A stretch of DNA of 49,079 bases from Akkermansiaceae bacterium (lineage in GTDB: Bacteria; Verrucomicrobiota; Verrucomicrobiia; Verrucomicrobiales; Akkermansiaceae): the NCBI GenBank assembly GCA_029253285.1, contig JAQWZU010000094.1, positions 1 through 49,079 on the forward strand, given 5' to 3'. Within the stretch, counting starts at the first letter, position 1. Each line of letters starts with the position of its first letter. Below the pieces are notes generated by a model. That model saw only the letters and a program-made list of their open reading frames with translations, ran no database searches and was not told the DNA's origin. The translations under genes were made by a program, and so were the position numbers. This document shows positions 1-49,079 of this stretch, piece after piece.

Positions 1-207
1 ATCGGGATCCACGGCGGGGGCGAAGGCAAACGCACCTGGACCGGCCTGAGCTTCCAGTGCGACGACCTTCCCGCCGCCATCGAACTCGTTCAGAAAAACG
101 GCGGTGGACTCGTCCGCGATCCCGAAGAAGAAGACGGTATGATCCACCTCGCTTTTTGCTTTGATACCGAGGGAAACGAAATCATGGTCACCCAAAAACG
201 CGCCTAA
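1..207 (+). CDS. VOC (glyoxalase/bleomycin-resistance) family protein, 3' end only
   Basis: The reading frame is open from the first base and stops at TAA 205-207, so only the last 68 residues are present. The tail shows the layout of the second half of a vicinal-oxygen-chelate domain: a helix with VQKNGGG, a short loop, then a strand ending in DTEGNEIMVTQ, which matches the usual closing strand with a conserved Glu metal ligand (here in GNEIMV). Proteins of this family bind a divalent metal and act on small molecules such as methylglyoxal-glutathione adducts, but many are uncharacterised and the substrate cannot be told from the tail. The next gene starts 4 bases after the stop, so the three genes up to 882 are probably one transcript. 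Confidence 0.7.
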   Translation: MGIHGGGEGKRTWTGLSFQCDDLPAAIELVQKNGGGLVRDPEEEDGMIHLAFCFDTEGNEIMVTQKRA

Positions 208-211
208 ATAC

Positions 212-508
212 ATGTTCCCACTCGGTCTCCTTCGCCTCTTCTCCATCCTTGATGGGCTCTCCTTCGTCATTCTCCTCTACTTTTCGATCTACGAAAAACG
301 CATCCTCGGCAACGAGGACGCCATTCGCACTCCCGGAATGATTCACGGCATTATCTTTTGTGCCTTCGTCATTTTACTCTTCTTCAGCTGGGACAAATAC
401 AAGTGGTCTCTCAAGCGGGCCGGCCTCGTCTTCGTCTGCGCTCTCATTCCTTTTGCGCCCTTTTTCCTAGAGCCCCCGCTGAAACGTGAGCAGAATTCGC
501 TCTCATGA
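212..508 (+). CDS. DUF3817 family small integral membrane protein
   Basis: This is a 98-residue protein with three predicted membrane helices. It begins LLRLFSILDGLSF and has the sequence GMIHGIIFCAF in the middle, both typical of DUF3817 (YdzA-like) proteins, whose function is unknown. The frame is open further upstream (from 161), but that extension would overlap the preceding gene by 47 bases. The ATG at 212, which begins MFPLGLLRLF, fits the family start. The stop overlaps the ATG of the following gene by 4 bases (ATGA), so translational coupling is likely. Family assignment is by recognition of the N-terminal and GMIHG motifs. Confidence 0.8.
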   Translation: MFPLGLLRLFSILDGLSFVILLYFSIYEKRILGNEDAIRTPGMIHGIIFCAFVILLFFSWDKYKWSLKRAGLVFVCALIPFAPFFLEPPLKREQNSLS

Positions 509-882
509 AATCAGCTCTTATCTTCCTCGCCCTCCTCTTCCCAATCTTCGCCATGGCCGATCATCACAAAAAAGAAGCCGGAGCCTACCGTCATGTCGTC
601 ATCATCAAGTTTAAGGAAGACGCCACCGACAAGCAGAAGGCCCACATCTCCAAAGAGTTCGCTGCACTGGAAAAGAAAATCCCCACCATCACCGGCATCG
701 AATGGGGAACCAACGTGAGCCCTGAAAACCACGCCCAAGGATATACCCATTGCTTCATCGTCAGTTTCAAGGACCGCGCCGGCCTCGATGTCTACCTCCC
801 GCACGAAGCCCACGGCGCCTTCGTGAAACAACTCGTCCCCGTCATGGACAAAGTCCTCGTCGTCGACTTCATCGCGAAGTAA
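505..882 (+). CDS. Secreted Dabb (dimeric alpha-beta barrel) domain protein
   Basis: This is a 125-residue protein with a Sec signal peptide (MKSALIFLALLFPIFAMA, cleavage near residue 18). A Dabb domain follows, recognisable by the first strand YRHVVIIKFKEDA, the central GIEWGTNVSPE and the conserved PHEAHGAFV segment. Dabb proteins are small dimeric barrels known as stress-responsive proteins in plants, and some act as cyclases or decarboxylases. The function of secreted bacterial versions is not established. It is coupled to the upstream membrane protein by an ATGA overlap, and a good intrinsic terminator lies 28 bases after the stop, so it is probably the last gene of its operon. Confidence 0.8.
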   Translation: MKSALIFLALLFPIFAMADHHKKEAGAYRHVVIIKFKEDATDKQKAHISKEFAALEKKIPTITGIEWGTNVSPENHAQGYTHCFIVSFKDRAGLDVYLPHEAHGAFVKQLVPVMDKVLVVDFIAK

Positions 883-909
883 TTCTCTGCAAATTCTTAC
901 CTTAAAAAG

Positions 910-934
910 GCGCGGTTCACCCCGCGCTTTTTTT
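910..934 (+). terminator. Rho-independent terminator after the Dabb gene
   Basis: A 6-bp GC-rich stem (GCGCGG at 910-915 and CCGCGC at 922-927) with a 6-base loop is followed directly by seven T residues (928-934). It lies 28 bases after the Dabb stop codon and is oriented to end the plus-strand operon. Confidence 0.8.
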
Positions 935-996
935 GCGTCCGCTCAATCTCAAATCAACCTAGATCACCTCGGACTTCAGGAAAATGGTCGAAACTG

Positions 997-2061
997 TCAT
1001 TTCGCTTTCAGGTCCACGGCGGGATCGGTTTGGTCCCCATTGTCTTGCACGCTTTCAGACTTTTCAGCCCGGTCGGGCAACCAGGCAAACCGACCCCAAC
1101 TTCTTCGGCGAGGCACAATCGGTAATTCCGTTTGCCCCAATTTGGTATCGATCATGATCTTGGGGCCACCCCTTTTGGGATCCGGGAATGCCCGGGTCAC
1201 GAATCCATCGGGAGACCAGGTAGGGTCGTCGCCGCGCCCGATTTTTCTTCGGTTTTTTCCATCGCAGCCCACCACCCAGACGTGAAAGGTCTCTGAGATC
1301 AACCGATCTCGTTGCGGGTTTGGAACGCCCGTAAACTTGCTCATGTGAACCATCTCGACGCCCTGCCAATGCGCAATCCACTTGCCATCAGGAGACCAGG
1401 CCGGGACTTTTTGCTCGATGGGGGCCTCGATTACTTTGTGGAAATCCACCTTTGGAGGAGAAACCAGTCTGGCCTTGCTTCCATCCAGCGCACTGACCCA
1501 GATGCGCATCTCGTCGCTGCGGTCAGAGACGAAGGCAATCTGATCTCCTTTGGGCGAAACAACCGGCATCGCGTTGCTGAACTTCAGCTGCTCGGGATCG
1601 GAAAACAGCCGTCTCGATTCGCCCGTCTCGGTGTTCATCAGATGGATCTGGCTCTCCCGCGAAGGATCTTTCCCTGGCCGGGCCTTCATCCAGACGATGT
1701 GCCGGGAGTCGGGCAACCAGGAGGGGAGCAAATTCATTCCCTCATCGATCAGGGCGCGGGCATTCCTGCCATCAAGGCCGGAAATCCAGAGCGACAGGCT
1801 ATCGTCGACCTGTTTCACATAGATCAGCTTTGTCCCATCCGGGGAACATGCGGGCATCCGGCAGCCGCGCTTGGAACGGGAAAGCTGCCGGCGGTCTGAA
1901 CCATCTTCCTTCATGCGGTATAGCTGGAGGATACCCTTCTCATCGGTATGGCTCACAACAAGCTCACGCAATTCAGTTCCTGATGGAGAGGCCGGGCCCT
2001 CTTCAGGAAGCGCGATCGAGGTGGCTAAAAAGCCGATCAGGAGGGTTTGTAAAATCTGCAT
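997..2061 (-). CDS. Secreted TolB-like beta-propeller (PD40) protein
   Basis: This is a 354-residue protein made of repeated PD40/WD40-like blades. Boxes of the type SPDG are visible (CSPDGTKLIYVK, VSPKGDQIAFVSD, WSPDGKWIAHW, WSPDGF), each preceded by a strand describing a value, as in LYRMKEDGSDRRQLS. This is the pattern of TolB-type propellers, which bind other proteins in the periplasm. No enzymatic residues are evident. The frame is open upstream to 2214, but the ATG at 2061 has a good ribosome binding site (GGAAGAG, 4 bases upstream) and starts a signal peptide (MQILQTLLIGFLATSIA). The longer version would overlap the neighbouring gene and add a proline-rich non-signal tail, so the short start is preferred. 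Confidence 0.75.
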   Translation of the reverse strand: MQILQTLLIGFLATSIALPEEGPASPSGTELRELVVSHTDEKGILQLYRMKEDGSDRRQLSRSKRGCRMPACSPDGTKLIYVKQVDDSLSLWISGLDGRNARALIDEGMNLLPSWLPDSRHIVWMKARPGKDPSRESQIHLMNTETGESRRLFSDPEQLKFSNAMPVVSPKGDQIAFVSDRSDEMRIWVSALDGSKARLVSPPKVDFHKVIEAPIEQKVPAWSPDGKWIAHWQGVEMVHMSKFTGVPNPQRDRLISETFHVWVVGCDGKNRRKIGRGDDPTWSPDGFVTRAFPDPKRGGPKIMIDTKLGQTELPIVPRRRSWGRFAWLPDRAEKSESVQDNGDQTDPAVDLKAK

Positions 2062-2176
2062 TGTCTCTTCCGGAGGTGGTGGCGGAGCTGGGAGTTTTTT
2101 GAGTAACGTCGAAGGTCTGGCACTGGCTACCGGTGGCGTACTTTCGACTGCAGGTAAAGGGTTGTAGTTGGTGAAA

Positions 2177-2671
2177 TCATTTCGACTCGGAGCGGGTAGC
2201 CGGTTGTCCAGCACCGCCTTGTTCGCTTGAGAGATTTGTCGGGAATGCTTGGCTTGTCTTCGAGTGCGATGGTAGTGGCGGAGGTGCGACTGGCGGACTT
2301 GGAAAGATCCGTTGGAAGAGGACCATTAGCAAGAAGACGATTCCCCAGCCAGGAATCCATCCCGCAACCAAGAAGAAAATCGGGCCGGTATCGGCGGTGT
2401 CCCCACAGTTTCGATAGCCCGAGTCGGCAGCCATTAACATTGCGTACCAAAGAGGGAGAATCGCGGCGACTATAAGCGCCACGTGGAAGCTGCGTCGCAT
2501 CCGGCGAGATGCCCAGAGCGCGATCAGTGCAGAGATGGCCATGCCCCAAGCCATGTATTTCGGGTCACCGTATCGAAACATATACCACACGGTCTTTGTA
2601 ACATTTGGTGATACAACAAGGGGCCACAGAGCGGCAAGAAAGGCAATAATTGCGATGGTTCTGTTTGTCAT
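2177..2671 (-). CDS. Membrane protein of unknown function
   Basis: I do not recognise this protein. From the ATG at 2671 it has 164 residues with four hydrophobic segments: TIAIIAFLAALWPLVVS, a helix around MAWGMAISALIALWA, one around ALIVAAILPLWYAMLMA, and one around GWIPGWGIVFLLMVLF. The C-terminal tail of about 45 residues is hydrophilic and rich in Pro and Ser. The loop before the last helix has a CGDTADTG sequence. GTG (2719) and ATG (2689) starts are also possible in the same frame, and none has a clear ribosome binding site. The frame is free of stops over 180 codons and sits between two other minus-strand genes. Confidence 0.5.
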   Translation of the reverse strand: MTNRTIAIIAFLAALWPLVVSPNVTKTVWYMFRYGDPKYMAWGMAISALIALWASRRMRRSFHVALIVAAILPLWYAMLMAADSGYRNCGDTADTGPIFFLVAGWIPGWGIVFLLMVLFQRIFPSPPVAPPPLPSHSKTSQAFPTNLSSEQGGAGQPATRSESK

Positions 2672-2774
2672 TATTTGAGCGAACGTCATAGCGCACCAAA
2701 CCCTGACTCGGAAGCGCACTTTGATTCTAGGTTAAGGTTCATAATTATCATTGAATTTCCGACTCAGAACGCGG

Positions 2775-3323
2775 TCAGGGATTGGGTGCCGCGCCTTGTT
2801 CTGCTTGTTTGGTCCCAAGAGTAATTAGATCGAAAAAATCAGCACCTGAAGCACTCTTAATTGGACCTTCGCAATCCTTCATCTGCGCGACTACGTCAGG
2901 CAATCGATGTATAATTATTCCATGTTCTGCAATCAATTGCACCTCCTCCTCACTCTTAACGTTGTTGAGAACCAATTCAGATGTCCACGAGTTAGGAAAA
3001 ATCCCTGAAATAAAATCCTTCTTTTTCGGTTTAAAAAACTTCTTATCGACCCACTCCGCTACTCCATCAATTAACTGCTGATCAGTTCTGCTCGCACTAT
3101 TAGGCCGCACCCCAGCGCGTTGATCAACCTTGGGAACACGTGAAATGTAGCTAATAGGCCTCATGGAAGCTTGCACCTCAATATGTCTACATTCTGGGAG
3201 ACCCTCAACAAATCTAACGGCCAACAAATCAATCTCGTCTACACCAAGTCTAACTCCACGAATCGTAAAATACCCCAAACGATTGAGCCACTCTTGGACA
3301 ATTTCTTCAGCGAGCAGTGCCAT
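2775..3323 (-). CDS. Uncharacterised protein, possible PD-(D/E)XK nuclease fold
   Basis: This is a 182-residue protein without signal peptide or membrane segment. The N-terminal 60 residues (MALLAEEIVQEWLNRLGYF..., then VDEIDLLAVR and HIEVQAS) have the order helix, strand with D-x-D, strand with E-x-Q. That is the pattern of PD-(D/E)XK nucleases such as restriction or repair enzymes (Glu in the first helix, Asp in DEIDLL, Glu-Val-Gln in place of E-x-K). The second half is not recognised. The gene is visibly richer in A and T than its neighbours and has no functional partner next to it, which suggests recent acquisition. The nuclease assignment is a motif-level guess. The ORF itself is convincing. 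Confidence 0.6.
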   Translation of the reverse strand: MALLAEEIVQEWLNRLGYFTIRGVRLGVDEIDLLAVRFVEGLPECRHIEVQASMRPISYISRVPKVDQRAGVRPNSASRTDQQLIDGVAEWVDKKFFKPKKKDFISGIFPNSWTSELVLNNVKSEEEVQLIAEHGIIIHRLPDVVAQMKDCEGPIKSASGADFFDLITLGTKQAEQGAAPNP

Positions 3324-3550
3324 AATTTTTGCAGAACAGTTTTATTAGTAGCACGATTGAGGGCGCATCCCTCGATTCTTCCGTCCACTCCGTGAACTTT
3401 GAGCAAGGAACTTTTGTTTGTCTATTAGCAATCAAGCCTCACTCGTTTGCCTCTCTCAATAGTCAGAGCGAATGAAGAAATCGAAAACGTCCTTCGCGGG
3501 ATAGTACCGTTACGGATTTCTTGATGATCCATACCAACTCATTCAATCGC

Positions 3551-3904
3551 TCACTCAAAATAAGTATCCTCATGCGCATAGGGCGGGGCGCAGCAGCAGA
3601 GGAATTGCATTGGCTCGGTCGCCTTGATTTGATGCCACGCTCCGGCGGGGATGAGAATGCTGTCGCCGGGGCCCACTTCCCGTTTCTCACCATCGATCTC
3701 CATCACGCCAGCTCCCTCGAGAAGGTAATAAAATTCTTCGCTCACTTTGTGGTAATGCCGTTCGGTCTCGCCACCCGCCGGAAGAGTCGCTTCGGCCAGA
3801 CTTTGATTTTTCACCGGCGCGTTGCTGAGATCGAGCAGACTCCTGATCGTCGAGCCATCCTTGGTGGTGAAGGGAGCCTGCTCATCGCGCTTTCGGATTT
3901 CCAT
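3551..3904 (-). CDS. Cupin-domain protein
   Basis: This is a 117-residue single-domain cupin. The first cupin motif is GGETERHYHKVSEEFYYLLEG, with metal-type ligands (H-x-H replaced by HYHK, then E) and the G after the strand. The second motif is PGDSILIPAGAWHQI, with the conserved His. Cupins of this size bind a metal and act as small isomerases, dioxygenases or sensors, so the substrate cannot be assigned. The frame is open to 3985, but that would overlap trmO. The ATG at 3904 has AAGGGGA immediately upstream and starts MEIRKRDEQA. It is the third gene of a minus-strand series after the carotenoid desaturase and trmO. Confidence 0.85.
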   Translation of the reverse strand: MEIRKRDEQAPFTTKDGSTIRSLLDLSNAPVKNQSLAEATLPAGGETERHYHKVSEEFYYLLEGAGVMEIDGEKREVGPGDSILIPAGAWHQIKATEPMQFLCCCAPPYAHEDTYFE

Positions 3905-3933
3905 TCCCCTTGGTAACGGGATCCTCAAAACAC

Positions 3934-4575
3934 TCAAGCCCTCGCCGCGCTTAAGACCTTGATCTTTCCTTCCTCCGCCCGCCATTTCACTTCGTATCCC
4001 GCCAGCAGGCAGCCATAAATCCGCTCGGGATCATCATGATAAGCCGGACGGGGGTCGAGGGACAGCGCTTCCGAAATGAGCCTTCGATCACCCCCCTCCA
4101 GATCATCGAATTGAAAAACAACCTCCATCCGCACCGGGGCCGCTTCGGCAAAGCCACCCTTTGCATCCGGCACCGACTCGACATAGGGAAGATAGGGCTT
4201 CACATCGAGAATGGGCGTACCATCGACCAAATCCAATCCACTCACTTCAAGGCAGCCCTCTCCAATCGACTCAAATTTCACCAAGGAGAGCCCGATGCGA
4301 TTGGGCCGAAATGGCGAGCGAGTCGCGAAGACTCCTTTTTTCTCATTACCCCCCAATCTGGGCGGACGCACCAGCCAACGGGTTTCTGCCTCATCAACCT
4401 GATCGAACAAAAAGACCAACCAAAGATGACTAAACTCCTCCAGCCCACGACAGGCTTCGTCGTCCACCTCATCCGAAAACACAATTAGCCCACAGGCGCT
4501 TTCAACAATGCCACTCTGCCGGGGCGTTCCAAATTTCTCCCCAAAGCAACTTTCCACCACCCCGATGGGCTTCAT
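3934..4575 (-). CDS. trmO: tRNA (N6-threonylcarbamoyladenosine37-N6)-methyltransferase TrmO
   Basis: TrmO (YaeB/TsaA family) is a SAM-dependent enzyme that methylates t6A at position 37 of certain tRNAs that read ACY codons. The family signature is present: MKPIGVVES at the start, FGTPRQSGIVE, LEEFSHLWLVFLFD, the highly conserved RSPFRPNRIGLS, and LDVKPYLPYVES. A C-terminal domain of about 70 residues follows (RRLISEALSLDPRPAY), as in the full-length bacterial enzymes. I chose the ATG at 4575 because GGAGAG lies 6 bases upstream. An ATG at 4593 overlaps the stop of the preceding gene by one base and would add six residues. It is cotranscribed with a carotenoid desaturase, an unusual neighbour. 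Confidence 0.9.
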   Translation of the reverse strand: MKPIGVVESCFGEKFGTPRQSGIVESACGLIVFSDEVDDEACRGLEEFSHLWLVFLFDQVDEAETRWLVRPPRLGGNEKKGVFATRSPFRPNRIGLSLVKFESIGEGCLEVSGLDLVDGTPILDVKPYLPYVESVPDAKGGFAEAAPVRMEVVFQFDDLEGGDRRLISEALSLDPRPAYHDDPERIYGCLLAGYEVKWRAEEGKIKVLSAARA

Positions 4576-4592
4576 GGAAATCTCTCCACTCA

Positions 4593-6116
4593 TCAGGCCA
4601 GGAATTCCGGGGCCAGATCTGCCCTTGAATAGGAAACTCCTTCCGAATCACAGAGCATGTTTGAGGAGATACGCCCGCTTTCAAGAATAGTCGGGAGTCC
4701 ACTTCCGGGATGAGTGCCTCCACCGACAAGGTAGAGATTCTTATATCCCTTGAGACGATTGTGAGGACGGAAATAAAGCATCTGATCAATGGTGTGCGCC
4801 AAATTGAAGGTCGCGCCCATGAAGATGTCTCCCTCGTCGCGCCAATCGGTCGGGGTGAGGATTCGCTCGGCCACAATATGCTCTCGCAGGTCTTTCATCC
4901 CTGTTCGCTCTTCGATTCTCTGCAGCACCTTGTCGCGATACTCTTGCTTGGTCGCCTCCCAATCATGCCCATGCCGGGTGTTAATTGTCGGCACGAGAAT
5001 ATAAAGCTGCGAATGCCCTTCGGGCGCCACCGTGGGATCGGTGATGCTGCTATTCCGCACGTAGACCGACATGTCATCGGACACAACTTTCTCACCACGA
5101 ATGTCATTCACGTTCTGCGCGTAATCATCGGCAAAGAGAATATGATGGTGTGGTTCGTCCTCGTAAATCTTGTCGAGCCCGAGATAAAGCATGAAGGTCG
5201 AGCAGGAAAACTTCTTCGAGCCCATCTCCTCCTCGGGCTTGCTCGCGCCATTCATCAAATTGACCATGGCGTGGGCGTAGTCCGCATTCATGATAACGTG
5301 GTCCGCTTCCAATAATTCGCCATTCTCCAACTTCACGCCCTTGGCATTGCCATTTTCAAATACCACTTCCTTCATCGCGGTGCTGAGAAGTATTTTCGCC
5401 CCGTCCTCTTCCGCGGCCTTGGCCATGCCCTCGGAAATTTTGCAAAGCCCGCCCTGCACGTGGTAGATTCCGTATTTGTATTCGGTGTAGGAAAGGATGC
5501 TGAACAAGGCCGGACATTTCCATGGGCTCATTCCGAGATACTTGGCCTGAAAGGTAAAAGCCAACTTGAGGCGATCATCTTTAAAAAAGGTATCGAGGAC
5601 ATCCACGACACTTTTCGAAGTCGCAATGTAGGGAATCACCTTGAGCAATTCACTCCGGAGATACGCCGTGATTTTGTGATAAGGCTTCTGCAGACAGGGA
5701 TAAATCGCACGTAACTTGGGCGCATGATCCTTCATGAACCGGCGATAACCCTCTTCATCTCCAGGGAAAACCTCCGCGATATTTGCGGCCATCTTCTCGA
5801 TATCGTAAGTCGTTTCGATCGACGTTTCCTCATCCCAGGTCAGACGGGTCATGGGATCAAGCTTCACAAAATCCATGTAGTCATCACTACAACGCCCGGT
5901 CTCCGCAAAGATTTCGTCCAGGGTGAATTTCTGATGGAGAAAAGTCGGGCCGGTATCGAAGGAATAGTCTCCTACCTTCAGTTCCGCGCTCCGGCCACCC
6001 ACGCGCGGAGCCTTTTCCACCACCGTGACTTCAAAACCCCGGTTGGCGAGAATCATGGCCGAAGACAAACCTCCGGGACCTGCTCCAATAATAACGACTT
6101 TTTGTGGGCTGCTCAT
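4593..6116 (-). CDS. crtI: CrtI-family phytoene desaturase (FAD-dependent)
   Basis: This is a 507-residue carotenoid desaturase of the CrtI/CrtN family. It introduces double bases into a colourless phytoene-type precursor to give a coloured polyene. The N-terminus holds the dinucleotide-binding fold (VVIIGAGPGGLSSAMILA, then VVEKAPRVGGRS). The C-terminal FAD signature is YLVGGGTHPGSGLPTILESG. Length and the DTGPTFL motif after the Rossmann fold are as usual for the family. Whether the substrate is C40 phytoene or C30 diapophytoene (reported for some Verrucomicrobia) cannot be told. No phytoene synthase or other crt gene is in the window, so the pathway must be completed elsewhere. It is the first gene of the minus-strand block with trmO and the cupin. 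Confidence 0.85.
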   Translation of the reverse strand: MSSPQKVVIIGAGPGGLSSAMILANRGFEVTVVEKAPRVGGRSAELKVGDYSFDTGPTFLHQKFTLDEIFAETGRCSDDYMDFVKLDPMTRLTWDEETSIETTYDIEKMAANIAEVFPGDEEGYRRFMKDHAPKLRAIYPCLQKPYHKITAYLRSELLKVIPYIATSKSVVDVLDTFFKDDRLKLAFTFQAKYLGMSPWKCPALFSILSYTEYKYGIYHVQGGLCKISEGMAKAAEEDGAKILLSTAMKEVVFENGNAKGVKLENGELLEADHVIMNADYAHAMVNLMNGASKPEEEMGSKKFSCSTFMLYLGLDKIYEDEPHHHILFADDYAQNVNDIRGEKVVSDDMSVYVRNSSITDPTVAPEGHSQLYILVPTINTRHGHDWEATKQEYRDKVLQRIEERTGMKDLREHIVAERILTPTDWRDEGDIFMGATFNLAHTIDQMLYFRPHNRLKGYKNLYLVGGGTHPGSGLPTILESGRISSNMLCDSEGVSYSRADLAPEFLA

Positions 6117-6178
6117 GGACGCTTGATAGGTAGACTAGTGACCCTTTTCACGCTAACACTTTTTCACCATAAGAAGGA

Positions 6179-7000
6179 ATGATCACCCGCTTCGCACCCA
6201 GTCCCACCGGATTACTCCATCTCGGACACGCCTTTGCGGCTCATCTTGCCCAGCAACTGGCCCGGGAAAACGAAGGACTCTTCCTTCTCCGCTTCGAAGA
6301 CATCGACCACACGCGTGTCCGACCAGAGTATTATGCCGCAATCGAGGAGGATCTCAGATGGCTTGGGATTCAATGGGACGCCCCCCCATGGCGACAGCTA
6401 GACCGGCTCGATTCCTACCAAAATGCCCTCGAAACCCTAAAATCACTCGACGTGATCTATCCCTGCTTCTGCACCCGACGGGAAATCGAATCTGAATTGA
6501 GCCATCTCACCAATGCCCCTCACGGCCCCGAAGGACCACTTTACCCCGGCACCTGCCGTAATCTCAAAAACATCCCTACCGACAAAGAACCCGCCTGGCG
6601 TCTCGATGCACAAAAAGCCGCCGCTCTGGCCGGACCATTGACCTTCCACGACCTCAAACATGGCGAAACCACCGTCGACCCTCTCCTCCTCGGCGACGTC
6701 ATTCTCTCCCGCAAGGACATTGGCACCTCCTACCATCTCGCCGTCGTCTGCGACGATGCGGCCCAACACATCACGCACATCACCCGGGGCGAAGACCTCC
6801 TGCCGTCGACCCACGTGCACCGTCTCCTGCAAAAGCTCCTCGATCTCCCCGAGCCAAAATTCCATCACCATCAACTCGTTCACGACGATCAAGGCGAACG
6901 CCTTGCCAAACGCCACGACGCCCTCTCACTCCGCGCTCTCCGCGAATCCGGAATGAGCCCAGCCGACGTTTATTCGCAAATGCCTCCTCTTAATTTATGA
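6179..7000 (+). CDS. gluQ: Glutamyl-Q tRNA(Asp) synthetase
   Basis: GluQ is a shortened glutamyl-tRNA synthetase paralogue that attaches glutamate to queuosine at the anticodon wobble position of tRNA(Asp). The 273-residue length, without the anticodon-binding domain, fits. Visible features are the class I HIGH motif in PSPTGLLHLGHA (His14 and His17), the zinc ligands Cys96, Cys98, Tyr122 and Cys126, RFEDIDHTRV, and the KMSKS-equivalent GERLAKRHD. The ATG is preceded immediately by AGAAGGA. Its stop overlaps the start of the next gene (ATGA), so the two are coupled. It is divergent from crtI, with 62 bases between them. Confidence 0.92.
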   Translation: MITRFAPSPTGLLHLGHAFAAHLAQQLARENEGLFLLRFEDIDHTRVRPEYYAAIEEDLRWLGIQWDAPPWRQLDRLDSYQNALETLKSLDVIYPCFCTRREIESELSHLTNAPHGPEGPLYPGTCRNLKNIPTDKEPAWRLDAQKAAALAGPLTFHDLKHGETTVDPLLLGDVILSRKDIGTSYHLAVVCDDAAQHITHITRGEDLLPSTHVHRLLQKLLDLPEPKFHHHQLVHDDQGERLAKRHDALSLRALRESGMSPADVYSQMPPLNL

Positions 7001-8034
7001 TCACGCAAGATCTTCGCATCGGCATCGCCGGAGGCACCGCCATGGCCCGTGGTGTGGCCTCTCAAATCGAAGCCACTCCCGGAATGCTCGTGACCTGGAA
7101 GACGAGCGACGACCCCGCTTCTCTGCTGAAAGAAAGCACCATCGACATCCTCGTCGAAGCCTCATCCTCCACTGAAGCCTCCGCGCAAAACGCCCTCGCC
7201 GCTCTGGAACACAACGCCCATTGTATCCTCACCAACCCCGCCGCCGATCTTGCGCTCGGACCGCTCTGTCACCTGGAAGCCTACCAACGCGGCCTCATCG
7301 TCACCTCCGATGCCGGAAGCCGTCATGGGGCACTCGCAACCCTGATTCAAGAAGCCGACATCATGGGCTTTGACATCGTGCAAGCCGGAGCCCTCACCGA
7401 AACTCCGGACGACCCCATCCTAAAAATAGACCTCACTCTTCTCGCCAATGCCATGGGCTATCTCCCGCCCGAGGGAGGCCTGACCAATCCAGCCATCACG
7501 CAATTGCAAGAGGCCCTCACCCTCTTCGATTTTGAATCCTACGGCGACATTCCGCGAATCGAAACTCTCACAACCCACGATCACCACGGCGTTTACCTTA
7601 TCGTCAAACCCAAACCCGATCTCCCCGCCGAGCAAGCCGACTTCCTCAAATCCCACCACCTCGGCGATGGTCCCAACTACCTCCTGCATCGCCCCTTCCA
7701 TCTCGGCCATCTCGAAACCCCCAAGGCCATTCTCGGAGCCGCCGCCGGACAAAGCATCCTTTCCCATTTCCAACCCCTCTGCGATCTCTACGCCTTCGCC
7801 ACCCAGGACCTCCCCGCTGGCAGCACCATCTCCCAATCCTCCTTCGCCACCCAAATCGCCCCCCTCAACGACGACCTCGTTCCCGCCACCCTCCTCGAGA
7901 AGCCAACCATCCTCCGCGCCAATGTTAAAAAGGGCGATCCCCTCACCATCGAAAACCTCCAGCTCCCCGACATCCCATTAATCCATCTCTGGATCAAACA
8001 ACGCGAGCTCCTCGAAAGTTCACCTGATGGATAA
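6997..8034 (+). CDS. Homoserine-dehydrogenase-like protein with C-terminal SAF domain
   Basis: This 345-residue cytosolic protein begins with a Rossmann-type nucleotide-binding unit (RIGIAGGTAMARGVAS, DILVEASSSTEA) like that of homoserine dehydrogenases and related oxidoreductases. It ends with a SAF/AFP-like domain (LPAGSTI... through ATLLEKPTILRANVKKGDPL). Proteins with this combination act as dehydrogenases or decarboxylases on sugar acids in some bacteria, but the substrate is not known here. The glycine-rich loop is GxAGGTAMARG and not the usual GxGxxG. It starts inside the gluQ stop (ATGA), so it is translationally coupled to a tRNA-modification enzyme with no obvious biochemical link. 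The sequence is rich in Leu, Pro and Thr. Confidence 0.65.
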   Translation: MITQDLRIGIAGGTAMARGVASQIEATPGMLVTWKTSDDPASLLKESTIDILVEASSSTEASAQNALAALEHNAHCILTNPAADLALGPLCHLEAYQRGLIVTSDAGSRHGALATLIQEADIMGFDIVQAGALTETPDDPILKIDLTLLANAMGYLPPEGGLTNPAITQLQEALTLFDFESYGDIPRIETLTTHDHHGVYLIVKPKPDLPAEQADFLKSHHLGDGPNYLLHRPFHLGHLETPKAILGAAAGQSILSHFQPLCDLYAFATQDLPAGSTISQSSFATQIAPLNDDLVPATLLEKPTILRANVKKGDPLTIENLQLPDIPLIHLWIKQRELLESSPDG

Positions 8035-8048
8035 AAAGGACAGGGTCC

Positions 8049-9374
8049 CTATGGATCGACCAACTTGACGCGAAGAAACTCTTTCGCCGCCGACCGTGCT
8101 ATTTCTACTCGGGCGACTCCATCTTCCAGCACAATCTCCAGTCCATCCAAGGTCACCCACGAATCTCCACCAAGATCGGGACTTCCCTGAACTTCGTAGC
8201 CGAGGTCAGGCTCCCCTTCCCACTCCAAAGTCACGATCTCGTTACCCACGATAAGAGTAAGGTTTCGAATTACTTCATGCGCAAAGGGCTGCATTTCCAA
8301 GTCTAGATAAACCGGTCGGTGATCCTGATCCGAGGCGCCAAAAAGATTCCAGCCCGGTTGAGGGCTGATTGGCCAGAACACCGCCCCGCCAGTCACTTCG
8401 AACCCGGCCAGCGAGGGCAAGACATAGTCGACCCGCAGACTGAAAGTTGCAGTATTATACTTTGCGCTCTCGCTAGTCGTCCCACTTCGCTCGGGCACAA
8501 AACTCGCATTCACCTTGGGATGATTGAGTAGTTGATTGATCGCGGAATTCACACTGTCACCACGAACCGGGTCGGCATTCTGATCTCCCGCAATAACAAA
8601 ACGCTCTCCCACGGGAAAGTTGGCTCCCATGTAAGCACTCGCACCCTCCGTGAGATAATCAGCCCACATGCGAATCTCGTCGTGATTCCGTCGACCGTTG
8701 CGATCTTCCGGACCATCAAAAACCGGTGGCGTGGGATGACTCACTAAAAAATGAAACCGCCGTCCATCGACATCGATGGGCACATCCCAATGGCTCTTCG
8801 ACGAGAGACGAAAAACCCCCCGCTCATCCTCGTCATACCACGAAGCCGGCAACAAATTTCCCGGTAAATCTCTCCACAACACCTCCTCAAAAGTTCGAAT
8901 CGCATCCACATCGATGGGATATTTGGAAAACACCGCCATACCATACTTCCCTTCAAATTCACCGAAACCGAAAGCATCTCCTCCATACCCTTGATCGCCC
9001 GGGGTGTCATCGACCACGCCATTGTTATCGAAGTCGAAGCCCGAGTGAGTCCCCGTATTCGACGGCGCAGTGTAGCGATAGGGGAAATCCTGCGGAGGCC
9101 CTCCGTTCTGGCTCACCTTAAAATATTTGTCGTTAAGCCGCGTCATCGCCGTCCCATTGACGTCAAAATCAAACTCATTCAGTAAAAGCACATCCGGCTG
9201 AATGATCTGAATCATCTCGGCAACCTGCTTCGCCCGAGAATACGTCCCGGGGCGCAAGACCGCCGCCAACTCACCTTTCGTGTTTAAAGCCAAGGAAGCA
9301 TTGTAGGTCGCCACACGGATTTGGGGCGCAGCCCACATGGAAGGCATTAGAAAAAGAACGAGTAAAAACCTCAC
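8049..9374 (-). CDS. Secreted endonuclease/exonuclease/phosphatase-family protein
   Basis: This is a 441-residue protein with a signal peptide (MRFLLVLFLMPSMWAA). The EEP fold follows: IRVATYNASL at the start, the metal-binding Glu in VLLLNEFDFD, FLVSHPTPP, the Asp/Asn pair in VIAGDQNADP, and the final DQDHRPVYLDLE with the catalytic His. Such secreted enzymes hydrolyse extracellular DNA or phosphodiesters, so nutrient phosphate release is plausible. About 80 residues after the catalytic His form an extra module with YEVQGSPDLGGDSW and KEFLRVKL, a pattern seen at the C-terminus of many verrucomicrobial secreted proteins. It converges with the plus-strand gluQ operon, leaving 14 bases between stops. 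Confidence 0.85.
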   Translation of the reverse strand: MRFLLVLFLMPSMWAAPQIRVATYNASLALNTKGELAAVLRPGTYSRAKQVAEMIQIIQPDVLLLNEFDFDVNGTAMTRLNDKYFKVSQNGGPPQDFPYRYTAPSNTGTHSGFDFDNNGVVDDTPGDQGYGGDAFGFGEFEGKYGMAVFSKYPIDVDAIRTFEEVLWRDLPGNLLPASWYDEDERGVFRLSSKSHWDVPIDVDGRRFHFLVSHPTPPVFDGPEDRNGRRNHDEIRMWADYLTEGASAYMGANFPVGERFVIAGDQNADPVRGDSVNSAINQLLNHPKVNASFVPERSGTTSESAKYNTATFSLRVDYVLPSLAGFEVTGGAVFWPISPQPGWNLFGASDQDHRPVYLDLEMQPFAHEVIRNLTLIVGNEIVTLEWEGEPDLGYEVQGSPDLGGDSWVTLDGLEIVLEDGVARVEIARSAAKEFLRVKLVDP

Positions 9375-9490
9375 AGCGGGACCCTAACTCAAGTTCCCTA
9401 TTCTGACAGTTGGGAATTTGTGACGGGAATTTCTCGGTTCACAGCCCCAAAAAAGGTCCAGAGCAAAAGAGGTTAAGCCCCCAAAAGCCT

Positions 9491-9513
9491 CTAATGCAAT
9501 TTTATTGCATTAG
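9491..9513. promoter_or_regulatory. Palindromic operator resembling a Zur (zinc repressor) box
   Basis: This is a perfect inverted repeat: left arm CTAATGCAAT (9491-9500), spacer TTT, right arm ATTGCATTAG (9504-9513). It ends 17 bases before the first gene of the metal-homeostasis operon. Its 23-bp size and the AATGxxAT / ATxxCATT half-sites match the layout of the E. coli Zur consensus (half-site GAAATGTTATA and its mirror). The genes downstream (a COG0523 GTPase and a MerC-like protein) are of kinds often controlled by Zur or other Fur-family repressors. That it is an operator is likely from its symmetry and place. That the regulator is Zur is inference, as no regulator gene is in the window. 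Confidence 0.65.
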
Positions 9514-9530
9514 TTAGAAGTGCAAGTAGT

Positions 9531-10130
9531 TTGCGCTTCGTGACCGGCGCCTCACCAACCATCGCACCACATTCCCTCCGTGATCTCGCTGAGGGAATTC
9601 ATCAACAGATGTATTTCTGGGGACAGGACGTTTTGCGTCCGGAGGGGAATTTTTTGGTCGAGTATGGCTTCGAACGCCTCCCCTCGTTGGGGTTAAAGGG
9701 AACCAGCCGCTATCGTTGCGAATGGCAGGGCGGATACATCGAACTTTATGGGGCTTGTGCTGGTTGGTATGGCGATGACGGAGGCTTTACCTTTATTCGT
9801 CCCCGTCACCGATGTTTCGTTTGGCTTTCGGGTGATGTCACCCCCACTCCCGGGGCGTGGGAAAACCACCTCATCGACAGGGCTGCCGGGAAGAACGAAC
9901 TCTATCAGGCTTCACTCCCCTTCATCGACTGGCTCCTTTCTTATGAAAAGGCCATTGTCAATCGCTTCGGCCTCGGCTATCGCCAAGCCAATCATGCGAG
10001 CTTCCGGAAGGTCCCCAAAGCCAAAGCATGGATCGAACCTCCGCTCGCGCTGAAATGGTTTCACAACTTCCGCAACTCTCCCGAACTGCTGGTCAGGCCC
10101 AGGAAACTTGCACGCAAAAATGATGTCTAA
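9531..10130 (+). CDS. Conserved-looking protein of unknown function, first gene of metal operon
   Basis: I cannot assign a function to this 199-residue soluble protein. It has no signal peptide or membrane helix. It is rich in aromatic residues (MYFWGQDVLRPEGN, YRCEWQGGYIELYGACAGWYGDD, FIRPRHRCFVWLSG). Three cysteines occur, but there is no clustered metal site. The frame is open from a TTG at 9531. GTG at 9540 and ATG at 9609 (start of MYFWGQ) are alternatives, none with a strong ribosome binding site. It overlaps the start of the CobW gene by 11 bases, which ties it to that gene, and it lies 17 bases downstream of the palindromic operator. A role in metal supply is inferred only from this position. 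Confidence 0.7.
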   Translation: MRFVTGASPTIAPHSLRDLAEGIHQQMYFWGQDVLRPEGNFLVEYGFERLPSLGLKGTSRYRCEWQGGYIELYGACAGWYGDDGGFTFIRPRHRCFVWLSGDVTPTPGAWENHLIDRAAGKNELYQASLPFIDWLLSYEKAIVNRFGLGYRQANHASFRKVPKAKAWIEPPLALKWFHNFRNSPELLVRPRKLARKNDV

Positions 10131-11175
10131 CGCGACAAGTCCTGCTCTTAAATCCCTGCCTCCGGTGATCGCATCACGCCCCATGCTGATGATCTCCGGC
10201 TTTCTTGGTGCCGGAAAAACCACCTTGCTTAGGGCCCTCCTTGGAGAACTCACCTCCCGCAACCTTCTCGCCGATGTCATCATAAACGACGTCGAGAACG
10301 CTGGGATCGATCGGGAAACCTTACAAGACCGCGCAGCCTCCGTCGAGGCCCTCACCGGTTCCTGCGTGTGCTGCGAAGGCATGGACTTGCTCTACGGAAT
10401 GGTTCTCAAGGCATCCAAAAGCAAGCATGATGTCCTTTTGATTGAGCTCAACGGCACAGCCGATCCTATCCCTTTGCAAGAGACCTTCACCCTCATGCAA
10501 TCTTCCTTTTTGCTTCAGCCACGCTGGCAGATCTGTGTCGTCGATGCCCGATTCTTCGGTCAGCGAGATCAGTTCCGCGGACTCGAAGGACTTCAACTCG
10601 AAAGCGCGAGTCACTACTACCTCGCCCATAGCGAGAACGCCGACGCCCAAGACCTCGCGCTACTCGAATCAAGAATCAAGTCGATTAACCCGCGCGCCAG
10701 CCGCACCAACTCTTCCGAACTCGCCACCTCTCTCAGCCAGGCGGTCCGACAAAACCGGCGCCATCACGCCGCCCTCACCAAAGAAAAACCCAAGCACGAT
10801 CTCCTTTCCAACTTCTCTCCGCGTCCCCCGGCCAAGCCACACCTTCACGACCGGCATCAACTCGCTCACGAATTCACCGGATGCAACATCGTCTTCCCAG
10901 AAGCCGTGGAGCCCTCGCGAGTCGATGCCTGGCTCAAAGAACTTCCGCCCTCGGTCATCCGCACCAAGGCGCTCCTCACCCTAAGTAACAAGCCCAACCA
11001 ACGCTTCCTCTATGAGCGAGTTGGCACGCAACTCTCACCCAGGCCGATTCCGGTCCGCGCCGTCGACTCCGTCCCCTGCTCGGCACTCTTCATCGGCTCG
11101 GATCTTCACCCAGACGAAATCCTCCGGATCACCAGCGAGGTCCTCCACCCCGATTGCCACTTTCCAGAAAAATGA
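10120..11175 (+). CDS. COG0523/CobW-family GTPase, putative metallochaperone
   Basis: This is a 351-residue P-loop GTPase of the CobW/COG0523 group, whose members deliver zinc, cobalt or other metals to proteins. It shows Walker A GFLGAGKTT (residues 27-35), VIINDVENAGID, the metal-binding CxCC motif in GSCVCC (Cys82, Cys84, Cys85), and a Walker B-like strand LLIELNGTADP. The His-containing stretch HLHDRHQLAHEF opens a CobW C-terminal domain (FPEAVEPSRVDAWLKELP). The nucleotide-specificity motif NKxD is not recognisable: HSENADAQD stands in its place before NPRA. The ATG at 10120 overlaps the preceding gene, and the stop overlaps the ATG of the next (ATGA), so all three are coupled. Confidence 0.85.
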   Translation: MMSNATSPALKSLPPVIASRPMLMISGFLGAGKTTLLRALLGELTSRNLLADVIINDVENAGIDRETLQDRAASVEALTGSCVCCEGMDLLYGMVLKASKSKHDVLLIELNGTADPIPLQETFTLMQSSFLLQPRWQICVVDARFFGQRDQFRGLEGLQLESASHYYLAHSENADAQDLALLESRIKSINPRASRTNSSELATSLSQAVRQNRRHHAALTKEKPKHDLLSNFSPRPPAKPHLHDRHQLAHEFTGCNIVFPEAVEPSRVDAWLKELPPSVIRTKALLTLSNKPNQRFLYERVGTQLSPRPIPVRAVDSVPCSALFIGSDLHPDEILRITSEVLHPDCHFPEK

Positions 11176-11816
11176 ACACCACCACTCTCACTCCTCCAGC
11201 GATCGATCTTCCGAAGGTCGACCGAATCGGCGTCGCCGCCTCCGTCCTCTGTGCCATCCACTGCGGACTCGCGCCGGTCTTACTCATCGCCATGCCCGCC
11301 TTCGGACGCATCTGGGCCCATCCCGCGTCCCATGCGCTTGTCGCGATTTTCATCGTGCCACTCGCAGCCTTCTCCATCCGCAAAGGCTATCGTGCCCACG
11401 GAAAACGCTGGGTCATGGCCTCCGCGATGATCGGAATTCTTTTCGTGCTCGTCGGGGCTGCTCTCCCGGCCTTCTCAAAGGAAACACCAGTCAACGATCC
11501 CGCTCCACAGGTCGCAGCCCCGGTCGAAACTGAAGAAACCGAAGAGGGCACCTGCGACGCCCCGACCTGTGAAGAGACCACTTGTGATTTATGCCCTTCC
11601 CTGGCCGAAACCGAAGCGTCTGACGAGCCCGCCGCCTGCATCGATAACTGCTGCCCCAGCGTGCAAGTCAGCGAGACCGGAGAAATGTCCCTGCACATTC
11701 CACCCGCCGCCATCATCACCACTCTTGGAGGAGTCTTTCTCATCGTCGCTCACATCGGCAATCTCTGTGGCTGCGCCCACGCATGCCGACAAGCCACCTG
11801 CGGCGAATGTGCATAG
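11172..11816 (+). CDS. MerC-like cysteine-rich membrane protein
   Basis: This is a 214-residue membrane protein that starts like MerC: DRIGVAASVLCAIHCGLAPVL, with the Cys27/Cys31 pair in the first helix. Further helices lie near residues 55-70, 82-102 and 178-197. MerC transports mercury in resistance operons, but many chromosomal relatives are untested. This one carries a long acidic loop (residues 103-177) with seven cysteines, in groups such as CDAPTCEETTCDLC and CIDNCC, and a C-terminal tail GNLCGCAHACRQATCGEC. There are 14 cysteines in all, far more than in classical MerC (about 140 residues). The context (COG0523 GTPase, Zur-like operator) suggests zinc or another soft metal and not mercury. 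The start overlaps the CobW stop. Confidence 0.8.
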   Translation: MNTTTLTPPAIDLPKVDRIGVAASVLCAIHCGLAPVLLIAMPAFGRIWAHPASHALVAIFIVPLAAFSIRKGYRAHGKRWVMASAMIGILFVLVGAALPAFSKETPVNDPAPQVAAPVETEETEEGTCDAPTCEETTCDLCPSLAETEASDEPAACIDNCCPSVQVSETGEMSLHIPPAAIITTLGGVFLIVAHIGNLCGCAHACRQATCGECA

Positions 11817-11829
11817 CCTTGCATCTCTC

Positions 11830-12108
11830 ATCAATGCTTCAGCCAAACTTCTGGTCACGGTTCTTTGCGGGTTTCTCGGATCGGGAAAACCAACCTGCTC
11901 CACCACATTCTCCGTAACCGTGACAACAAGCGGGCGGCCGCCAGGAGCTTGTTCTAATCGGTCGCAACATGGACTGCGACGCCCTGACCGCCATCCTCGA
12001 TGACGGCCTTCTCACCGGGGAGGAAATCGCCACCACGAGAGAAAGTGGCACAAGCTTTTCCCCGATCCTTCTCCCGAATGGAAAATGGGAATCATGGGAG
12101 ATGACTAA
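11830..12108 (+). pseudogene. Decayed second COG0523/CobW GTPase
   Basis: Three frames carry successive pieces of one COG0523 protein. Frame one, around 11845-11889, reads KLLVTVLCGFLGSGK, the Walker A strand and loop. One missing A then shifts the frame, and from 11889 the sequence continues TNLLHHILRNRDNKR, the following helix. About 250 residues are absent. The third piece, from about 11947, reads GRQELVLIGRNMDCD and AILDDGLLTGEEIA, the C-terminal domain of ZigA/YeiR-type GTPases. A further shift gives KWHKLFPDPSPEWK before TAA at 12106-12108. The remnant is therefore an N-terminus joined to a C-terminus by an internal deletion with extra frameshifts. It is a different subfamily from the intact CobW gene just upstream. 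Confidence 0.8.
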
Positions 12109-12182
12109 GTTCAATCCCCAGCCCAAAAAGTTCTCCGCTTCCAACAGTTGAGAAATCACAAACAACACGGCATAGTTCCGCC

Positions 12183-13334
12183 ATGTCCTTGATATCGCCA
12201 TCAGAAGCCGAGCAATTCATTCTCGATCACGCCTCTCTTTTGGAATCGGAATCCATTTCGCTCGAAAATTCCCTGGGCCGCATCCTCCGCAAAGACCTTC
12301 ACGCCGACCGTCCTTTCCCACCCTTCGACCGCGTCACCATGGACGGGATAACCTTCCGACATGCCGACTACACCGGAGCCCCTCTCAAGCTTCAAGGCCT
12401 CCATCCAGCAGGCTCCCCCGATCCGGAATCCCTGAAGTCTGGGCATTGCTGGCAGATCATGACGGGCGCCTCTCTCCCGCCAGACTGCGACACCATCGTC
12501 CCTTACGAAGAAGTCGAAATCACAAATGATTCCGCTACCATCAACTGCCAACCCGAAGAAGGGATCTTCATCCACCGCGAAGGCTCCGACGCCCCCGCCG
12601 GCACCCGCGTCCTCTCGTCCGGCACCAAAATCGGACCAGCTCATCTCGGCATGGCCGCGACCATCGGAGCCACCAAGCTCAAAGTCACCCGCCTCCCCAG
12701 GATCACCGTTCTCAGCACCGGCGACGAACTCGTTCCTCCACACGAAACACCGCTGCCCTACCAACTTCGGCAATCCAACGGACTCACCCTCGCTGCGGCT
12801 GTGAACGCCTGGGGACTTGCCAAAGTCACCCTCGATCATCTCGCCGACGACCTGGAATCAACACGCGCCGGAATCGAGAAAGCTCTTACCCAATCCGAAC
12901 TTGTCATTCTCTCCGGCGGCATTTCCAAAGGCAAAAAAGACTACGTTCGTCCTGCCCTTGAAAGCCTCATCGGCCCACCAATTTTTCATGGCGTGGCCCA
13001 ACGTCCCGGTAAGCCATTCGCCTTCTGGCAAGGCGTCGCCGCTTTACCCGGAAATCCCAACTCCACCCTCACCACTTTCCAACGATACCTCGTTCCCCTC
13101 CTCAACAAAATGGTCGCTACAGGATCACCACCTCCAACCAATCTTTCTCTCGCCTCGCCCATCAAACAACATCCCAAGCTCACTCAATTCCTCCCCGCCA
13201 AGTTCACTGCCGACGGAAAAGCCCAGGCCCTCTCTCCCCAAAACTCCGGCGACTTCCTCACCGCCATGTCCGGAACCGGCTACCTCGAAATCCCACCAGG
13301 TGAGGGCACGATTAAAACGGCGCTCTTCCGCTAG
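12183..13334 (+). CDS. moeA: Molybdopterin molybdenumtransferase MoeA
   Basis: MoeA inserts molybdate into adenylylated molybdopterin to complete the molybdenum cofactor. The 383-residue protein has the family motifs in order: PPFDRVTMDGITF, MTGASLPPDCDTIVPYE, IREGSDAPAG-like HREGSDAPAGTRV, ITVLSTGDELV, ILSGGISKGKKDYV, FHGVAQRPGKPFAFW and ALPGNPNSTL. The PPFDR..MDG form is common in Bacteroidetes and Verrucomicrobia. LPGNPNST differs from the usual LPGNPVSA. The ATG at 12183 follows the decayed GTPase by 74 bases. No other cofactor-synthesis gene or molybdoenzyme lies in the window, so the partners are elsewhere. It converges with hemL, 10 bases apart. Confidence 0.88.
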   Translation: MSLISPSEAEQFILDHASLLESESISLENSLGRILRKDLHADRPFPPFDRVTMDGITFRHADYTGAPLKLQGLHPAGSPDPESLKSGHCWQIMTGASLPPDCDTIVPYEEVEITNDSATINCQPEEGIFIHREGSDAPAGTRVLSSGTKIGPAHLGMAATIGATKLKVTRLPRITVLSTGDELVPPHETPLPYQLRQSNGLTLAAAVNAWGLAKVTLDHLADDLESTRAGIEKALTQSELVILSGGISKGKKDYVRPALESLIGPPIFHGVAQRPGKPFAFWQGVAALPGNPNSTLTTFQRYLVPLLNKMVATGSPPPTNLSLASPIKQHPKLTQFLPAKFTADGKAQALSPQNSGDFLTAMSGTGYLEIPPGEGTIKTALFR

Positions 13335-13344
13335 CCAAAACATA

Positions 13345-14628
13345 CTACCACTTGGCCACAACCGACTGAATCACATCGAGAGTATCATCGATGTCCGCAG
13401 CCGAGTGTTCGCGGGAGATAAAGCCGGTTTCATACGGACTCGGAGCCAAATAAACCCCTTCCTTCAAACATCCCCAGAAGAGCTTTTTGAAGATCGAAAA
13501 ATCCTGCTTTGTCACCGTATCGACATTCACAATTTCCTCATCGAGGAAGAAGAGACAGAACATCGAACCGACCTGATTCACGCGATTCGGAATTCCTTTT
13601 TCATTGAAGATCCTCCGCAAGCCCTCCGCCATTTGCGAACCCACTTCGGAGAGGTATTGATAAGCATTGGTTCGTTCGAGTTCACGAAGTTGAGTCAGGC
13701 CCGCAATCATCGCGAGAGGGTTTCCACTTAAAGTTCCCGCCTGATACACCGGGCCGTCGGGTGCAAGCATGTCCATGATATCAGCTCTTCCTCCAAAAGC
13801 TCCCACCGGTAATCCTCCACCAATCACTTTCCCCATCGCGGTGAGATCCGGATCAAAATTCTCCAACTCCTGCACGCCACCTTTCGCAAGACGAAAGCCC
13901 GTCATTACCTCATCGAAGATCACAAGCGCTCCGTGCTTTCGGGTGATCTCACGAATTAATTTCAGATAGCCTTCACGCGGAAAGACCAGCCCGGCATTGG
14001 CGGGATAGGATTCCACAATCACTGCCGCAATCTGCTCACCATATTGATGAAAAACCTCCTCGAGTCGCTCCACATTATTATAAGGCAGCGTGATCGTTTC
14101 ATTGGCAAAGCTCTGCGGCACTCCCGCCGAATCCGGCTCGCCACACGTCAGTGCGCCTGATCCTGCCGCCACCAAAAGAGAATCAGCGTGGCCATGATAA
14201 CAGCCCTCGAATTTCACGATCTTATCCCTTCCGGTGAACCCCCGCGCCAGGCGAATAGCGGACATTGTGGCCTCCGTTCCGGAATTCACCATGCGCACTT
14301 TCTCCACCGAAGGCACCCACTCATTAATAATCATCGCCATCTCGACCTCTTGCGGATTGGGAATTCCATAGGAAATACCGTCCTTGGAGGCCTCGTGAAT
14401 CGCGCTCGTGAGCACAATCGGAGCATGCCCGAGAATATTCGGACCCCAAGATCCCACATAATCGATGTAGTGCTTCCCATCAACGTCTTCGATCCGGGAA
14501 CCCTTGGCGCGTCTCACAAAAAAGGGGTCTCCATCGACGTTTCGAAACGCTCTCACCGGAGAATTCACCCCTCCGGGAATTAGGGTTTTGGCCTTGGCGA
14601 ATAACTTTTGGGATAATGATCCGGTCAC
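13345..14628 (-). CDS. hemL: Glutamate-1-semialdehyde 2,1-aminomutase
   Basis: HemL is the PLP enzyme that turns glutamate-1-semialdehyde into 5-aminolevulinate, the second step of the C5 tetrapyrrole pathway. Visible motifs are KAKTLIPGGVNSPVRAF at the N-terminus, MVNSGTEATMSAIRLAR (cofactor phosphate binding), the YHGHAD segment, VIFDEVMTGFR (PLP ring Asp), and the Schiff-base lysine in AMGKVIGGGLPVGAFGG. QAGTLSGNPLAM follows. Length from the GTG at 14628 (427 residues) matches the family. The frame is open to another GTG at 14694, which would add 22 unusual residues. Neither has a good ribosome binding site, so the start is uncertain. It is divergent from the gene at 14748. Confidence 0.9.
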   Translation of the reverse strand: MTGSLSQKLFAKAKTLIPGGVNSPVRAFRNVDGDPFFVRRAKGSRIEDVDGKHYIDYVGSWGPNILGHAPIVLTSAIHEASKDGISYGIPNPQEVEMAMIINEWVPSVEKVRMVNSGTEATMSAIRLARGFTGRDKIVKFEGCYHGHADSLLVAAGSGALTCGEPDSAGVPQSFANETITLPYNNVERLEEVFHQYGEQIAAVIVESYPANAGLVFPREGYLKLIREITRKHGALVIFDEVMTGFRLAKGGVQELENFDPDLTAMGKVIGGGLPVGAFGGRADIMDMLAPDGPVYQAGTLSGNPLAMIAGLTQLRELERTNAYQYLSEVGSQMAEGLRRIFNEKGIPNRVNQVGSMFCLFFLDEEIVNVDTVTKQDFSIFKKLFWGCLKEGVYLAPSPYETGFISREHSAADIDDTLDVIQSVVAKW

Positions 14629-14747
14629 GGGAGGAGCTTGGATGAGAATATTCGATGCGCGAATGCAAAAAATTCGAATAAGGTGACTTTGCACTTCGTC
14701 AGAGAATTATCGACAGTTTCAAAAATAACGATTACATTGTAAACACC

Positions 14748-15434
14748 ATGAAAGTTTTAGCCCTCCTCGCCTTAACCCTGCCCGTGGTGGCTCTTCCTAA
14801 TAAATTGGAGCCCGATATCGTCTACACGGAGGAATTTGCCCCGGAAGGCATCACCCTCAGGGTCATCAAGCCGGGCTATGTCTTTGAATCCAAGAAAGGT
14901 GGCCGGAAATACGGATCTCTCAAGGAAGGCACCAAGGCCGAACTCGTTTCATTCACCGAGAAAGCCTATTACATTCGTGGAAAACGCAGTAACGGCGAAG
15001 GAGTTTCCGGATGGGTTACGCCCGCCGCTTTTTCCTCCAAGGAGCCCGAGTTCATCAAAAAACTCAAAGCCGTCCACACCCGCCAACTTACCGTGCGCCA
15101 GCTGATCGAAGACAAGGAAATTGCCCTCGGCATGACTCCCGAGGAAGTCTCCAAGGTCCTCGGCGAGCCCACCAAAACCACCCTGCGTCGAACCGCCGAA
15201 GGCCAAACCCAGGTCTGGGAGTTCCTCGAAGAGGAAGTTCAAAAACACTACGCCACCATCCGTGACCCCTACACCGGCGCCTACTTCCGCCGATACACAC
15301 ACTCCACCACCGAGGAAAAATCCAAGAAGGTCATCGAGTTCGAGAACGGCTATGTCAGCGCCACCGAGTTCAGCGAGCAGACCAAAAAAGTCCGCCCCAA
15401 GATAATCACCGCGCCGATCATCTTCTCTTGGTGA
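14748..15434 (+). CDS. Secreted protein with SH3-like and BamE/SmpA-like regions
   Basis: This is a 228-residue protein with a short signal peptide (MKVLALLALTLPVVA). Residues about 30-95 (LRVIKPGYVFESKKGG, GVSGWVTPAAF) look like a bacterial SH3 domain, with the WV turn typical of these. Residues about 115-160 (IALGMTPEEVSKVLGEPTK, TQVWEFLE) follow the pattern of the SmpA/OmlA (BamE-like) fold, in which GMTxxEVxxxLGxP opens the domain. A Lys-rich tail ends KIITAPIIFSW. The overall function is unknown. A periplasmic adaptor role is the simplest reading. A strong terminator lies about 50 bases after the stop, so it is probably a single-gene unit. Confidence 0.7.
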   Translation: MKVLALLALTLPVVALPNKLEPDIVYTEEFAPEGITLRVIKPGYVFESKKGGRKYGSLKEGTKAELVSFTEKAYYIRGKRSNGEGVSGWVTPAAFSSKEPEFIKKLKAVHTRQLTVRQLIEDKEIALGMTPEEVSKVLGEPTKTTLRRTAEGQTQVWEFLEEEVQKHYATIRDPYTGAYFRRYTHSTTEEKSKKVIEFENGYVSATEFSEQTKKVRPKIITAPIIFSW

Positions 15435-15482
15435 GCAGGCGCCCCACTTCTATCTTCCTTCGTCGCGAAACCGACAAACTCA

Positions 15483-15512
15483 GGCCCATGTGAAAACAAT
15501 GGGCCTTTTTTT
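15483..15512 (+). terminator. Rho-independent terminator
   Basis: A 7-bp stem (GGCCCAT at 15483-15489 and ATGGGCC at 15499-15505) with a 9-base A-rich loop is followed by seven T residues (15506-15512). It ends the plus-strand transcript of the SH3/BamE-like gene and separates it from the tandem sulfatases. Confidence 0.85.
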
Positions 15513-15559
15513 GCGTTCCCATCAGGCCGTCACCCGACGCAGTATTTTCCCAACGCCTC

Positions 15560-16972
15560 ATGAAAAAAATTCTCTTCCTGGCCCTCGCTCTCCCCGGTCT
15601 TCTCATGGCCGAAACTCTCAAGCCAAACGTCATCTACATTCTCGCCGACGATCTCGGCATTGGTGATCTCGGATGTTACGGGCAGAAAAAGCTCAAGACT
15701 CCCAACATCGATCGCCTTGCCAAGGAGGGCCTCCGTTTCACCAATCACTACTCAGGGAACACCGTTTGCTCTCCCACCCGCGCCATCCTCATGACCGGGC
15801 AACATCCCGGCATCGTCCACTGCCGCGGAAATGGCAACGAAGGCAGCTTCGCCCTCGATCCCAAAATGACCACCCTTCCCCGTATGTTCAAAAACGCGGG
15901 CTACGCCACCGGCGCTTATGGCAAATGGGGCCTCGGCACCACCAGTACGCCTGGCAACACCGATCCCCGCACTCATGGATTTGACCACTTCTCCGGCTGG
16001 AAAAGCCAGACCATCGCCCACACCTACTATCCCAAAGTCATCGTGCGCGACGGAAAGGAACAAGCTCTCAAAAAAGGCACCTTCGTCCACGACCTCATCA
16101 TGGAAGACGCCACCAATTTCATTAAGAAAAGCGCCGCCGCTAAAAAGCCTTTCTTCTGCTACATCCCCACCGCTGTTCCTCACGCCGCGATGCATGCGCC
16201 CAAGGAAATGCACGAAAAGTGGCGCAAGGTCTACCCGCAGTTCGACAAAGCCATCGGCAAGTATGGCGCCGGACCAGACAACGAGTGTCCCCCGGTCAAA
16301 AACCCCATCGCAGGCTTCGCCGCCATGATGGAAAACCTCGACAATCAAATCGGAGGTATCCTCGAAAATCTGAAGGAATTAGGCATCGACGACAACACCA
16401 TCGTCCTTTTTTCCAGCGACAATGGCGCCCATCGTGAAGGCGGACATAAGCCCGACTTCTGGGATTCCAACGGTCCCTACAAAGGTATTAAGCGCGATCT
16501 TTACGAGGGCGGAATCCACACGCCTTTCCTCGCCCGCTGGCCTGGAAAGATTAAAGCAGGCACCGACAGCAGCCATCTCAGCGCGCACTGGGACATCCTT
16601 GCCACCATGGCTGATCTCACCGGTCAGGCCGCGCCCAAACAAAGCAGCGGAATCTCCATGGTCCCGACTCTTCTCGGAAAGAACGCCGATCAAAAATCCC
16701 ACCAACACCTCTACTTCGAATTCCTCCGTGGAAAATCCAAAACCTACACCACCCGCGCTCTCCGCATGGGTGACTGGAAGGCCGTGCAACGCTCCAAGGG
16801 AAACAAAGGCCAGGAATTTCTCCCCATCGAACTCTACGATCTCGCCAGCGACATCGGTGAAACAAAAGACCTCGCCAAGAAACATCCCGGGCAAGTCCGC
16901 AAAATGGAAAAACTCATGGACGAGGCCCACACTCCCCTCATCGTGAAAGAGAAAAAAATCAGCCAACGATAA
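15560..16972 (+). CDS. Secreted formylglycine-type sulfatase (first of tandem pair)
   Basis: This is a 470-residue sulfatase with a signal peptide (MKKILFLALALPGLLMA). The metal-binding strand NVIYILADDLGIGDLGCYG is followed by the active-site signature CSPTRAILMTG, with Cys70 as the residue to be converted to formylglycine. AYGKWGLG follows, and later LFSSDNGAHREGG, which carries metal ligands. Sulfatases of this type remove sulfate esters from polysaccharides or small molecules. The exact substrate cannot be told from the sequence. The Cys at the active site implies an FGE or anSME maturase encoded elsewhere. The following sulfatase starts 2 bases after the stop, so the two form one transcript. 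Confidence 0.93.
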   Translation: MKKILFLALALPGLLMAETLKPNVIYILADDLGIGDLGCYGQKKLKTPNIDRLAKEGLRFTNHYSGNTVCSPTRAILMTGQHPGIVHCRGNGNEGSFALDPKMTTLPRMFKNAGYATGAYGKWGLGTTSTPGNTDPRTHGFDHFSGWKSQTIAHTYYPKVIVRDGKEQALKKGTFVHDLIMEDATNFIKKSAAAKKPFFCYIPTAVPHAAMHAPKEMHEKWRKVYPQFDKAIGKYGAGPDNECPPVKNPIAGFAAMMENLDNQIGGILENLKELGIDDNTIVLFSSDNGAHREGGHKPDFWDSNGPYKGIKRDLYEGGIHTPFLARWPGKIKAGTDSSHLSAHWDILATMADLTGQAAPKQSSGISMVPTLLGKNADQKSHQHLYFEFLRGKSKTYTTRALRMGDWKAVQRSKGNKGQEFLPIELYDLASDIGETKDLAKKHPGQVRKMEKLMDEAHTPLIVKEKKISQR

Positions 16973-16974
16973 TC

Positions 16975-18402
16975 ATGATCCACAAAGCCCTCCTCAGCAT
17001 CGTCTTCGCGGGACTTCTTTCCGCCAAAGACTCCAAGCCCAACTTTGTCTTCCTCCTCGTCGATGACCTCGGCTTGGGCGACTTCGGATGTTACGGCGCG
17101 AAGTTTTACGAAACCCCACACATCGACAAGCTCGCTGCGGACGGCATGCTCTTCACCAATGGATACGCCGCCTGCACCGTGTGCTCGCCCAGCCGCGCGG
17201 CCATCCTCAGCGGATGCTACCCCGCCCGCCTGAAACTCACCGACTGGATCACCGGCCACAAAAAACCCTTCGCCAAGCTCTCCGTTCCCAAGTGGGAAAC
17301 GCGCATCGACCACAAACGTGTCCTTCTGCCCGAAGCCCTCAAGGAGGCCGGCTATGCCACCGCCTTCTTTGGCAAATGGCACCTCATGCCCATCGGCCAG
17401 CCCGACTTCGATAAGCACTACCCCACCAGTCACGGATTCGACATCAACGTCGGCGGCCGCGAGTGGGGCCAGCCTAAAGGAAAGGGGAAATACTTCTCTC
17501 CCTTCGGCATGCCCGGCCTCGACGATGGCAAACCCGGCGACTTCCTCACCAACAAGCTCACCGATGCCGCCGTCGATTTTCTCGAAAAGAAACAGGACGA
17601 CCCCTTCCTCCTCTACTTCTCCTACTACACTGTCCACGGCCCGGTGATGGCGCCTCCCGCTCTGGTTAAAAAATACACCGAGAAAGCCAAAACCTTCAAC
17701 AATGCAAAAAACGAACACCTCGAACCACGTCGCGCCGGCATGGTCGAAGCCCTCGACAACAGTGTGGGTCGCCTCGTCGCCAAACTCGATGAACTTGGCA
17801 TCGCCGAGAACACCGTGATTATCCTCACCGGAGACAACGGCGGAAACTACGACACCACGACCGCCGGACTCAAAGGCTTCAAAGGCTTCTCTCACGAAGG
17901 CGGCGTCCGCGAACCCTTCGTCGTGAAGTGGCCCGCCAAAATCGCGCCAAAATCCACCTGTTCCGAAATGGTCATCGGCACCGACTTCTACCCTACCATG
18001 CTCGAAGCCGCTGGCCTCCCCGCCCGCCCCGATCAACACCGTGACGGCGTGAGCCTCCTCTCTCTCCTCAATGGGAAAAATGAACTCAAGCGCGACACTC
18101 TCTACTGGCACTACCCGCACTACCACCGGACCATGCCCTACGGAGCGATTCGCGAAAAAAACTGGAAGCTCATCGAGTTCTACGAAGAAGGGGACCTGGA
18201 ACTCTACGATCTCGCCAAAGATCCCCACGAAAAGAACAACCTCGCCACAAAGAACCCAAAGAAGGCGCAGGAGTTACTTGCCAAATTCAAGGCCTGGAAA
18301 AAATCTGTCGATGCCCAAGCCATGACTCCCAATCCCAACCACGACCCCAACCGGGAAAAGGGACGGGCCAAGAAGCCGAAGAAAAAGAAGACCACCAAAT
18401 AA
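16975..18402 (+). CDS. Secreted formylglycine-type sulfatase (second of tandem pair)
   Basis: This is a 475-residue sulfatase with a signal peptide (about 17 residues, ending LLSA). The metal strand is NFVFLLVDDLGLGDFGCYG, and the active site is CSPSRAAILSG with Cys70 as the formylglycine residue. AFFGKWHL and ILTGDNGGNYD carry further conserved residues. The C-terminal 25 residues are very basic (REKGRAKKPKKKKTTK), which is unusual and may bind acidic glycans or the cell surface. It differs clearly from the first sulfatase after the active site, so this is not a recent duplication. The pair probably act on two sulfate positions of one glycan. It converges with the DUF5916 gene. Confidence 0.93.
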   Translation: MIHKALLSIVFAGLLSAKDSKPNFVFLLVDDLGLGDFGCYGAKFYETPHIDKLAADGMLFTNGYAACTVCSPSRAAILSGCYPARLKLTDWITGHKKPFAKLSVPKWETRIDHKRVLLPEALKEAGYATAFFGKWHLMPIGQPDFDKHYPTSHGFDINVGGREWGQPKGKGKYFSPFGMPGLDDGKPGDFLTNKLTDAAVDFLEKKQDDPFLLYFSYYTVHGPVMAPPALVKKYTEKAKTFNNAKNEHLEPRRAGMVEALDNSVGRLVAKLDELGIAENTVIILTGDNGGNYDTTTAGLKGFKGFSHEGGVREPFVVKWPAKIAPKSTCSEMVIGTDFYPTMLEAAGLPARPDQHRDGVSLLSLLNGKNELKRDTLYWHYPHYHRTMPYGAIREKNWKLIEFYEEGDLELYDLAKDPHEKNNLATKNPKKAQELLAKFKAWKKSVDAQAMTPNPNHDPNREKGRAKKPKKKKTTK

Positions 18403-18428
18403 TCTTCGACCCGATTCCGGGGGGGCGC

Positions 18429-20582
18429 CTAAAACCTCCACGTCCATCCCACCTTTGCGACGGCCTCCCGTCCGACGCTTTCATAGCGTCTTTCCGCACC
18501 CACTTTCGCCAGGCTCTGGTTAACCACAAAGTAAACATCACTCCCCGGCTTCACCGTCCACCGCACCCGCCCGTTGAGACCAACTTCCTCGGAAACGTTG
18601 TCGTATTGCACATCACCGGTCAGCAGCAAATTGCTCGTCGGCGTCCATTGCACCGCGCTGTTGACCACAAGGGTATGAAAATCGCCTCCCGGCAGTTGAT
18701 GCCAGGCATTAGCTGCCGAAATTCGGGTAGCCCAATCCGGGCCGGGCTTCCAAAAGACATTCAATTCGATCTCCTGTCTTTGCCCGCCCAAATATTCTCC
18801 GGCGCTGGCCTCCAACTCACCTCCCCACTCCCACGACGAAGGCGTTTCGATCCCGCCAAATAATTTCGTGCTCCGGTAATCTCCCACCGGAACAACCACC
18901 CCATCCGAAATTTCGAAATCCTCAAGAAAGCGCTCCCATTCGTGCTCGATTCCTAACTGAATCTCGCCACCTCCCTTGCGCTCAAAGGTCACATCGAATT
19001 CATATTCTTCCGAGAGAATTTCCCAGTCCAGATCTGCATCAAACCCAGCCGAAAAATCAAAATCAATTTCATTCCATCGACTCCCTGCCGGCTCCGTTTC
19101 ATAGGAAAAAAACGAAGTGAATTCATAAATCCCCGGTCGCCTCACAAAGCCCATCGCCGGATCCAAATCCTCTCCCACCCGCTGGAGTCCCATCCGCATG
19201 TAGATCGGGTTGTTCGGATAAATCGCCGTCAATCCCCAGCCATAATCTTCCACCCCTTCATTCTCGGTCTGCATGTACCAGCCAATCAACTCCCCCGTCT
19301 TCGCTTCTTGTCCCTGAAATCGGCTATCCTTCAGGTGGAAATCCAGACCATAGGTTCGCGCCGAACCATTTCCCCTCGGATCACCGTCCGTCACAATCGC
19401 CCCCACAGTGGACTCTCCAAACAGATCGTAAGTCACTCGTCCTGCAAACACGTCATCCGCCAGCAGGGAACCTTTGTCTTCCAGGCCCACTCCCAGCACC
19501 CCAAGATTCCACTTCCCGATTTTCCCGGTCAACTTCGCACCCATCTCGATCGGCACCCGCTCCCCATCCCCAGACAATCCAATCGTCCGTGAATGAAAAG
19601 GCAGCGGACTACGACGAATCCTCCCAAATCGAAAATATCGAGCATCCTCCAAAAAGAAGGAACGCTTCTCCGGAAAGAATATCGGAAAGCGAGTCGTGTT
19701 GACCACCCGCTCATCCACTTCCGTGTTTGCAAAATCCGTCTGCCAAGTCCACGTCGCCGTCAACGACGGCGTGATGCGGTAAAACAGATCCATCGAGGGC
19801 TCGAGTTCCGTTGTCACCGACCCGTTCTCGTCCTCCCTCCAGCGCGCAACCGCCGTCGGGCGCACATCCAAACCCAAACCCGTCTTCAACTCACGCATCC
19901 CCGTGATCCGACCCGCTCCCTCCAATGCATACAGCGACTTCTGCCTCGTCGCCGAAGCCCAACGCAACTTCTCCTCCCTCCGCCGAATCACCCGCTCGAT
20001 ATTAAATCCCCAGCTCTCTTGGTCCGGCTCGAAGGATATGCTTCGAAAAGGAATTTCCACCTCCGCCACCCAACCGTCCGCCGTCACCCGCGTCTTGGCC
20101 TGCCAAATACAATCCCATTCCATCTCAGGGCGGTTTCCCGCCCGCACAATCCCGTCACCCAGGCTCCCGCCCGCCGCGATCCCAAAAAAGTATCCCTCCG
20201 TCCCCCGCGCAAAGGGATCGAGGACAATTCGCAAGCGATCATCTCCCGACCCCGTCGAGTCCCTCCGTCGGTCCCGTGCGAGCACTCCCGCCGGCGTTCC
20301 GTCAAAACAAGTCACTCCCAAATAAAGCGCCTCGTCCGTCCGCATCAAACGCACCTCCGTCCGCTCCGACGGCTTGGCGCCCTCACGCGGTTCAACCTGC
20401 CCCAGATTTGAAATCGTCGCAGCCCGCCCCCATTCCACTTCATTCAGAACCCCGTCAATCTTCGGCTTCTCCTCAACCCGTTGGGGCTTCAGCACATGCT
20501 GCCCCAACCCGGCCCCCATCATTCCGAGCGAAAGCATCACCACGATCCTCCCGGTTTTGTTAATTATTAAGCTCTCACTCAT
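18429..20582 (-). CDS. CBM9-like / DUF5916 outer-membrane-type protein
   Basis: This is a 717-residue exported protein. After a hydrophobic start (RIVVMLSLGMMGAGLG), residues about 35-210 form a CBM9-like sugar-binding domain: KPKIDGVLNEVEWGRA, ALYLGVTCFDG, DRLRIVLDPFARG, WVAEVEIPFRSISF. The remainder matches DUF5916, predicted to form a beta-barrel, with alternating hydrophobic strands, FFPEKRSFFLED and a terminal aromatic, WTWRF. Such proteins are common in Bacteroidetes and Verrucomicrobia and are thought to sit in the outer membrane, but their job is unknown. The frame runs upstream to 20720. I prefer the ATG at 20582 (or 20600), because the extra N-terminus would overlap the remnant at 20635-20775. 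Confidence 0.8.
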   Translation of the reverse strand: MSESLIINKTGRIVVMLSLGMMGAGLGQHVLKPQRVEEKPKIDGVLNEVEWGRAATISNLGQVEPREGAKPSERTEVRLMRTDEALYLGVTCFDGTPAGVLARDRRRDSTGSGDDRLRIVLDPFARGTEGYFFGIAAGGSLGDGIVRAGNRPEMEWDCIWQAKTRVTADGWVAEVEIPFRSISFEPDQESWGFNIERVIRRREEKLRWASATRQKSLYALEGAGRITGMRELKTGLGLDVRPTAVARWREDENGSVTTELEPSMDLFYRITPSLTATWTWQTDFANTEVDERVVNTTRFPIFFPEKRSFFLEDARYFRFGRIRRSPLPFHSRTIGLSGDGERVPIEMGAKLTGKIGKWNLGVLGVGLEDKGSLLADDVFAGRVTYDLFGESTVGAIVTDGDPRGNGSARTYGLDFHLKDSRFQGQEAKTGELIGWYMQTENEGVEDYGWGLTAIYPNNPIYMRMGLQRVGEDLDPAMGFVRRPGIYEFTSFFSYETEPAGSRWNEIDFDFSAGFDADLDWEILSEEYEFDVTFERKGGGEIQLGIEHEWERFLEDFEISDGVVVPVGDYRSTKLFGGIETPSSWEWGGELEASAGEYLGGQRQEIELNVFWKPGPDWATRISAANAWHQLPGGDFHTLVVNSAVQWTPTSNLLLTGDVQYDNVSEEVGLNGRVRWTVKPGSDVYFVVNQSLAKVGAERRYESVGREAVAKVGWTWRF

Positions 20583-20634
20583 CCGTTCGTCAGCCGCCAT
20601 AGAAACCAAATCGCTAATCTCCCTTTTTAGTCCC

Positions 20635-20775
20635 CTAGTCATGGCAATCGTCACAATAGAAATGAAGTAAATCATCCACCTGTTTGGGCACCTTGAAATC
20701 CAACTTGCCCCCTCGCTCATCAGCCAATGCCAACGAAATAAAAAAAGGGCAAAAAAGAAGCCAAAGAAGTCGCAT
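20635..20775 (-). pseudogene. Remnant of a secreted planctomycete-type cytochrome c (DUF1592-like) N-terminus
   Basis: This short frame encodes a signal peptide (MRLLWLLFCPFFISLALA) and then a stretch ending VDDLLHFYCDDCHD before a TAG stop. C-x-x-C-H preceded by Y/F is the haem-type motif at the start of DUF1592/DUF1588 proteins, such as the intact one at 30046-32415 (DYCFDCHGDGKMKGDF). Reading past the stop in the same frame gives GTKKGD, another stop, then RFGFYGG, which echoes the xGxxKGDF continuation of that family. This looks like the truncated and decaying start of such a gene, with the DUF5916 gene now following. A genuine 46-residue secreted peptide is the less likely alternative. 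Confidence 0.5.
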
Positions 20776-20912
20776 CAGGCAGGGATTAAGAAAAAGCATG
20801 AGCCAAAGCCATCTCATTTACGCCCCGCCACAAGTATTCTGTCAGAGACCGATATCCGCCCTGAGCTCTCAAATTCCTAGTAGTCATCTTCCATCTGTGC
20901 CAAACTCGGTGC

Positions 20913-21413
20913 ATGTCAGATGAATCATCGCGAACAGACCTCTTGTGGGAAACGATTCAGCAAAAGGAAGATTACCCTATTTTCCGGCTTTGCTATCTCA
21001 GCAAGCCCACCAAACCCTTCACTGCTGAGGACCTCGACGACATCGAGAGCAAATCGATCATCGCCAACAACGAGCGTGATGTCACCGGCCTCCTGATTGT
21101 CAACGATGACCGGATTCTCCAGATTCTCGAAGGATCCGAAGACTCGGTCCGAAAACTCTATACCAAGATCGAAGCCGACAGCCGCCATACCATGCTCAAG
21201 TTGGCCTCTGCTGTGGAAGACGAAGTGCGCCTCCTCTATAAATGGAGCATGGTCGTCCGGGGATTGGCCGGAACTCCCACGAAATTATTGGAACAGTTCA
21301 GCCAGGTTTACGACGAACTCTTGGCCGCCGAGCCACAGGCAGAAATCTCCATTGATCATGTCGATCTCTTCCGAGAAATCGCGCTCTTCGATACTCTCCC
21401 GAAGAAGGTTTGA
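20913..21413 (+). CDS. BLUF-domain blue-light sensor
   Basis: BLUF proteins bind FAD and respond to blue light through a hydrogen-bond switch. All key residues are present at the spacing known from AppA: Tyr28 (FRLCYLS), Asn52, Gln70 (RILQILEG), Trp111 and Met113 (KWSMVV). The core domain spans about residues 23-117. A 20-residue N-terminal extension and a C-terminal helix of about 45 residues complete the 166-residue protein. There is no effector domain, so it must act by binding a partner, as short BLUF proteins such as YcgF relatives or PixD do. No obvious partner is adjacent. The following minus-strand gene encodes a small basic protein. Photocycle function is inferred from residue conservation. 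Confidence 0.92.
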   Translation: MSDESSRTDLLWETIQQKEDYPIFRLCYLSKPTKPFTAEDLDDIESKSIIANNERDVTGLLIVNDDRILQILEGSEDSVRKLYTKIEADSRHTMLKLASAVEDEVRLLYKWSMVVRGLAGTPTKLLEQFSQVYDELLAAEPQAEISIDHVDLFREIALFDTLPKKV

Positions 21414-21479
21414 GAAAGAGGACACCCGCCATGGTCGCCCAATCAATCAGAAAGGACGTCCTTCAGAATCCGATGGGGC

Positions 21480-21683
21480 TTACTCGGAAGCACACTCTTT
21501 TGCCACTTTGGCAGGGTGCTTCAGCTTATCGCGAACGTCTTTGGGGTTCATGGCAGCCACGGTCACTTCGTCCATTCCCAAAGCGACAAGACGCTTCCGA
21601 TGGTCGTTTTGACGTTTGTTTCTCGCTGAATTCGACTTTGTAGGACGATTTCTGTTTTTGTTACGCGCTTGTGTTGAGGCCAT
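21480..21683 (-). CDS. Small basic protein of unknown function
   Basis: This is a 67-residue hydrophilic protein with a strongly basic first half (ARNKNRNRPTKSNSARNKRQNDHRKR, quoted in part as ARNKNRNRPTK and ARNKRQNDHRKR) and a second half with VALGMDEVTVAAMNPKDVRDKL. AGGAAA lies upstream of the ATG at 21683. The composition suggests nucleic-acid or ribosome binding. I recognise no family. It converges with the BLUF gene, 66 bases apart. The clean start, balanced codon use and composition unlike random shadow frames support a real gene. Confidence 0.6.
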   Translation of the reverse strand: MASTQARNKNRNRPTKSNSARNKRQNDHRKRLVALGMDEVTVAAMNPKDVRDKLKHPAKVAKECASE

Positions 21684-21938
21684 GGTGGTATTTTTTTCCT
21701 AGCTGAAAGAGGAGTTCCTGTTGATTGGCTAGGTCAATCTCAAGAACGCGGCCTATGTAGGTTCGATGGAGGCCCCGGTCAACTGGAATTCTGGCTCAAG
21801 CGGGGTGTAATCAAGGGGATTGATCCGCGCAGTGTCCTAAACGGGCGCTGGGGACCGGGACACATCCTGAGAATCTTGCAACCACGGGCACTCTCCAAGC
21901 AAAGCGCCGGACGGGGAAAGACACTGCCCCCCGGGAGT

Positions 21939-23075
21939 CTACTGCAGAATCTTTTTGATCACCGGCTCGATTCCATCGGCCATTTTCATAAAGCCAAGAT
22001 CGGTTGGGTGAACGCCATCAACCGTGCATTCGTCGGCATGCTCTCCGAGAAGCGTTCCTCCATCGAGGAAATGGATGTTGGCATCCCCTCCCGCTCGCCG
22101 GGCCTTCACAAGGTCCGCCTGAAATTTCGCCCGGGCCTGAACCGCGGCGAGTTGAGGACGCCCGAATAATTCGCCCGCATAGCGGATCTTGGAAATGATG
22201 AGGATGGGAATGTCTTTGTCCTGAGCACGAAGGAGATCCACGAATGGCCCAAGTGTTTGCCGAATTGATTCTCCGGCGTTGGCTTCGTAGTCGAGGACGA
22301 TGAGCTTCTTCCGATCGATCTGATTAATAAGCTTTGCCAAAGCCGGCTCGCCTCTGCCATTGCCGGAGAAACCGAGATTTACAAATTCCCTATTCAAGCG
22401 ACGACTGAGGATATTGGTGTAGGCCATGCCCGGACGCGCGGCGCATCCACCTTGCGTGATCGAAGTTCCATAAACAACAATCGGCCCGTCATCCACATAC
22501 GGCAAGGGAGGGGCCACCGTCGCGCCCGCCACCACACCGACCTCAACGGACTCGACGCCATTGTAGAGCGGGAAATTCAAAGTGAAGTGGCGCATGCTTT
22601 TCGTGCTATTCATGAGCGTCACTTCATATTCCTTGGCCTGCGCGCCAAACCTGGCCGTGGCAAGGTAGCGTTGCTTCAAGGGGCCGCCAACATAGAGATC
22701 GAAGCCGCTCTGCCCGGTCGCGGGCATATGATACATCCCGGACACCTGACGCAGCTTCACCCTCAGCAAAACTTTGGGGCTATCCGACTGGAACTGAATC
22801 TGCCCGCCCGCCGTTGAATTCGCCAGGCTGTCAACGGCCCCGCGAATCGGCCACTGGGGTTTCACCGGCAACCTGCGATAAACCTTGTCCTCGCCAATCC
22901 AAGGGAACCCGACGAGTCGAAACGGTACAGCGCGCGGATCGAACCAAGCGATCCCTTTCGAATCTGCCTTTTCCAGGGTCATGTTTGGATCGAGCTTTTC
23001 GATATCGATTTCCTGAGCCCGGAGGATTGAGCCGAACATCGAAAGGCAAAGAGCGAGAGAGAGGAGGTATTTCAT
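21939..23075 (-). CDS. Secreted SGNH/GDSL hydrolase with GxDLY N-terminal domain
   Basis: This is a 378-residue esterase-type protein with a signal peptide (MKYLLSLALCLSMFGSILRA). The N-terminal domain contains GFDLYVGG, the GxDLY motif of the beta-sandwich found before some SGNH hydrolases. The catalytic domain starts VVYGTSITQGGCAARPG, with the nucleophile Ser in GTSITQGG. It continues NLGFSGNGRGEP (block II/III Gly and Asn) and ends with DGVHPTDLG (Asp and His of the triad). Enzymes of this build remove acyl groups from carbohydrates. The frame extends upstream to 23120, but the ATG at 23075 begins the signal peptide. No neighbour on the same strand shares its transcript, so it is likely a single gene. 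Confidence 0.88.
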   Translation of the reverse strand: MKYLLSLALCLSMFGSILRAQEIDIEKLDPNMTLEKADSKGIAWFDPRAVPFRLVGFPWIGEDKVYRRLPVKPQWPIRGAVDSLANSTAGGQIQFQSDSPKVLLRVKLRQVSGMYHMPATGQSGFDLYVGGPLKQRYLATARFGAQAKEYEVTLMNSTKSMRHFTLNFPLYNGVESVEVGVVAGATVAPPLPYVDDGPIVVYGTSITQGGCAARPGMAYTNILSRRLNREFVNLGFSGNGRGEPALAKLINQIDRKKLIVLDYEANAGESIRQTLGPFVDLLRAQDKDIPILIISKIRYAGELFGRPQLAAVQARAKFQADLVKARRAGGDANIHFLDGGTLLGEHADECTVDGVHPTDLGFMKMADGIEPVIKKILQ

Positions 23076-23327
23076 GAGATATTGAAGACTAACTTTGGGG
23101 CCTTGGCGATCACTGAACAATCCCTTCCAGCCTGTCTTCGGGCTTTCCGATGATCACTTTTAAAACCTTCATTGTCCCAATGATTCTAAGACAACTCATC
23201 ATCACCCCAAAGCATTGAATCACCCCATCTAGGAACCGGGGAGCCGATAAGGGCCAAAATTGACAGAGTAATCCACTCCCCAATCTGATCGGCAAATGAC
23301 CGTTTCGGTGATTGCCCCCTTAGAAAG

Positions 23328-24764
23328 ATGGCGTATCTTGCAACCATCATCAATTATTCACGTCGCCGTTTACTCCAAGGAAGTCTTGCTGGTGGAGCTA
23401 CCGGTCTGTTAACCGGACACGGTCAGGGTCAGGATCAAGGCGCTGTCGAAGCAAACGTAACGAGAAAAAAACCACGCGGGATTATTTTCTGTGTTTCGGA
23501 CGGGATGAGCCAGGGCGTAATCTCAATGACGGAGGCTTTCTCAAATCAAGTGCGCGGCAAGGGAACCCATTGGTGGGAATTAATGGCAGGCGGAAAAGCA
23601 GTCCTTGGGCTCATGGATACCGCGTCCTCAAGTTCCATGGTGACCGACTCCGCTGCCGCCTCTTCAGCCTGGGGTTCCGGAAAGCGCGTGCCGAATGGAC
23701 AAATCAATTTCGACGCGAACGGAAGGAGACTCGAATCGATCGGCGAGACTCTGGAAAAGGGAAACGTGCGCCTCGGATTAGTGTCGACGGCAAGTATTAC
23801 GCATGCCACTCCAGCCGGTTTCGCCGCTTCTGTCATTAAACGGGGCCAAGAGGATCACATCGCGACGCAATACCTCAATCGCGTTGATGTCATCCTGGGT
23901 GGGGGCTCGAAGTTTTTTGACGCAAAAACGCGAAAGGACAAAAGGGATCTTTTCGGAGATTTCGCGAAGGAAAAGTATGAGGTCATCCGCTCGCGGGACG
24001 GGCTTTTGAAATCAAAATCCAAGAAAATTCTTGGCACCTTTTCTTCCGGATACATCCCCTACTCCATTGACCGTGATCAGGATGAGGTAATGCAAAAGGC
24101 GGTTCCGACTCTTTCCGAGATGAGCGAAGCGGCCCTGTCTCGTTTTTTAGATGACGATGCCCCTTTCCTGATGCAAGTCGAAGGAGCCCGCATCGATCAT
24201 GCCGCGCATAAAAATGACATCGGAGCAATTTTGAACGAGCAAATGGCCTTTGATGACGCCGTCGGAAAAATGTTGGCCATGACCGAGGGCCGCGACGACA
24301 TCCTCTTCGTTTTGACCAGCGATCACGGGAATGCCAACCCTGGTCTCAATGGCACGGGAGCTGGCTACCGTCAGACCAATGAGCACTTCTCCAGAATCGC
24401 CCGCATCAAAGGATCCACAGAGTGGTTTCTCCAGCAATGGGGAAAGACCAAAACGAAATCCGCAGCGGAGATGGGCAAACTGATGGAAGCGACCTATGGC
24501 TTCAAGCCCTCGCCCCGGGAACTGGAAGCCGTCATGGATCGTACTGCCGGAAAGAAAGTCACCCAGTGGAGCAATCAGCTCTCCAACCCGGTCGGCCTTC
24601 TGGGGCAGATTGTCGGCAATGTTACTGGAGTCGGCTGGACCGGCATCTGCCACACCTCCGATCCGACGCAGATGACCTCCATCGGACCGGGGGCAGAAAA
24701 CTTCGCTGGCTTGGTGAGAAACGATTCGATTCGTGATCGCCTGCTCGACCTCATATTGGGCTAG
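23328..24764 (+). CDS. Tat-exported alkaline phosphatase (PhoA superfamily)
   Basis: This is a 478-residue phosphatase with a twin-arginine signal (YSRRRLLQGSLAGGATG), implying export in folded, metal-loaded form. The catalytic domain shows the first metal Asp in FCVSDGMSQG (Asp58), the nucleophile Ser108 in MVTDSAAASSAWGSG, STASITHATPAGFA, then VEGARIDHAAHKND with metal ligands, and LTSDHGNANPG with Asp and His. It hydrolyses phosphate monoesters outside the cytoplasm. The PiT phosphate transporter follows about 460 bases downstream on the same strand, suggesting a phosphate-scavenging pair. TTGACA at 23260-23265 could be a -35 element, but no convincing -10 or Pho box was found. The start is set by the Tat signal. 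Confidence 0.9.
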   Translation: MAYLATIINYSRRRLLQGSLAGGATGLLTGHGQGQDQGAVEANVTRKKPRGIIFCVSDGMSQGVISMTEAFSNQVRGKGTHWWELMAGGKAVLGLMDTASSSSMVTDSAAASSAWGSGKRVPNGQINFDANGRRLESIGETLEKGNVRLGLVSTASITHATPAGFAASVIKRGQEDHIATQYLNRVDVILGGGSKFFDAKTRKDKRDLFGDFAKEKYEVIRSRDGLLKSKSKKILGTFSSGYIPYSIDRDQDEVMQKAVPTLSEMSEAALSRFLDDDAPFLMQVEGARIDHAAHKNDIGAILNEQMAFDDAVGKMLAMTEGRDDILFVLTSDHGNANPGLNGTGAGYRQTNEHFSRIARIKGSTEWFLQQWGKTKTKSAAEMGKLMEATYGFKPSPRELEAVMDRTAGKKVTQWSNQLSNPVGLLGQIVGNVTGVGWTGICHTSDPTQMTSIGPGAENFAGLVRNDSIRDRLLDLILG

Positions 24765-24910
24765 GCCGGGGAAGTAAGCTCCATTAAAAACGCCTCTCTC
24801 GTTTCATCCGAAGCATCCGCCTCACGAACTGCCGCAGGCGCCTTGCCCACCGAAGGCCCCATCTGCTCGCTTTCCTCCCAAGCCAGCGCTTTCAAAGCCT
24901 TTTCCAACAT
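24761..24910 (-). CDS. Small open reading frame with good ribosome binding site
   Basis: A 49-codon frame runs from ATG at 24908-24910 to TAG at 24761-24763. The predicted peptide starts MLEKALKALAWEESEQMG and ends FLMELTSPA; it is acidic and helix-prone, with no signal or membrane segment. GGAAGA lies 4-5 bases upstream of the ATG. Its stop overlaps the end of the convergent phosphatase gene. I recognise no family. The start site supports translation, but length alone cannot prove it. Confidence 0.4.
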   Translation of the reverse strand: MLEKALKALAWEESEQMGPSVGKAPAAVREADASDETREAFLMELTSPA

Positions 24911-25222
24911 ACTGTCTTCCGCAGTGAAAAGGTCATTTTCCTAATGAAGAGCCAGGAAGAGAAGTTTGATGATGTCTTAATTGTCCCGGTTGTCCGTTAT
25001 GGGTGAAACGCTCCCACCCCGCCCCAATCGAGGCGAGGCGGAGTGTCTCGCAATTTTATGGCTCCACTCTCTCTTTTTCCGGGAGGGAATCCCCGGCCCC
25101 ATCCTCCTCCAGCTCTTCAAGAAAATTGAAAATTCTCCATCCGACAGCTTGACCTATCCGCCCTCTGACATAGAAGCGGAACTTCACGGGGAGAAATCAG
25201 GTCCCCGATATTGTTCAAATTC
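24911..25222. other. Intergenic region upstream of the PiT gene
   Basis: This 312-base stretch has no convincing gene. A plus-strand frame runs through it into the PiT gene but lacks coding character. TTGACC followed 16 bases later by TAGAAG, about 65 bases before the PiT start, is a weak sigma-70-like pair. CTCTGACATA overlapping it only loosely resembles half a Pho box. Nothing else was seen. Confidence 0.35.
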
Positions 25223-26833
25223 ATGGAAACTGACTCCGCTCCAACTCCCGCCTCTGAAAAAAGAGACTTTGCTCGTATCGGAACCGCTCTCCTTTTTCTG
25301 ATTGGGATTATTCTTTTTGCCTCAAGCCTCCGTCCCGACGGAACCGGCGTCAGTCTCGAACTCATCATTGCCGCCGTTATCGGAGGCTACATGGCGATGA
25401 ATATCGGAGCTAACGATGTCGCCAACAATGTCGGACCCGCCGTGGGATCGCGCGCCCTTACCTTGGTTGGAGCCATTATTATTGCCGGGATTTTCGAAGC
25501 AGCAGGCGCACTTATCGCAGGAGGCGATGTCGTCAGCACCGTGAAGAAAGGTATCATCAATCCGGCGCTTATCGATAATGCCCGGGTCTTCATTGCGCTC
25601 ATGATGGCCGCGCTCTTTGCGGGGGCGCTATGGCTCAACCTCGCCACCGCCTTCGGCGCTCCCGTTTCCACCACCCACGCCATCGTAGGAGGCGTGCTCG
25701 GCGCAGGCATCGCTGCCGGGGGGGTTGGCATCGCGAACTGGAGCCAAATGGGAATGATCGCCGCCAGCTGGATCATCTCGCCAGTCATCGGCGGAGCAAT
25801 TGCCGCAGGTTTTCTTTTCTGGATCAAACGAAGCATCACCTACCGCACGGACATGATTGGTGCGGGACGACGCATGGTTCCCATTATGGTCTCACTCATG
25901 GTCTTCGCCTTCAGCACCTATCTAATCATGAAGGGCCTCAAAAAGATCATCCAACTGGATATCCTGCAGGCTGCCGGAATCGGCCTCGCTCTGGCCATTG
26001 TCAGTTACTTCATTATTAAAAGCCTGATCGCGAAGCACTCCGCCAGCTTCGCGAACAGAAAGAACTCGATTAATAAGCTATTCACCATTCCCCTCATCTT
26101 CGCTGCTGCGCTCCTGAGTTTCGCCCACGGAGCAAACGACGTCGCCAATGCCGTGGGGCCTCTCGCCGCCATCGCCGAAGCGCTCTCCAGCGACGGTGTC
26201 GCTTCGAAAGCGCCCATCCCCTTTTGGGTCATGGGCATTGGAGCACTTGGAATCTCCATCGGCCTCGCCCTCTTCGGACCCAAACTCATCAAAACCGTCG
26301 GAACCGAGATTACCGAACTCGACCAGATGAGGGCCTTCTGCATCGCCATGGCCGCGGCCATCACCGTAATCATCGCTTCGCAGCTCGGCCTCCCCGTCAG
26401 CTCGACCCACATCGCGGTGGGCGGAGTCTTCGGTGTGGGATTCCTCCGGGAGTACATCAAACAGAACTACGCCCAAACGATCCATGCGATCAAGAAATGC
26501 CACCAAGGCAAGGATCAGGCCGAAGTCCAAGCCTTCATGACTGAATTTGAAGCCAGCACGTTCGAAGAAAAACGAGTCCAACTCGCGGAACTCAAAAAGA
26601 ACAACACCAACATCGGGCTCAGCAAAGATGAGCGCAAGCGCCTCAAAAAAGAACTCCGTCAGGAGCTCGTCAAACGTTCCGCTCTCATGAAAATCGCCGC
26701 AGCCTGGGTCATCACCGTCCCCGCATCCGGCATCATGGCTGCCATTCTCTTCTTCGTCATCAAAGGAATCATGGCCAACGATTCCAACCCAGACCTGGAG
26801 GCCAGCGAAGCCCGGATCGAGGTCACTAAATAG
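25223..26833 (+). CDS. pit: PiT-family inorganic phosphate transporter
   Basis: This is a 536-residue integral membrane protein of the PiT family, which takes up metal-phosphate or sodium-coupled phosphate. Both halves carry the signature: GANDVANNVGPAVGS near residue 61 and GANDVANAVGPLAA near residue 302. Each half also has the PVSSTHxxxGG-type repeat (GAPVSTTHAIVGGVLGAG and GLPVSSTHIAVGGVFGVG). Between the last two membrane segments is a charged cytoplasmic insert of about 80 residues (KKCHQGKDQAEVQ to LRQELVKRS) with coiled-coil character. The last helix then follows (ITVPASGIMAAILFFVI). The ATG at 25223 is chosen over an upstream TTG. The alkaline phosphatase upstream supports a role in phosphate acquisition. 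Confidence 0.92.
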   Translation: METDSAPTPASEKRDFARIGTALLFLIGIILFASSLRPDGTGVSLELIIAAVIGGYMAMNIGANDVANNVGPAVGSRALTLVGAIIIAGIFEAAGALIAGGDVVSTVKKGIINPALIDNARVFIALMMAALFAGALWLNLATAFGAPVSTTHAIVGGVLGAGIAAGGVGIANWSQMGMIAASWIISPVIGGAIAAGFLFWIKRSITYRTDMIGAGRRMVPIMVSLMVFAFSTYLIMKGLKKIIQLDILQAAGIGLALAIVSYFIIKSLIAKHSASFANRKNSINKLFTIPLIFAAALLSFAHGANDVANAVGPLAAIAEALSSDGVASKAPIPFWVMGIGALGISIGLALFGPKLIKTVGTEITELDQMRAFCIAMAAAITVIIASQLGLPVSSTHIAVGGVFGVGFLREYIKQNYAQTIHAIKKCHQGKDQAEVQAFMTEFEASTFEEKRVQLAELKKNNTNIGLSKDERKRLKKELRQELVKRSALMKIAAAWVITVPASGIMAAILFFVIKGIMANDSNPDLEASEARIEVTK

Positions 26834-26967
26834 ACGATCCTCGTGGCGGGGGCTTCCCATTAATTGCTGCGAGGGGGCAGAAGGAAAAGGAATCCCGCAT
26901 TCCCATAATCCCTCCTTGCACTTGTATTATCGATCGCTCATTCTCACTGGCAACACTTGTGAAGATC

Positions 26968-28428
26968 ATGATCAACAAACGTCGCCAATTCCTCAAATCC
27001 TCTCTCGCCGCCGGTATCGCCCCCTTCATTTCCGGAGGAACCGCCGGAGCACAAATCATCGGAGCCAACGATCGCCTCCGTCTCGCTGTCGCCGGGCTCA
27101 ATGGACGTGGCAAGAACCACATCGATGGTTTTCTCGGGCAAAAGAATGTCGAGATCGCCTATCTGATCGACCCCGACAAGAAAGTCCTCGCCAGTCGCAT
27201 GAAAGACCTTCGCAAAAAAGTCGAAGCCAAAGGTCTCCCTTTCACCACCAAAGGGATCTCCGATATCCGCGAAGCTCTCGGCGACAAGAATCTCGACGCC
27301 GTTTCCATTGCCACGCCCAATCATTGGCACTCACTCATGACGATCTGGTCCGCCCAGTCCGGAAAGCACGTCTACGTCGAAAAGCCCATGAGCCACGATG
27401 TCGCTGAGGGCCGCATCTGTGTCGAAGCCCAACAAAAATACGGCGTCGTCATTCAGCACGGCACGCAACGTCGCTCCGATGCCGGGATCGCCGGTCTTAG
27501 CGAAGCGATCCGCGCCGGTAAATTTGGGCGCCTCAAAATTTCCTACGGATACTGTTGCAAACCACGTGGCGGAATCGGCCACGACAAGATCGCCACTCCG
27601 CCCGAGAACCTCGACTGGAATCTCTGGCGCGGTCCCGCCCAGATCGATGACTACCACGGCAACTATGCCCACTACGACTGGCATTGGTTCTGGAAAACCG
27701 GCAACGGCGACATGAATAACCAGGGCACGCACCAACTCGACGTCGCGGCCTGGGCTCTCGATGAAGATCAAACCAATCCCGTCCGCGTGATGTCTCTCGG
27801 CGGCCGGTTCCAGTGGAACGACCAAGGCGAAACTCCCAACACCATGATGGGCATGGCCGAGTATCCCAACGGACAGTGGGCCTTCTTCAACGTCCGCAAC
27901 GTGAATCACAAAGGCTACGAACGTCAGGTCGAAAACGAATACTACTTCGAAGACGGCGGAAAGATCATCCGCAACAAATACTACGCGCCCGGCTCCAAAA
28001 AAGGAGAGTCCGTCAAAGTGGATAAAGGCGACGTCACTCCGGGCGGAAACTGGGGCAGCTTCATCGCCGCCTGCCGTGCCGGCAAACCCGAGATGGCCAA
28101 CGGCAACGTGCTCGAAGCTCACTATGGCTGCGTCCTCGGCCACCTCATGAACAACTCCTACCGCCTCGGAGAAGACGTTCCCTTCAACTCAAAAGCCGGG
28201 CGCTTTGGCGATAATACTCCGGCCGCCGAGCACTTTGGTCACCTCCACAGCATCATGGCCGATGGAGTCGGCATTCCCAAAGACGGCTCAAATTACAAAG
28301 TCGGTCCTTGGCTTACCTTCGACCCTAAGACCGAAAAGCACACCGGCGAGCACGCCGGCGCAGCCAACGCTCTCCTTAAAGATTCCAATCGGAAAGGCTT
28401 CGAAATCCCGGCGCCCGGCAAAGTCTAA
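26968..28428 (+). CDS. Tat-exported Gfo/Idh/MocA family oxidoreductase
   Basis: This is a 486-residue oxidoreductase. The N-terminus NKRRQFLKSSLAAGIAPFISGG is a twin-arginine signal. The Rossmann part reads LRLAVAGLNGRGKNHIDGF. The conserved Lys motif is VYVEKPMSHDVAEG, and C-terminal substrate residues include NYAHYDWHWFWKTGNGDMNNQGTHQLD with its His (quoted in part as HYDWHWFW and NNQGTHQLD). Exported members carry a tightly bound NAD(P) and oxidise or epimerise sugars in the periplasm, for instance to 3-keto sugars. The ATG at 26968 is preferred to a GTG at 26959. It is unrelated in transcription to PiT, 134 bases upstream, and converges with the DUF1552 gene. It belongs to the same class as the protein at 43647. 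Confidence 0.9.
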   Translation: MINKRRQFLKSSLAAGIAPFISGGTAGAQIIGANDRLRLAVAGLNGRGKNHIDGFLGQKNVEIAYLIDPDKKVLASRMKDLRKKVEAKGLPFTTKGISDIREALGDKNLDAVSIATPNHWHSLMTIWSAQSGKHVYVEKPMSHDVAEGRICVEAQQKYGVVIQHGTQRRSDAGIAGLSEAIRAGKFGRLKISYGYCCKPRGGIGHDKIATPPENLDWNLWRGPAQIDDYHGNYAHYDWHWFWKTGNGDMNNQGTHQLDVAAWALDEDQTNPVRVMSLGGRFQWNDQGETPNTMMGMAEYPNGQWAFFNVRNVNHKGYERQVENEYYFEDGGKIIRNKYYAPGSKKGESVKVDKGDVTPGGNWGSFIAACRAGKPEMANGNVLEAHYGCVLGHLMNNSYRLGEDVPFNSKAGRFGDNTPAAEHFGHLHSIMADGVGIPKDGSNYKVGPWLTFDPKTEKHTGEHAGAANALLKDSNRKGFEIPAPGKV

Positions 28429-28586
28429 GCACAACCGTTTCTCTTCGTGTGGTGACTTTCAGTTTCAGAAACTGGCTCATCCCCAATTGAGGGAGAGCTG
28501 ATCGTTGGACTTGGGGCCCGCCAAAAAAAATTTATTAGTCACCCACCCGGCAATCTGCCCGATGGATCCATCTCAAAGGTCTCCCC

Positions 28587-28615
28587 AAAAAGAGGCGGCG
28601 GGGTAGGTAGCCTCT
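28587..28615 (-). terminator. Possible terminator of the DUF1592/DUF1552 operon
   Basis: On the minus strand the last bases of the DUF1552 gene start a 6-bp stem (AGAGGC and GCCTCT, 13-base loop) followed by five T residues. The stem is short and the loop long, so this is only a moderate candidate. Confidence 0.4.
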
Positions 28616-29981
28616 ATATCCCCTTGAGCACACCAGTGGAATCGCCGATGCGATCCGTGGGCGCTCCGGCCTCGTGCAACATCCGCATGTAGAGGTTGTT
28701 CAAGGGAGTTTCAACCGGAAGCTCCAGGTGGCGGCCGGGATTGAATTTTCCACCGGCATTTCCAGCCAGAATGATGGGGAGGTCATCATGGGTGTGACGA
28801 TTGGCATCAGAATGTCCGCTTCCCCATACAATCATGGAGTTGTGCAGCAGGCTCTTGCCATCGACGTCCTCCGTCGACTTCATTCGCTCAAGGAAGTATG
28901 CCAATTGCTCGGAATAGAAAGTGTCGATCTTAACGATCTTATCCATCTTTCTCCGATCATCACGATGATGGGAAAGTCCGTGGTGCCCTTCGTTCACCCC
29001 CAGATGAGTAAAGTTGCGGTTACTACCGTCGTGCGCCAGGAGGAGGGAAGAAATCCGGGTCTGGTCCGTCTTGAAGGCTATGAGCATCATATCAAAGAGC
29101 AATCGAATGTGCTCCTGATATTCACGCGGCACACCTTCCTCAGGAGCATCGACACCAGGATTTGGTGGAGGGCCAAAGCCCTCGGCTTTTTCAATACGAC
29201 GCTCAATCTCACGAACCCCGGTCATGTATTCATCGAGTTTGTTACGATCGTTCCGACCAAGCTGGTTGTTCATCGACTTGGCGTCGCTCATGACGATATC
29301 GAGAATGGAACGCTTCTCTGCCCTCCGCTTGGCTAAGCTCTTCTTCCGCTCTTCATTTGAGCCACCTCCAAATAAACGCTCGAAGACCAAACGGGGATTG
29401 GATTCCGGAGTCATCGGCTGCGTCGCCGAACGCCACGAAAGATTGTACTGATACGCACAGGAATATCCCGAGTCGCATCTTCCCGACTTGCGCACCGCGT
29501 CACATGAGAGCTCGAGCGAGGACAATCGCGTCTCCGAGCCAATGTAATTCGCCGCCATTTGGTCGACCGAGATTCCCACTTTAATATCTGCTCCGGCTGT
29601 CTTTCTCGGGCGCGCTCCGGTGAGGAAGGTCGCCCCCGCACGCGCGTGGTCACCCGCACCATCCGGCCCGGCAGTTCCATTGATCTGTTCCATTCCCTTG
29701 ATGATCTGCAGATCCTTCTTGAAGGGATCAAGCGACTTCATCGAATGGTTGAACTTAAAATCCGAACCCACGCCCTCGGGGCGCCACTTGTCCATGATCA
29801 CACCATTTGGCACATAGAGATAAGCCATGCGAAGAGGCGCGCCCGTTGCCGTGACACTCCGGGCAACCGCTTCAGCAGCTTTCGTTTCGGCACCCAATGA
29901 GCGGAACGAAGGCAGCGCGACGGTAGCTCCGACTCCTCGAAGAAAGGCACGACGCCCAAGATTGATCGATGGTTTGTTCAT
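28614..29981 (-). CDS. DUF1552 family protein, Tat-exported
   Basis: This is a 455-residue protein with a twin-arginine signal (NLGRRAFLRGVGATVALPSF). DUF1552 motifs include RMAYLYVPNGVIMDKWRPEG near residue 55 and GMEQINGTAGPDGAGDHARAG (quoted in part as GTAGPDGAGDHARAG). FLTGARPRKTAGADIKVGISVDQ and SLELSCDAVRKSGRCDSGYSC follow in parts, then HLGVNEGHHGLSHH and MIVWGSGHSDANRHTHDDLP. The fold resembles the sulfatase/DUF1501 alkaline-phosphatase-like group, with many His residues that could bind metal, but the reaction is unknown. It lies 64 bases downstream of the DUF1592 gene on the same strand. This pairing is common in Planctomycetota and Verrucomicrobiota, so the two probably function together. 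Confidence 0.9.
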   Translation of the reverse strand: MNKPSINLGRRAFLRGVGATVALPSFRSLGAETKAAEAVARSVTATGAPLRMAYLYVPNGVIMDKWRPEGVGSDFKFNHSMKSLDPFKKDLQIIKGMEQINGTAGPDGAGDHARAGATFLTGARPRKTAGADIKVGISVDQMAANYIGSETRLSSLELSCDAVRKSGRCDSGYSCAYQYNLSWRSATQPMTPESNPRLVFERLFGGGSNEERKKSLAKRRAEKRSILDIVMSDAKSMNNQLGRNDRNKLDEYMTGVREIERRIEKAEGFGPPPNPGVDAPEEGVPREYQEHIRLLFDMMLIAFKTDQTRISSLLLAHDGSNRNFTHLGVNEGHHGLSHHRDDRRKMDKIVKIDTFYSEQLAYFLERMKSTEDVDGKSLLHNSMIVWGSGHSDANRHTHDDLPIILAGNAGGKFNPGRHLELPVETPLNNLYMRMLHEAGAPTDRIGDSTGVLKGI

Positions 29982-30045
29982 GGATTCAATTAATCAGATT
30001 TTCCCTCGGCTTTTAGAATATGCAAACAGACGGCACAAAACCAGC

Positions 30046-32415
30046 CTAGAAGGCCCTATCTCCTCTACGCTTCTGAAACGGAACACTTTCAGTAATCGCA
30101 TTCACGAGGTCCTTAAGCCCGCCTCCCGCCTTGACCGTCTGAGCGATAATGGCATCGATAGACGGAGCGTCGTAATACTCCACTCCGCGGCCGAGCGCAT
30201 AGGTCAACATCTTCTCAGTGAGGCAGCGGTAAAAATCCTGCTTTCGAGAAGTCACGAGGATCTTCTTGAGCTCCATGACGTTGGAAAAGTCCTCTCCAGT
30301 AACGAGCTTTCCCGCACTGTCGATGTCCTTGCCGTCTTCCTGATCGCGCCATTGACCGATGGCATTGAAGTTCTCAAGAGCCAATCCGATGGGGTCCATC
30401 CGCTCATGACAGGAGGCACAAAGCGGCTTCTCACGGTGTATCTCCATGAGCTGGCGCATCGTCGCAGTGCGATCAAACTCCTTCGCCACCTCTTCAAGCT
30501 CCGGCACGTCGGGGGGAGCCGGTGGAGCTGGTGTCCCCAAGATGTTATCGAGCACAAACAAACCACGATTCACCGGCGAAGTCCGTGTTGATTGGGAAGT
30601 AACGATGAGGAAAGTGCCCTGACCCAAAATCCCACCCCGGCCTTTCGCGCTCTGGTCAAACTCGACCTTACGAAACTGCCCTCCCTTTACTCCCCCTACT
30701 CCGTAGAAGTTGGCGAGGTTTTCGTTGAGCATGGAATAGTTGGCATCCAAGAGCTCCAGGAGTGGACGATTCTCCACAAGAATATGCCGGAAGAATTCCT
30801 CGGTCTCCCTCTTCATGTCCACCCGATGACTGCTATTGAAAACGCGGGCCGCCTTTCTCCGATCGCGCTCGCGAATGATACGCCGCACATCGATGTTCCG
30901 TCCGGGCATGTCACGCGCCTGCAACCACTGCCCCACGAAATTCTGAACCATGCGATTCCCCTTCCCGTCCTTCAACATGCGGTCGACCTGCTTTCGCAGG
31001 TTCTCACGCAGCTTTCCTTTCGCCGCGAGACCCAATAACTCTTGGTCGGGCGCCGAACTCCATAAGAAATACGAAAGCCGAGATGCCAAGGCATATTCAT
31101 CAATCGAAACCACCTTGCCCGGATTATCCGGCTCGGCTTGCACCTCACTTCGATAAAGGAAACTCGGCGAAGCCAAAGTCGCCGTCACCGCGAGACGAAC
31201 TCCGTCGACAAACTTCGCTCCCTCTTCATCAATCTTCGCGTTCGCAAGCATGCTGATTTGATCCACCAGTTTCTGACGCGGCGGACGCCGGAAGGCCCTC
31301 GTCGCAAAGCTCTCGACGATCTTGCGCATGTAGACCTTTTGCTTGTCCTTCTCCCTCGGTGGCAGGCCATCGGGCAAAATCCGTTTGTAGCTGTCGGGAT
31401 AAAGATCCCAGGCCCCATCCAAACCAAGATGCTTCAATCGGAAACGATCCACGCGGATGCCCGCTGTCCCTTTCCCTTCCCCCTTTTCCCCGGTTACGAT
31501 CGCAAACTCAAATCGATGCTCGCCTTTCGGCAGCTGAAGTTTCTCCACAAAGCGACTGCGCACATACTTGTCCGAGTTAATGTCGAACTCCCTAAGCATC
31601 TTGCCATCGACAAAAATCTGCCACTTTCCGGTTTGTTTTTTCGGACGACCCCCTTCGCTCTGAAGCGAGTAGGCCACTTCCAATTCATACTCGCCGCCCG
31701 CATCGATGCGGCGTTTCGCCGTCACGATCTGCTTCTGATCCACTTCCATGAACCGCGCCGTCTGGCTTCCGCCCCGGTCTTTGAAGCTCCCAGCATCGAT
31801 ATCGATTGGCTTCGGCTTTCCCGCATCCTCCGGCACGGCCATGACGGCAATCTCCCCGGCCGCACTGAGATACTTTTCCATCAGGAGCGGCGAAATCGTG
31901 AGCACATCTCCAATGGTATCGAATCCAAACCCCGTATCGTCGGCAGGGAAATTATCATTCGTGTTAAACCTCACTCCCACAACATCCGCGATGGTATTTT
32001 GATACTCCTCGCGATTCATGCGCCGGATCGTCACGCGACCCGGGTCGGGATTTTCGGGATCCAGTTTGAAAATCTTCTTCTCAATCCAGGAAATAATTTC
32101 CTTCCGTTCCTCCGTGCTCGGCTGAAACTTCTCTTTCGACGGCGGCATGAGATCCGTGCGGACATTCTCCCAGATCCGCAGCCACGTCAGCTGATCATTT
32201 AGCATCGCCTCTGTGCTCTCATACTCATCGAGCACAAAATCCCCCTTCATCTTCCCATCGCCATGACAGTCGAAACAATAGTCCTGCAAAAGCGGCTCGA
32301 TCTTCTTTTGAAATTCAATTTCCACCTCTTTCGGCACCTTCTCCTCAGCCACAGAAAGCCCCGCCGTCAGCAGGACTGTGGTCAAGACAAGTAAGAGCGT
32401 CGAAGCAGATTTCAT
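30046..32415 (-). CDS. DUF1592/DUF1588/DUF1587/DUF1585 cytochrome-type protein
   Basis: This is a 789-residue secreted protein with a signal peptide (MKSASTLLLVLTTVLLTAGLSVA). A haem-c-type motif CFDCH at residues 47-51 is followed by GDGKMKGDF. The DUF1587 motif IRRMNREEYQNTIADVVGV comes next, then a carbohydrate-binding-like insert and the DUF1592 segment LASRLSYFLWSSAPDQELL. DUF1588 has a second C-x-x-C-H motif (CASCHERMDPIGLALENF), and DUF1585 ends the protein (LTEKMLTYALGRGVEYYD). The set is presumed to act in periplasmic electron transfer tied to polysaccharide or sulfatide breakdown, but no member has an established reaction. The ATG at 32415 (AAGGGGA upstream) is preferred to 32439. 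It is cotranscribed with DUF1552. Confidence 0.9.
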   Translation of the reverse strand: MKSASTLLLVLTTVLLTAGLSVAEEKVPKEVEIEFQKKIEPLLQDYCFDCHGDGKMKGDFVLDEYESTEAMLNDQLTWLRIWENVRTDLMPPSKEKFQPSTEERKEIISWIEKKIFKLDPENPDPGRVTIRRMNREEYQNTIADVVGVRFNTNDNFPADDTGFGFDTIGDVLTISPLLMEKYLSAAGEIAVMAVPEDAGKPKPIDIDAGSFKDRGGSQTARFMEVDQKQIVTAKRRIDAGGEYELEVAYSLQSEGGRPKKQTGKWQIFVDGKMLREFDINSDKYVRSRFVEKLQLPKGEHRFEFAIVTGEKGEGKGTAGIRVDRFRLKHLGLDGAWDLYPDSYKRILPDGLPPREKDKQKVYMRKIVESFATRAFRRPPRQKLVDQISMLANAKIDEEGAKFVDGVRLAVTATLASPSFLYRSEVQAEPDNPGKVVSIDEYALASRLSYFLWSSAPDQELLGLAAKGKLRENLRKQVDRMLKDGKGNRMVQNFVGQWLQARDMPGRNIDVRRIIRERDRRKAARVFNSSHRVDMKRETEEFFRHILVENRPLLELLDANYSMLNENLANFYGVGGVKGGQFRKVEFDQSAKGRGGILGQGTFLIVTSQSTRTSPVNRGLFVLDNILGTPAPPAPPDVPELEEVAKEFDRTATMRQLMEIHREKPLCASCHERMDPIGLALENFNAIGQWRDQEDGKDIDSAGKLVTGEDFSNVMELKKILVTSRKQDFYRCLTEKMLTYALGRGVEYYDAPSIDAIIAQTVKAGGGLKDLVNAITESVPFQKRRGDRAF

Positions 32416-32594
32416 TGAGTCCCCTTTCAACGGGGACAAGCCCCCTCACTTATCACCGAAATCTAAAGTTCGTTCGGACAAGAGAATCAAACGGTCCCAC
32501 TTCGCCCCCCTTGTTACCGAGCTTACCAGACCAAGAAACAAACCGACGAATACGGGGAATCGGCATGATCCCCCGCTGAATAAATTTCCAATCC

Positions 32595-33698
32595 TCACTT
32601 CCTGATTTTTAAGGAGAATTCTAGCTCTTCCGATTCCAGCTCCCATTCACCATCCTTCCTGACTAATTTGAAAGGCTGACCTTCCAGGTCTTTCTCACTA
32701 ATCTCAGGTCCATACTTCAGTGCGGACTTCAACATCACCCGTGCGATCGAAGTCTGATCCTCTCCGCGCACCATCTTACTGAGAGTCGGCATCGCCAGTG
32801 CCACCAAAATATTCCTGGTCAGTTTTTTGTTGGCTGTGAGATCCGCTGTCATATTTTCCTCGAATTCCGCCACGGCGACACGTCGCGCTTTACCCTTCAA
32901 CTTCAGAGCGGCCATGCCCTCAGCATGCACCTTGCGATAACTGTCGGTCATTTCATGAACCAGCTTGGGGTCCTCGAAGGGATCACTTTCTGTGCTGCTG
33001 GCGGCGAGCCCCAACTTCTCCTTCGCTTGATCAAAATCTTCTAGAAGCTCTTTCTCCCAAACATCAATCCATGCGAGTTCCCAGGCAAAGGCCTGGGGCA
33101 GCGAACTCAGACCGGGCAGCTCGCTTTGGCGGCGGGCATAGTCTCCCCGCATTTCCGCATCCCAACTCATGCAGTGACGTGCCGCTGTCACGATCGTTCT
33201 CCGCTCCAGAACATTCTGAATGATATTGCTGATCAGAAAGGGAGTCACTCCGGCATCACGAGCGATGTGATGAGCCACCAAAAGAAGATCGATTCCCCCA
33301 GCCACGTCACCCTTGGCGAATTTCGCTTCCGCGAGGACCAACACGATCGTCGAAAACTCGCGCATCTTGGCCAGATGAGGGGTTGTCATTGCGACTCCCT
33401 CTTCCCAGGCCAGCCCCCATTCGCAGGGAGCTTCGGAAACGACCGCCTTGCGCAAAAATTTCACCGGCTGCTCGAAATCGAATTCTTCGATAATCTCCGC
33501 CTTGAAGGGGATCTTGCCATCGGCAATTTCACGCAATTGCCTCGCTTGCGCTTCGCTCAAGGGAGGAAGCTCAGCAGCGGCCTGCCAATAGAGCAGTGCT
33601 GGATTTGTGTTTCGGGAACTCCGAACCTCGGCAGCCCGCAGCAGGGAAGGCGCACAACAGAGGATGACGAGAATGATGGATTTAATTGGGTATTTCAT
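32595..33698 (-). CDS. Secreted protein of unknown function in ECF sigma operon
   Basis: This is a 367-residue protein with a signal peptide (IKSIILVILCCAPSLLRA). The mature part is mostly helical and rich in Ala, Glu and Leu, with segments such as WQAAAELPPLSEAQARQLRE and HLAKMREFSTIVLVLAEAKF. I recognise no domain. Helical repeats of TPR type would fit but are not clear. It lies 36 bases downstream of the anti-sigma-like gene on the same strand, with no terminator seen between, so it is probably a member of the ECF sigma operon and may be its target or input protein. Confidence 0.75.
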   Translation of the reverse strand: MKYPIKSIILVILCCAPSLLRAAEVRSSRNTNPALLYWQAAAELPPLSEAQARQLREIADGKIPFKAEIIEEFDFEQPVKFLRKAVVSEAPCEWGLAWEEGVAMTTPHLAKMREFSTIVLVLAEAKFAKGDVAGGIDLLLVAHHIARDAGVTPFLISNIIQNVLERRTIVTAARHCMSWDAEMRGDYARRQSELPGLSSLPQAFAWELAWIDVWEKELLEDFDQAKEKLGLAASSTESDPFEDPKLVHEMTDSYRKVHAEGMAALKLKGKARRVAVAEFEENMTADLTANKKLTRNILVALAMPTLSKMVRGEDQTSIARVMLKSALKYGPEISEKDLEGQPFKLVRKDGEWELESEELEFSLKIRK

Positions 33699-33734
33699 CA
33701 GAGTACTTTGAATAATAGTTGGGTTGTTCGCGTG

Positions 33735-34148
33735 CTAGCGATTTGATTCAAAAACAGCGGCTGATCTCGGCAGGACAACCCGAGCCTCCTGGTCTAACAT
33801 GGCCAGTAGAACGTCCTCTCCCTCCGCAAACGCGTTTCGGTAGGAGAGCACTGAATTGGATTCTGGATCTCCCACTTGGGCGATTTCCTGACCCGATTTT
33901 GTCTCGGGCTGAGCGGGAGGCTCGTCAAAGCGAAACACCAAGACGGCAGCGATCACGGCGATGGCAGCAGTCGCGGACACTTTTAAGGGAGACCAGTAAA
34001 AACCTCGCTCTCGATTTTCACCCGGTTCCTCCAATCGAATCCGCCGCATCGTGTCTTGATGCAGTATGAAATCGAACTCCTCACTTTCACGGATGCGATG
34101 GGCATCGTTCTGAAGCAGTTCGGTCAGGTCTTGATTGTCGTCTTTCAT
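33735..34148 (-). CDS. Putative membrane anti-sigma factor
   Basis: This is a 137-residue single-pass membrane protein. A charged cytoplasmic part (residues 1-50, with FDFILHQDTMRRIRLEEPG) is followed by one helix (VSATAAIAVIAAVLVFRF) and an outer part of about 65 residues. Position directly after an ECF sigma gene (15 bases) and topology fit an anti-sigma factor. The zinc-binding HxxxCxxC motif of classical ZAS anti-sigma factors is absent, and there are no cysteines at all, so the assignment rests on context and topology. AAGG lies immediately upstream of the ATG. Confidence 0.65.
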   Translation of the reverse strand: MKDDNQDLTELLQNDAHRIRESEEFDFILHQDTMRRIRLEEPGENRERGFYWSPLKVSATAAIAVIAAVLVFRFDEPPAQPETKSGQEIAQVGDPESNSVLSYRNAFAEGEDVLLAMLDQEARVVLPRSAAVFESNR

Positions 34149-34163
34149 CCTTGTTTCTAGTGA

Positions 34164-34754
34164 TTAATGTTCTTCGCCCCGCAAGAGGTTCAATTTTTCC
34201 CTCATCCCTTGCAGTTTTTTTAGAGCGTGGTGCAGACGGCTCTTCACCGTGCCGACCGAAATACCCAAAGCACTGGCCGTTTCCGCCTCGCTCGCGTCGG
34301 CGTAAAATCGAAGTCGAATCACCTCCCGATGCTTGGGTGGAAGAGCAGAAACAAGAGAGCGGACAAGCTCGGCTTCATCGGAACCGAAGTCGGAATTCTC
34401 AGTGCCCGCTGCGGCCTCGCGCTGGGAGCCAGCCAGAATCTGCTCCGCCGTTGGTGATGGAAGCCGCCGTGAAAACCAGCCTCTCGCCCGCCCGTGCTGG
34501 CGCTGCAAGATGACGTAGAGCCAGGTAAATAATTGGCACGTTCCATCGAAACGCTTGAGGCTCTTCCACGCCGCGATCATCGTTTCCTGCATCAGGTCAC
34601 GCGCCAGGTCAGGATCCTGACAAAACACAATCGCCTGCGAAAGCAATCGTGGCTGCACCCCTTCCATCAACCTGGAAAAAGCATCAAGATCGCCGTTCTG
34701 CGCGCGCGCGACCAACTCGTTCTCGGTGGTCTCTGGCGGCTCAACGGTCTGCAT
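34164..34754 (-). CDS. ECF-subfamily RNA polymerase sigma factor
   Basis: This is a 196-residue sigma factor with only regions 2 and 4. Region 2 includes DAFSRLMEGVQPRLLSQAIV and DPDLARDLMQETMIAAWKSLKRF, the typical D-x-x-Q-E-T-x-x-x-A-W core contact element. Region 4 is ALPPKHREVIRLRFYAD, followed by the helix-turn-helix SEAETASALGISVGTVKSRLHHALKKL. The linker of about 50 residues is long and Ser/Ala rich. The frame opens with a TTG at 34763; the ATG at 34754 is preferred. It heads an operon with an anti-sigma-like gene and a secreted protein and is divergent from the L,D-transpeptidase gene. ECF factors often drive their own operon, but no promoter motif could be confirmed. Confidence 0.93.
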   Translation of the reverse strand: MQTVEPPETTENELVARAQNGDLDAFSRLMEGVQPRLLSQAIVFCQDPDLARDLMQETMIAAWKSLKRFDGTCQLFTWLYVILQRQHGRARGWFSRRLPSPTAEQILAGSQREAAAGTENSDFGSDEAELVRSLVSALPPKHREVIRLRFYADASEAETASALGISVGTVKSRLHHALKKLQGMREKLNLLRGEEH

Positions 34755-34910
34755 AGGTTTCAAAGATGTATGGGGCGATCAGAAATCAGGGTTCACTTTT
34801 TTTTACCGATCCACCATCTGAAAGATGACCGACCCGAAGTCGAGCGGGTTAACTGAACCACCTCGTGAGGGAAGCTTCCACCCAAAATACTTTCATGCTA
34901 CCTATCCCCC

Positions 34911-35642
34911 ATGTCCAAGAGTGTCCGCCACGCCATCTTCTGTCTCACCTTAGCTTGTCTCCAGTCCTGCGGCAGCGGTAATTCATCACCAACCAAACCC
35001 AGCAAACTTCACTGGGACGACGTGCAATCCTTCATCGCCAGTCAGCGCAAGGCCGGTCACCCCAACTACAATCCAGAGTTGCTCTACGTCGTTGATCCCG
35101 CAAAGCAACGGATGCGCGTCATTTCCCTCAAAACCCGCAAAACTCGTGAGACTCTCCGCTGCGGCACCGGAAAACGCGGCTTGGGAACCAAGCATGCCCA
35201 AACCCCTCCCGGGTTTTTCACGATGGGCGGGGTCCGCATTGCCAAAGGCGCCAACCATGCCATTCAAACCGGAGATTCCAAAAAGGGCGTCGCCGGGATC
35301 TACGCCGAGATTCATTTTCCTCCAACCTACCCCGACCCCAAGCGACGCGGCTACGTCCCCAATGGAGTGGTCATCCATTCCTACAATCCCGATGCCAGTG
35401 AAATGCTCCAACAACGGCGGTCCCAACGAATGATCGGCCGCATTCCCTGCACCTTCGGCTGCCCCGTTCCTGATATCGACGAAGCGCACAAGCTGGTTCC
35501 CTATCTCAAAAGGTCTTATGGAAAATTCGACCCCACCGCTAATCCCAACGCCAACCTTCGCAGCCTCATCAGTCAGGGGCAGGTCAAAGTCTACCAGCGC
35601 AATCAACTCGGCGATCCCATTCTGATCCTCAACCGCCAGTAG
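34911..35642 (+). CDS. Lipoprotein murein L,D-transpeptidase-family protein
   Basis: This is a 243-residue protein with a lipoprotein signal (LTLACLQSC, lipid-modified Cys20). The catalytic domain belongs to the YkuD_2 type. It begins ELLYVVDPAKQRMRVISLKTRKT, quoted in part as LLYVVDPAKQRMRVIS, followed by TPPGFFTMGG. The C-terminal motif is GVVIHSYNPD then IPCTFGCPVPD, where the Cys in FGCPVP is the expected nucleophile and the earlier His its partner. Such enzymes form or cut 3-3 crosslinks in peptidoglycan or attach proteins to it. It is divergent from the ECF sigma operon with 156 bases between, so cell-envelope stress control is possible but unproven. It converges with a sulfatase gene 10 bases away. 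Confidence 0.85.
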   Translation: MSKSVRHAIFCLTLACLQSCGSGNSSPTKPSKLHWDDVQSFIASQRKAGHPNYNPELLYVVDPAKQRMRVISLKTRKTRETLRCGTGKRGLGTKHAQTPPGFFTMGGVRIAKGANHAIQTGDSKKGVAGIYAEIHFPPTYPDPKRRGYVPNGVVIHSYNPDASEMLQQRRSQRMIGRIPCTFGCPVPDIDEAHKLVPYLKRSYGKFDPTANPNANLRSLISQGQVKVYQRNQLGDPILILNRQ

Positions 35643-35652
35643 CAGCTCACCC

Positions 35653-37272
35653 TTACTTCGTCCGTGGCGGAAATTCCGCCTTGGTCTTTACGCTGGTGGT
35701 GGCACGCCTTTCCGCCTGCCATTTCTTCGGCTTGGTGGGGAGAACGGTGTCATCTCCATAGCCTTTTTGCAGCGCAAGGAGTTGCTTGCGAATGTCTTCG
35801 ATGAGTTCCTTTTTCTTGGGATTTCCGTAGAGATTTTTTAATTCATCGGGATCCGTTTTGAGGTCGTAGAATTCCCACTCCCCAAATTCATAAAAGTTGA
35901 TGAGCTTGTAGCGGTCAGTCCGGATGCCGTTATGGCGGGGCACCTGGTGGTAAGAGGGATACTCGTAGTAGTGATAGTAGATGGACTTCCTCCAATCGTC
36001 GGGGGTATTACCCGTCAAGAGAGGGACCAGCGATTTGCCCTGCATATCGGCGGGAATTTTTGCTCCGGCCATTTCGAGGAAAGTCTGGGCGTAGTCGAGG
36101 TTTTGCACCAACTCGGTGTTGCGTGAACCAGGCTTGATCTTGCCGGGCCAGGAAACGATGAGAGGCATCTTGAGCGACTCTTCATACATCCAGCGTTTGT
36201 CGTACCAACCGTGATCGCCAATGTAGAACCCTTGGTCGGAGGAGTAAACAAAGACGGTGTTATCAGCGAGGCCTTCGTCTTCGAGTGTCTTGCGGAGGCG
36301 GGCGAGATTTTCATCCACCCCCTTAATGCTGCGGAGGTAGTTCTTGGCGTAGCGTTGGAATTTCCAGCGAACGAGATCGCGTCCGGTGAGCTTGGCCTCA
36401 CGGAAGGCCTTGTCTTTGGGGCCGTAGGCGGCGCGCCAGACTTTGAGTTGCTCGGGCGTCATGCGCTTCATGTTCATGTATGCAGAGCGATCTTCGCTGG
36501 GCCGACGTTGCTTGGGGATTTTGAGATCGGGAGTGAGATCCGTGAAGAGGTCGTGATCGAGATACATGTGACGATCGATTTCCATCTCTTGATGCTGGGC
36601 GGGAATGCGGCCCTCGTATTGGTCGAAGAGAGTATCGGGCTCGGGGATCTCGATATCGTCGTAGAGGTGGAGGTGGCGGAGGGCGGGCATCCAGGTGCGG
36701 TGCGGCGCCTTGTGCTGACACATCAACATGAAGGGCTTACCGAGAGCTTTGGATTCTTTCACGAAATCGATGGCCATGTCGGTAACAATGTCGGTGCAGT
36801 ATCCCGGAACAACCTTGCGACCCTCGGGGGTGATCAAAGCCGGATTGTAGTAATCGCCCTGCCCGGGAAGAACAGCCCAGGAATCGAAGCCCTGTGGGTT
36901 TCCTTTGAGGTGGGACTTTCCGTAGAGTGCCGTGTGGTAACCGGCAGCGCGGAGAATTTTCGGGAAGATTTGCTGATTCCAGTCGAAGCTATTCCCATTG
37001 TTCATGAAGCCGTTTTTATGGCTGTGCTTGCCGCTCATGATGACAGCGCGGGACGGTCCGCAAATCGAGTTGGTGCAGAAGGAATTTTCGAAGAGCATCC
37101 CGTCAGCCGCGAGCTTGTCGATTTCCGGAGTCGGATTCACCGACTTAAGCCAGCCGTTATAAGCCCCGATGGCGTGAGGTGCGTGATCGTCGGTGAAGAA
37201 GAAAACGATGTTTGGTTTCTTCGCGTGACTGAGCGTAGTGAGAGACAAGAGGAGCAAGGAAAGCAACTTCAT
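35653..37272 (-). CDS. Secreted formylglycine-type sulfatase
   Basis: This is a 539-residue sulfatase with a signal peptide (MKLLSLLLLSLTTLSHA). NIVFFFTDDHAPHAIGAYNG carries the metal Asp pair. The active site is CGPSRAVIMSG, with Cys71 as the formylglycine residue, followed by ALYGKSHLKG. Later VFVYSSDQGFYIGDHGWYDKRWMYEES (quoted in part as YSSDQGFYIGDHGW) holds further metal and sulfate contacts. The DDHAPHAIGAY and GDHGWYDKR motifs are those of the group that includes N-sulfoglucosamine and iduronate-type sulfatases, so an amino-sugar or uronate glycan is plausible. It ends the minus-strand block that starts with the Gfo/PIG-L/NagB-like genes. A 95-base gap separates it from the sulfatase upstream. 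Confidence 0.93.
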   Translation of the reverse strand: MKLLSLLLLSLTTLSHAKKPNIVFFFTDDHAPHAIGAYNGWLKSVNPTPEIDKLAADGMLFENSFCTNSICGPSRAVIMSGKHSHKNGFMNNGNSFDWNQQIFPKILRAAGYHTALYGKSHLKGNPQGFDSWAVLPGQGDYYNPALITPEGRKVVPGYCTDIVTDMAIDFVKESKALGKPFMLMCQHKAPHRTWMPALRHLHLYDDIEIPEPDTLFDQYEGRIPAQHQEMEIDRHMYLDHDLFTDLTPDLKIPKQRRPSEDRSAYMNMKRMTPEQLKVWRAAYGPKDKAFREAKLTGRDLVRWKFQRYAKNYLRSIKGVDENLARLRKTLEDEGLADNTVFVYSSDQGFYIGDHGWYDKRWMYEESLKMPLIVSWPGKIKPGSRNTELVQNLDYAQTFLEMAGAKIPADMQGKSLVPLLTGNTPDDWRKSIYYHYYEYPSYHQVPRHNGIRTDRYKLINFYEFGEWEFYDLKTDPDELKNLYGNPKKKELIEDIRKQLLALQKGYGDDTVLPTKPKKWQAERRATTSVKTKAEFPPRTK

Positions 37273-37367
37273 GCCGCGAAGCTAAAGAAGCGGGAATGAC
37301 TTGTCCAGCGAGGGAGGCGGGATTTCCCCCAAACATCGAAAACCCACTATTTGAAAGCGGCTTTGGC

Positions 37368-39140
37368 TTATTTGCCTACTTTCTCGAGCACCACTGAATA
37401 AACATCGATCGCCCGTTCTCCGGTGATTTTCGGAGCGCTGAGAGTCAATTTCTTTCGTCCTGCGGTCAAATTAAGGACTCCAAGCTTGAAGGGCTTGAAG
37501 TCTTTGACGAAGTAGTGCGACTTGGCGACTCGTTCTTTTGATTTGTCCCAAAGAGGCGGATCGAATGCTTCGGCGACCGCCGCTTCGGCCATTGATTCTC
37601 CCCACTCAAGACGAATCTTTGTGCCGACGCTTTGGGCCGGACAAGTATAGTGAACAATGGCCCGATACTTTCCCGCGGTGCCGACCTTGATGTCCCAGGT
37701 GATGGAATCATTCTCGCTCGTCCAATTGGTGAAGAAGGAATTATTGGGAGCCTTTGAACTTCGTTTGATCGTGCCGTGAGGAACTCCATCCCGCGCTGGC
37801 AGGGTTGTCGACTCGGCATAGCCAACGGTGAACGGACGGTCGGCGTTGGCGGCGAAGTATTGGTCGGCCTCGCGACGGTGTGCGGCCATGGCCTTGCGGA
37901 GATCAGCGGCAGCCCCGGGATATTGATCGGCGACATTTTGATGCTGCCCCCGGTCTTTCTGAATGTCGAAGAGCGCACCTCTCTCATCCATCCGGAATCT
38001 CGCGGTGCGCACGGTCGTTCTTCCCCCCCAAACGCTGAAGAGTTTGCGGTCCGTCCACTCGCCTTTGGGATACCCCCGCAGCAAAGCGGCAAAGCTTCGT
38101 CCCTCTATCGGCTTGGCCGTCTTAGCAGGAACTTTCGCAAGCTCGGTCAGAGTAGGGAGCAAATCGATCGCGCCGCCAACCTGACTGATCGACCGGCCTG
38201 CAGGAATTTCCCCGGGCCAACGGATCAGAAACGGCGAGCGCAATCCCCCTTCGTCGACACTCCCCTTCTTGCCTTTCATTCCACCATTCCATCGGAAGCT
38301 GTTGGGCCCGTTGTCGGAGAAGTAGACCACGATAGTCTCCTCGCGGAGCCCAAGGGCATCCAACTTCTTCAAGACCCGGCCGACATTCCAATCAATATTC
38401 TCACACATCGCGAGAGCAGCCCGAGTCGCGGGAAGATCTTCTTTTTTGCGGTTACGATTCCGCTTCGCCGGGTCGAACCCATCGAATTTTCCGTAGAATT
38501 TGTCATCAACGTAAAACGGCGAATGCGGTGTATTGAAGGGAACATAACAGAAGAAAGGCTGATCGCGATTTTGCCCAATGAAACGAATCGCGTGGTCAAT
38601 GAGATCATCGGTGAGGTATCCCTTGCCCTTTACTTGCTTCCGGTTGTGATCAAGAGGCGGACTGAAGTAGTGCCCCCAATGCCCGGAGGTGAATCCGTAA
38701 AACTCATCGAACCCACGATCGAGCGGATGGTAGGGCGCTTGTGTGCCATTGTGCCATTTTCCAAATGCTCCGGTAGCGTATCCACTCGCTTTGAAGAGGT
38801 CGGAAAGTGTCGTTTCGTCCGGATTAAGCCGGCCAGTTCCCTCGCTCACTCCACTGACTCCGGTGCGGAAATGATAGCGCCCGGTCAGGAACTCGGCCCG
38901 GGTGGGAGCGCACACCGCACACACATAGAAGTTTTCCAGAGAAGCTCCGTCCTTCGCCAGCGAATCAAGATTGGGAGTCGCCAAATTTGAATTCCCATGC
39001 GCACTCAAATCACCCCATCCCTGATCGTCGGCCAGAAAGACGACGAGGTTGGGACGACGCTTTTCCGCTGAGAGGGAATTTCCCAACAAACAAGTAAGCA
39101 GCCCCAGAACCAGAGTATATGAACGGAGGCCGCTAATCAT
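37368..39140 (-). CDS. Secreted formylglycine-type sulfatase with C-terminal carbohydrate-binding-like region
   Basis: This is a 590-residue sulfatase with a signal peptide (ending GNSLSA). The metal strand is NLVVFLADDQGWGDLSAHGN. The active site is CAPTRAEFLTG, with Cys77 as the formylglycine residue, then GAFGKWHNG and VYFSDNGPNSFRWNGGMKGKKG (quoted in part as VYFSDNGPNSFRWN). After the catalytic part, residues about 460-590 form an extra beta-rich domain (TWDIKVGTAGKYRAIVHYT, LTAGRKKLTLSAPK) with the features of a carbohydrate-binding module found on verrucomicrobial sulfatases. It lies 147 bases downstream of the NagB-like gene on the same strand, so it may share regulation with the sugar-degradation genes. 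Confidence 0.93.
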   Translation of the reverse strand: MISGLRSYTLVLGLLTCLLGNSLSAEKRRPNLVVFLADDQGWGDLSAHGNSNLATPNLDSLAKDGASLENFYVCAVCAPTRAEFLTGRYHFRTGVSGVSEGTGRLNPDETTLSDLFKASGYATGAFGKWHNGTQAPYHPLDRGFDEFYGFTSGHWGHYFSPPLDHNRKQVKGKGYLTDDLIDHAIRFIGQNRDQPFFCYVPFNTPHSPFYVDDKFYGKFDGFDPAKRNRNRKKEDLPATRAALAMCENIDWNVGRVLKKLDALGLREETIVVYFSDNGPNSFRWNGGMKGKKGSVDEGGLRSPFLIRWPGEIPAGRSISQVGGAIDLLPTLTELAKVPAKTAKPIEGRSFAALLRGYPKGEWTDRKLFSVWGGRTTVRTARFRMDERGALFDIQKDRGQHQNVADQYPGAAADLRKAMAAHRREADQYFAANADRPFTVGYAESTTLPARDGVPHGTIKRSSKAPNNSFFTNWTSENDSITWDIKVGTAGKYRAIVHYTCPAQSVGTKIRLEWGESMAEAAVAEAFDPPLWDKSKERVAKSHYFVKDFKPFKLGVLNLTAGRKKLTLSAPKITGERAIDVYSVVLEKVGK

Positions 39141-39287
39141 GAAAAACAGTCACATTGAGAGAAGTTGACCTCAAGAAGAGAAATCATCTCCCAGTTCCTC
39201 GTGGGTGAAAGTGCAATCCCAACCACCAACCTAGTATCCCAAAGGCGTTCCCCCCTGTGCCTCGATCGAGCGTTACCACTCCTGGAT

Positions 39288-40214
39288 TTAATGCATTTCC
39301 ACTGCGCAGGATCCCAGTCCGCCTTGGAAGTAGTTGAAGCGAACATTGGGGTGATCGGCGAGGAGTGACATGGGAACAGCTGAGTCCGCAATGCCTTTGG
39401 AGATCATGAGTGCGGTCAGTCGTTGACCAAGCGGATTGTCGTGGACTCCGGCCTGCCAAATCGAGACCCTCTCGGCCTGCCAGGTTTCGACCGGTCCGAC
39501 GGTGACGGCCTGATTTGGAACCATGGTAATGTTTCCACCACCCGAAGTGCGGGCGTTTTGCGCCAAGGTCACGGGGTGGAGTTCAACGACACGAGTTGCG
39601 AGTTGACGATATTCCTCCGGTGACGGAGGCGCGTCGGCAAACCGCCCCTCCCGACGAAGCGGGTCATTGAAAGCCCAATGTTTGATGTCGCCCTGCCCAC
39701 CCTGCATCACCGCGCATCGAACTCCCGCATTCCAGGAGTCGATGAAGACTTTCGTGTCGGCCTTTGGAAAATGGAGATTCTCTTCGGGGACGGGCTTGTT
39801 GAGGCGATCAAAGAGCAACTCCCGGTCGGCCCGCTCGAAGGAAAGCGGATGATCAAGCGGGACCTCCTTGTCATCGTCGCCAACCCATTCGTCCATGCCC
39901 CAGAAATGCGCATTGGAAAGATCGAGTTCAAGTTCGTTGCAGAGACGGGCCACCAAAGGTAATTGCTCGGTCGGCCCAATTGGCCCACAAATCCCAACCG
40001 GATTATCCGCCGTCGCTTGTTGCCAGGCCCTGATGTATTCGAGCGCTTCACTCAGGTAGAATTCCTCGAGCGTATCGTAGAAGACCACCTCAAATCCAGG
40101 GCGGGAAAGTTGCAGGAGATCGTCCGGAGTCAGACGGGCGGCGTCCTGAATCAGCTCATCATCGAGAGTGGTGTAATCCCACCAGTCCGGGGAAATTTTG
40201 GAAAGTTTGCGCAT
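39288..40214 (-). CDS. NagB-like sugar isomerase/deaminase with altered active site
   Basis: This 308-residue cytosolic protein has the layout of glucosamine-6-phosphate deaminase (NagB), with an extra N-terminal stretch of about 40 residues. The MDEW motif (Asp108) matches the NMDEY proton-transfer site of NagB, and [14 protein letters not shown] matches the next helix. The phosphate loop GLPTGGTP of NagB is replaced by [11 protein letters not shown] (residues 74-84). The catalytic loop GGVGNDGHIAFNEP is replaced by [14 protein letters not shown] (172-185), so Asp141 becomes Ile and Glu148 becomes Asp while the His is kept. It is therefore probably not a classical NagB, and its substrate may lack the 6-phosphate. 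It starts 3 bases after the PIG-L gene. Confidence 0.75.
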
Positions 40215-40217
40215 TTT

Positions 40218-41018
40218 TTATGGGGTGCTTGTTGAAGAATAGTTCGGATCGATCAAGTAGCGATCGCCAAGAATTTCAACAAGCGGATCTTCATCGTGAG
40301 CGGAGTAGCCAAGATGTAAATGACGTCGCCAGCCTTCGGCTTTTTCAAATTTACCGGAGAGCTCCCCGACCTTTCCGGCCAGCGTATCAAGAACCTGCAG
40401 GTAGGAATTCGCCCCCTGGGAATGATTGAGCCAGTTCTGCTGGGATGCGTGCGCCGCGAGTGCCTCCCGCTGCTTGTCGATGACCATCGTCGTATCAACA
40501 TACGATCCCGCCGTCACCGGCACACGGAGCGGATCGCAAAGACCATGCGGCATGGAGTGGTAAACAAAAACATCTTCGGGGTAAGTCTCGCGAGAAGGTG
40601 GATCGGTTTCAAAATTGGGCATCCCTTTGGTGAAGGCTGCCGTCACGGCCAGTCGACAAGCATTGGTGTGATCCTCCATATAATCCTGTGGCGGATGGGT
40701 GAGGACAATCGACGGCTTAACTTGCCGCACCACGCCGGCGACTTTGCGGAGTTTGGGAAGGTCGTAAAAGATTTCCAGATCATCGCAAATCGGCGGGTGA
40801 AAAGTCGCTCCCAAAATAGCGGCGGCATTTTGAGCTTCGCTCAAACGAACCCGTCGTGTCTCTTCCGCATCCATCTCGGTCGACCCACAACTTCCGGTCG
40901 AAAGATTAAAGTAATGAATCTCGAAGCCCGCTTCGCGGAGGAGAAGCAAAGTGCCGGCCCCGAAGTATTCGATGTCATCGGGGTGGGCAAAAATAGCGAG
41001 AGCGATCTTACGTTTCAT
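40218..41018 (-). CDS. PIG-L family deacetylase, cytosolic
   Basis: This is a 266-residue zinc deacetylase of the PIG-L/MshB/BshB group, which removes the N-acetyl group from GlcNAc-containing molecules. The metal motif is FAHPDDIEYFGAG (His12, Asp15). The second motif is HPPQDYMEDHTNACRLA, with His117 as third ligand. There is no signal peptide. It lies between an oxidoreductase gene (7 bases) and the NagB-like gene (3 bases), so deacetylation of an amino sugar before the NagB-like step is the natural reading. It could also belong to a thiol (bacillithiol-like) pathway, but no glycosyltransferase or ligase for that is near. Confidence 0.9.
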   Translation of the reverse strand: MKRKIALAIFAHPDDIEYFGAGTLLLLREAGFEIHYFNLSTGSCGSTEMDAEETRRVRLSEAQNAAAILGATFHPPICDDLEIFYDLPKLRKVAGVVRQVKPSIVLTHPPQDYMEDHTNACRLAVTAAFTKGMPNFETDPPSRETYPEDVFVYHSMPHGLCDPLRVPVTAGSYVDTTMVIDKQREALAAHASQQNWLNHSQGANSYLQVLDTLAGKVGELSGKFEKAEGWRRHLHLGYSAHDEDPLVEILGDRYLIDPNYSSTSTP

Positions 41019-41025
41019 GGGTCAT

Positions 41026-42051
41026 CTACAGTCGAATAGCACGTCCCTCGGCAGCGCTTTGGTCGGCGGCGAAGAGCACCTGGAAGGTCTTAAAGGCTTC
41101 TTCGTAGCTGGTCAGCGGCATCGCTTCTCCTTTGTCGAGAGCATCGAAGAATGCCTGAAATTGATCTTGGTAAGGGTGATCGGCCACGTCACCTGAATCA
41201 GCGAGAGCCACCGGTAACTCCGTCCAGGTCTTGTCGCGAAGGTGGAGCTTCGAGGAGTAAAGTTTGTTGTCGAGAATGCTTCCCTCGCTGCCACACAAGT
41301 GCGTGTGGAAGTAGTAGGGCTGGAGGCAATCGATCACGCTGGCGCACTTCCCGACCGCCCCGTTCTTAAATTTAACGAGCATGGTCGTCGTTGTGGGATA
41401 TTCATATTTTGCAAAGTCCACATTCTTGGACTGGGCATTGTAAGCGGTAACCTCTTCCACCTCCGAGCCCATACACATGAGGAGAGCATCGAGGGCATGA
41501 CAACCGGCCGAAAGCAGGGAACTGCCACCGTTTTCCTTGGTAGTGTTCCAACGATACTGACCATACCAGGGACCAATGCCATGATAGTAATCGACTTCCC
41601 CGTAATGAATGTCGCCGATCATTCCATCATCGAGAAGCCCCTTGATCGTGGTGAGTTGGGAAATGAAACGCAGTTCGAAACAGACGCAGGACTTTGTGCC
41701 ATTCTTTTCAAAAGCCGCCTTAATCGCCTCGGCATCGGCGAGGTTCAGCGTAACCGGCTTTTCCAAAATAATCTGCTTGCCAGCCTCCGCAGCGGCGATG
41801 GCCTGGTCTTTGTGTTGGCCCGGATAAGATGTGATATCGACGACATCGATGGAATCGTCCGCGAGAAGATCCTCCACCTTATTGTAGACTTTGATCTCTC
41901 CTCCATGCGCTTCTACAAGGGCCGCCGGATCCAGATCGCGGGAGGAATACACCGCAGTGACTCTCCCCTGGCTGGTATTATTAATGGCCTCAATGTGAGC
42001 GGTAGCCGCCCAGCCATAGCCGATCACCCCGACGTTATAAGTCTTTCCCAT
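41026..42051 (-). CDS. Cytosolic Gfo/Idh/MocA family oxidoreductase
   Basis: This is a 341-residue NAD(P)-dependent sugar dehydrogenase-type protein without signal. The Rossmann motif is VGVIGYGWAATAHIEAI. The conserved Lys motif is IILEKPVTLNLADAEAIK (Lys98). The substrate region has NGGSSLLSAGCHALDALLMCMG, with the usual Gly/Asp/His residues. Members of this family oxidise a sugar ring or side hydroxyl. The substrate is not deducible. It is the first of three tightly packed genes with PIG-L and the NagB-like protein, so it probably acts on the same amino sugar. A 7-bp inverted repeat (42058-42064 and 42085-42091) lies just upstream and may be an operator. Confidence 0.9.
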   Translation of the reverse strand: MGKTYNVGVIGYGWAATAHIEAINNTSQGRVTAVYSSRDLDPAALVEAHGGEIKVYNKVEDLLADDSIDVVDITSYPGQHKDQAIAAAEAGKQIILEKPVTLNLADAEAIKAAFEKNGTKSCVCFELRFISQLTTIKGLLDDGMIGDIHYGEVDYYHGIGPWYGQYRWNTTKENGGSSLLSAGCHALDALLMCMGSEVEEVTAYNAQSKNVDFAKYEYPTTTTMLVKFKNGAVGKCASVIDCLQPYYFHTHLCGSEGSILDNKLYSSKLHLRDKTWTELPVALADSGDVADHPYQDQFQAFFDALDKGEAMPLTSYEEAFKTFQVLFAADQSAAEGRAIRL

Positions 42052-42203
42052 AGGGGGAATGCTACGAACAATGCCCTCAGGTCATAGCATTAATTGTGAG
42101 AAAAATGCCACTCCCCACCCCGCGTTGCTGCGTCTGGGAGCTAACTCTTCAGCGCGACCTTGGATTCACCTGAGAGTGGAGCGCCCCGCCCGGCGGAGTG
42201 CTT

Positions 42204-43322
42204 CTACTTCTCCTCTTGATAGCCGTGCCAAACCCACTCGATAGCATGAGGGAGGAATTGGGTCTTGGCGTTGCCGATTCCGTGACCGGAATTTTGGCAG
42301 AAGAGATACTGGTATTCATAGCCCTTCGTTTTCAGGACTTTCGCCATGCGATGATTGGCTTCGACCCAATCGTGCATGTCATCACGCATGACATTCGGAT
42401 TAAGAAGATCGTAATCGCCCACCGCGAGGAAGAGACGGATCGGTTTCTTTGGGCTTTGAGGAATCAGCTTGTCATGGAAATCCCAGGCCCCACCCGGCGT
42501 CTTGGGATCAAAGGGCCACTGCTGATTCACGAAAGTCCCGGAGGTGGTCAACACGCGGCGATACAGATCGGTGCGATACCAGGCCATGATGAGGGCGGCC
42601 GATCCACCGGAGCTGCTTCCCATCACGGCGCGCCCGTCCGGGTTTTTGGTGAGTTTGACCTGACAATTTTTCTCCACCCGGGGAAGAACCTCGGTCTCGA
42701 TATACTCGGCAAAGACCCCCGACATGGTGTCGTATTCCTTGCCCCGCTGATGACCCTGGGCATCTCCACCGCCATTGGCGATCTGAATGACCACCATCGG
42801 GGGTACACGCTTCTGGGCGATGAGATTATCGAGAATATTTGGGATCGTTTGGTTGGGTTTCCCTTTCGGCCCGTCATGACAAACCATAAAGGGCGCAGCA
42901 CTGCCCGCTTTGTATTGCGCAGGCACATAAACGGTAATCTTCCGGGTATAGTCGATCTCATGAGTCTCAACGATCAAGGTCTTGGGATTCTTAGGATCGA
43001 CTGTGCCGAAAACCTTTCGGGCAATCCCCGGATTGAGAAGCTTGGTGGTTTTGGAATCGATGGCGAACTGAGTCACTTTCCCTTTCGGCCCATCCTTGAG
43101 CGCTTTGCGTTCGGGAGCAGGTTTGTATTCGGGTCCAATGACATAGTTGCCCACGGCATCGACCGGCGGATTAACCCCGGACTGCTCATCGAGACGCTTA
43201 AAGGTCGGCGCTCCCGGTGCATCGGATGCCCGTACTGGTGGCTTGGGGCGCTTGGCGGATAAGCTGGTAAGCACGAGCAAAGTTCCCAGAGTGGCGAGTG
43301 CGATTGTTTTGAGAGAGTTCAT
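42204..43322 (-). CDS. Secreted esterase of the Fes/esterase D type
   Basis: This is a 372-residue alpha/beta-hydrolase with a signal peptide (MNSLKTIALATLGTLLVLTSLSA). The enterochelin-esterase/esterase D pattern is visible: YTRKITVYVPAQYKAGSAAPF then MVCHDG, the nucleophile elbow VMGSSSGGSAALIMAW, and the catalytic His in NSGHGIGN near the end. Such secreted enzymes often act on feruloyl or acetyl esters of plant and algal polysaccharides. The frame runs upstream to 43352, but the ATG at 43322 begins the signal peptide. A 152-base gap separates it from the Gfo gene downstream on the same strand, so cotranscription is uncertain. Confidence 0.85.
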   Translation of the reverse strand: MNSLKTIALATLGTLLVLTSLSAKRPKPPVRASDAPGAPTFKRLDEQSGVNPPVDAVGNYVIGPEYKPAPERKALKDGPKGKVTQFAIDSKTTKLLNPGIARKVFGTVDPKNPKTLIVETHEIDYTRKITVYVPAQYKAGSAAPFMVCHDGPKGKPNQTIPNILDNLIAQKRVPPMVVIQIANGGGDAQGHQRGKEYDTMSGVFAEYIETEVLPRVEKNCQVKLTKNPDGRAVMGSSSGGSAALIMAWYRTDLYRRVLTTSGTFVNQQWPFDPKTPGGAWDFHDKLIPQSPKKPIRLFLAVGDYDLLNPNVMRDDMHDWVEANHRMAKVLKTKGYEYQYLFCQNSGHGIGNAKTQFLPHAIEWVWHGYQEEK

Positions 43323-43646
43323 TGGATGAAGTGTCTTTACGTATCCAACCACTGTTAACCATCAGACATGATGGACTTTTTTTGCACAGGCACATGAGCA
43401 AGAGGGCCTCACCGGGATTGAGAAAAGAACTCCAAGCATCTCAAGCTGCGCTGTTCCTTGAAAGACGAGCAGGTTCATATCAACTCAAAAGATCGCCGGG
43501 TCACCCTCGATGAGCACTCTGTCATGAAGAGATTTCTGAATACAAAGCCAGCGGTCAAGGTCGCCTCCTAACAGCCTTCACCTTCTCCCCGATTCCAATC
43601 TCTCCGAAAAGCTCGCATCGTCACTTGAAGCGTCTAGAGTTCCCCA
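43323..43646. other. Intergenic region between two divergent genes
   Basis: This 324-base region contains no convincing gene. A small hairpin (CCATCA at 43359-43364 and TGATGG at 43369-43374, 4-base loop), followed two bases later by eight T residues, has the form of a weak plus-strand terminator, though no plus-strand gene lies directly upstream. The promoters of both flanking genes must be here but were not identified. Confidence 0.35.
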
Positions 43647-44879
43647 ATGCAAAGCCGTCGCCACTTCATCAGCACTGCCGCTGCCGCCTCGCTTGTCACG
43701 ACCGCCCGCGCCGACACCAAGCCCGGTCAAAAACTCCGTGTCGGAGTCATGGGACTGAGCCGGGGCAAAAACCACATCAGCAACTTTGCCCAACTCGAGG
43801 GAGTCGAGATCGCCTACGTCTGCGACGTCGACAAAAACCGCCTCGCCTCCGGAGCCAAACTTGCCACCGAAAAACAAGGCGGTAAAGCCCCCAAAGCCGT
43901 CACTGATTTCCGTCGCATCCTTGAAGACAAGGAAGTCGATATTCTGTCCATTGCCGCTCCGAATTTCTGGCACGCCCCCGCCACCATCCTCGGCTGCGAT
44001 GCGGGAAAGCATGTCTACGTGGAAAAACCAGGTAGCCATAACCCACGCGAGGCCGAACTCATGGTCGCCGCAGCGAAACGCACCGGTCGCAAAGTGCAAA
44101 TGGGAAACCAACGTCGCAGCGCCCCGGCCTTCCGCGAAGGAATTGCCAAGCTCAAGGACGGCGTGATCGGCCAGCTTCGCTATGCCCGCTGTTGGTATGA
44201 CAATAAGCGCGGCTCCATCGGCAAAGGAAAGTTTGCCCCGGTTCCAGCGCACCTCGACTACGAGCTCTGGCAGGGCCCTGTTCCGGCCCGTCCCTACAAG
44301 GATAATCTCATTCACTACAACTGGCATTGGCACTGGCTTTACGGTGGCGGTGAACTCGCCAACAACGGCGTCCATGCCCTCGACATTGCCCGCTGGGCCC
44401 TCGGGGTCGATGTGCCAGTCGTCACCAGCTACACCGGCGGGCGCTACCATTTCGATGACGATCAGGAAACGCCCGACACCGCCGACGCAACCTACGACTT
44501 TGGCAAAGTCGGCATGAGCTGGCACGGCAGTAGTTGCCTGCAGCGAAAACACGAAAAACATTCCTTCGTCAGCATCTATGGTGACGGCGGCGTGATGTCA
44601 TTCGACAGCGGCGGTTACCGCATCCACGACAATGCCGGCAAGCTCGTGGAGGAGAACATGCCCGGGCTCAGCGACATCCCGCACTTCCAGAACTTCGTCA
44701 ACGCCATCCGCAAAGGCGAAGCCCTCAACTCCGAAATTTCCGATGCCCAGAAAAGCACCATGCTCTGCCATCTTGGCAACGCCTCCTACCGCGAAGGCCT
44801 GCAAATCAAAGGCCAGGATGTTCCCAAAAAATACTGGCGACGGGAATACTCGGAAGCCTGGAAACCCGCTGGCATTTAG
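43647..44879 (+). CDS. Tat-exported Gfo/Idh/MocA family oxidoreductase
   Basis: This is a 410-residue oxidoreductase with a twin-arginine signal at the very start (MQSRRHFISTAAAASLVTTARA). The Rossmann strand is LRVGVMGLSRGKNHISNF, the Lys motif is VYVEKPGSHNPREAELMV, and the substrate segment is HYNWHWHWLYGGGELANNGVHALDIA (quoted in part as HYNWHWHWLYGGGEL and NNGVHALDIA). This belongs to the same exported subgroup as the protein at 26968-28428, with WHW in the same place. A periplasmic sugar oxidoreductase with tightly bound cofactor is expected. The stop is 19 bases before the amidohydrolase gene, so the two are cotranscribed and possibly act in sequence. Confidence 0.9.
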   Translation: MQSRRHFISTAAAASLVTTARADTKPGQKLRVGVMGLSRGKNHISNFAQLEGVEIAYVCDVDKNRLASGAKLATEKQGGKAPKAVTDFRRILEDKEVDILSIAAPNFWHAPATILGCDAGKHVYVEKPGSHNPREAELMVAAAKRTGRKVQMGNQRRSAPAFREGIAKLKDGVIGQLRYARCWYDNKRGSIGKGKFAPVPAHLDYELWQGPVPARPYKDNLIHYNWHWHWLYGGGELANNGVHALDIARWALGVDVPVVTSYTGGRYHFDDDQETPDTADATYDFGKVGMSWHGSSCLQRKHEKHSFVSIYGDGGVMSFDSGGYRIHDNAGKLVEENMPGLSDIPHFQNFVNAIRKGEALNSEISDAQKSTMLCHLGNASYREGLQIKGQDVPKKYWRREYSEAWKPAGI

Positions 44880-44898
44880 ACCACAATCTCACTCACCT

Positions 44899-45840
44899 AT
44901 GACCAACATGAAATCTCTCCTCACTCTAGTCCTCCTCACTTCGCTCTCTCTTGCTGACGAACGCCCGCTTCCGAAAGTGAAGCACATGATTGATACGCAC
45001 ATCCACCTCTACGACTCCTCTCGCAAAGAAGGAATTCCCTGGCCGCCCAAGAACGATCAGGTTCTCTACAAACCTCACCTCCCTGCGGAATTCCACAAGG
45101 TCTCCAAACCCTCCGGACTCACCGGTGTGGTCATCGTCGAAGCCAGTGACCGACCGGATAACAACAGCTGGATCCTTGATCTTGTCAAAGGCGACGACTA
45201 TTTCGTTGGCCTCGTCGGAAACGTCGATCCCTACGCTCCTGACTTCGCTGCGCAAGTAAAGGAGCTCAAGAAAGACCCGCGCTTTGTCGGCATCCGCGCC
45301 CGGAACGGGAAAAAGAAAAAGGCCATCGACTACAGCGACCAGAAATTCATCGCCAGCCTCGGCGAACTGGCCAAGCTCGATCTCAGCGTCGATCTCCTCG
45401 TCAATGGACAAGGGACTCAAGCCGTGAAGCAAATCGATCAACTGGCCCGCAAGGTCCCCCAACTCCACATCGTGGTAGATCACGTCATCGGCTATAACTT
45501 CGACGGCAAAGCCCCACCGAAAGAGTGGGTCGCCGCCGTCGAGAAGCTTGCCGAAAACAAAAACGTCTGGTGCAAGGTCTCGGGACTCTACCAACGCAGC
45601 ATCCCCCAACCCGCACCGCATGATCTCAATCACTACAAGAGCGTCCTCGATGTTCTTTGGAAAAACCTCGGATCAGAACGTCTGATCTATGGCAGCAATT
45701 GGCCCTGCACCAAAAACAGCGGCGACTACACGAGCTACGTCAAATTGGTGAACGAATACTTCTCCTCCAAAGGACAGGAAGCCTGCGAACGCTATTTCTG
45801 GAAGAACGCCGCCGAAGCCTATCGCCTCAATCTGAAGTAG
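44899..45840 (+). CDS. Secreted amidohydrolase-2 (COG3618-type lactonase-like) protein
   Basis: This is a 313-residue TIM-barrel protein with a signal peptide (MKSLLTLVLLTSLSLA) after an ATG at 44899 or 44908. The metal motif is MIDTHIHLYDSS, with both His residues. VIVEASDRPDNNSWILDLV, VGLVGNVDPYAPDF and HIVVDHVIG follow, then the C-terminal LIYGSNWPCTK. In most relatives such as L-fucono-lactonase this last motif is GSDWP with a catalytic Asp, and here it is Asn. Enzymes of this group open sugar lactones. That fits a role after the upstream oxidoreductase, which could make a lactone from a sugar, but the exported location and the Asn leave the activity open. Confidence 0.85.
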   Translation: MTNMKSLLTLVLLTSLSLADERPLPKVKHMIDTHIHLYDSSRKEGIPWPPKNDQVLYKPHLPAEFHKVSKPSGLTGVVIVEASDRPDNNSWILDLVKGDDYFVGLVGNVDPYAPDFAAQVKELKKDPRFVGIRARNGKKKKAIDYSDQKFIASLGELAKLDLSVDLLVNGQGTQAVKQIDQLARKVPQLHIVVDHVIGYNFDGKAPPKEWVAAVEKLAENKNVWCKVSGLYQRSIPQPAPHDLNHYKSVLDVLWKNLGSERLIYGSNWPCTKNSGDYTSYVKLVNEYFSSKGQEACERYFWKNAAEAYRLNLK

Positions 45841-45851
45841 GTCCCGCGCAC

Positions 45852-46730
45852 TCAATCACCAACCAGGGGATCGAGAAACTTAAAGAGTTCCTTCGTCGCC
45901 GGATCATCGGGTTTCCCGAGATCATTGTTCAGCGCACGGTGGTTACTATCCGGTTTGCCATAGGCCTTGGCGGGAATTTTAGCCTCCCGGAGCACCTTTT
46001 CAAAAGCTTGTGCCTGCGCCCGCGTATCCGGGTTCCCGGGAAAGTAGAGGAGCAGAAAAGGAGGAATTTTCTTACCGGAGGCAACATGGGTGACCGCCGA
46101 AAAATCGAGGTGCTTTTCCGGAGAGTTTCCAAATTTCTGCCGATGACCGAAAGTAAACATCTTGCCTCCATAGAGCGTCTGACGATGTTCCGCGGTCATG
46201 ATGATCTTGGGAATGTCGTAGGTGTCGCCGTCTACCGGGACACATCCCTTGAGCATCTCAAACGATAAACCTTCCTTCCGGAGGTATCGCTCGTCAGTGC
46301 AGAGCAAGGCCGCGAGTTGGGCTCCCGCCGAATGGCCTCCCACAAAGATCCTTTCAGGGTCTCCGCCATACTTCGCGATATTCCGATGCACCCATCCAAG
46401 CGACCTCGCAACGTCCCCGGTCAGAGCTTCCATTTCCACCTCGGGAAGAAGGCGATAGTTGGTCGAGACAAACACGAAGCCACGATCGCACAGCACTTTA
46501 GGCTTCAATCCGACATCGGATTTATCACCGAACTGCCACCCTCCGCCGTGGATCCAAAACATCACCGGAAGACTCTTCCCTTTCGCCGATTCGGGGGCGT
46601 AGATATCGAGAACCTGTCGCTCGTGCCCTGACTCTACGTAGGGGATATTTGAGGTCTGCTTTTGAGCCTTGGCAGCATTCCCACTCAATAAAAGTAGGAA
46701 CACCGGGAGAGAATTAAGTCTGCATTTCAT
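45852..46730 (-). CDS. Secreted alpha/beta hydrolase (carboxylesterase type)
   Basis: This is a 292-residue hydrolase with a signal peptide ([22 protein letters not shown]). The oxyanion-hole motif is [11 protein letters not shown]. The nucleophile elbow is [15 protein letters not shown], and the catalytic His lies in [12 protein letters not shown] near the C-terminus. This is the pattern of the hormone-sensitive-lipase-like acetyl-esterases, including bifunctional feruloyl/acetyl-xylan esterases. The frame is open to 46805, but the ATG at 46730 has GAGGT 6 bases upstream and begins the signal peptide. It is on the same strand as the DUF1080 gene, 125 bases downstream of that gene's stop, and converges with the amidohydrolase gene. 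Confidence 0.88.
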
Positions 46731-46855
46731 ATGTGACCTCTGTTGCGGGCAGATCATCTCCCCCATCTCCGGAATTGCCTGCAATCGGGCAAGACCGATC
46801 AGCAAGAAAAGACCTGCCTCCCACCAACAGAGATAACCTTCAGGTGCGATCGCCC

Positions 46856-47626
46856 TTACTTGATCTCCTTGATCCAGATATTGCGGAAGCGGACATCTTG
46901 TCCGTGCTCCTGGAGTTTGAGCGGCTGGTCGGACGGGCCGTTTTTCACTCCTCCGTTAGCGTGCTTCACGGGAACGTTGTCGTGCATCTTCAGACCATTC
47001 CACCAAAGAGTGAGGCGAGCGGGATTCTTCACCTTATCCCCTTCGAACTCAGCAGCCTTGAAAATGAAGTGGAACGAATGCCACTGTCCGTTGGGGCGCC
47101 AGGCGTTGCCCGTGGGAACATGCTCCATACAAACTGCGGCAATGCCGTGAGGTCCGATTTTCCAATTGTAGGGATCCTTGGTGTTTTTGCCCTTCGGTGA
47201 TTCAATCTGTAGTTCGTGACGGTTCTGCATGTAGACTCCACTGTTGGTATAGCCTTCAGCCTTATCGTCGCCACGGGCACCCATCATGATGAATTCCACG
47301 TGACCTTCGAAGTCGTGATAGGTCTTCTTAGTGACAAGATCGTGGGTTCCCCACTTCTTCCCGCCATCGGTCATGAGGACCTTGCTGTCATCGGTCGGGC
47401 TCTTCACGATCTTCCAGGTAATGTCCATGTCCTTCTTGGGCCACATCTCGAAGTTCGTCTTGATCGAGTCCATCGTGCCATCGAATGGCGTATCGGCACC
47501 CGCCGGAGCCTTCACTCCGAGGTCTTTGCTTTTGTCGTATCCCTTTTGTTCTTCAGGAGTCTTGGCGCTCGCAACCGCTCCGACTAGAGAGAACGCGGCA
47601 CAGAATGAAATGAGTTGTTTTGTCAT
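46856..47626 (-). CDS. DUF1080 (3-keto-disaccharide hydrolase) family protein, secreted
   Basis: This is a 256-residue protein with a signal peptide ([21 protein letters not shown]). The DUF1080 fold, a concanavalin-like beta-sandwich, shows [38 protein letters not shown] and [26 protein letters not shown] forms the closing strand; the final RNIWI is typical. Some family members cleave 3-keto-glycosides after a Gfo/Idh-type oxidoreductase has introduced the keto group, which fits the two exported oxidoreductases in this window. Whether this one has that activity is inference. It is preceded by 125 bases without a clear promoter. Confidence 0.88.
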
Positions 47627-47751
47627 TGGAAAAATTACTACGTGTTAGATTTCACCCAACTATCGAAAAGAAGGCCCAAGCTGCAAGACGCGATCTCACA
47701 GATTAATAAAATCTCTGAAAATCCGCCTCAGATGCGCGCGCTATCCTTACC

Positions 47752-49041
47752 CTACTGCAGCCGGAACCCTCCCACCTGTGGCTGGGCTGTTGTCGTCCCG
47801 GGCTGGGGAACAGCCGCCGTTGGAGCTTTGCTTATGGACATCATCATAATCAACAACAGAAGAGAAAGACCCAAGAGCACAACCACGATATAGCAGGAAG
47901 CTTCAACCTTGGACTGGAAAGCGCCACTGACCTCTTCCATCGGCTTGGCAATTTCCTTTTCCTTCTGCGCGTTGCTCACCACGGCCTCCTTCGCAAGCTT
48001 ATCCTCTTCGTTTTCGGCAACTCCCTCCTCTTTGTCCTCCGCCAAACTTTCTTCCTCTTCGCCATCAGGAGCTTCTCCCTCGTCATTACCGACGACATCC
48101 TCATCTCCCTTTTCCACCTCGCTCTCTCCCTCTCCCTCACCCTTCTCTTCATCCTTCTTTTCCTGCTCCTTGATCACCTTGGCAGCTTCGTTCTCTGCGG
48201 CATGCGCCCCGGCGGCAATCGCTCCCCTCATTCCCCTCTCCTGCACTTCCATCATGGCATTGATCAATGGAAACTGTTTCGAAATCTGAATGCTGAGAAG
48301 AAGCGCCCCGGCCACAAATAATACCTGGGCTCCAAGGAGAAGAAAACGACCCTGCACGGCATAAGCGATGAAGGCCAAAATCAATCCAACGCCGGCGAGG
48401 ATCAAGGTAATCAACGCCAGAGTCGAGCGCTCCAGCTTATCATTGCTCTCATCCCGGGCGATCGTCTCCTCCACCTCTTTTTCGGCAGCGAGATTCGCCT
48501 TGTCCTTGGGAATCCCCCCCATGAGCAGGCGCAGTTTTATAAACTCAACATTCAGCGAATACTTCTTCGTGGTCGACTGAAAACCTGTTTGCGACAAGAC
48601 ATCAATCCGACCTTCCTTGCCAAAGGCCTTTTGATCACAGGAAACCGAAGCCCATGGCAAAAAATACAGGATAAGCGAGAGAAGGCCGATGAGTATGGTA
48701 GACCAACAAATCCAACCCGGAAGAGATTTACCCGTGGTCGCTCCAAGGGCCGGAGTGGTGATCCCCGAGATTTGAGGATTAAGATTCATTCCCCCCACCG
48801 GGGCAGCTTGAACGGGAGCCGCCTGGGCAGATGGCGCGGGAGCCAACGCGACCACTTGAGGCAGATCTGGAAGCAAGCCTTCGACCCGACCCGCCTTAAC
48901 CCATTCCTCAAGACCATCGGTCCAGATCATCGTTTCATGATTGATATTCCCCGTGGTGTAAAAACCCTGGAGATCCTGGAATGAATAGGGTCCTTGCTCA
49001 TTTCCCTCGCCATCAAGGACGCGCCACATCGAATTGGTCAT
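47752..49041 (-). CDS. GYF_2-domain membrane protein with long acidic segment
   Basis: This 429-residue protein begins with a GYF_2 domain (residues about 5-55: MWRVLDGEGNEQGPYSFQDL then MIWTDGLEEWVKAG), a small module found at the N-terminus of many planctomycete and verrucomicrobial membrane proteins. Pro/Ala-rich linkers lead to membrane helices near WICWSTILIGLLSLILYFL, LALITLILAGVGLILAFIA and LLLGAQVLFVAGALLLSI. A very acidic stretch follows (EKKDEEKGEGEGESEVEKGDEDV and on, quoted in part as EEKGEGEGESEVEKGD). A last helix (YIVVVLLGLSLLLLIMMM) ends it. Function unknown. The frame opens with a TTG at 49047; the ATG at 49041 is preferred. The gene is complete within the window. Confidence 0.8.
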   Translation of the reverse strand: MTNSMWRVLDGEGNEQGPYSFQDLQGFYTTGNINHETMIWTDGLEEWVKAGRVEGLLPDLPQVVALAPAPSAQAAPVQAAPVGGMNLNPQISGITTPALGATTGKSLPGWICWSTILIGLLSLILYFLPWASVSCDQKAFGKEGRIDVLSQTGFQSTTKKYSLNVEFIKLRLLMGGIPKDKANLAAEKEVEETIARDESNDKLERSTLALITLILAGVGLILAFIAYAVQGRFLLLGAQVLFVAGALLLSIQISKQFPLINAMMEVQERGMRGAIAAGAHAAENEAAKVIKEQEKKDEEKGEGEGESEVEKGDEDVVGNDEGEAPDGEEEESLAEDKEEGVAENEEDKLAKEAVVSNAQKEKEIAKPMEEVSGAFQSKVEASCYIVVVLLGLSLLLLIMMMSISKAPTAAVPQPGTTTAQPQVGGFRLQ

Positions 49042-49079
49042 GATCAACGAGACTAGAGGGCCAACTTTCTACGTCAAGC

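Follow-up and report, generated by a model that had tools for sequence, protein, structure and literature searches.

Genes and boxes at the locus

The window, i.e., the whole stretch of 49,079 nucleotides analysed here, harbours a plus-strand operon of three genes preceded by a palindrome. An earlier sequence-only reading had listed a COG0523 GTPase and a cysteine-rich MerC-like protein as the downstream genes. Both are present, but they rank second and third, behind an unnamed gene that had been overlooked. This first gene (9531..10130) encodes 199 aa if read from TTG 9531 and 196 aa from GTG 9540. The GTG is probably the start since the homologue L236 begins there, and the intergenic gap would therefore measure about 165 bp instead of the 156 bases given by that reading. 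The second gene (10108..11175) encodes the COG0523/CobW-type GTPase (PF02492, 2.2e-25; PF07683, 1.6e-07), with the Walker A motif GFLGAGKTT and a CxCC motif, and probably starts at ATG 10120 or 10123. The third gene (11154..11816) encodes the MerC-like cysteine-rich membrane protein (PF03203, 3.2e-20). Its start is probably ATG 11172, which overlaps the stop codon of the GTPase gene. On the other flank of the palindrome, a divergent exo/endonuclease-phosphatase gene is located on the minus strand (8049-9374).

A remnant of a second COG0523 gene, with shifted frames and its middle missing, lies at 11842-12055. The stretches that remain match the CobW2-type protein of relatives at residues 10-42 and 355-393; in relatives, an intact copy adjoins the same cluster.

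As for the 196-aa protein, no match was obtained in Pfam or NCBIfam. Homologues are nonetheless present in 52 of the 190 genomes of the order. The family (L235-L264) shares the pattern QQMYFWGRDV...GTSCY...ELHGACAGWY, with near-invariant cysteines, and is repeatedly located downstream of tandem Zur-type boxes. An AlphaFold model from the single sequence had a pLDDT of 35.

The palindrome itself (box 1, 9491..9513, no strand assigned, CTAATGCAATTTTATTGCATTAG) is a predicted, perfect Zur-type operator. It is, letter for letter, the exact 10-3-10 repeat that had been announced, CTAATGCAAT-TTT-ATTGCATTAG, and it is indeed a single copy, as no other was found in the window at up to 3 mismatches. 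By composition, a window like this one should contain about 0.77 perfect inverted repeats with arms of at least 10 bp and loops no longer than 12. The geometry alone is within chance in 49 kb, and the significance of the palindrome comes from its recurrence in front of zinc genes, not from its shape. The site is best described by a 21-base core, TAATGCAA-N5-TTGCATTA, and the core of box 1 is identical in the sister species (G201). Its AATG..AT positions fit what we take to be the gammaproteobacterial Zur consensus; the inner GCAA/TTGC does not.

A second, imperfect Zur-type operator is predicted at 9517..9539 (box 2, no strand assigned, GAAGTGCAAGTAGTTTGCGCTTC) and was missed in the earlier reading. 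It carries 5 mismatches with the GCAA-N5-TTGC core intact, lies 26 bp from box 1 (centre to centre) and ends just before GTG 9540. A search around the two boxes revealed no sigma-70-like promoter.

Further sites in the same genome

The sequence-only reading had proposed to look for further sites before zinc genes in the genome and in its relatives. The assembly comprises 4.31 Mb in 224 contigs. With the degenerate core at one mismatch or less, exactly five sites were found genome-wide, one in the window (contig C94), three on C88 and one on C128, and all five adjoin zinc-type genes. The C128 box (9189-9209) lies directly upstream of a znuA-type gene, which is followed by its ABC partners. The top score of this transporter was the zinc system AztABC, and the scores of its binding protein for zinc AztC and manganese MntC were nearly tied. 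A second znuA-type gene, on C70, had no box listed nearby in the own-genome scans.

Contig C88 (14.9 kb) resembles a zinc island. It encodes a ZnuD-like TonB receptor, TonB, two choice-of-anchor M proteins, a His-rich outer-membrane-like protein and a Fur-family protein. One box lies upstream of the receptor gene and another in the 165-bp gap between tonB and the Fur-family gene. A fourth, weaker box was detected where the His-rich gene begins, so that the Fur-family gene (7583-7987 of L016, G000:C88) is situated among four boxes within 4.5 kb. The counterpart of C88 in the sister species keeps the same four-box layout.

The two choice-of-anchor M proteins of C88 (8323-9075 and 9131-10960 of L016) are secreted, one of them with a PEP-CTERM tail, and both are encoded near a Zur-type box. 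In architecture and neighbourhood, they are reminiscent of ZepA.

Recurrence across the order and beyond

At one mismatch or less, the core occurs in 63 of the 190 genomes of the order, and the reversed control pattern in none (0/190). The same core precedes the orthologous operons in the sister species and is also found in other families. Among the relatives, sites were recovered upstream of ZnuA, MerC, COG0523 and 196-aa genes, and the predicted enrichment of the motif near zinc genes was thus borne out. When one locus per genome was considered (n=30), 20 loci encoded a zinc-cluster homologue within 1.5 kb. These were chiefly ZnuA, MerC, COG0523, the 196-aa family or the His-rich outer-membrane protein; ZnuBC were also among the flanking genes. 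The choice of marker matters here. Around exact motif copies in unrelated genomes, which served as control loci, the same broad seed set also matched 38 of 106 loci, mostly via ZnuC. ABC (ZnuC) and TonB proteins are poor zinc markers, and the neighbourhood test therefore rests on the specific seeds. In the converse search, which started from the genes, a box (3 mismatches or less, within 600 bp upstream) preceded 16 of the 30 ZnuA homologues taken from the family and 13 of the 30 homologues found for the 196-aa protein, compared to 0/30 in both controls. Boxes in front of zinc-free ribosomal protein paralogues, another kind of support that had been suggested, are not to be expected, as only the zinc-free (C-) forms are listed for Verrucomicrobiae (PMC3087516, Table 2).

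In a phylum sample, the core was present in the own order and, within the same class, in 9 genomes belonging to other orders. The other classes of Verrucomicrobiota were at control level, with the core in 5 genomes and the control in 7. A scan of named genomes yielded at least about 105 exact copies outside Verrucomicrobiota. Among the matches listed, at least 20 of these have a Fur-family reading frame no more than about 230 bp away, often within 25 bp, and 20 of the 23 outside loci with any Fur-family gene have that gene beside the site. The Fur-adjoining copies belong to Burkholderiales (L091, L092, L099, L115, L127, L177, L200) and to Bacteroidota, Chloroflexi, Patescibacteria, Omnitrophota, Deltaproteobacteria and others (L102, L104, L110, L112, L121, L153, L157, L161, L182, L185, L189, L196, L198). 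The operator is therefore widely used. The suggestion that the palindrome could define the Zur motif of this lineage holds as far as its order-wide recurrence at zinc genes is concerned, but not as to specificity. A lineage-specific signature is ruled out by the exact copies beside Fur-family genes outside the phylum.

The boxes also recur in pairs. Across the 86 distinct sites considered, two centre-to-centre distances to a second box stand out, 26 bp with 10 distinct pairs and 36-37 bp with 8, against 0.24 expected by composition at those offsets; the pairs are partly non-independent, as some genomes belong to the same genus. These distances correspond to 2.5 and 3.5 helical turns. The 26-bp tandem is found before homologues of the 196-aa gene in nine genomes, i.e., the window and eight others.

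The candidate regulator

The proposal of a Zur site had been made dependent on a Zur or Fur-family gene in the genome, and five Fur-family genes are present. Two of them deserve attention, the C88 gene described above and the gene of the C139 protein. The latter is assigned to the Fur family by PF01475 (42 bits, with a cut-off of 23.1). C139-type proteins occur in 147 of the 190 genomes and in 60 of the 63 motif-bearing ones, a co-occurrence which is confounded by phylogeny, largely via the Akkermansia-like group (genus g2, whose small genomes are Akkermansia-like in size). In this group, the C139-type protein was found in none of the genomes listed and the core motif in none of those sampled, which suggests a joint loss of the zinc switch, motif and regulator together. 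Of the 147 genomes with the regulator, 87 have no site within 1 mismatch; the motif is therefore weaker or different there. Nothing places the C139 gene itself beside a site. From the Fur-family tree, only the forward-strand rows were considered, 11 rows of reverse-strand translations being left aside.

The closest solved chains to the C139 protein are Zur proteins, with SynZur (7ne9) first, then ScZur and MtZur, whereas the best structure matches of the C88 protein are PerR and Fur. The structural Cys4 site is complete, with its four cysteines, in C139 and in each of the 29 relatives compared. The canonical inter-domain sensory site of ScZur (D65, C79, H85, H87) is absent in C139 and the same 29 relatives, in which these residues are replaced by R, by L/A/others, by variable residues and by Y/F, respectively. 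Another set of ligands is retained. All 29 relatives carry H77 and H115, and 28 of them D79, the exception having E; once one alignment gap is shifted, every row listed also shows the sensory cysteine of the CPV motif. By these residues, the SynZur-type sensory site (Asp, two His, Cys) appears conserved in the C139 type.

No complete sensory site of any kind was found in the C88 protein, in which N77 and a serine at the cysteine position replace two ligands. This protein may sense something else or nothing. The C88 gene had been the obvious Zur candidate and was downgraded after the ligand check, having lost two of the four sensory ligands. Because of the Zur-like structures and the conserved ligands on one side and the ligand loss on the other, the C139-type protein is most likely the cognate zinc sensor, and C88 a diverged paralogue.

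Proposed mechanism and alternative explanations

Taken as a whole, the comparative evidence supports the Zur interpretation well, and box 1 is almost certainly a Zur docking site, judging from sequence comparison. We consider it very probable that the two boxes, the three-gene operon and the C139 sensor form a Zur repression system. When zinc is sufficient, zinc-loaded Zur dimers would sit on box 1 and probably also on box 2, which, 26 bp away, would be occupied on the opposite face of the helix. Bound Zur would block the operon for the 196-aa protein, the COG0523 GTPase and the MerC-like membrane protein. Under zinc shortage, Zur would leave the DNA, and the operon would be expressed together with the znuABC-type importer and the island of the ZnuD-like outer-membrane receptor. 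The sensor would be the C139 protein, probably with a SynZur-type site (His, Asp, Cys, His) as its sole sensory site, and C88 would be a diverged paralogue with two ligands lost. We infer binding, zinc dependence, repression and the choice of the binding paralogue from the recurrence, spacing and residue conservation described above.

The most serious alternative is that the boxes are Fur-family operators and that the C88 paralogue, not the C139 protein, acts as their cognate regulator, possibly with a response to another metal or to no metal at all. The position of the C88 gene amid four boxes within 4.5 kb, one of them in the 165-bp gap to tonB, is in favour of it. Moreover, in another genome (G130), a relative grouping with C88 lies divergent to znuA and adjoins it. 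The motif is order-wide, however, while C88 is an outlier; other genomes have the C139 type, and two of the four sensory ligands are missing in C88. We regard regulation by C88 as unlikely.

It is improbable that a Fur-family regulator responding to iron, manganese or peroxide (Fur, Mur, PerR) acts at the site. The structure matches of C88 to PerR and Fur and the about equal MntC score of the znuA-type protein would agree with such a regulator. The sites, in contrast, are flanked by COG0523, MerC, ZnuD-like and Azt/Znu genes, with none for siderophores, ferritin or catalase encountered among these neighbours, and the C139-type protein is nearest to Zur structures.

The palindrome might also act in RNA, as a hairpin (attenuator or terminator), and the region does fold better than shuffled sequences (z = -3.5). 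Nevertheless, it is the letters of the arms, TAATGCAA, that are kept across genomes, with a five-base spacer free to vary, and copies stand in tandem at a fixed 26 or 36-37 bp. The palindrome is not followed by a U-run, and the sole terminator-like match is on the other strand. No compensatory arm changes keeping the stem were found among the listed sites, which were picked by their letters. An RNA hairpin was rejected as very improbable since letters, and not pairing, are conserved. Finally, a chance palindrome, for which the expectation per window given above would leave room, was dismissed with near certainty, as the same core recurs before orthologous operons in the sister species and in other families.

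Comparison with known systems

Zur regulons with znuABC, COG0523 and TonB receptor genes are classical (PMC6103462, PMC2770081). Several Zur boxes per promoter are known from B. subtilis yciC and S. coelicolor znuA, and the enterobacterial and cyanobacterial boxes are described as clearly different from others (PMC6103462). Like the Zur boxes of other phyla (PMC6103462; RegPrecise logos), the present site is an AT-rich palindrome of about 21-23 bp before znuABC, COG0523 and TonB receptor genes, and a Fur-family regulator is common to these regulons. It differs from them in the half-sites TAATGCAA/TTGCATTA with a free five-base spacer and in the tandem spacing of 26 or 36-37 bp. The searchable literature yielded no operator definition for Verrucomicrobiales, no mention of a Zur regulon with MerC-like genes or of such a tandem spacing, and nothing directly relevant on the motif letters or on betaproteobacterial Zur boxes. 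Haas et al. 2009 (PMC2770081) described Zur-linked COG0523 genes in operons, as found here. They scanned Firmicutes and Proteobacteria profiles, and Verrucomicrobia are unmentioned in the main text.

A precedent comes from the PVC group. One study (PMC10957091) reports Fur-family genes near zepA and, in Luteolibacter yonseiensis, one perfect palindrome, 'motif 3', which is called similar to the Clostridia Zur site. Like box 1, it is a perfect palindrome in a Verrucomicrobial genome; unlike the sites described here, it is a single one. Motif 3 is likely the same as the window motif, a comparison made by description only.

With regard to the sensor, the C139 type resembles SynZur of Synechococcus WH8102 (PDB 7ne9, PMC9337993) in its structural Cys4 site, in the loss of the canonical inter-domain site and in the alternative-site residues at 77, 79, 95 and 115. 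At positions 77 and 79, however, the Verrucomicrobial protein has His and Asp the other way round. On balance, we lean towards a second Zur lineage in Verrucomicrobiales, which would combine SynZur-type-only sensing (with His and Asp swapped), tandem boxes at 2.5 or 3.5 turns, an unnamed zinc-starvation family and a widely shared operator that stands beside Fur-family genes from Patescibacteria to Burkholderiales.

These results provide a working definition of the operator, together with a candidate zinc regulon, in an order from which the searchable literature had noted only one such site. The unannotated 196-aa family is a likely component of the response to zinc starvation, and the tandem half-turn layout of the operators is testable. 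Furthermore, the C139 type offers a non-cyanobacterial Zur candidate with which to ask whether a SynZur-type site suffices as a zinc sensor.
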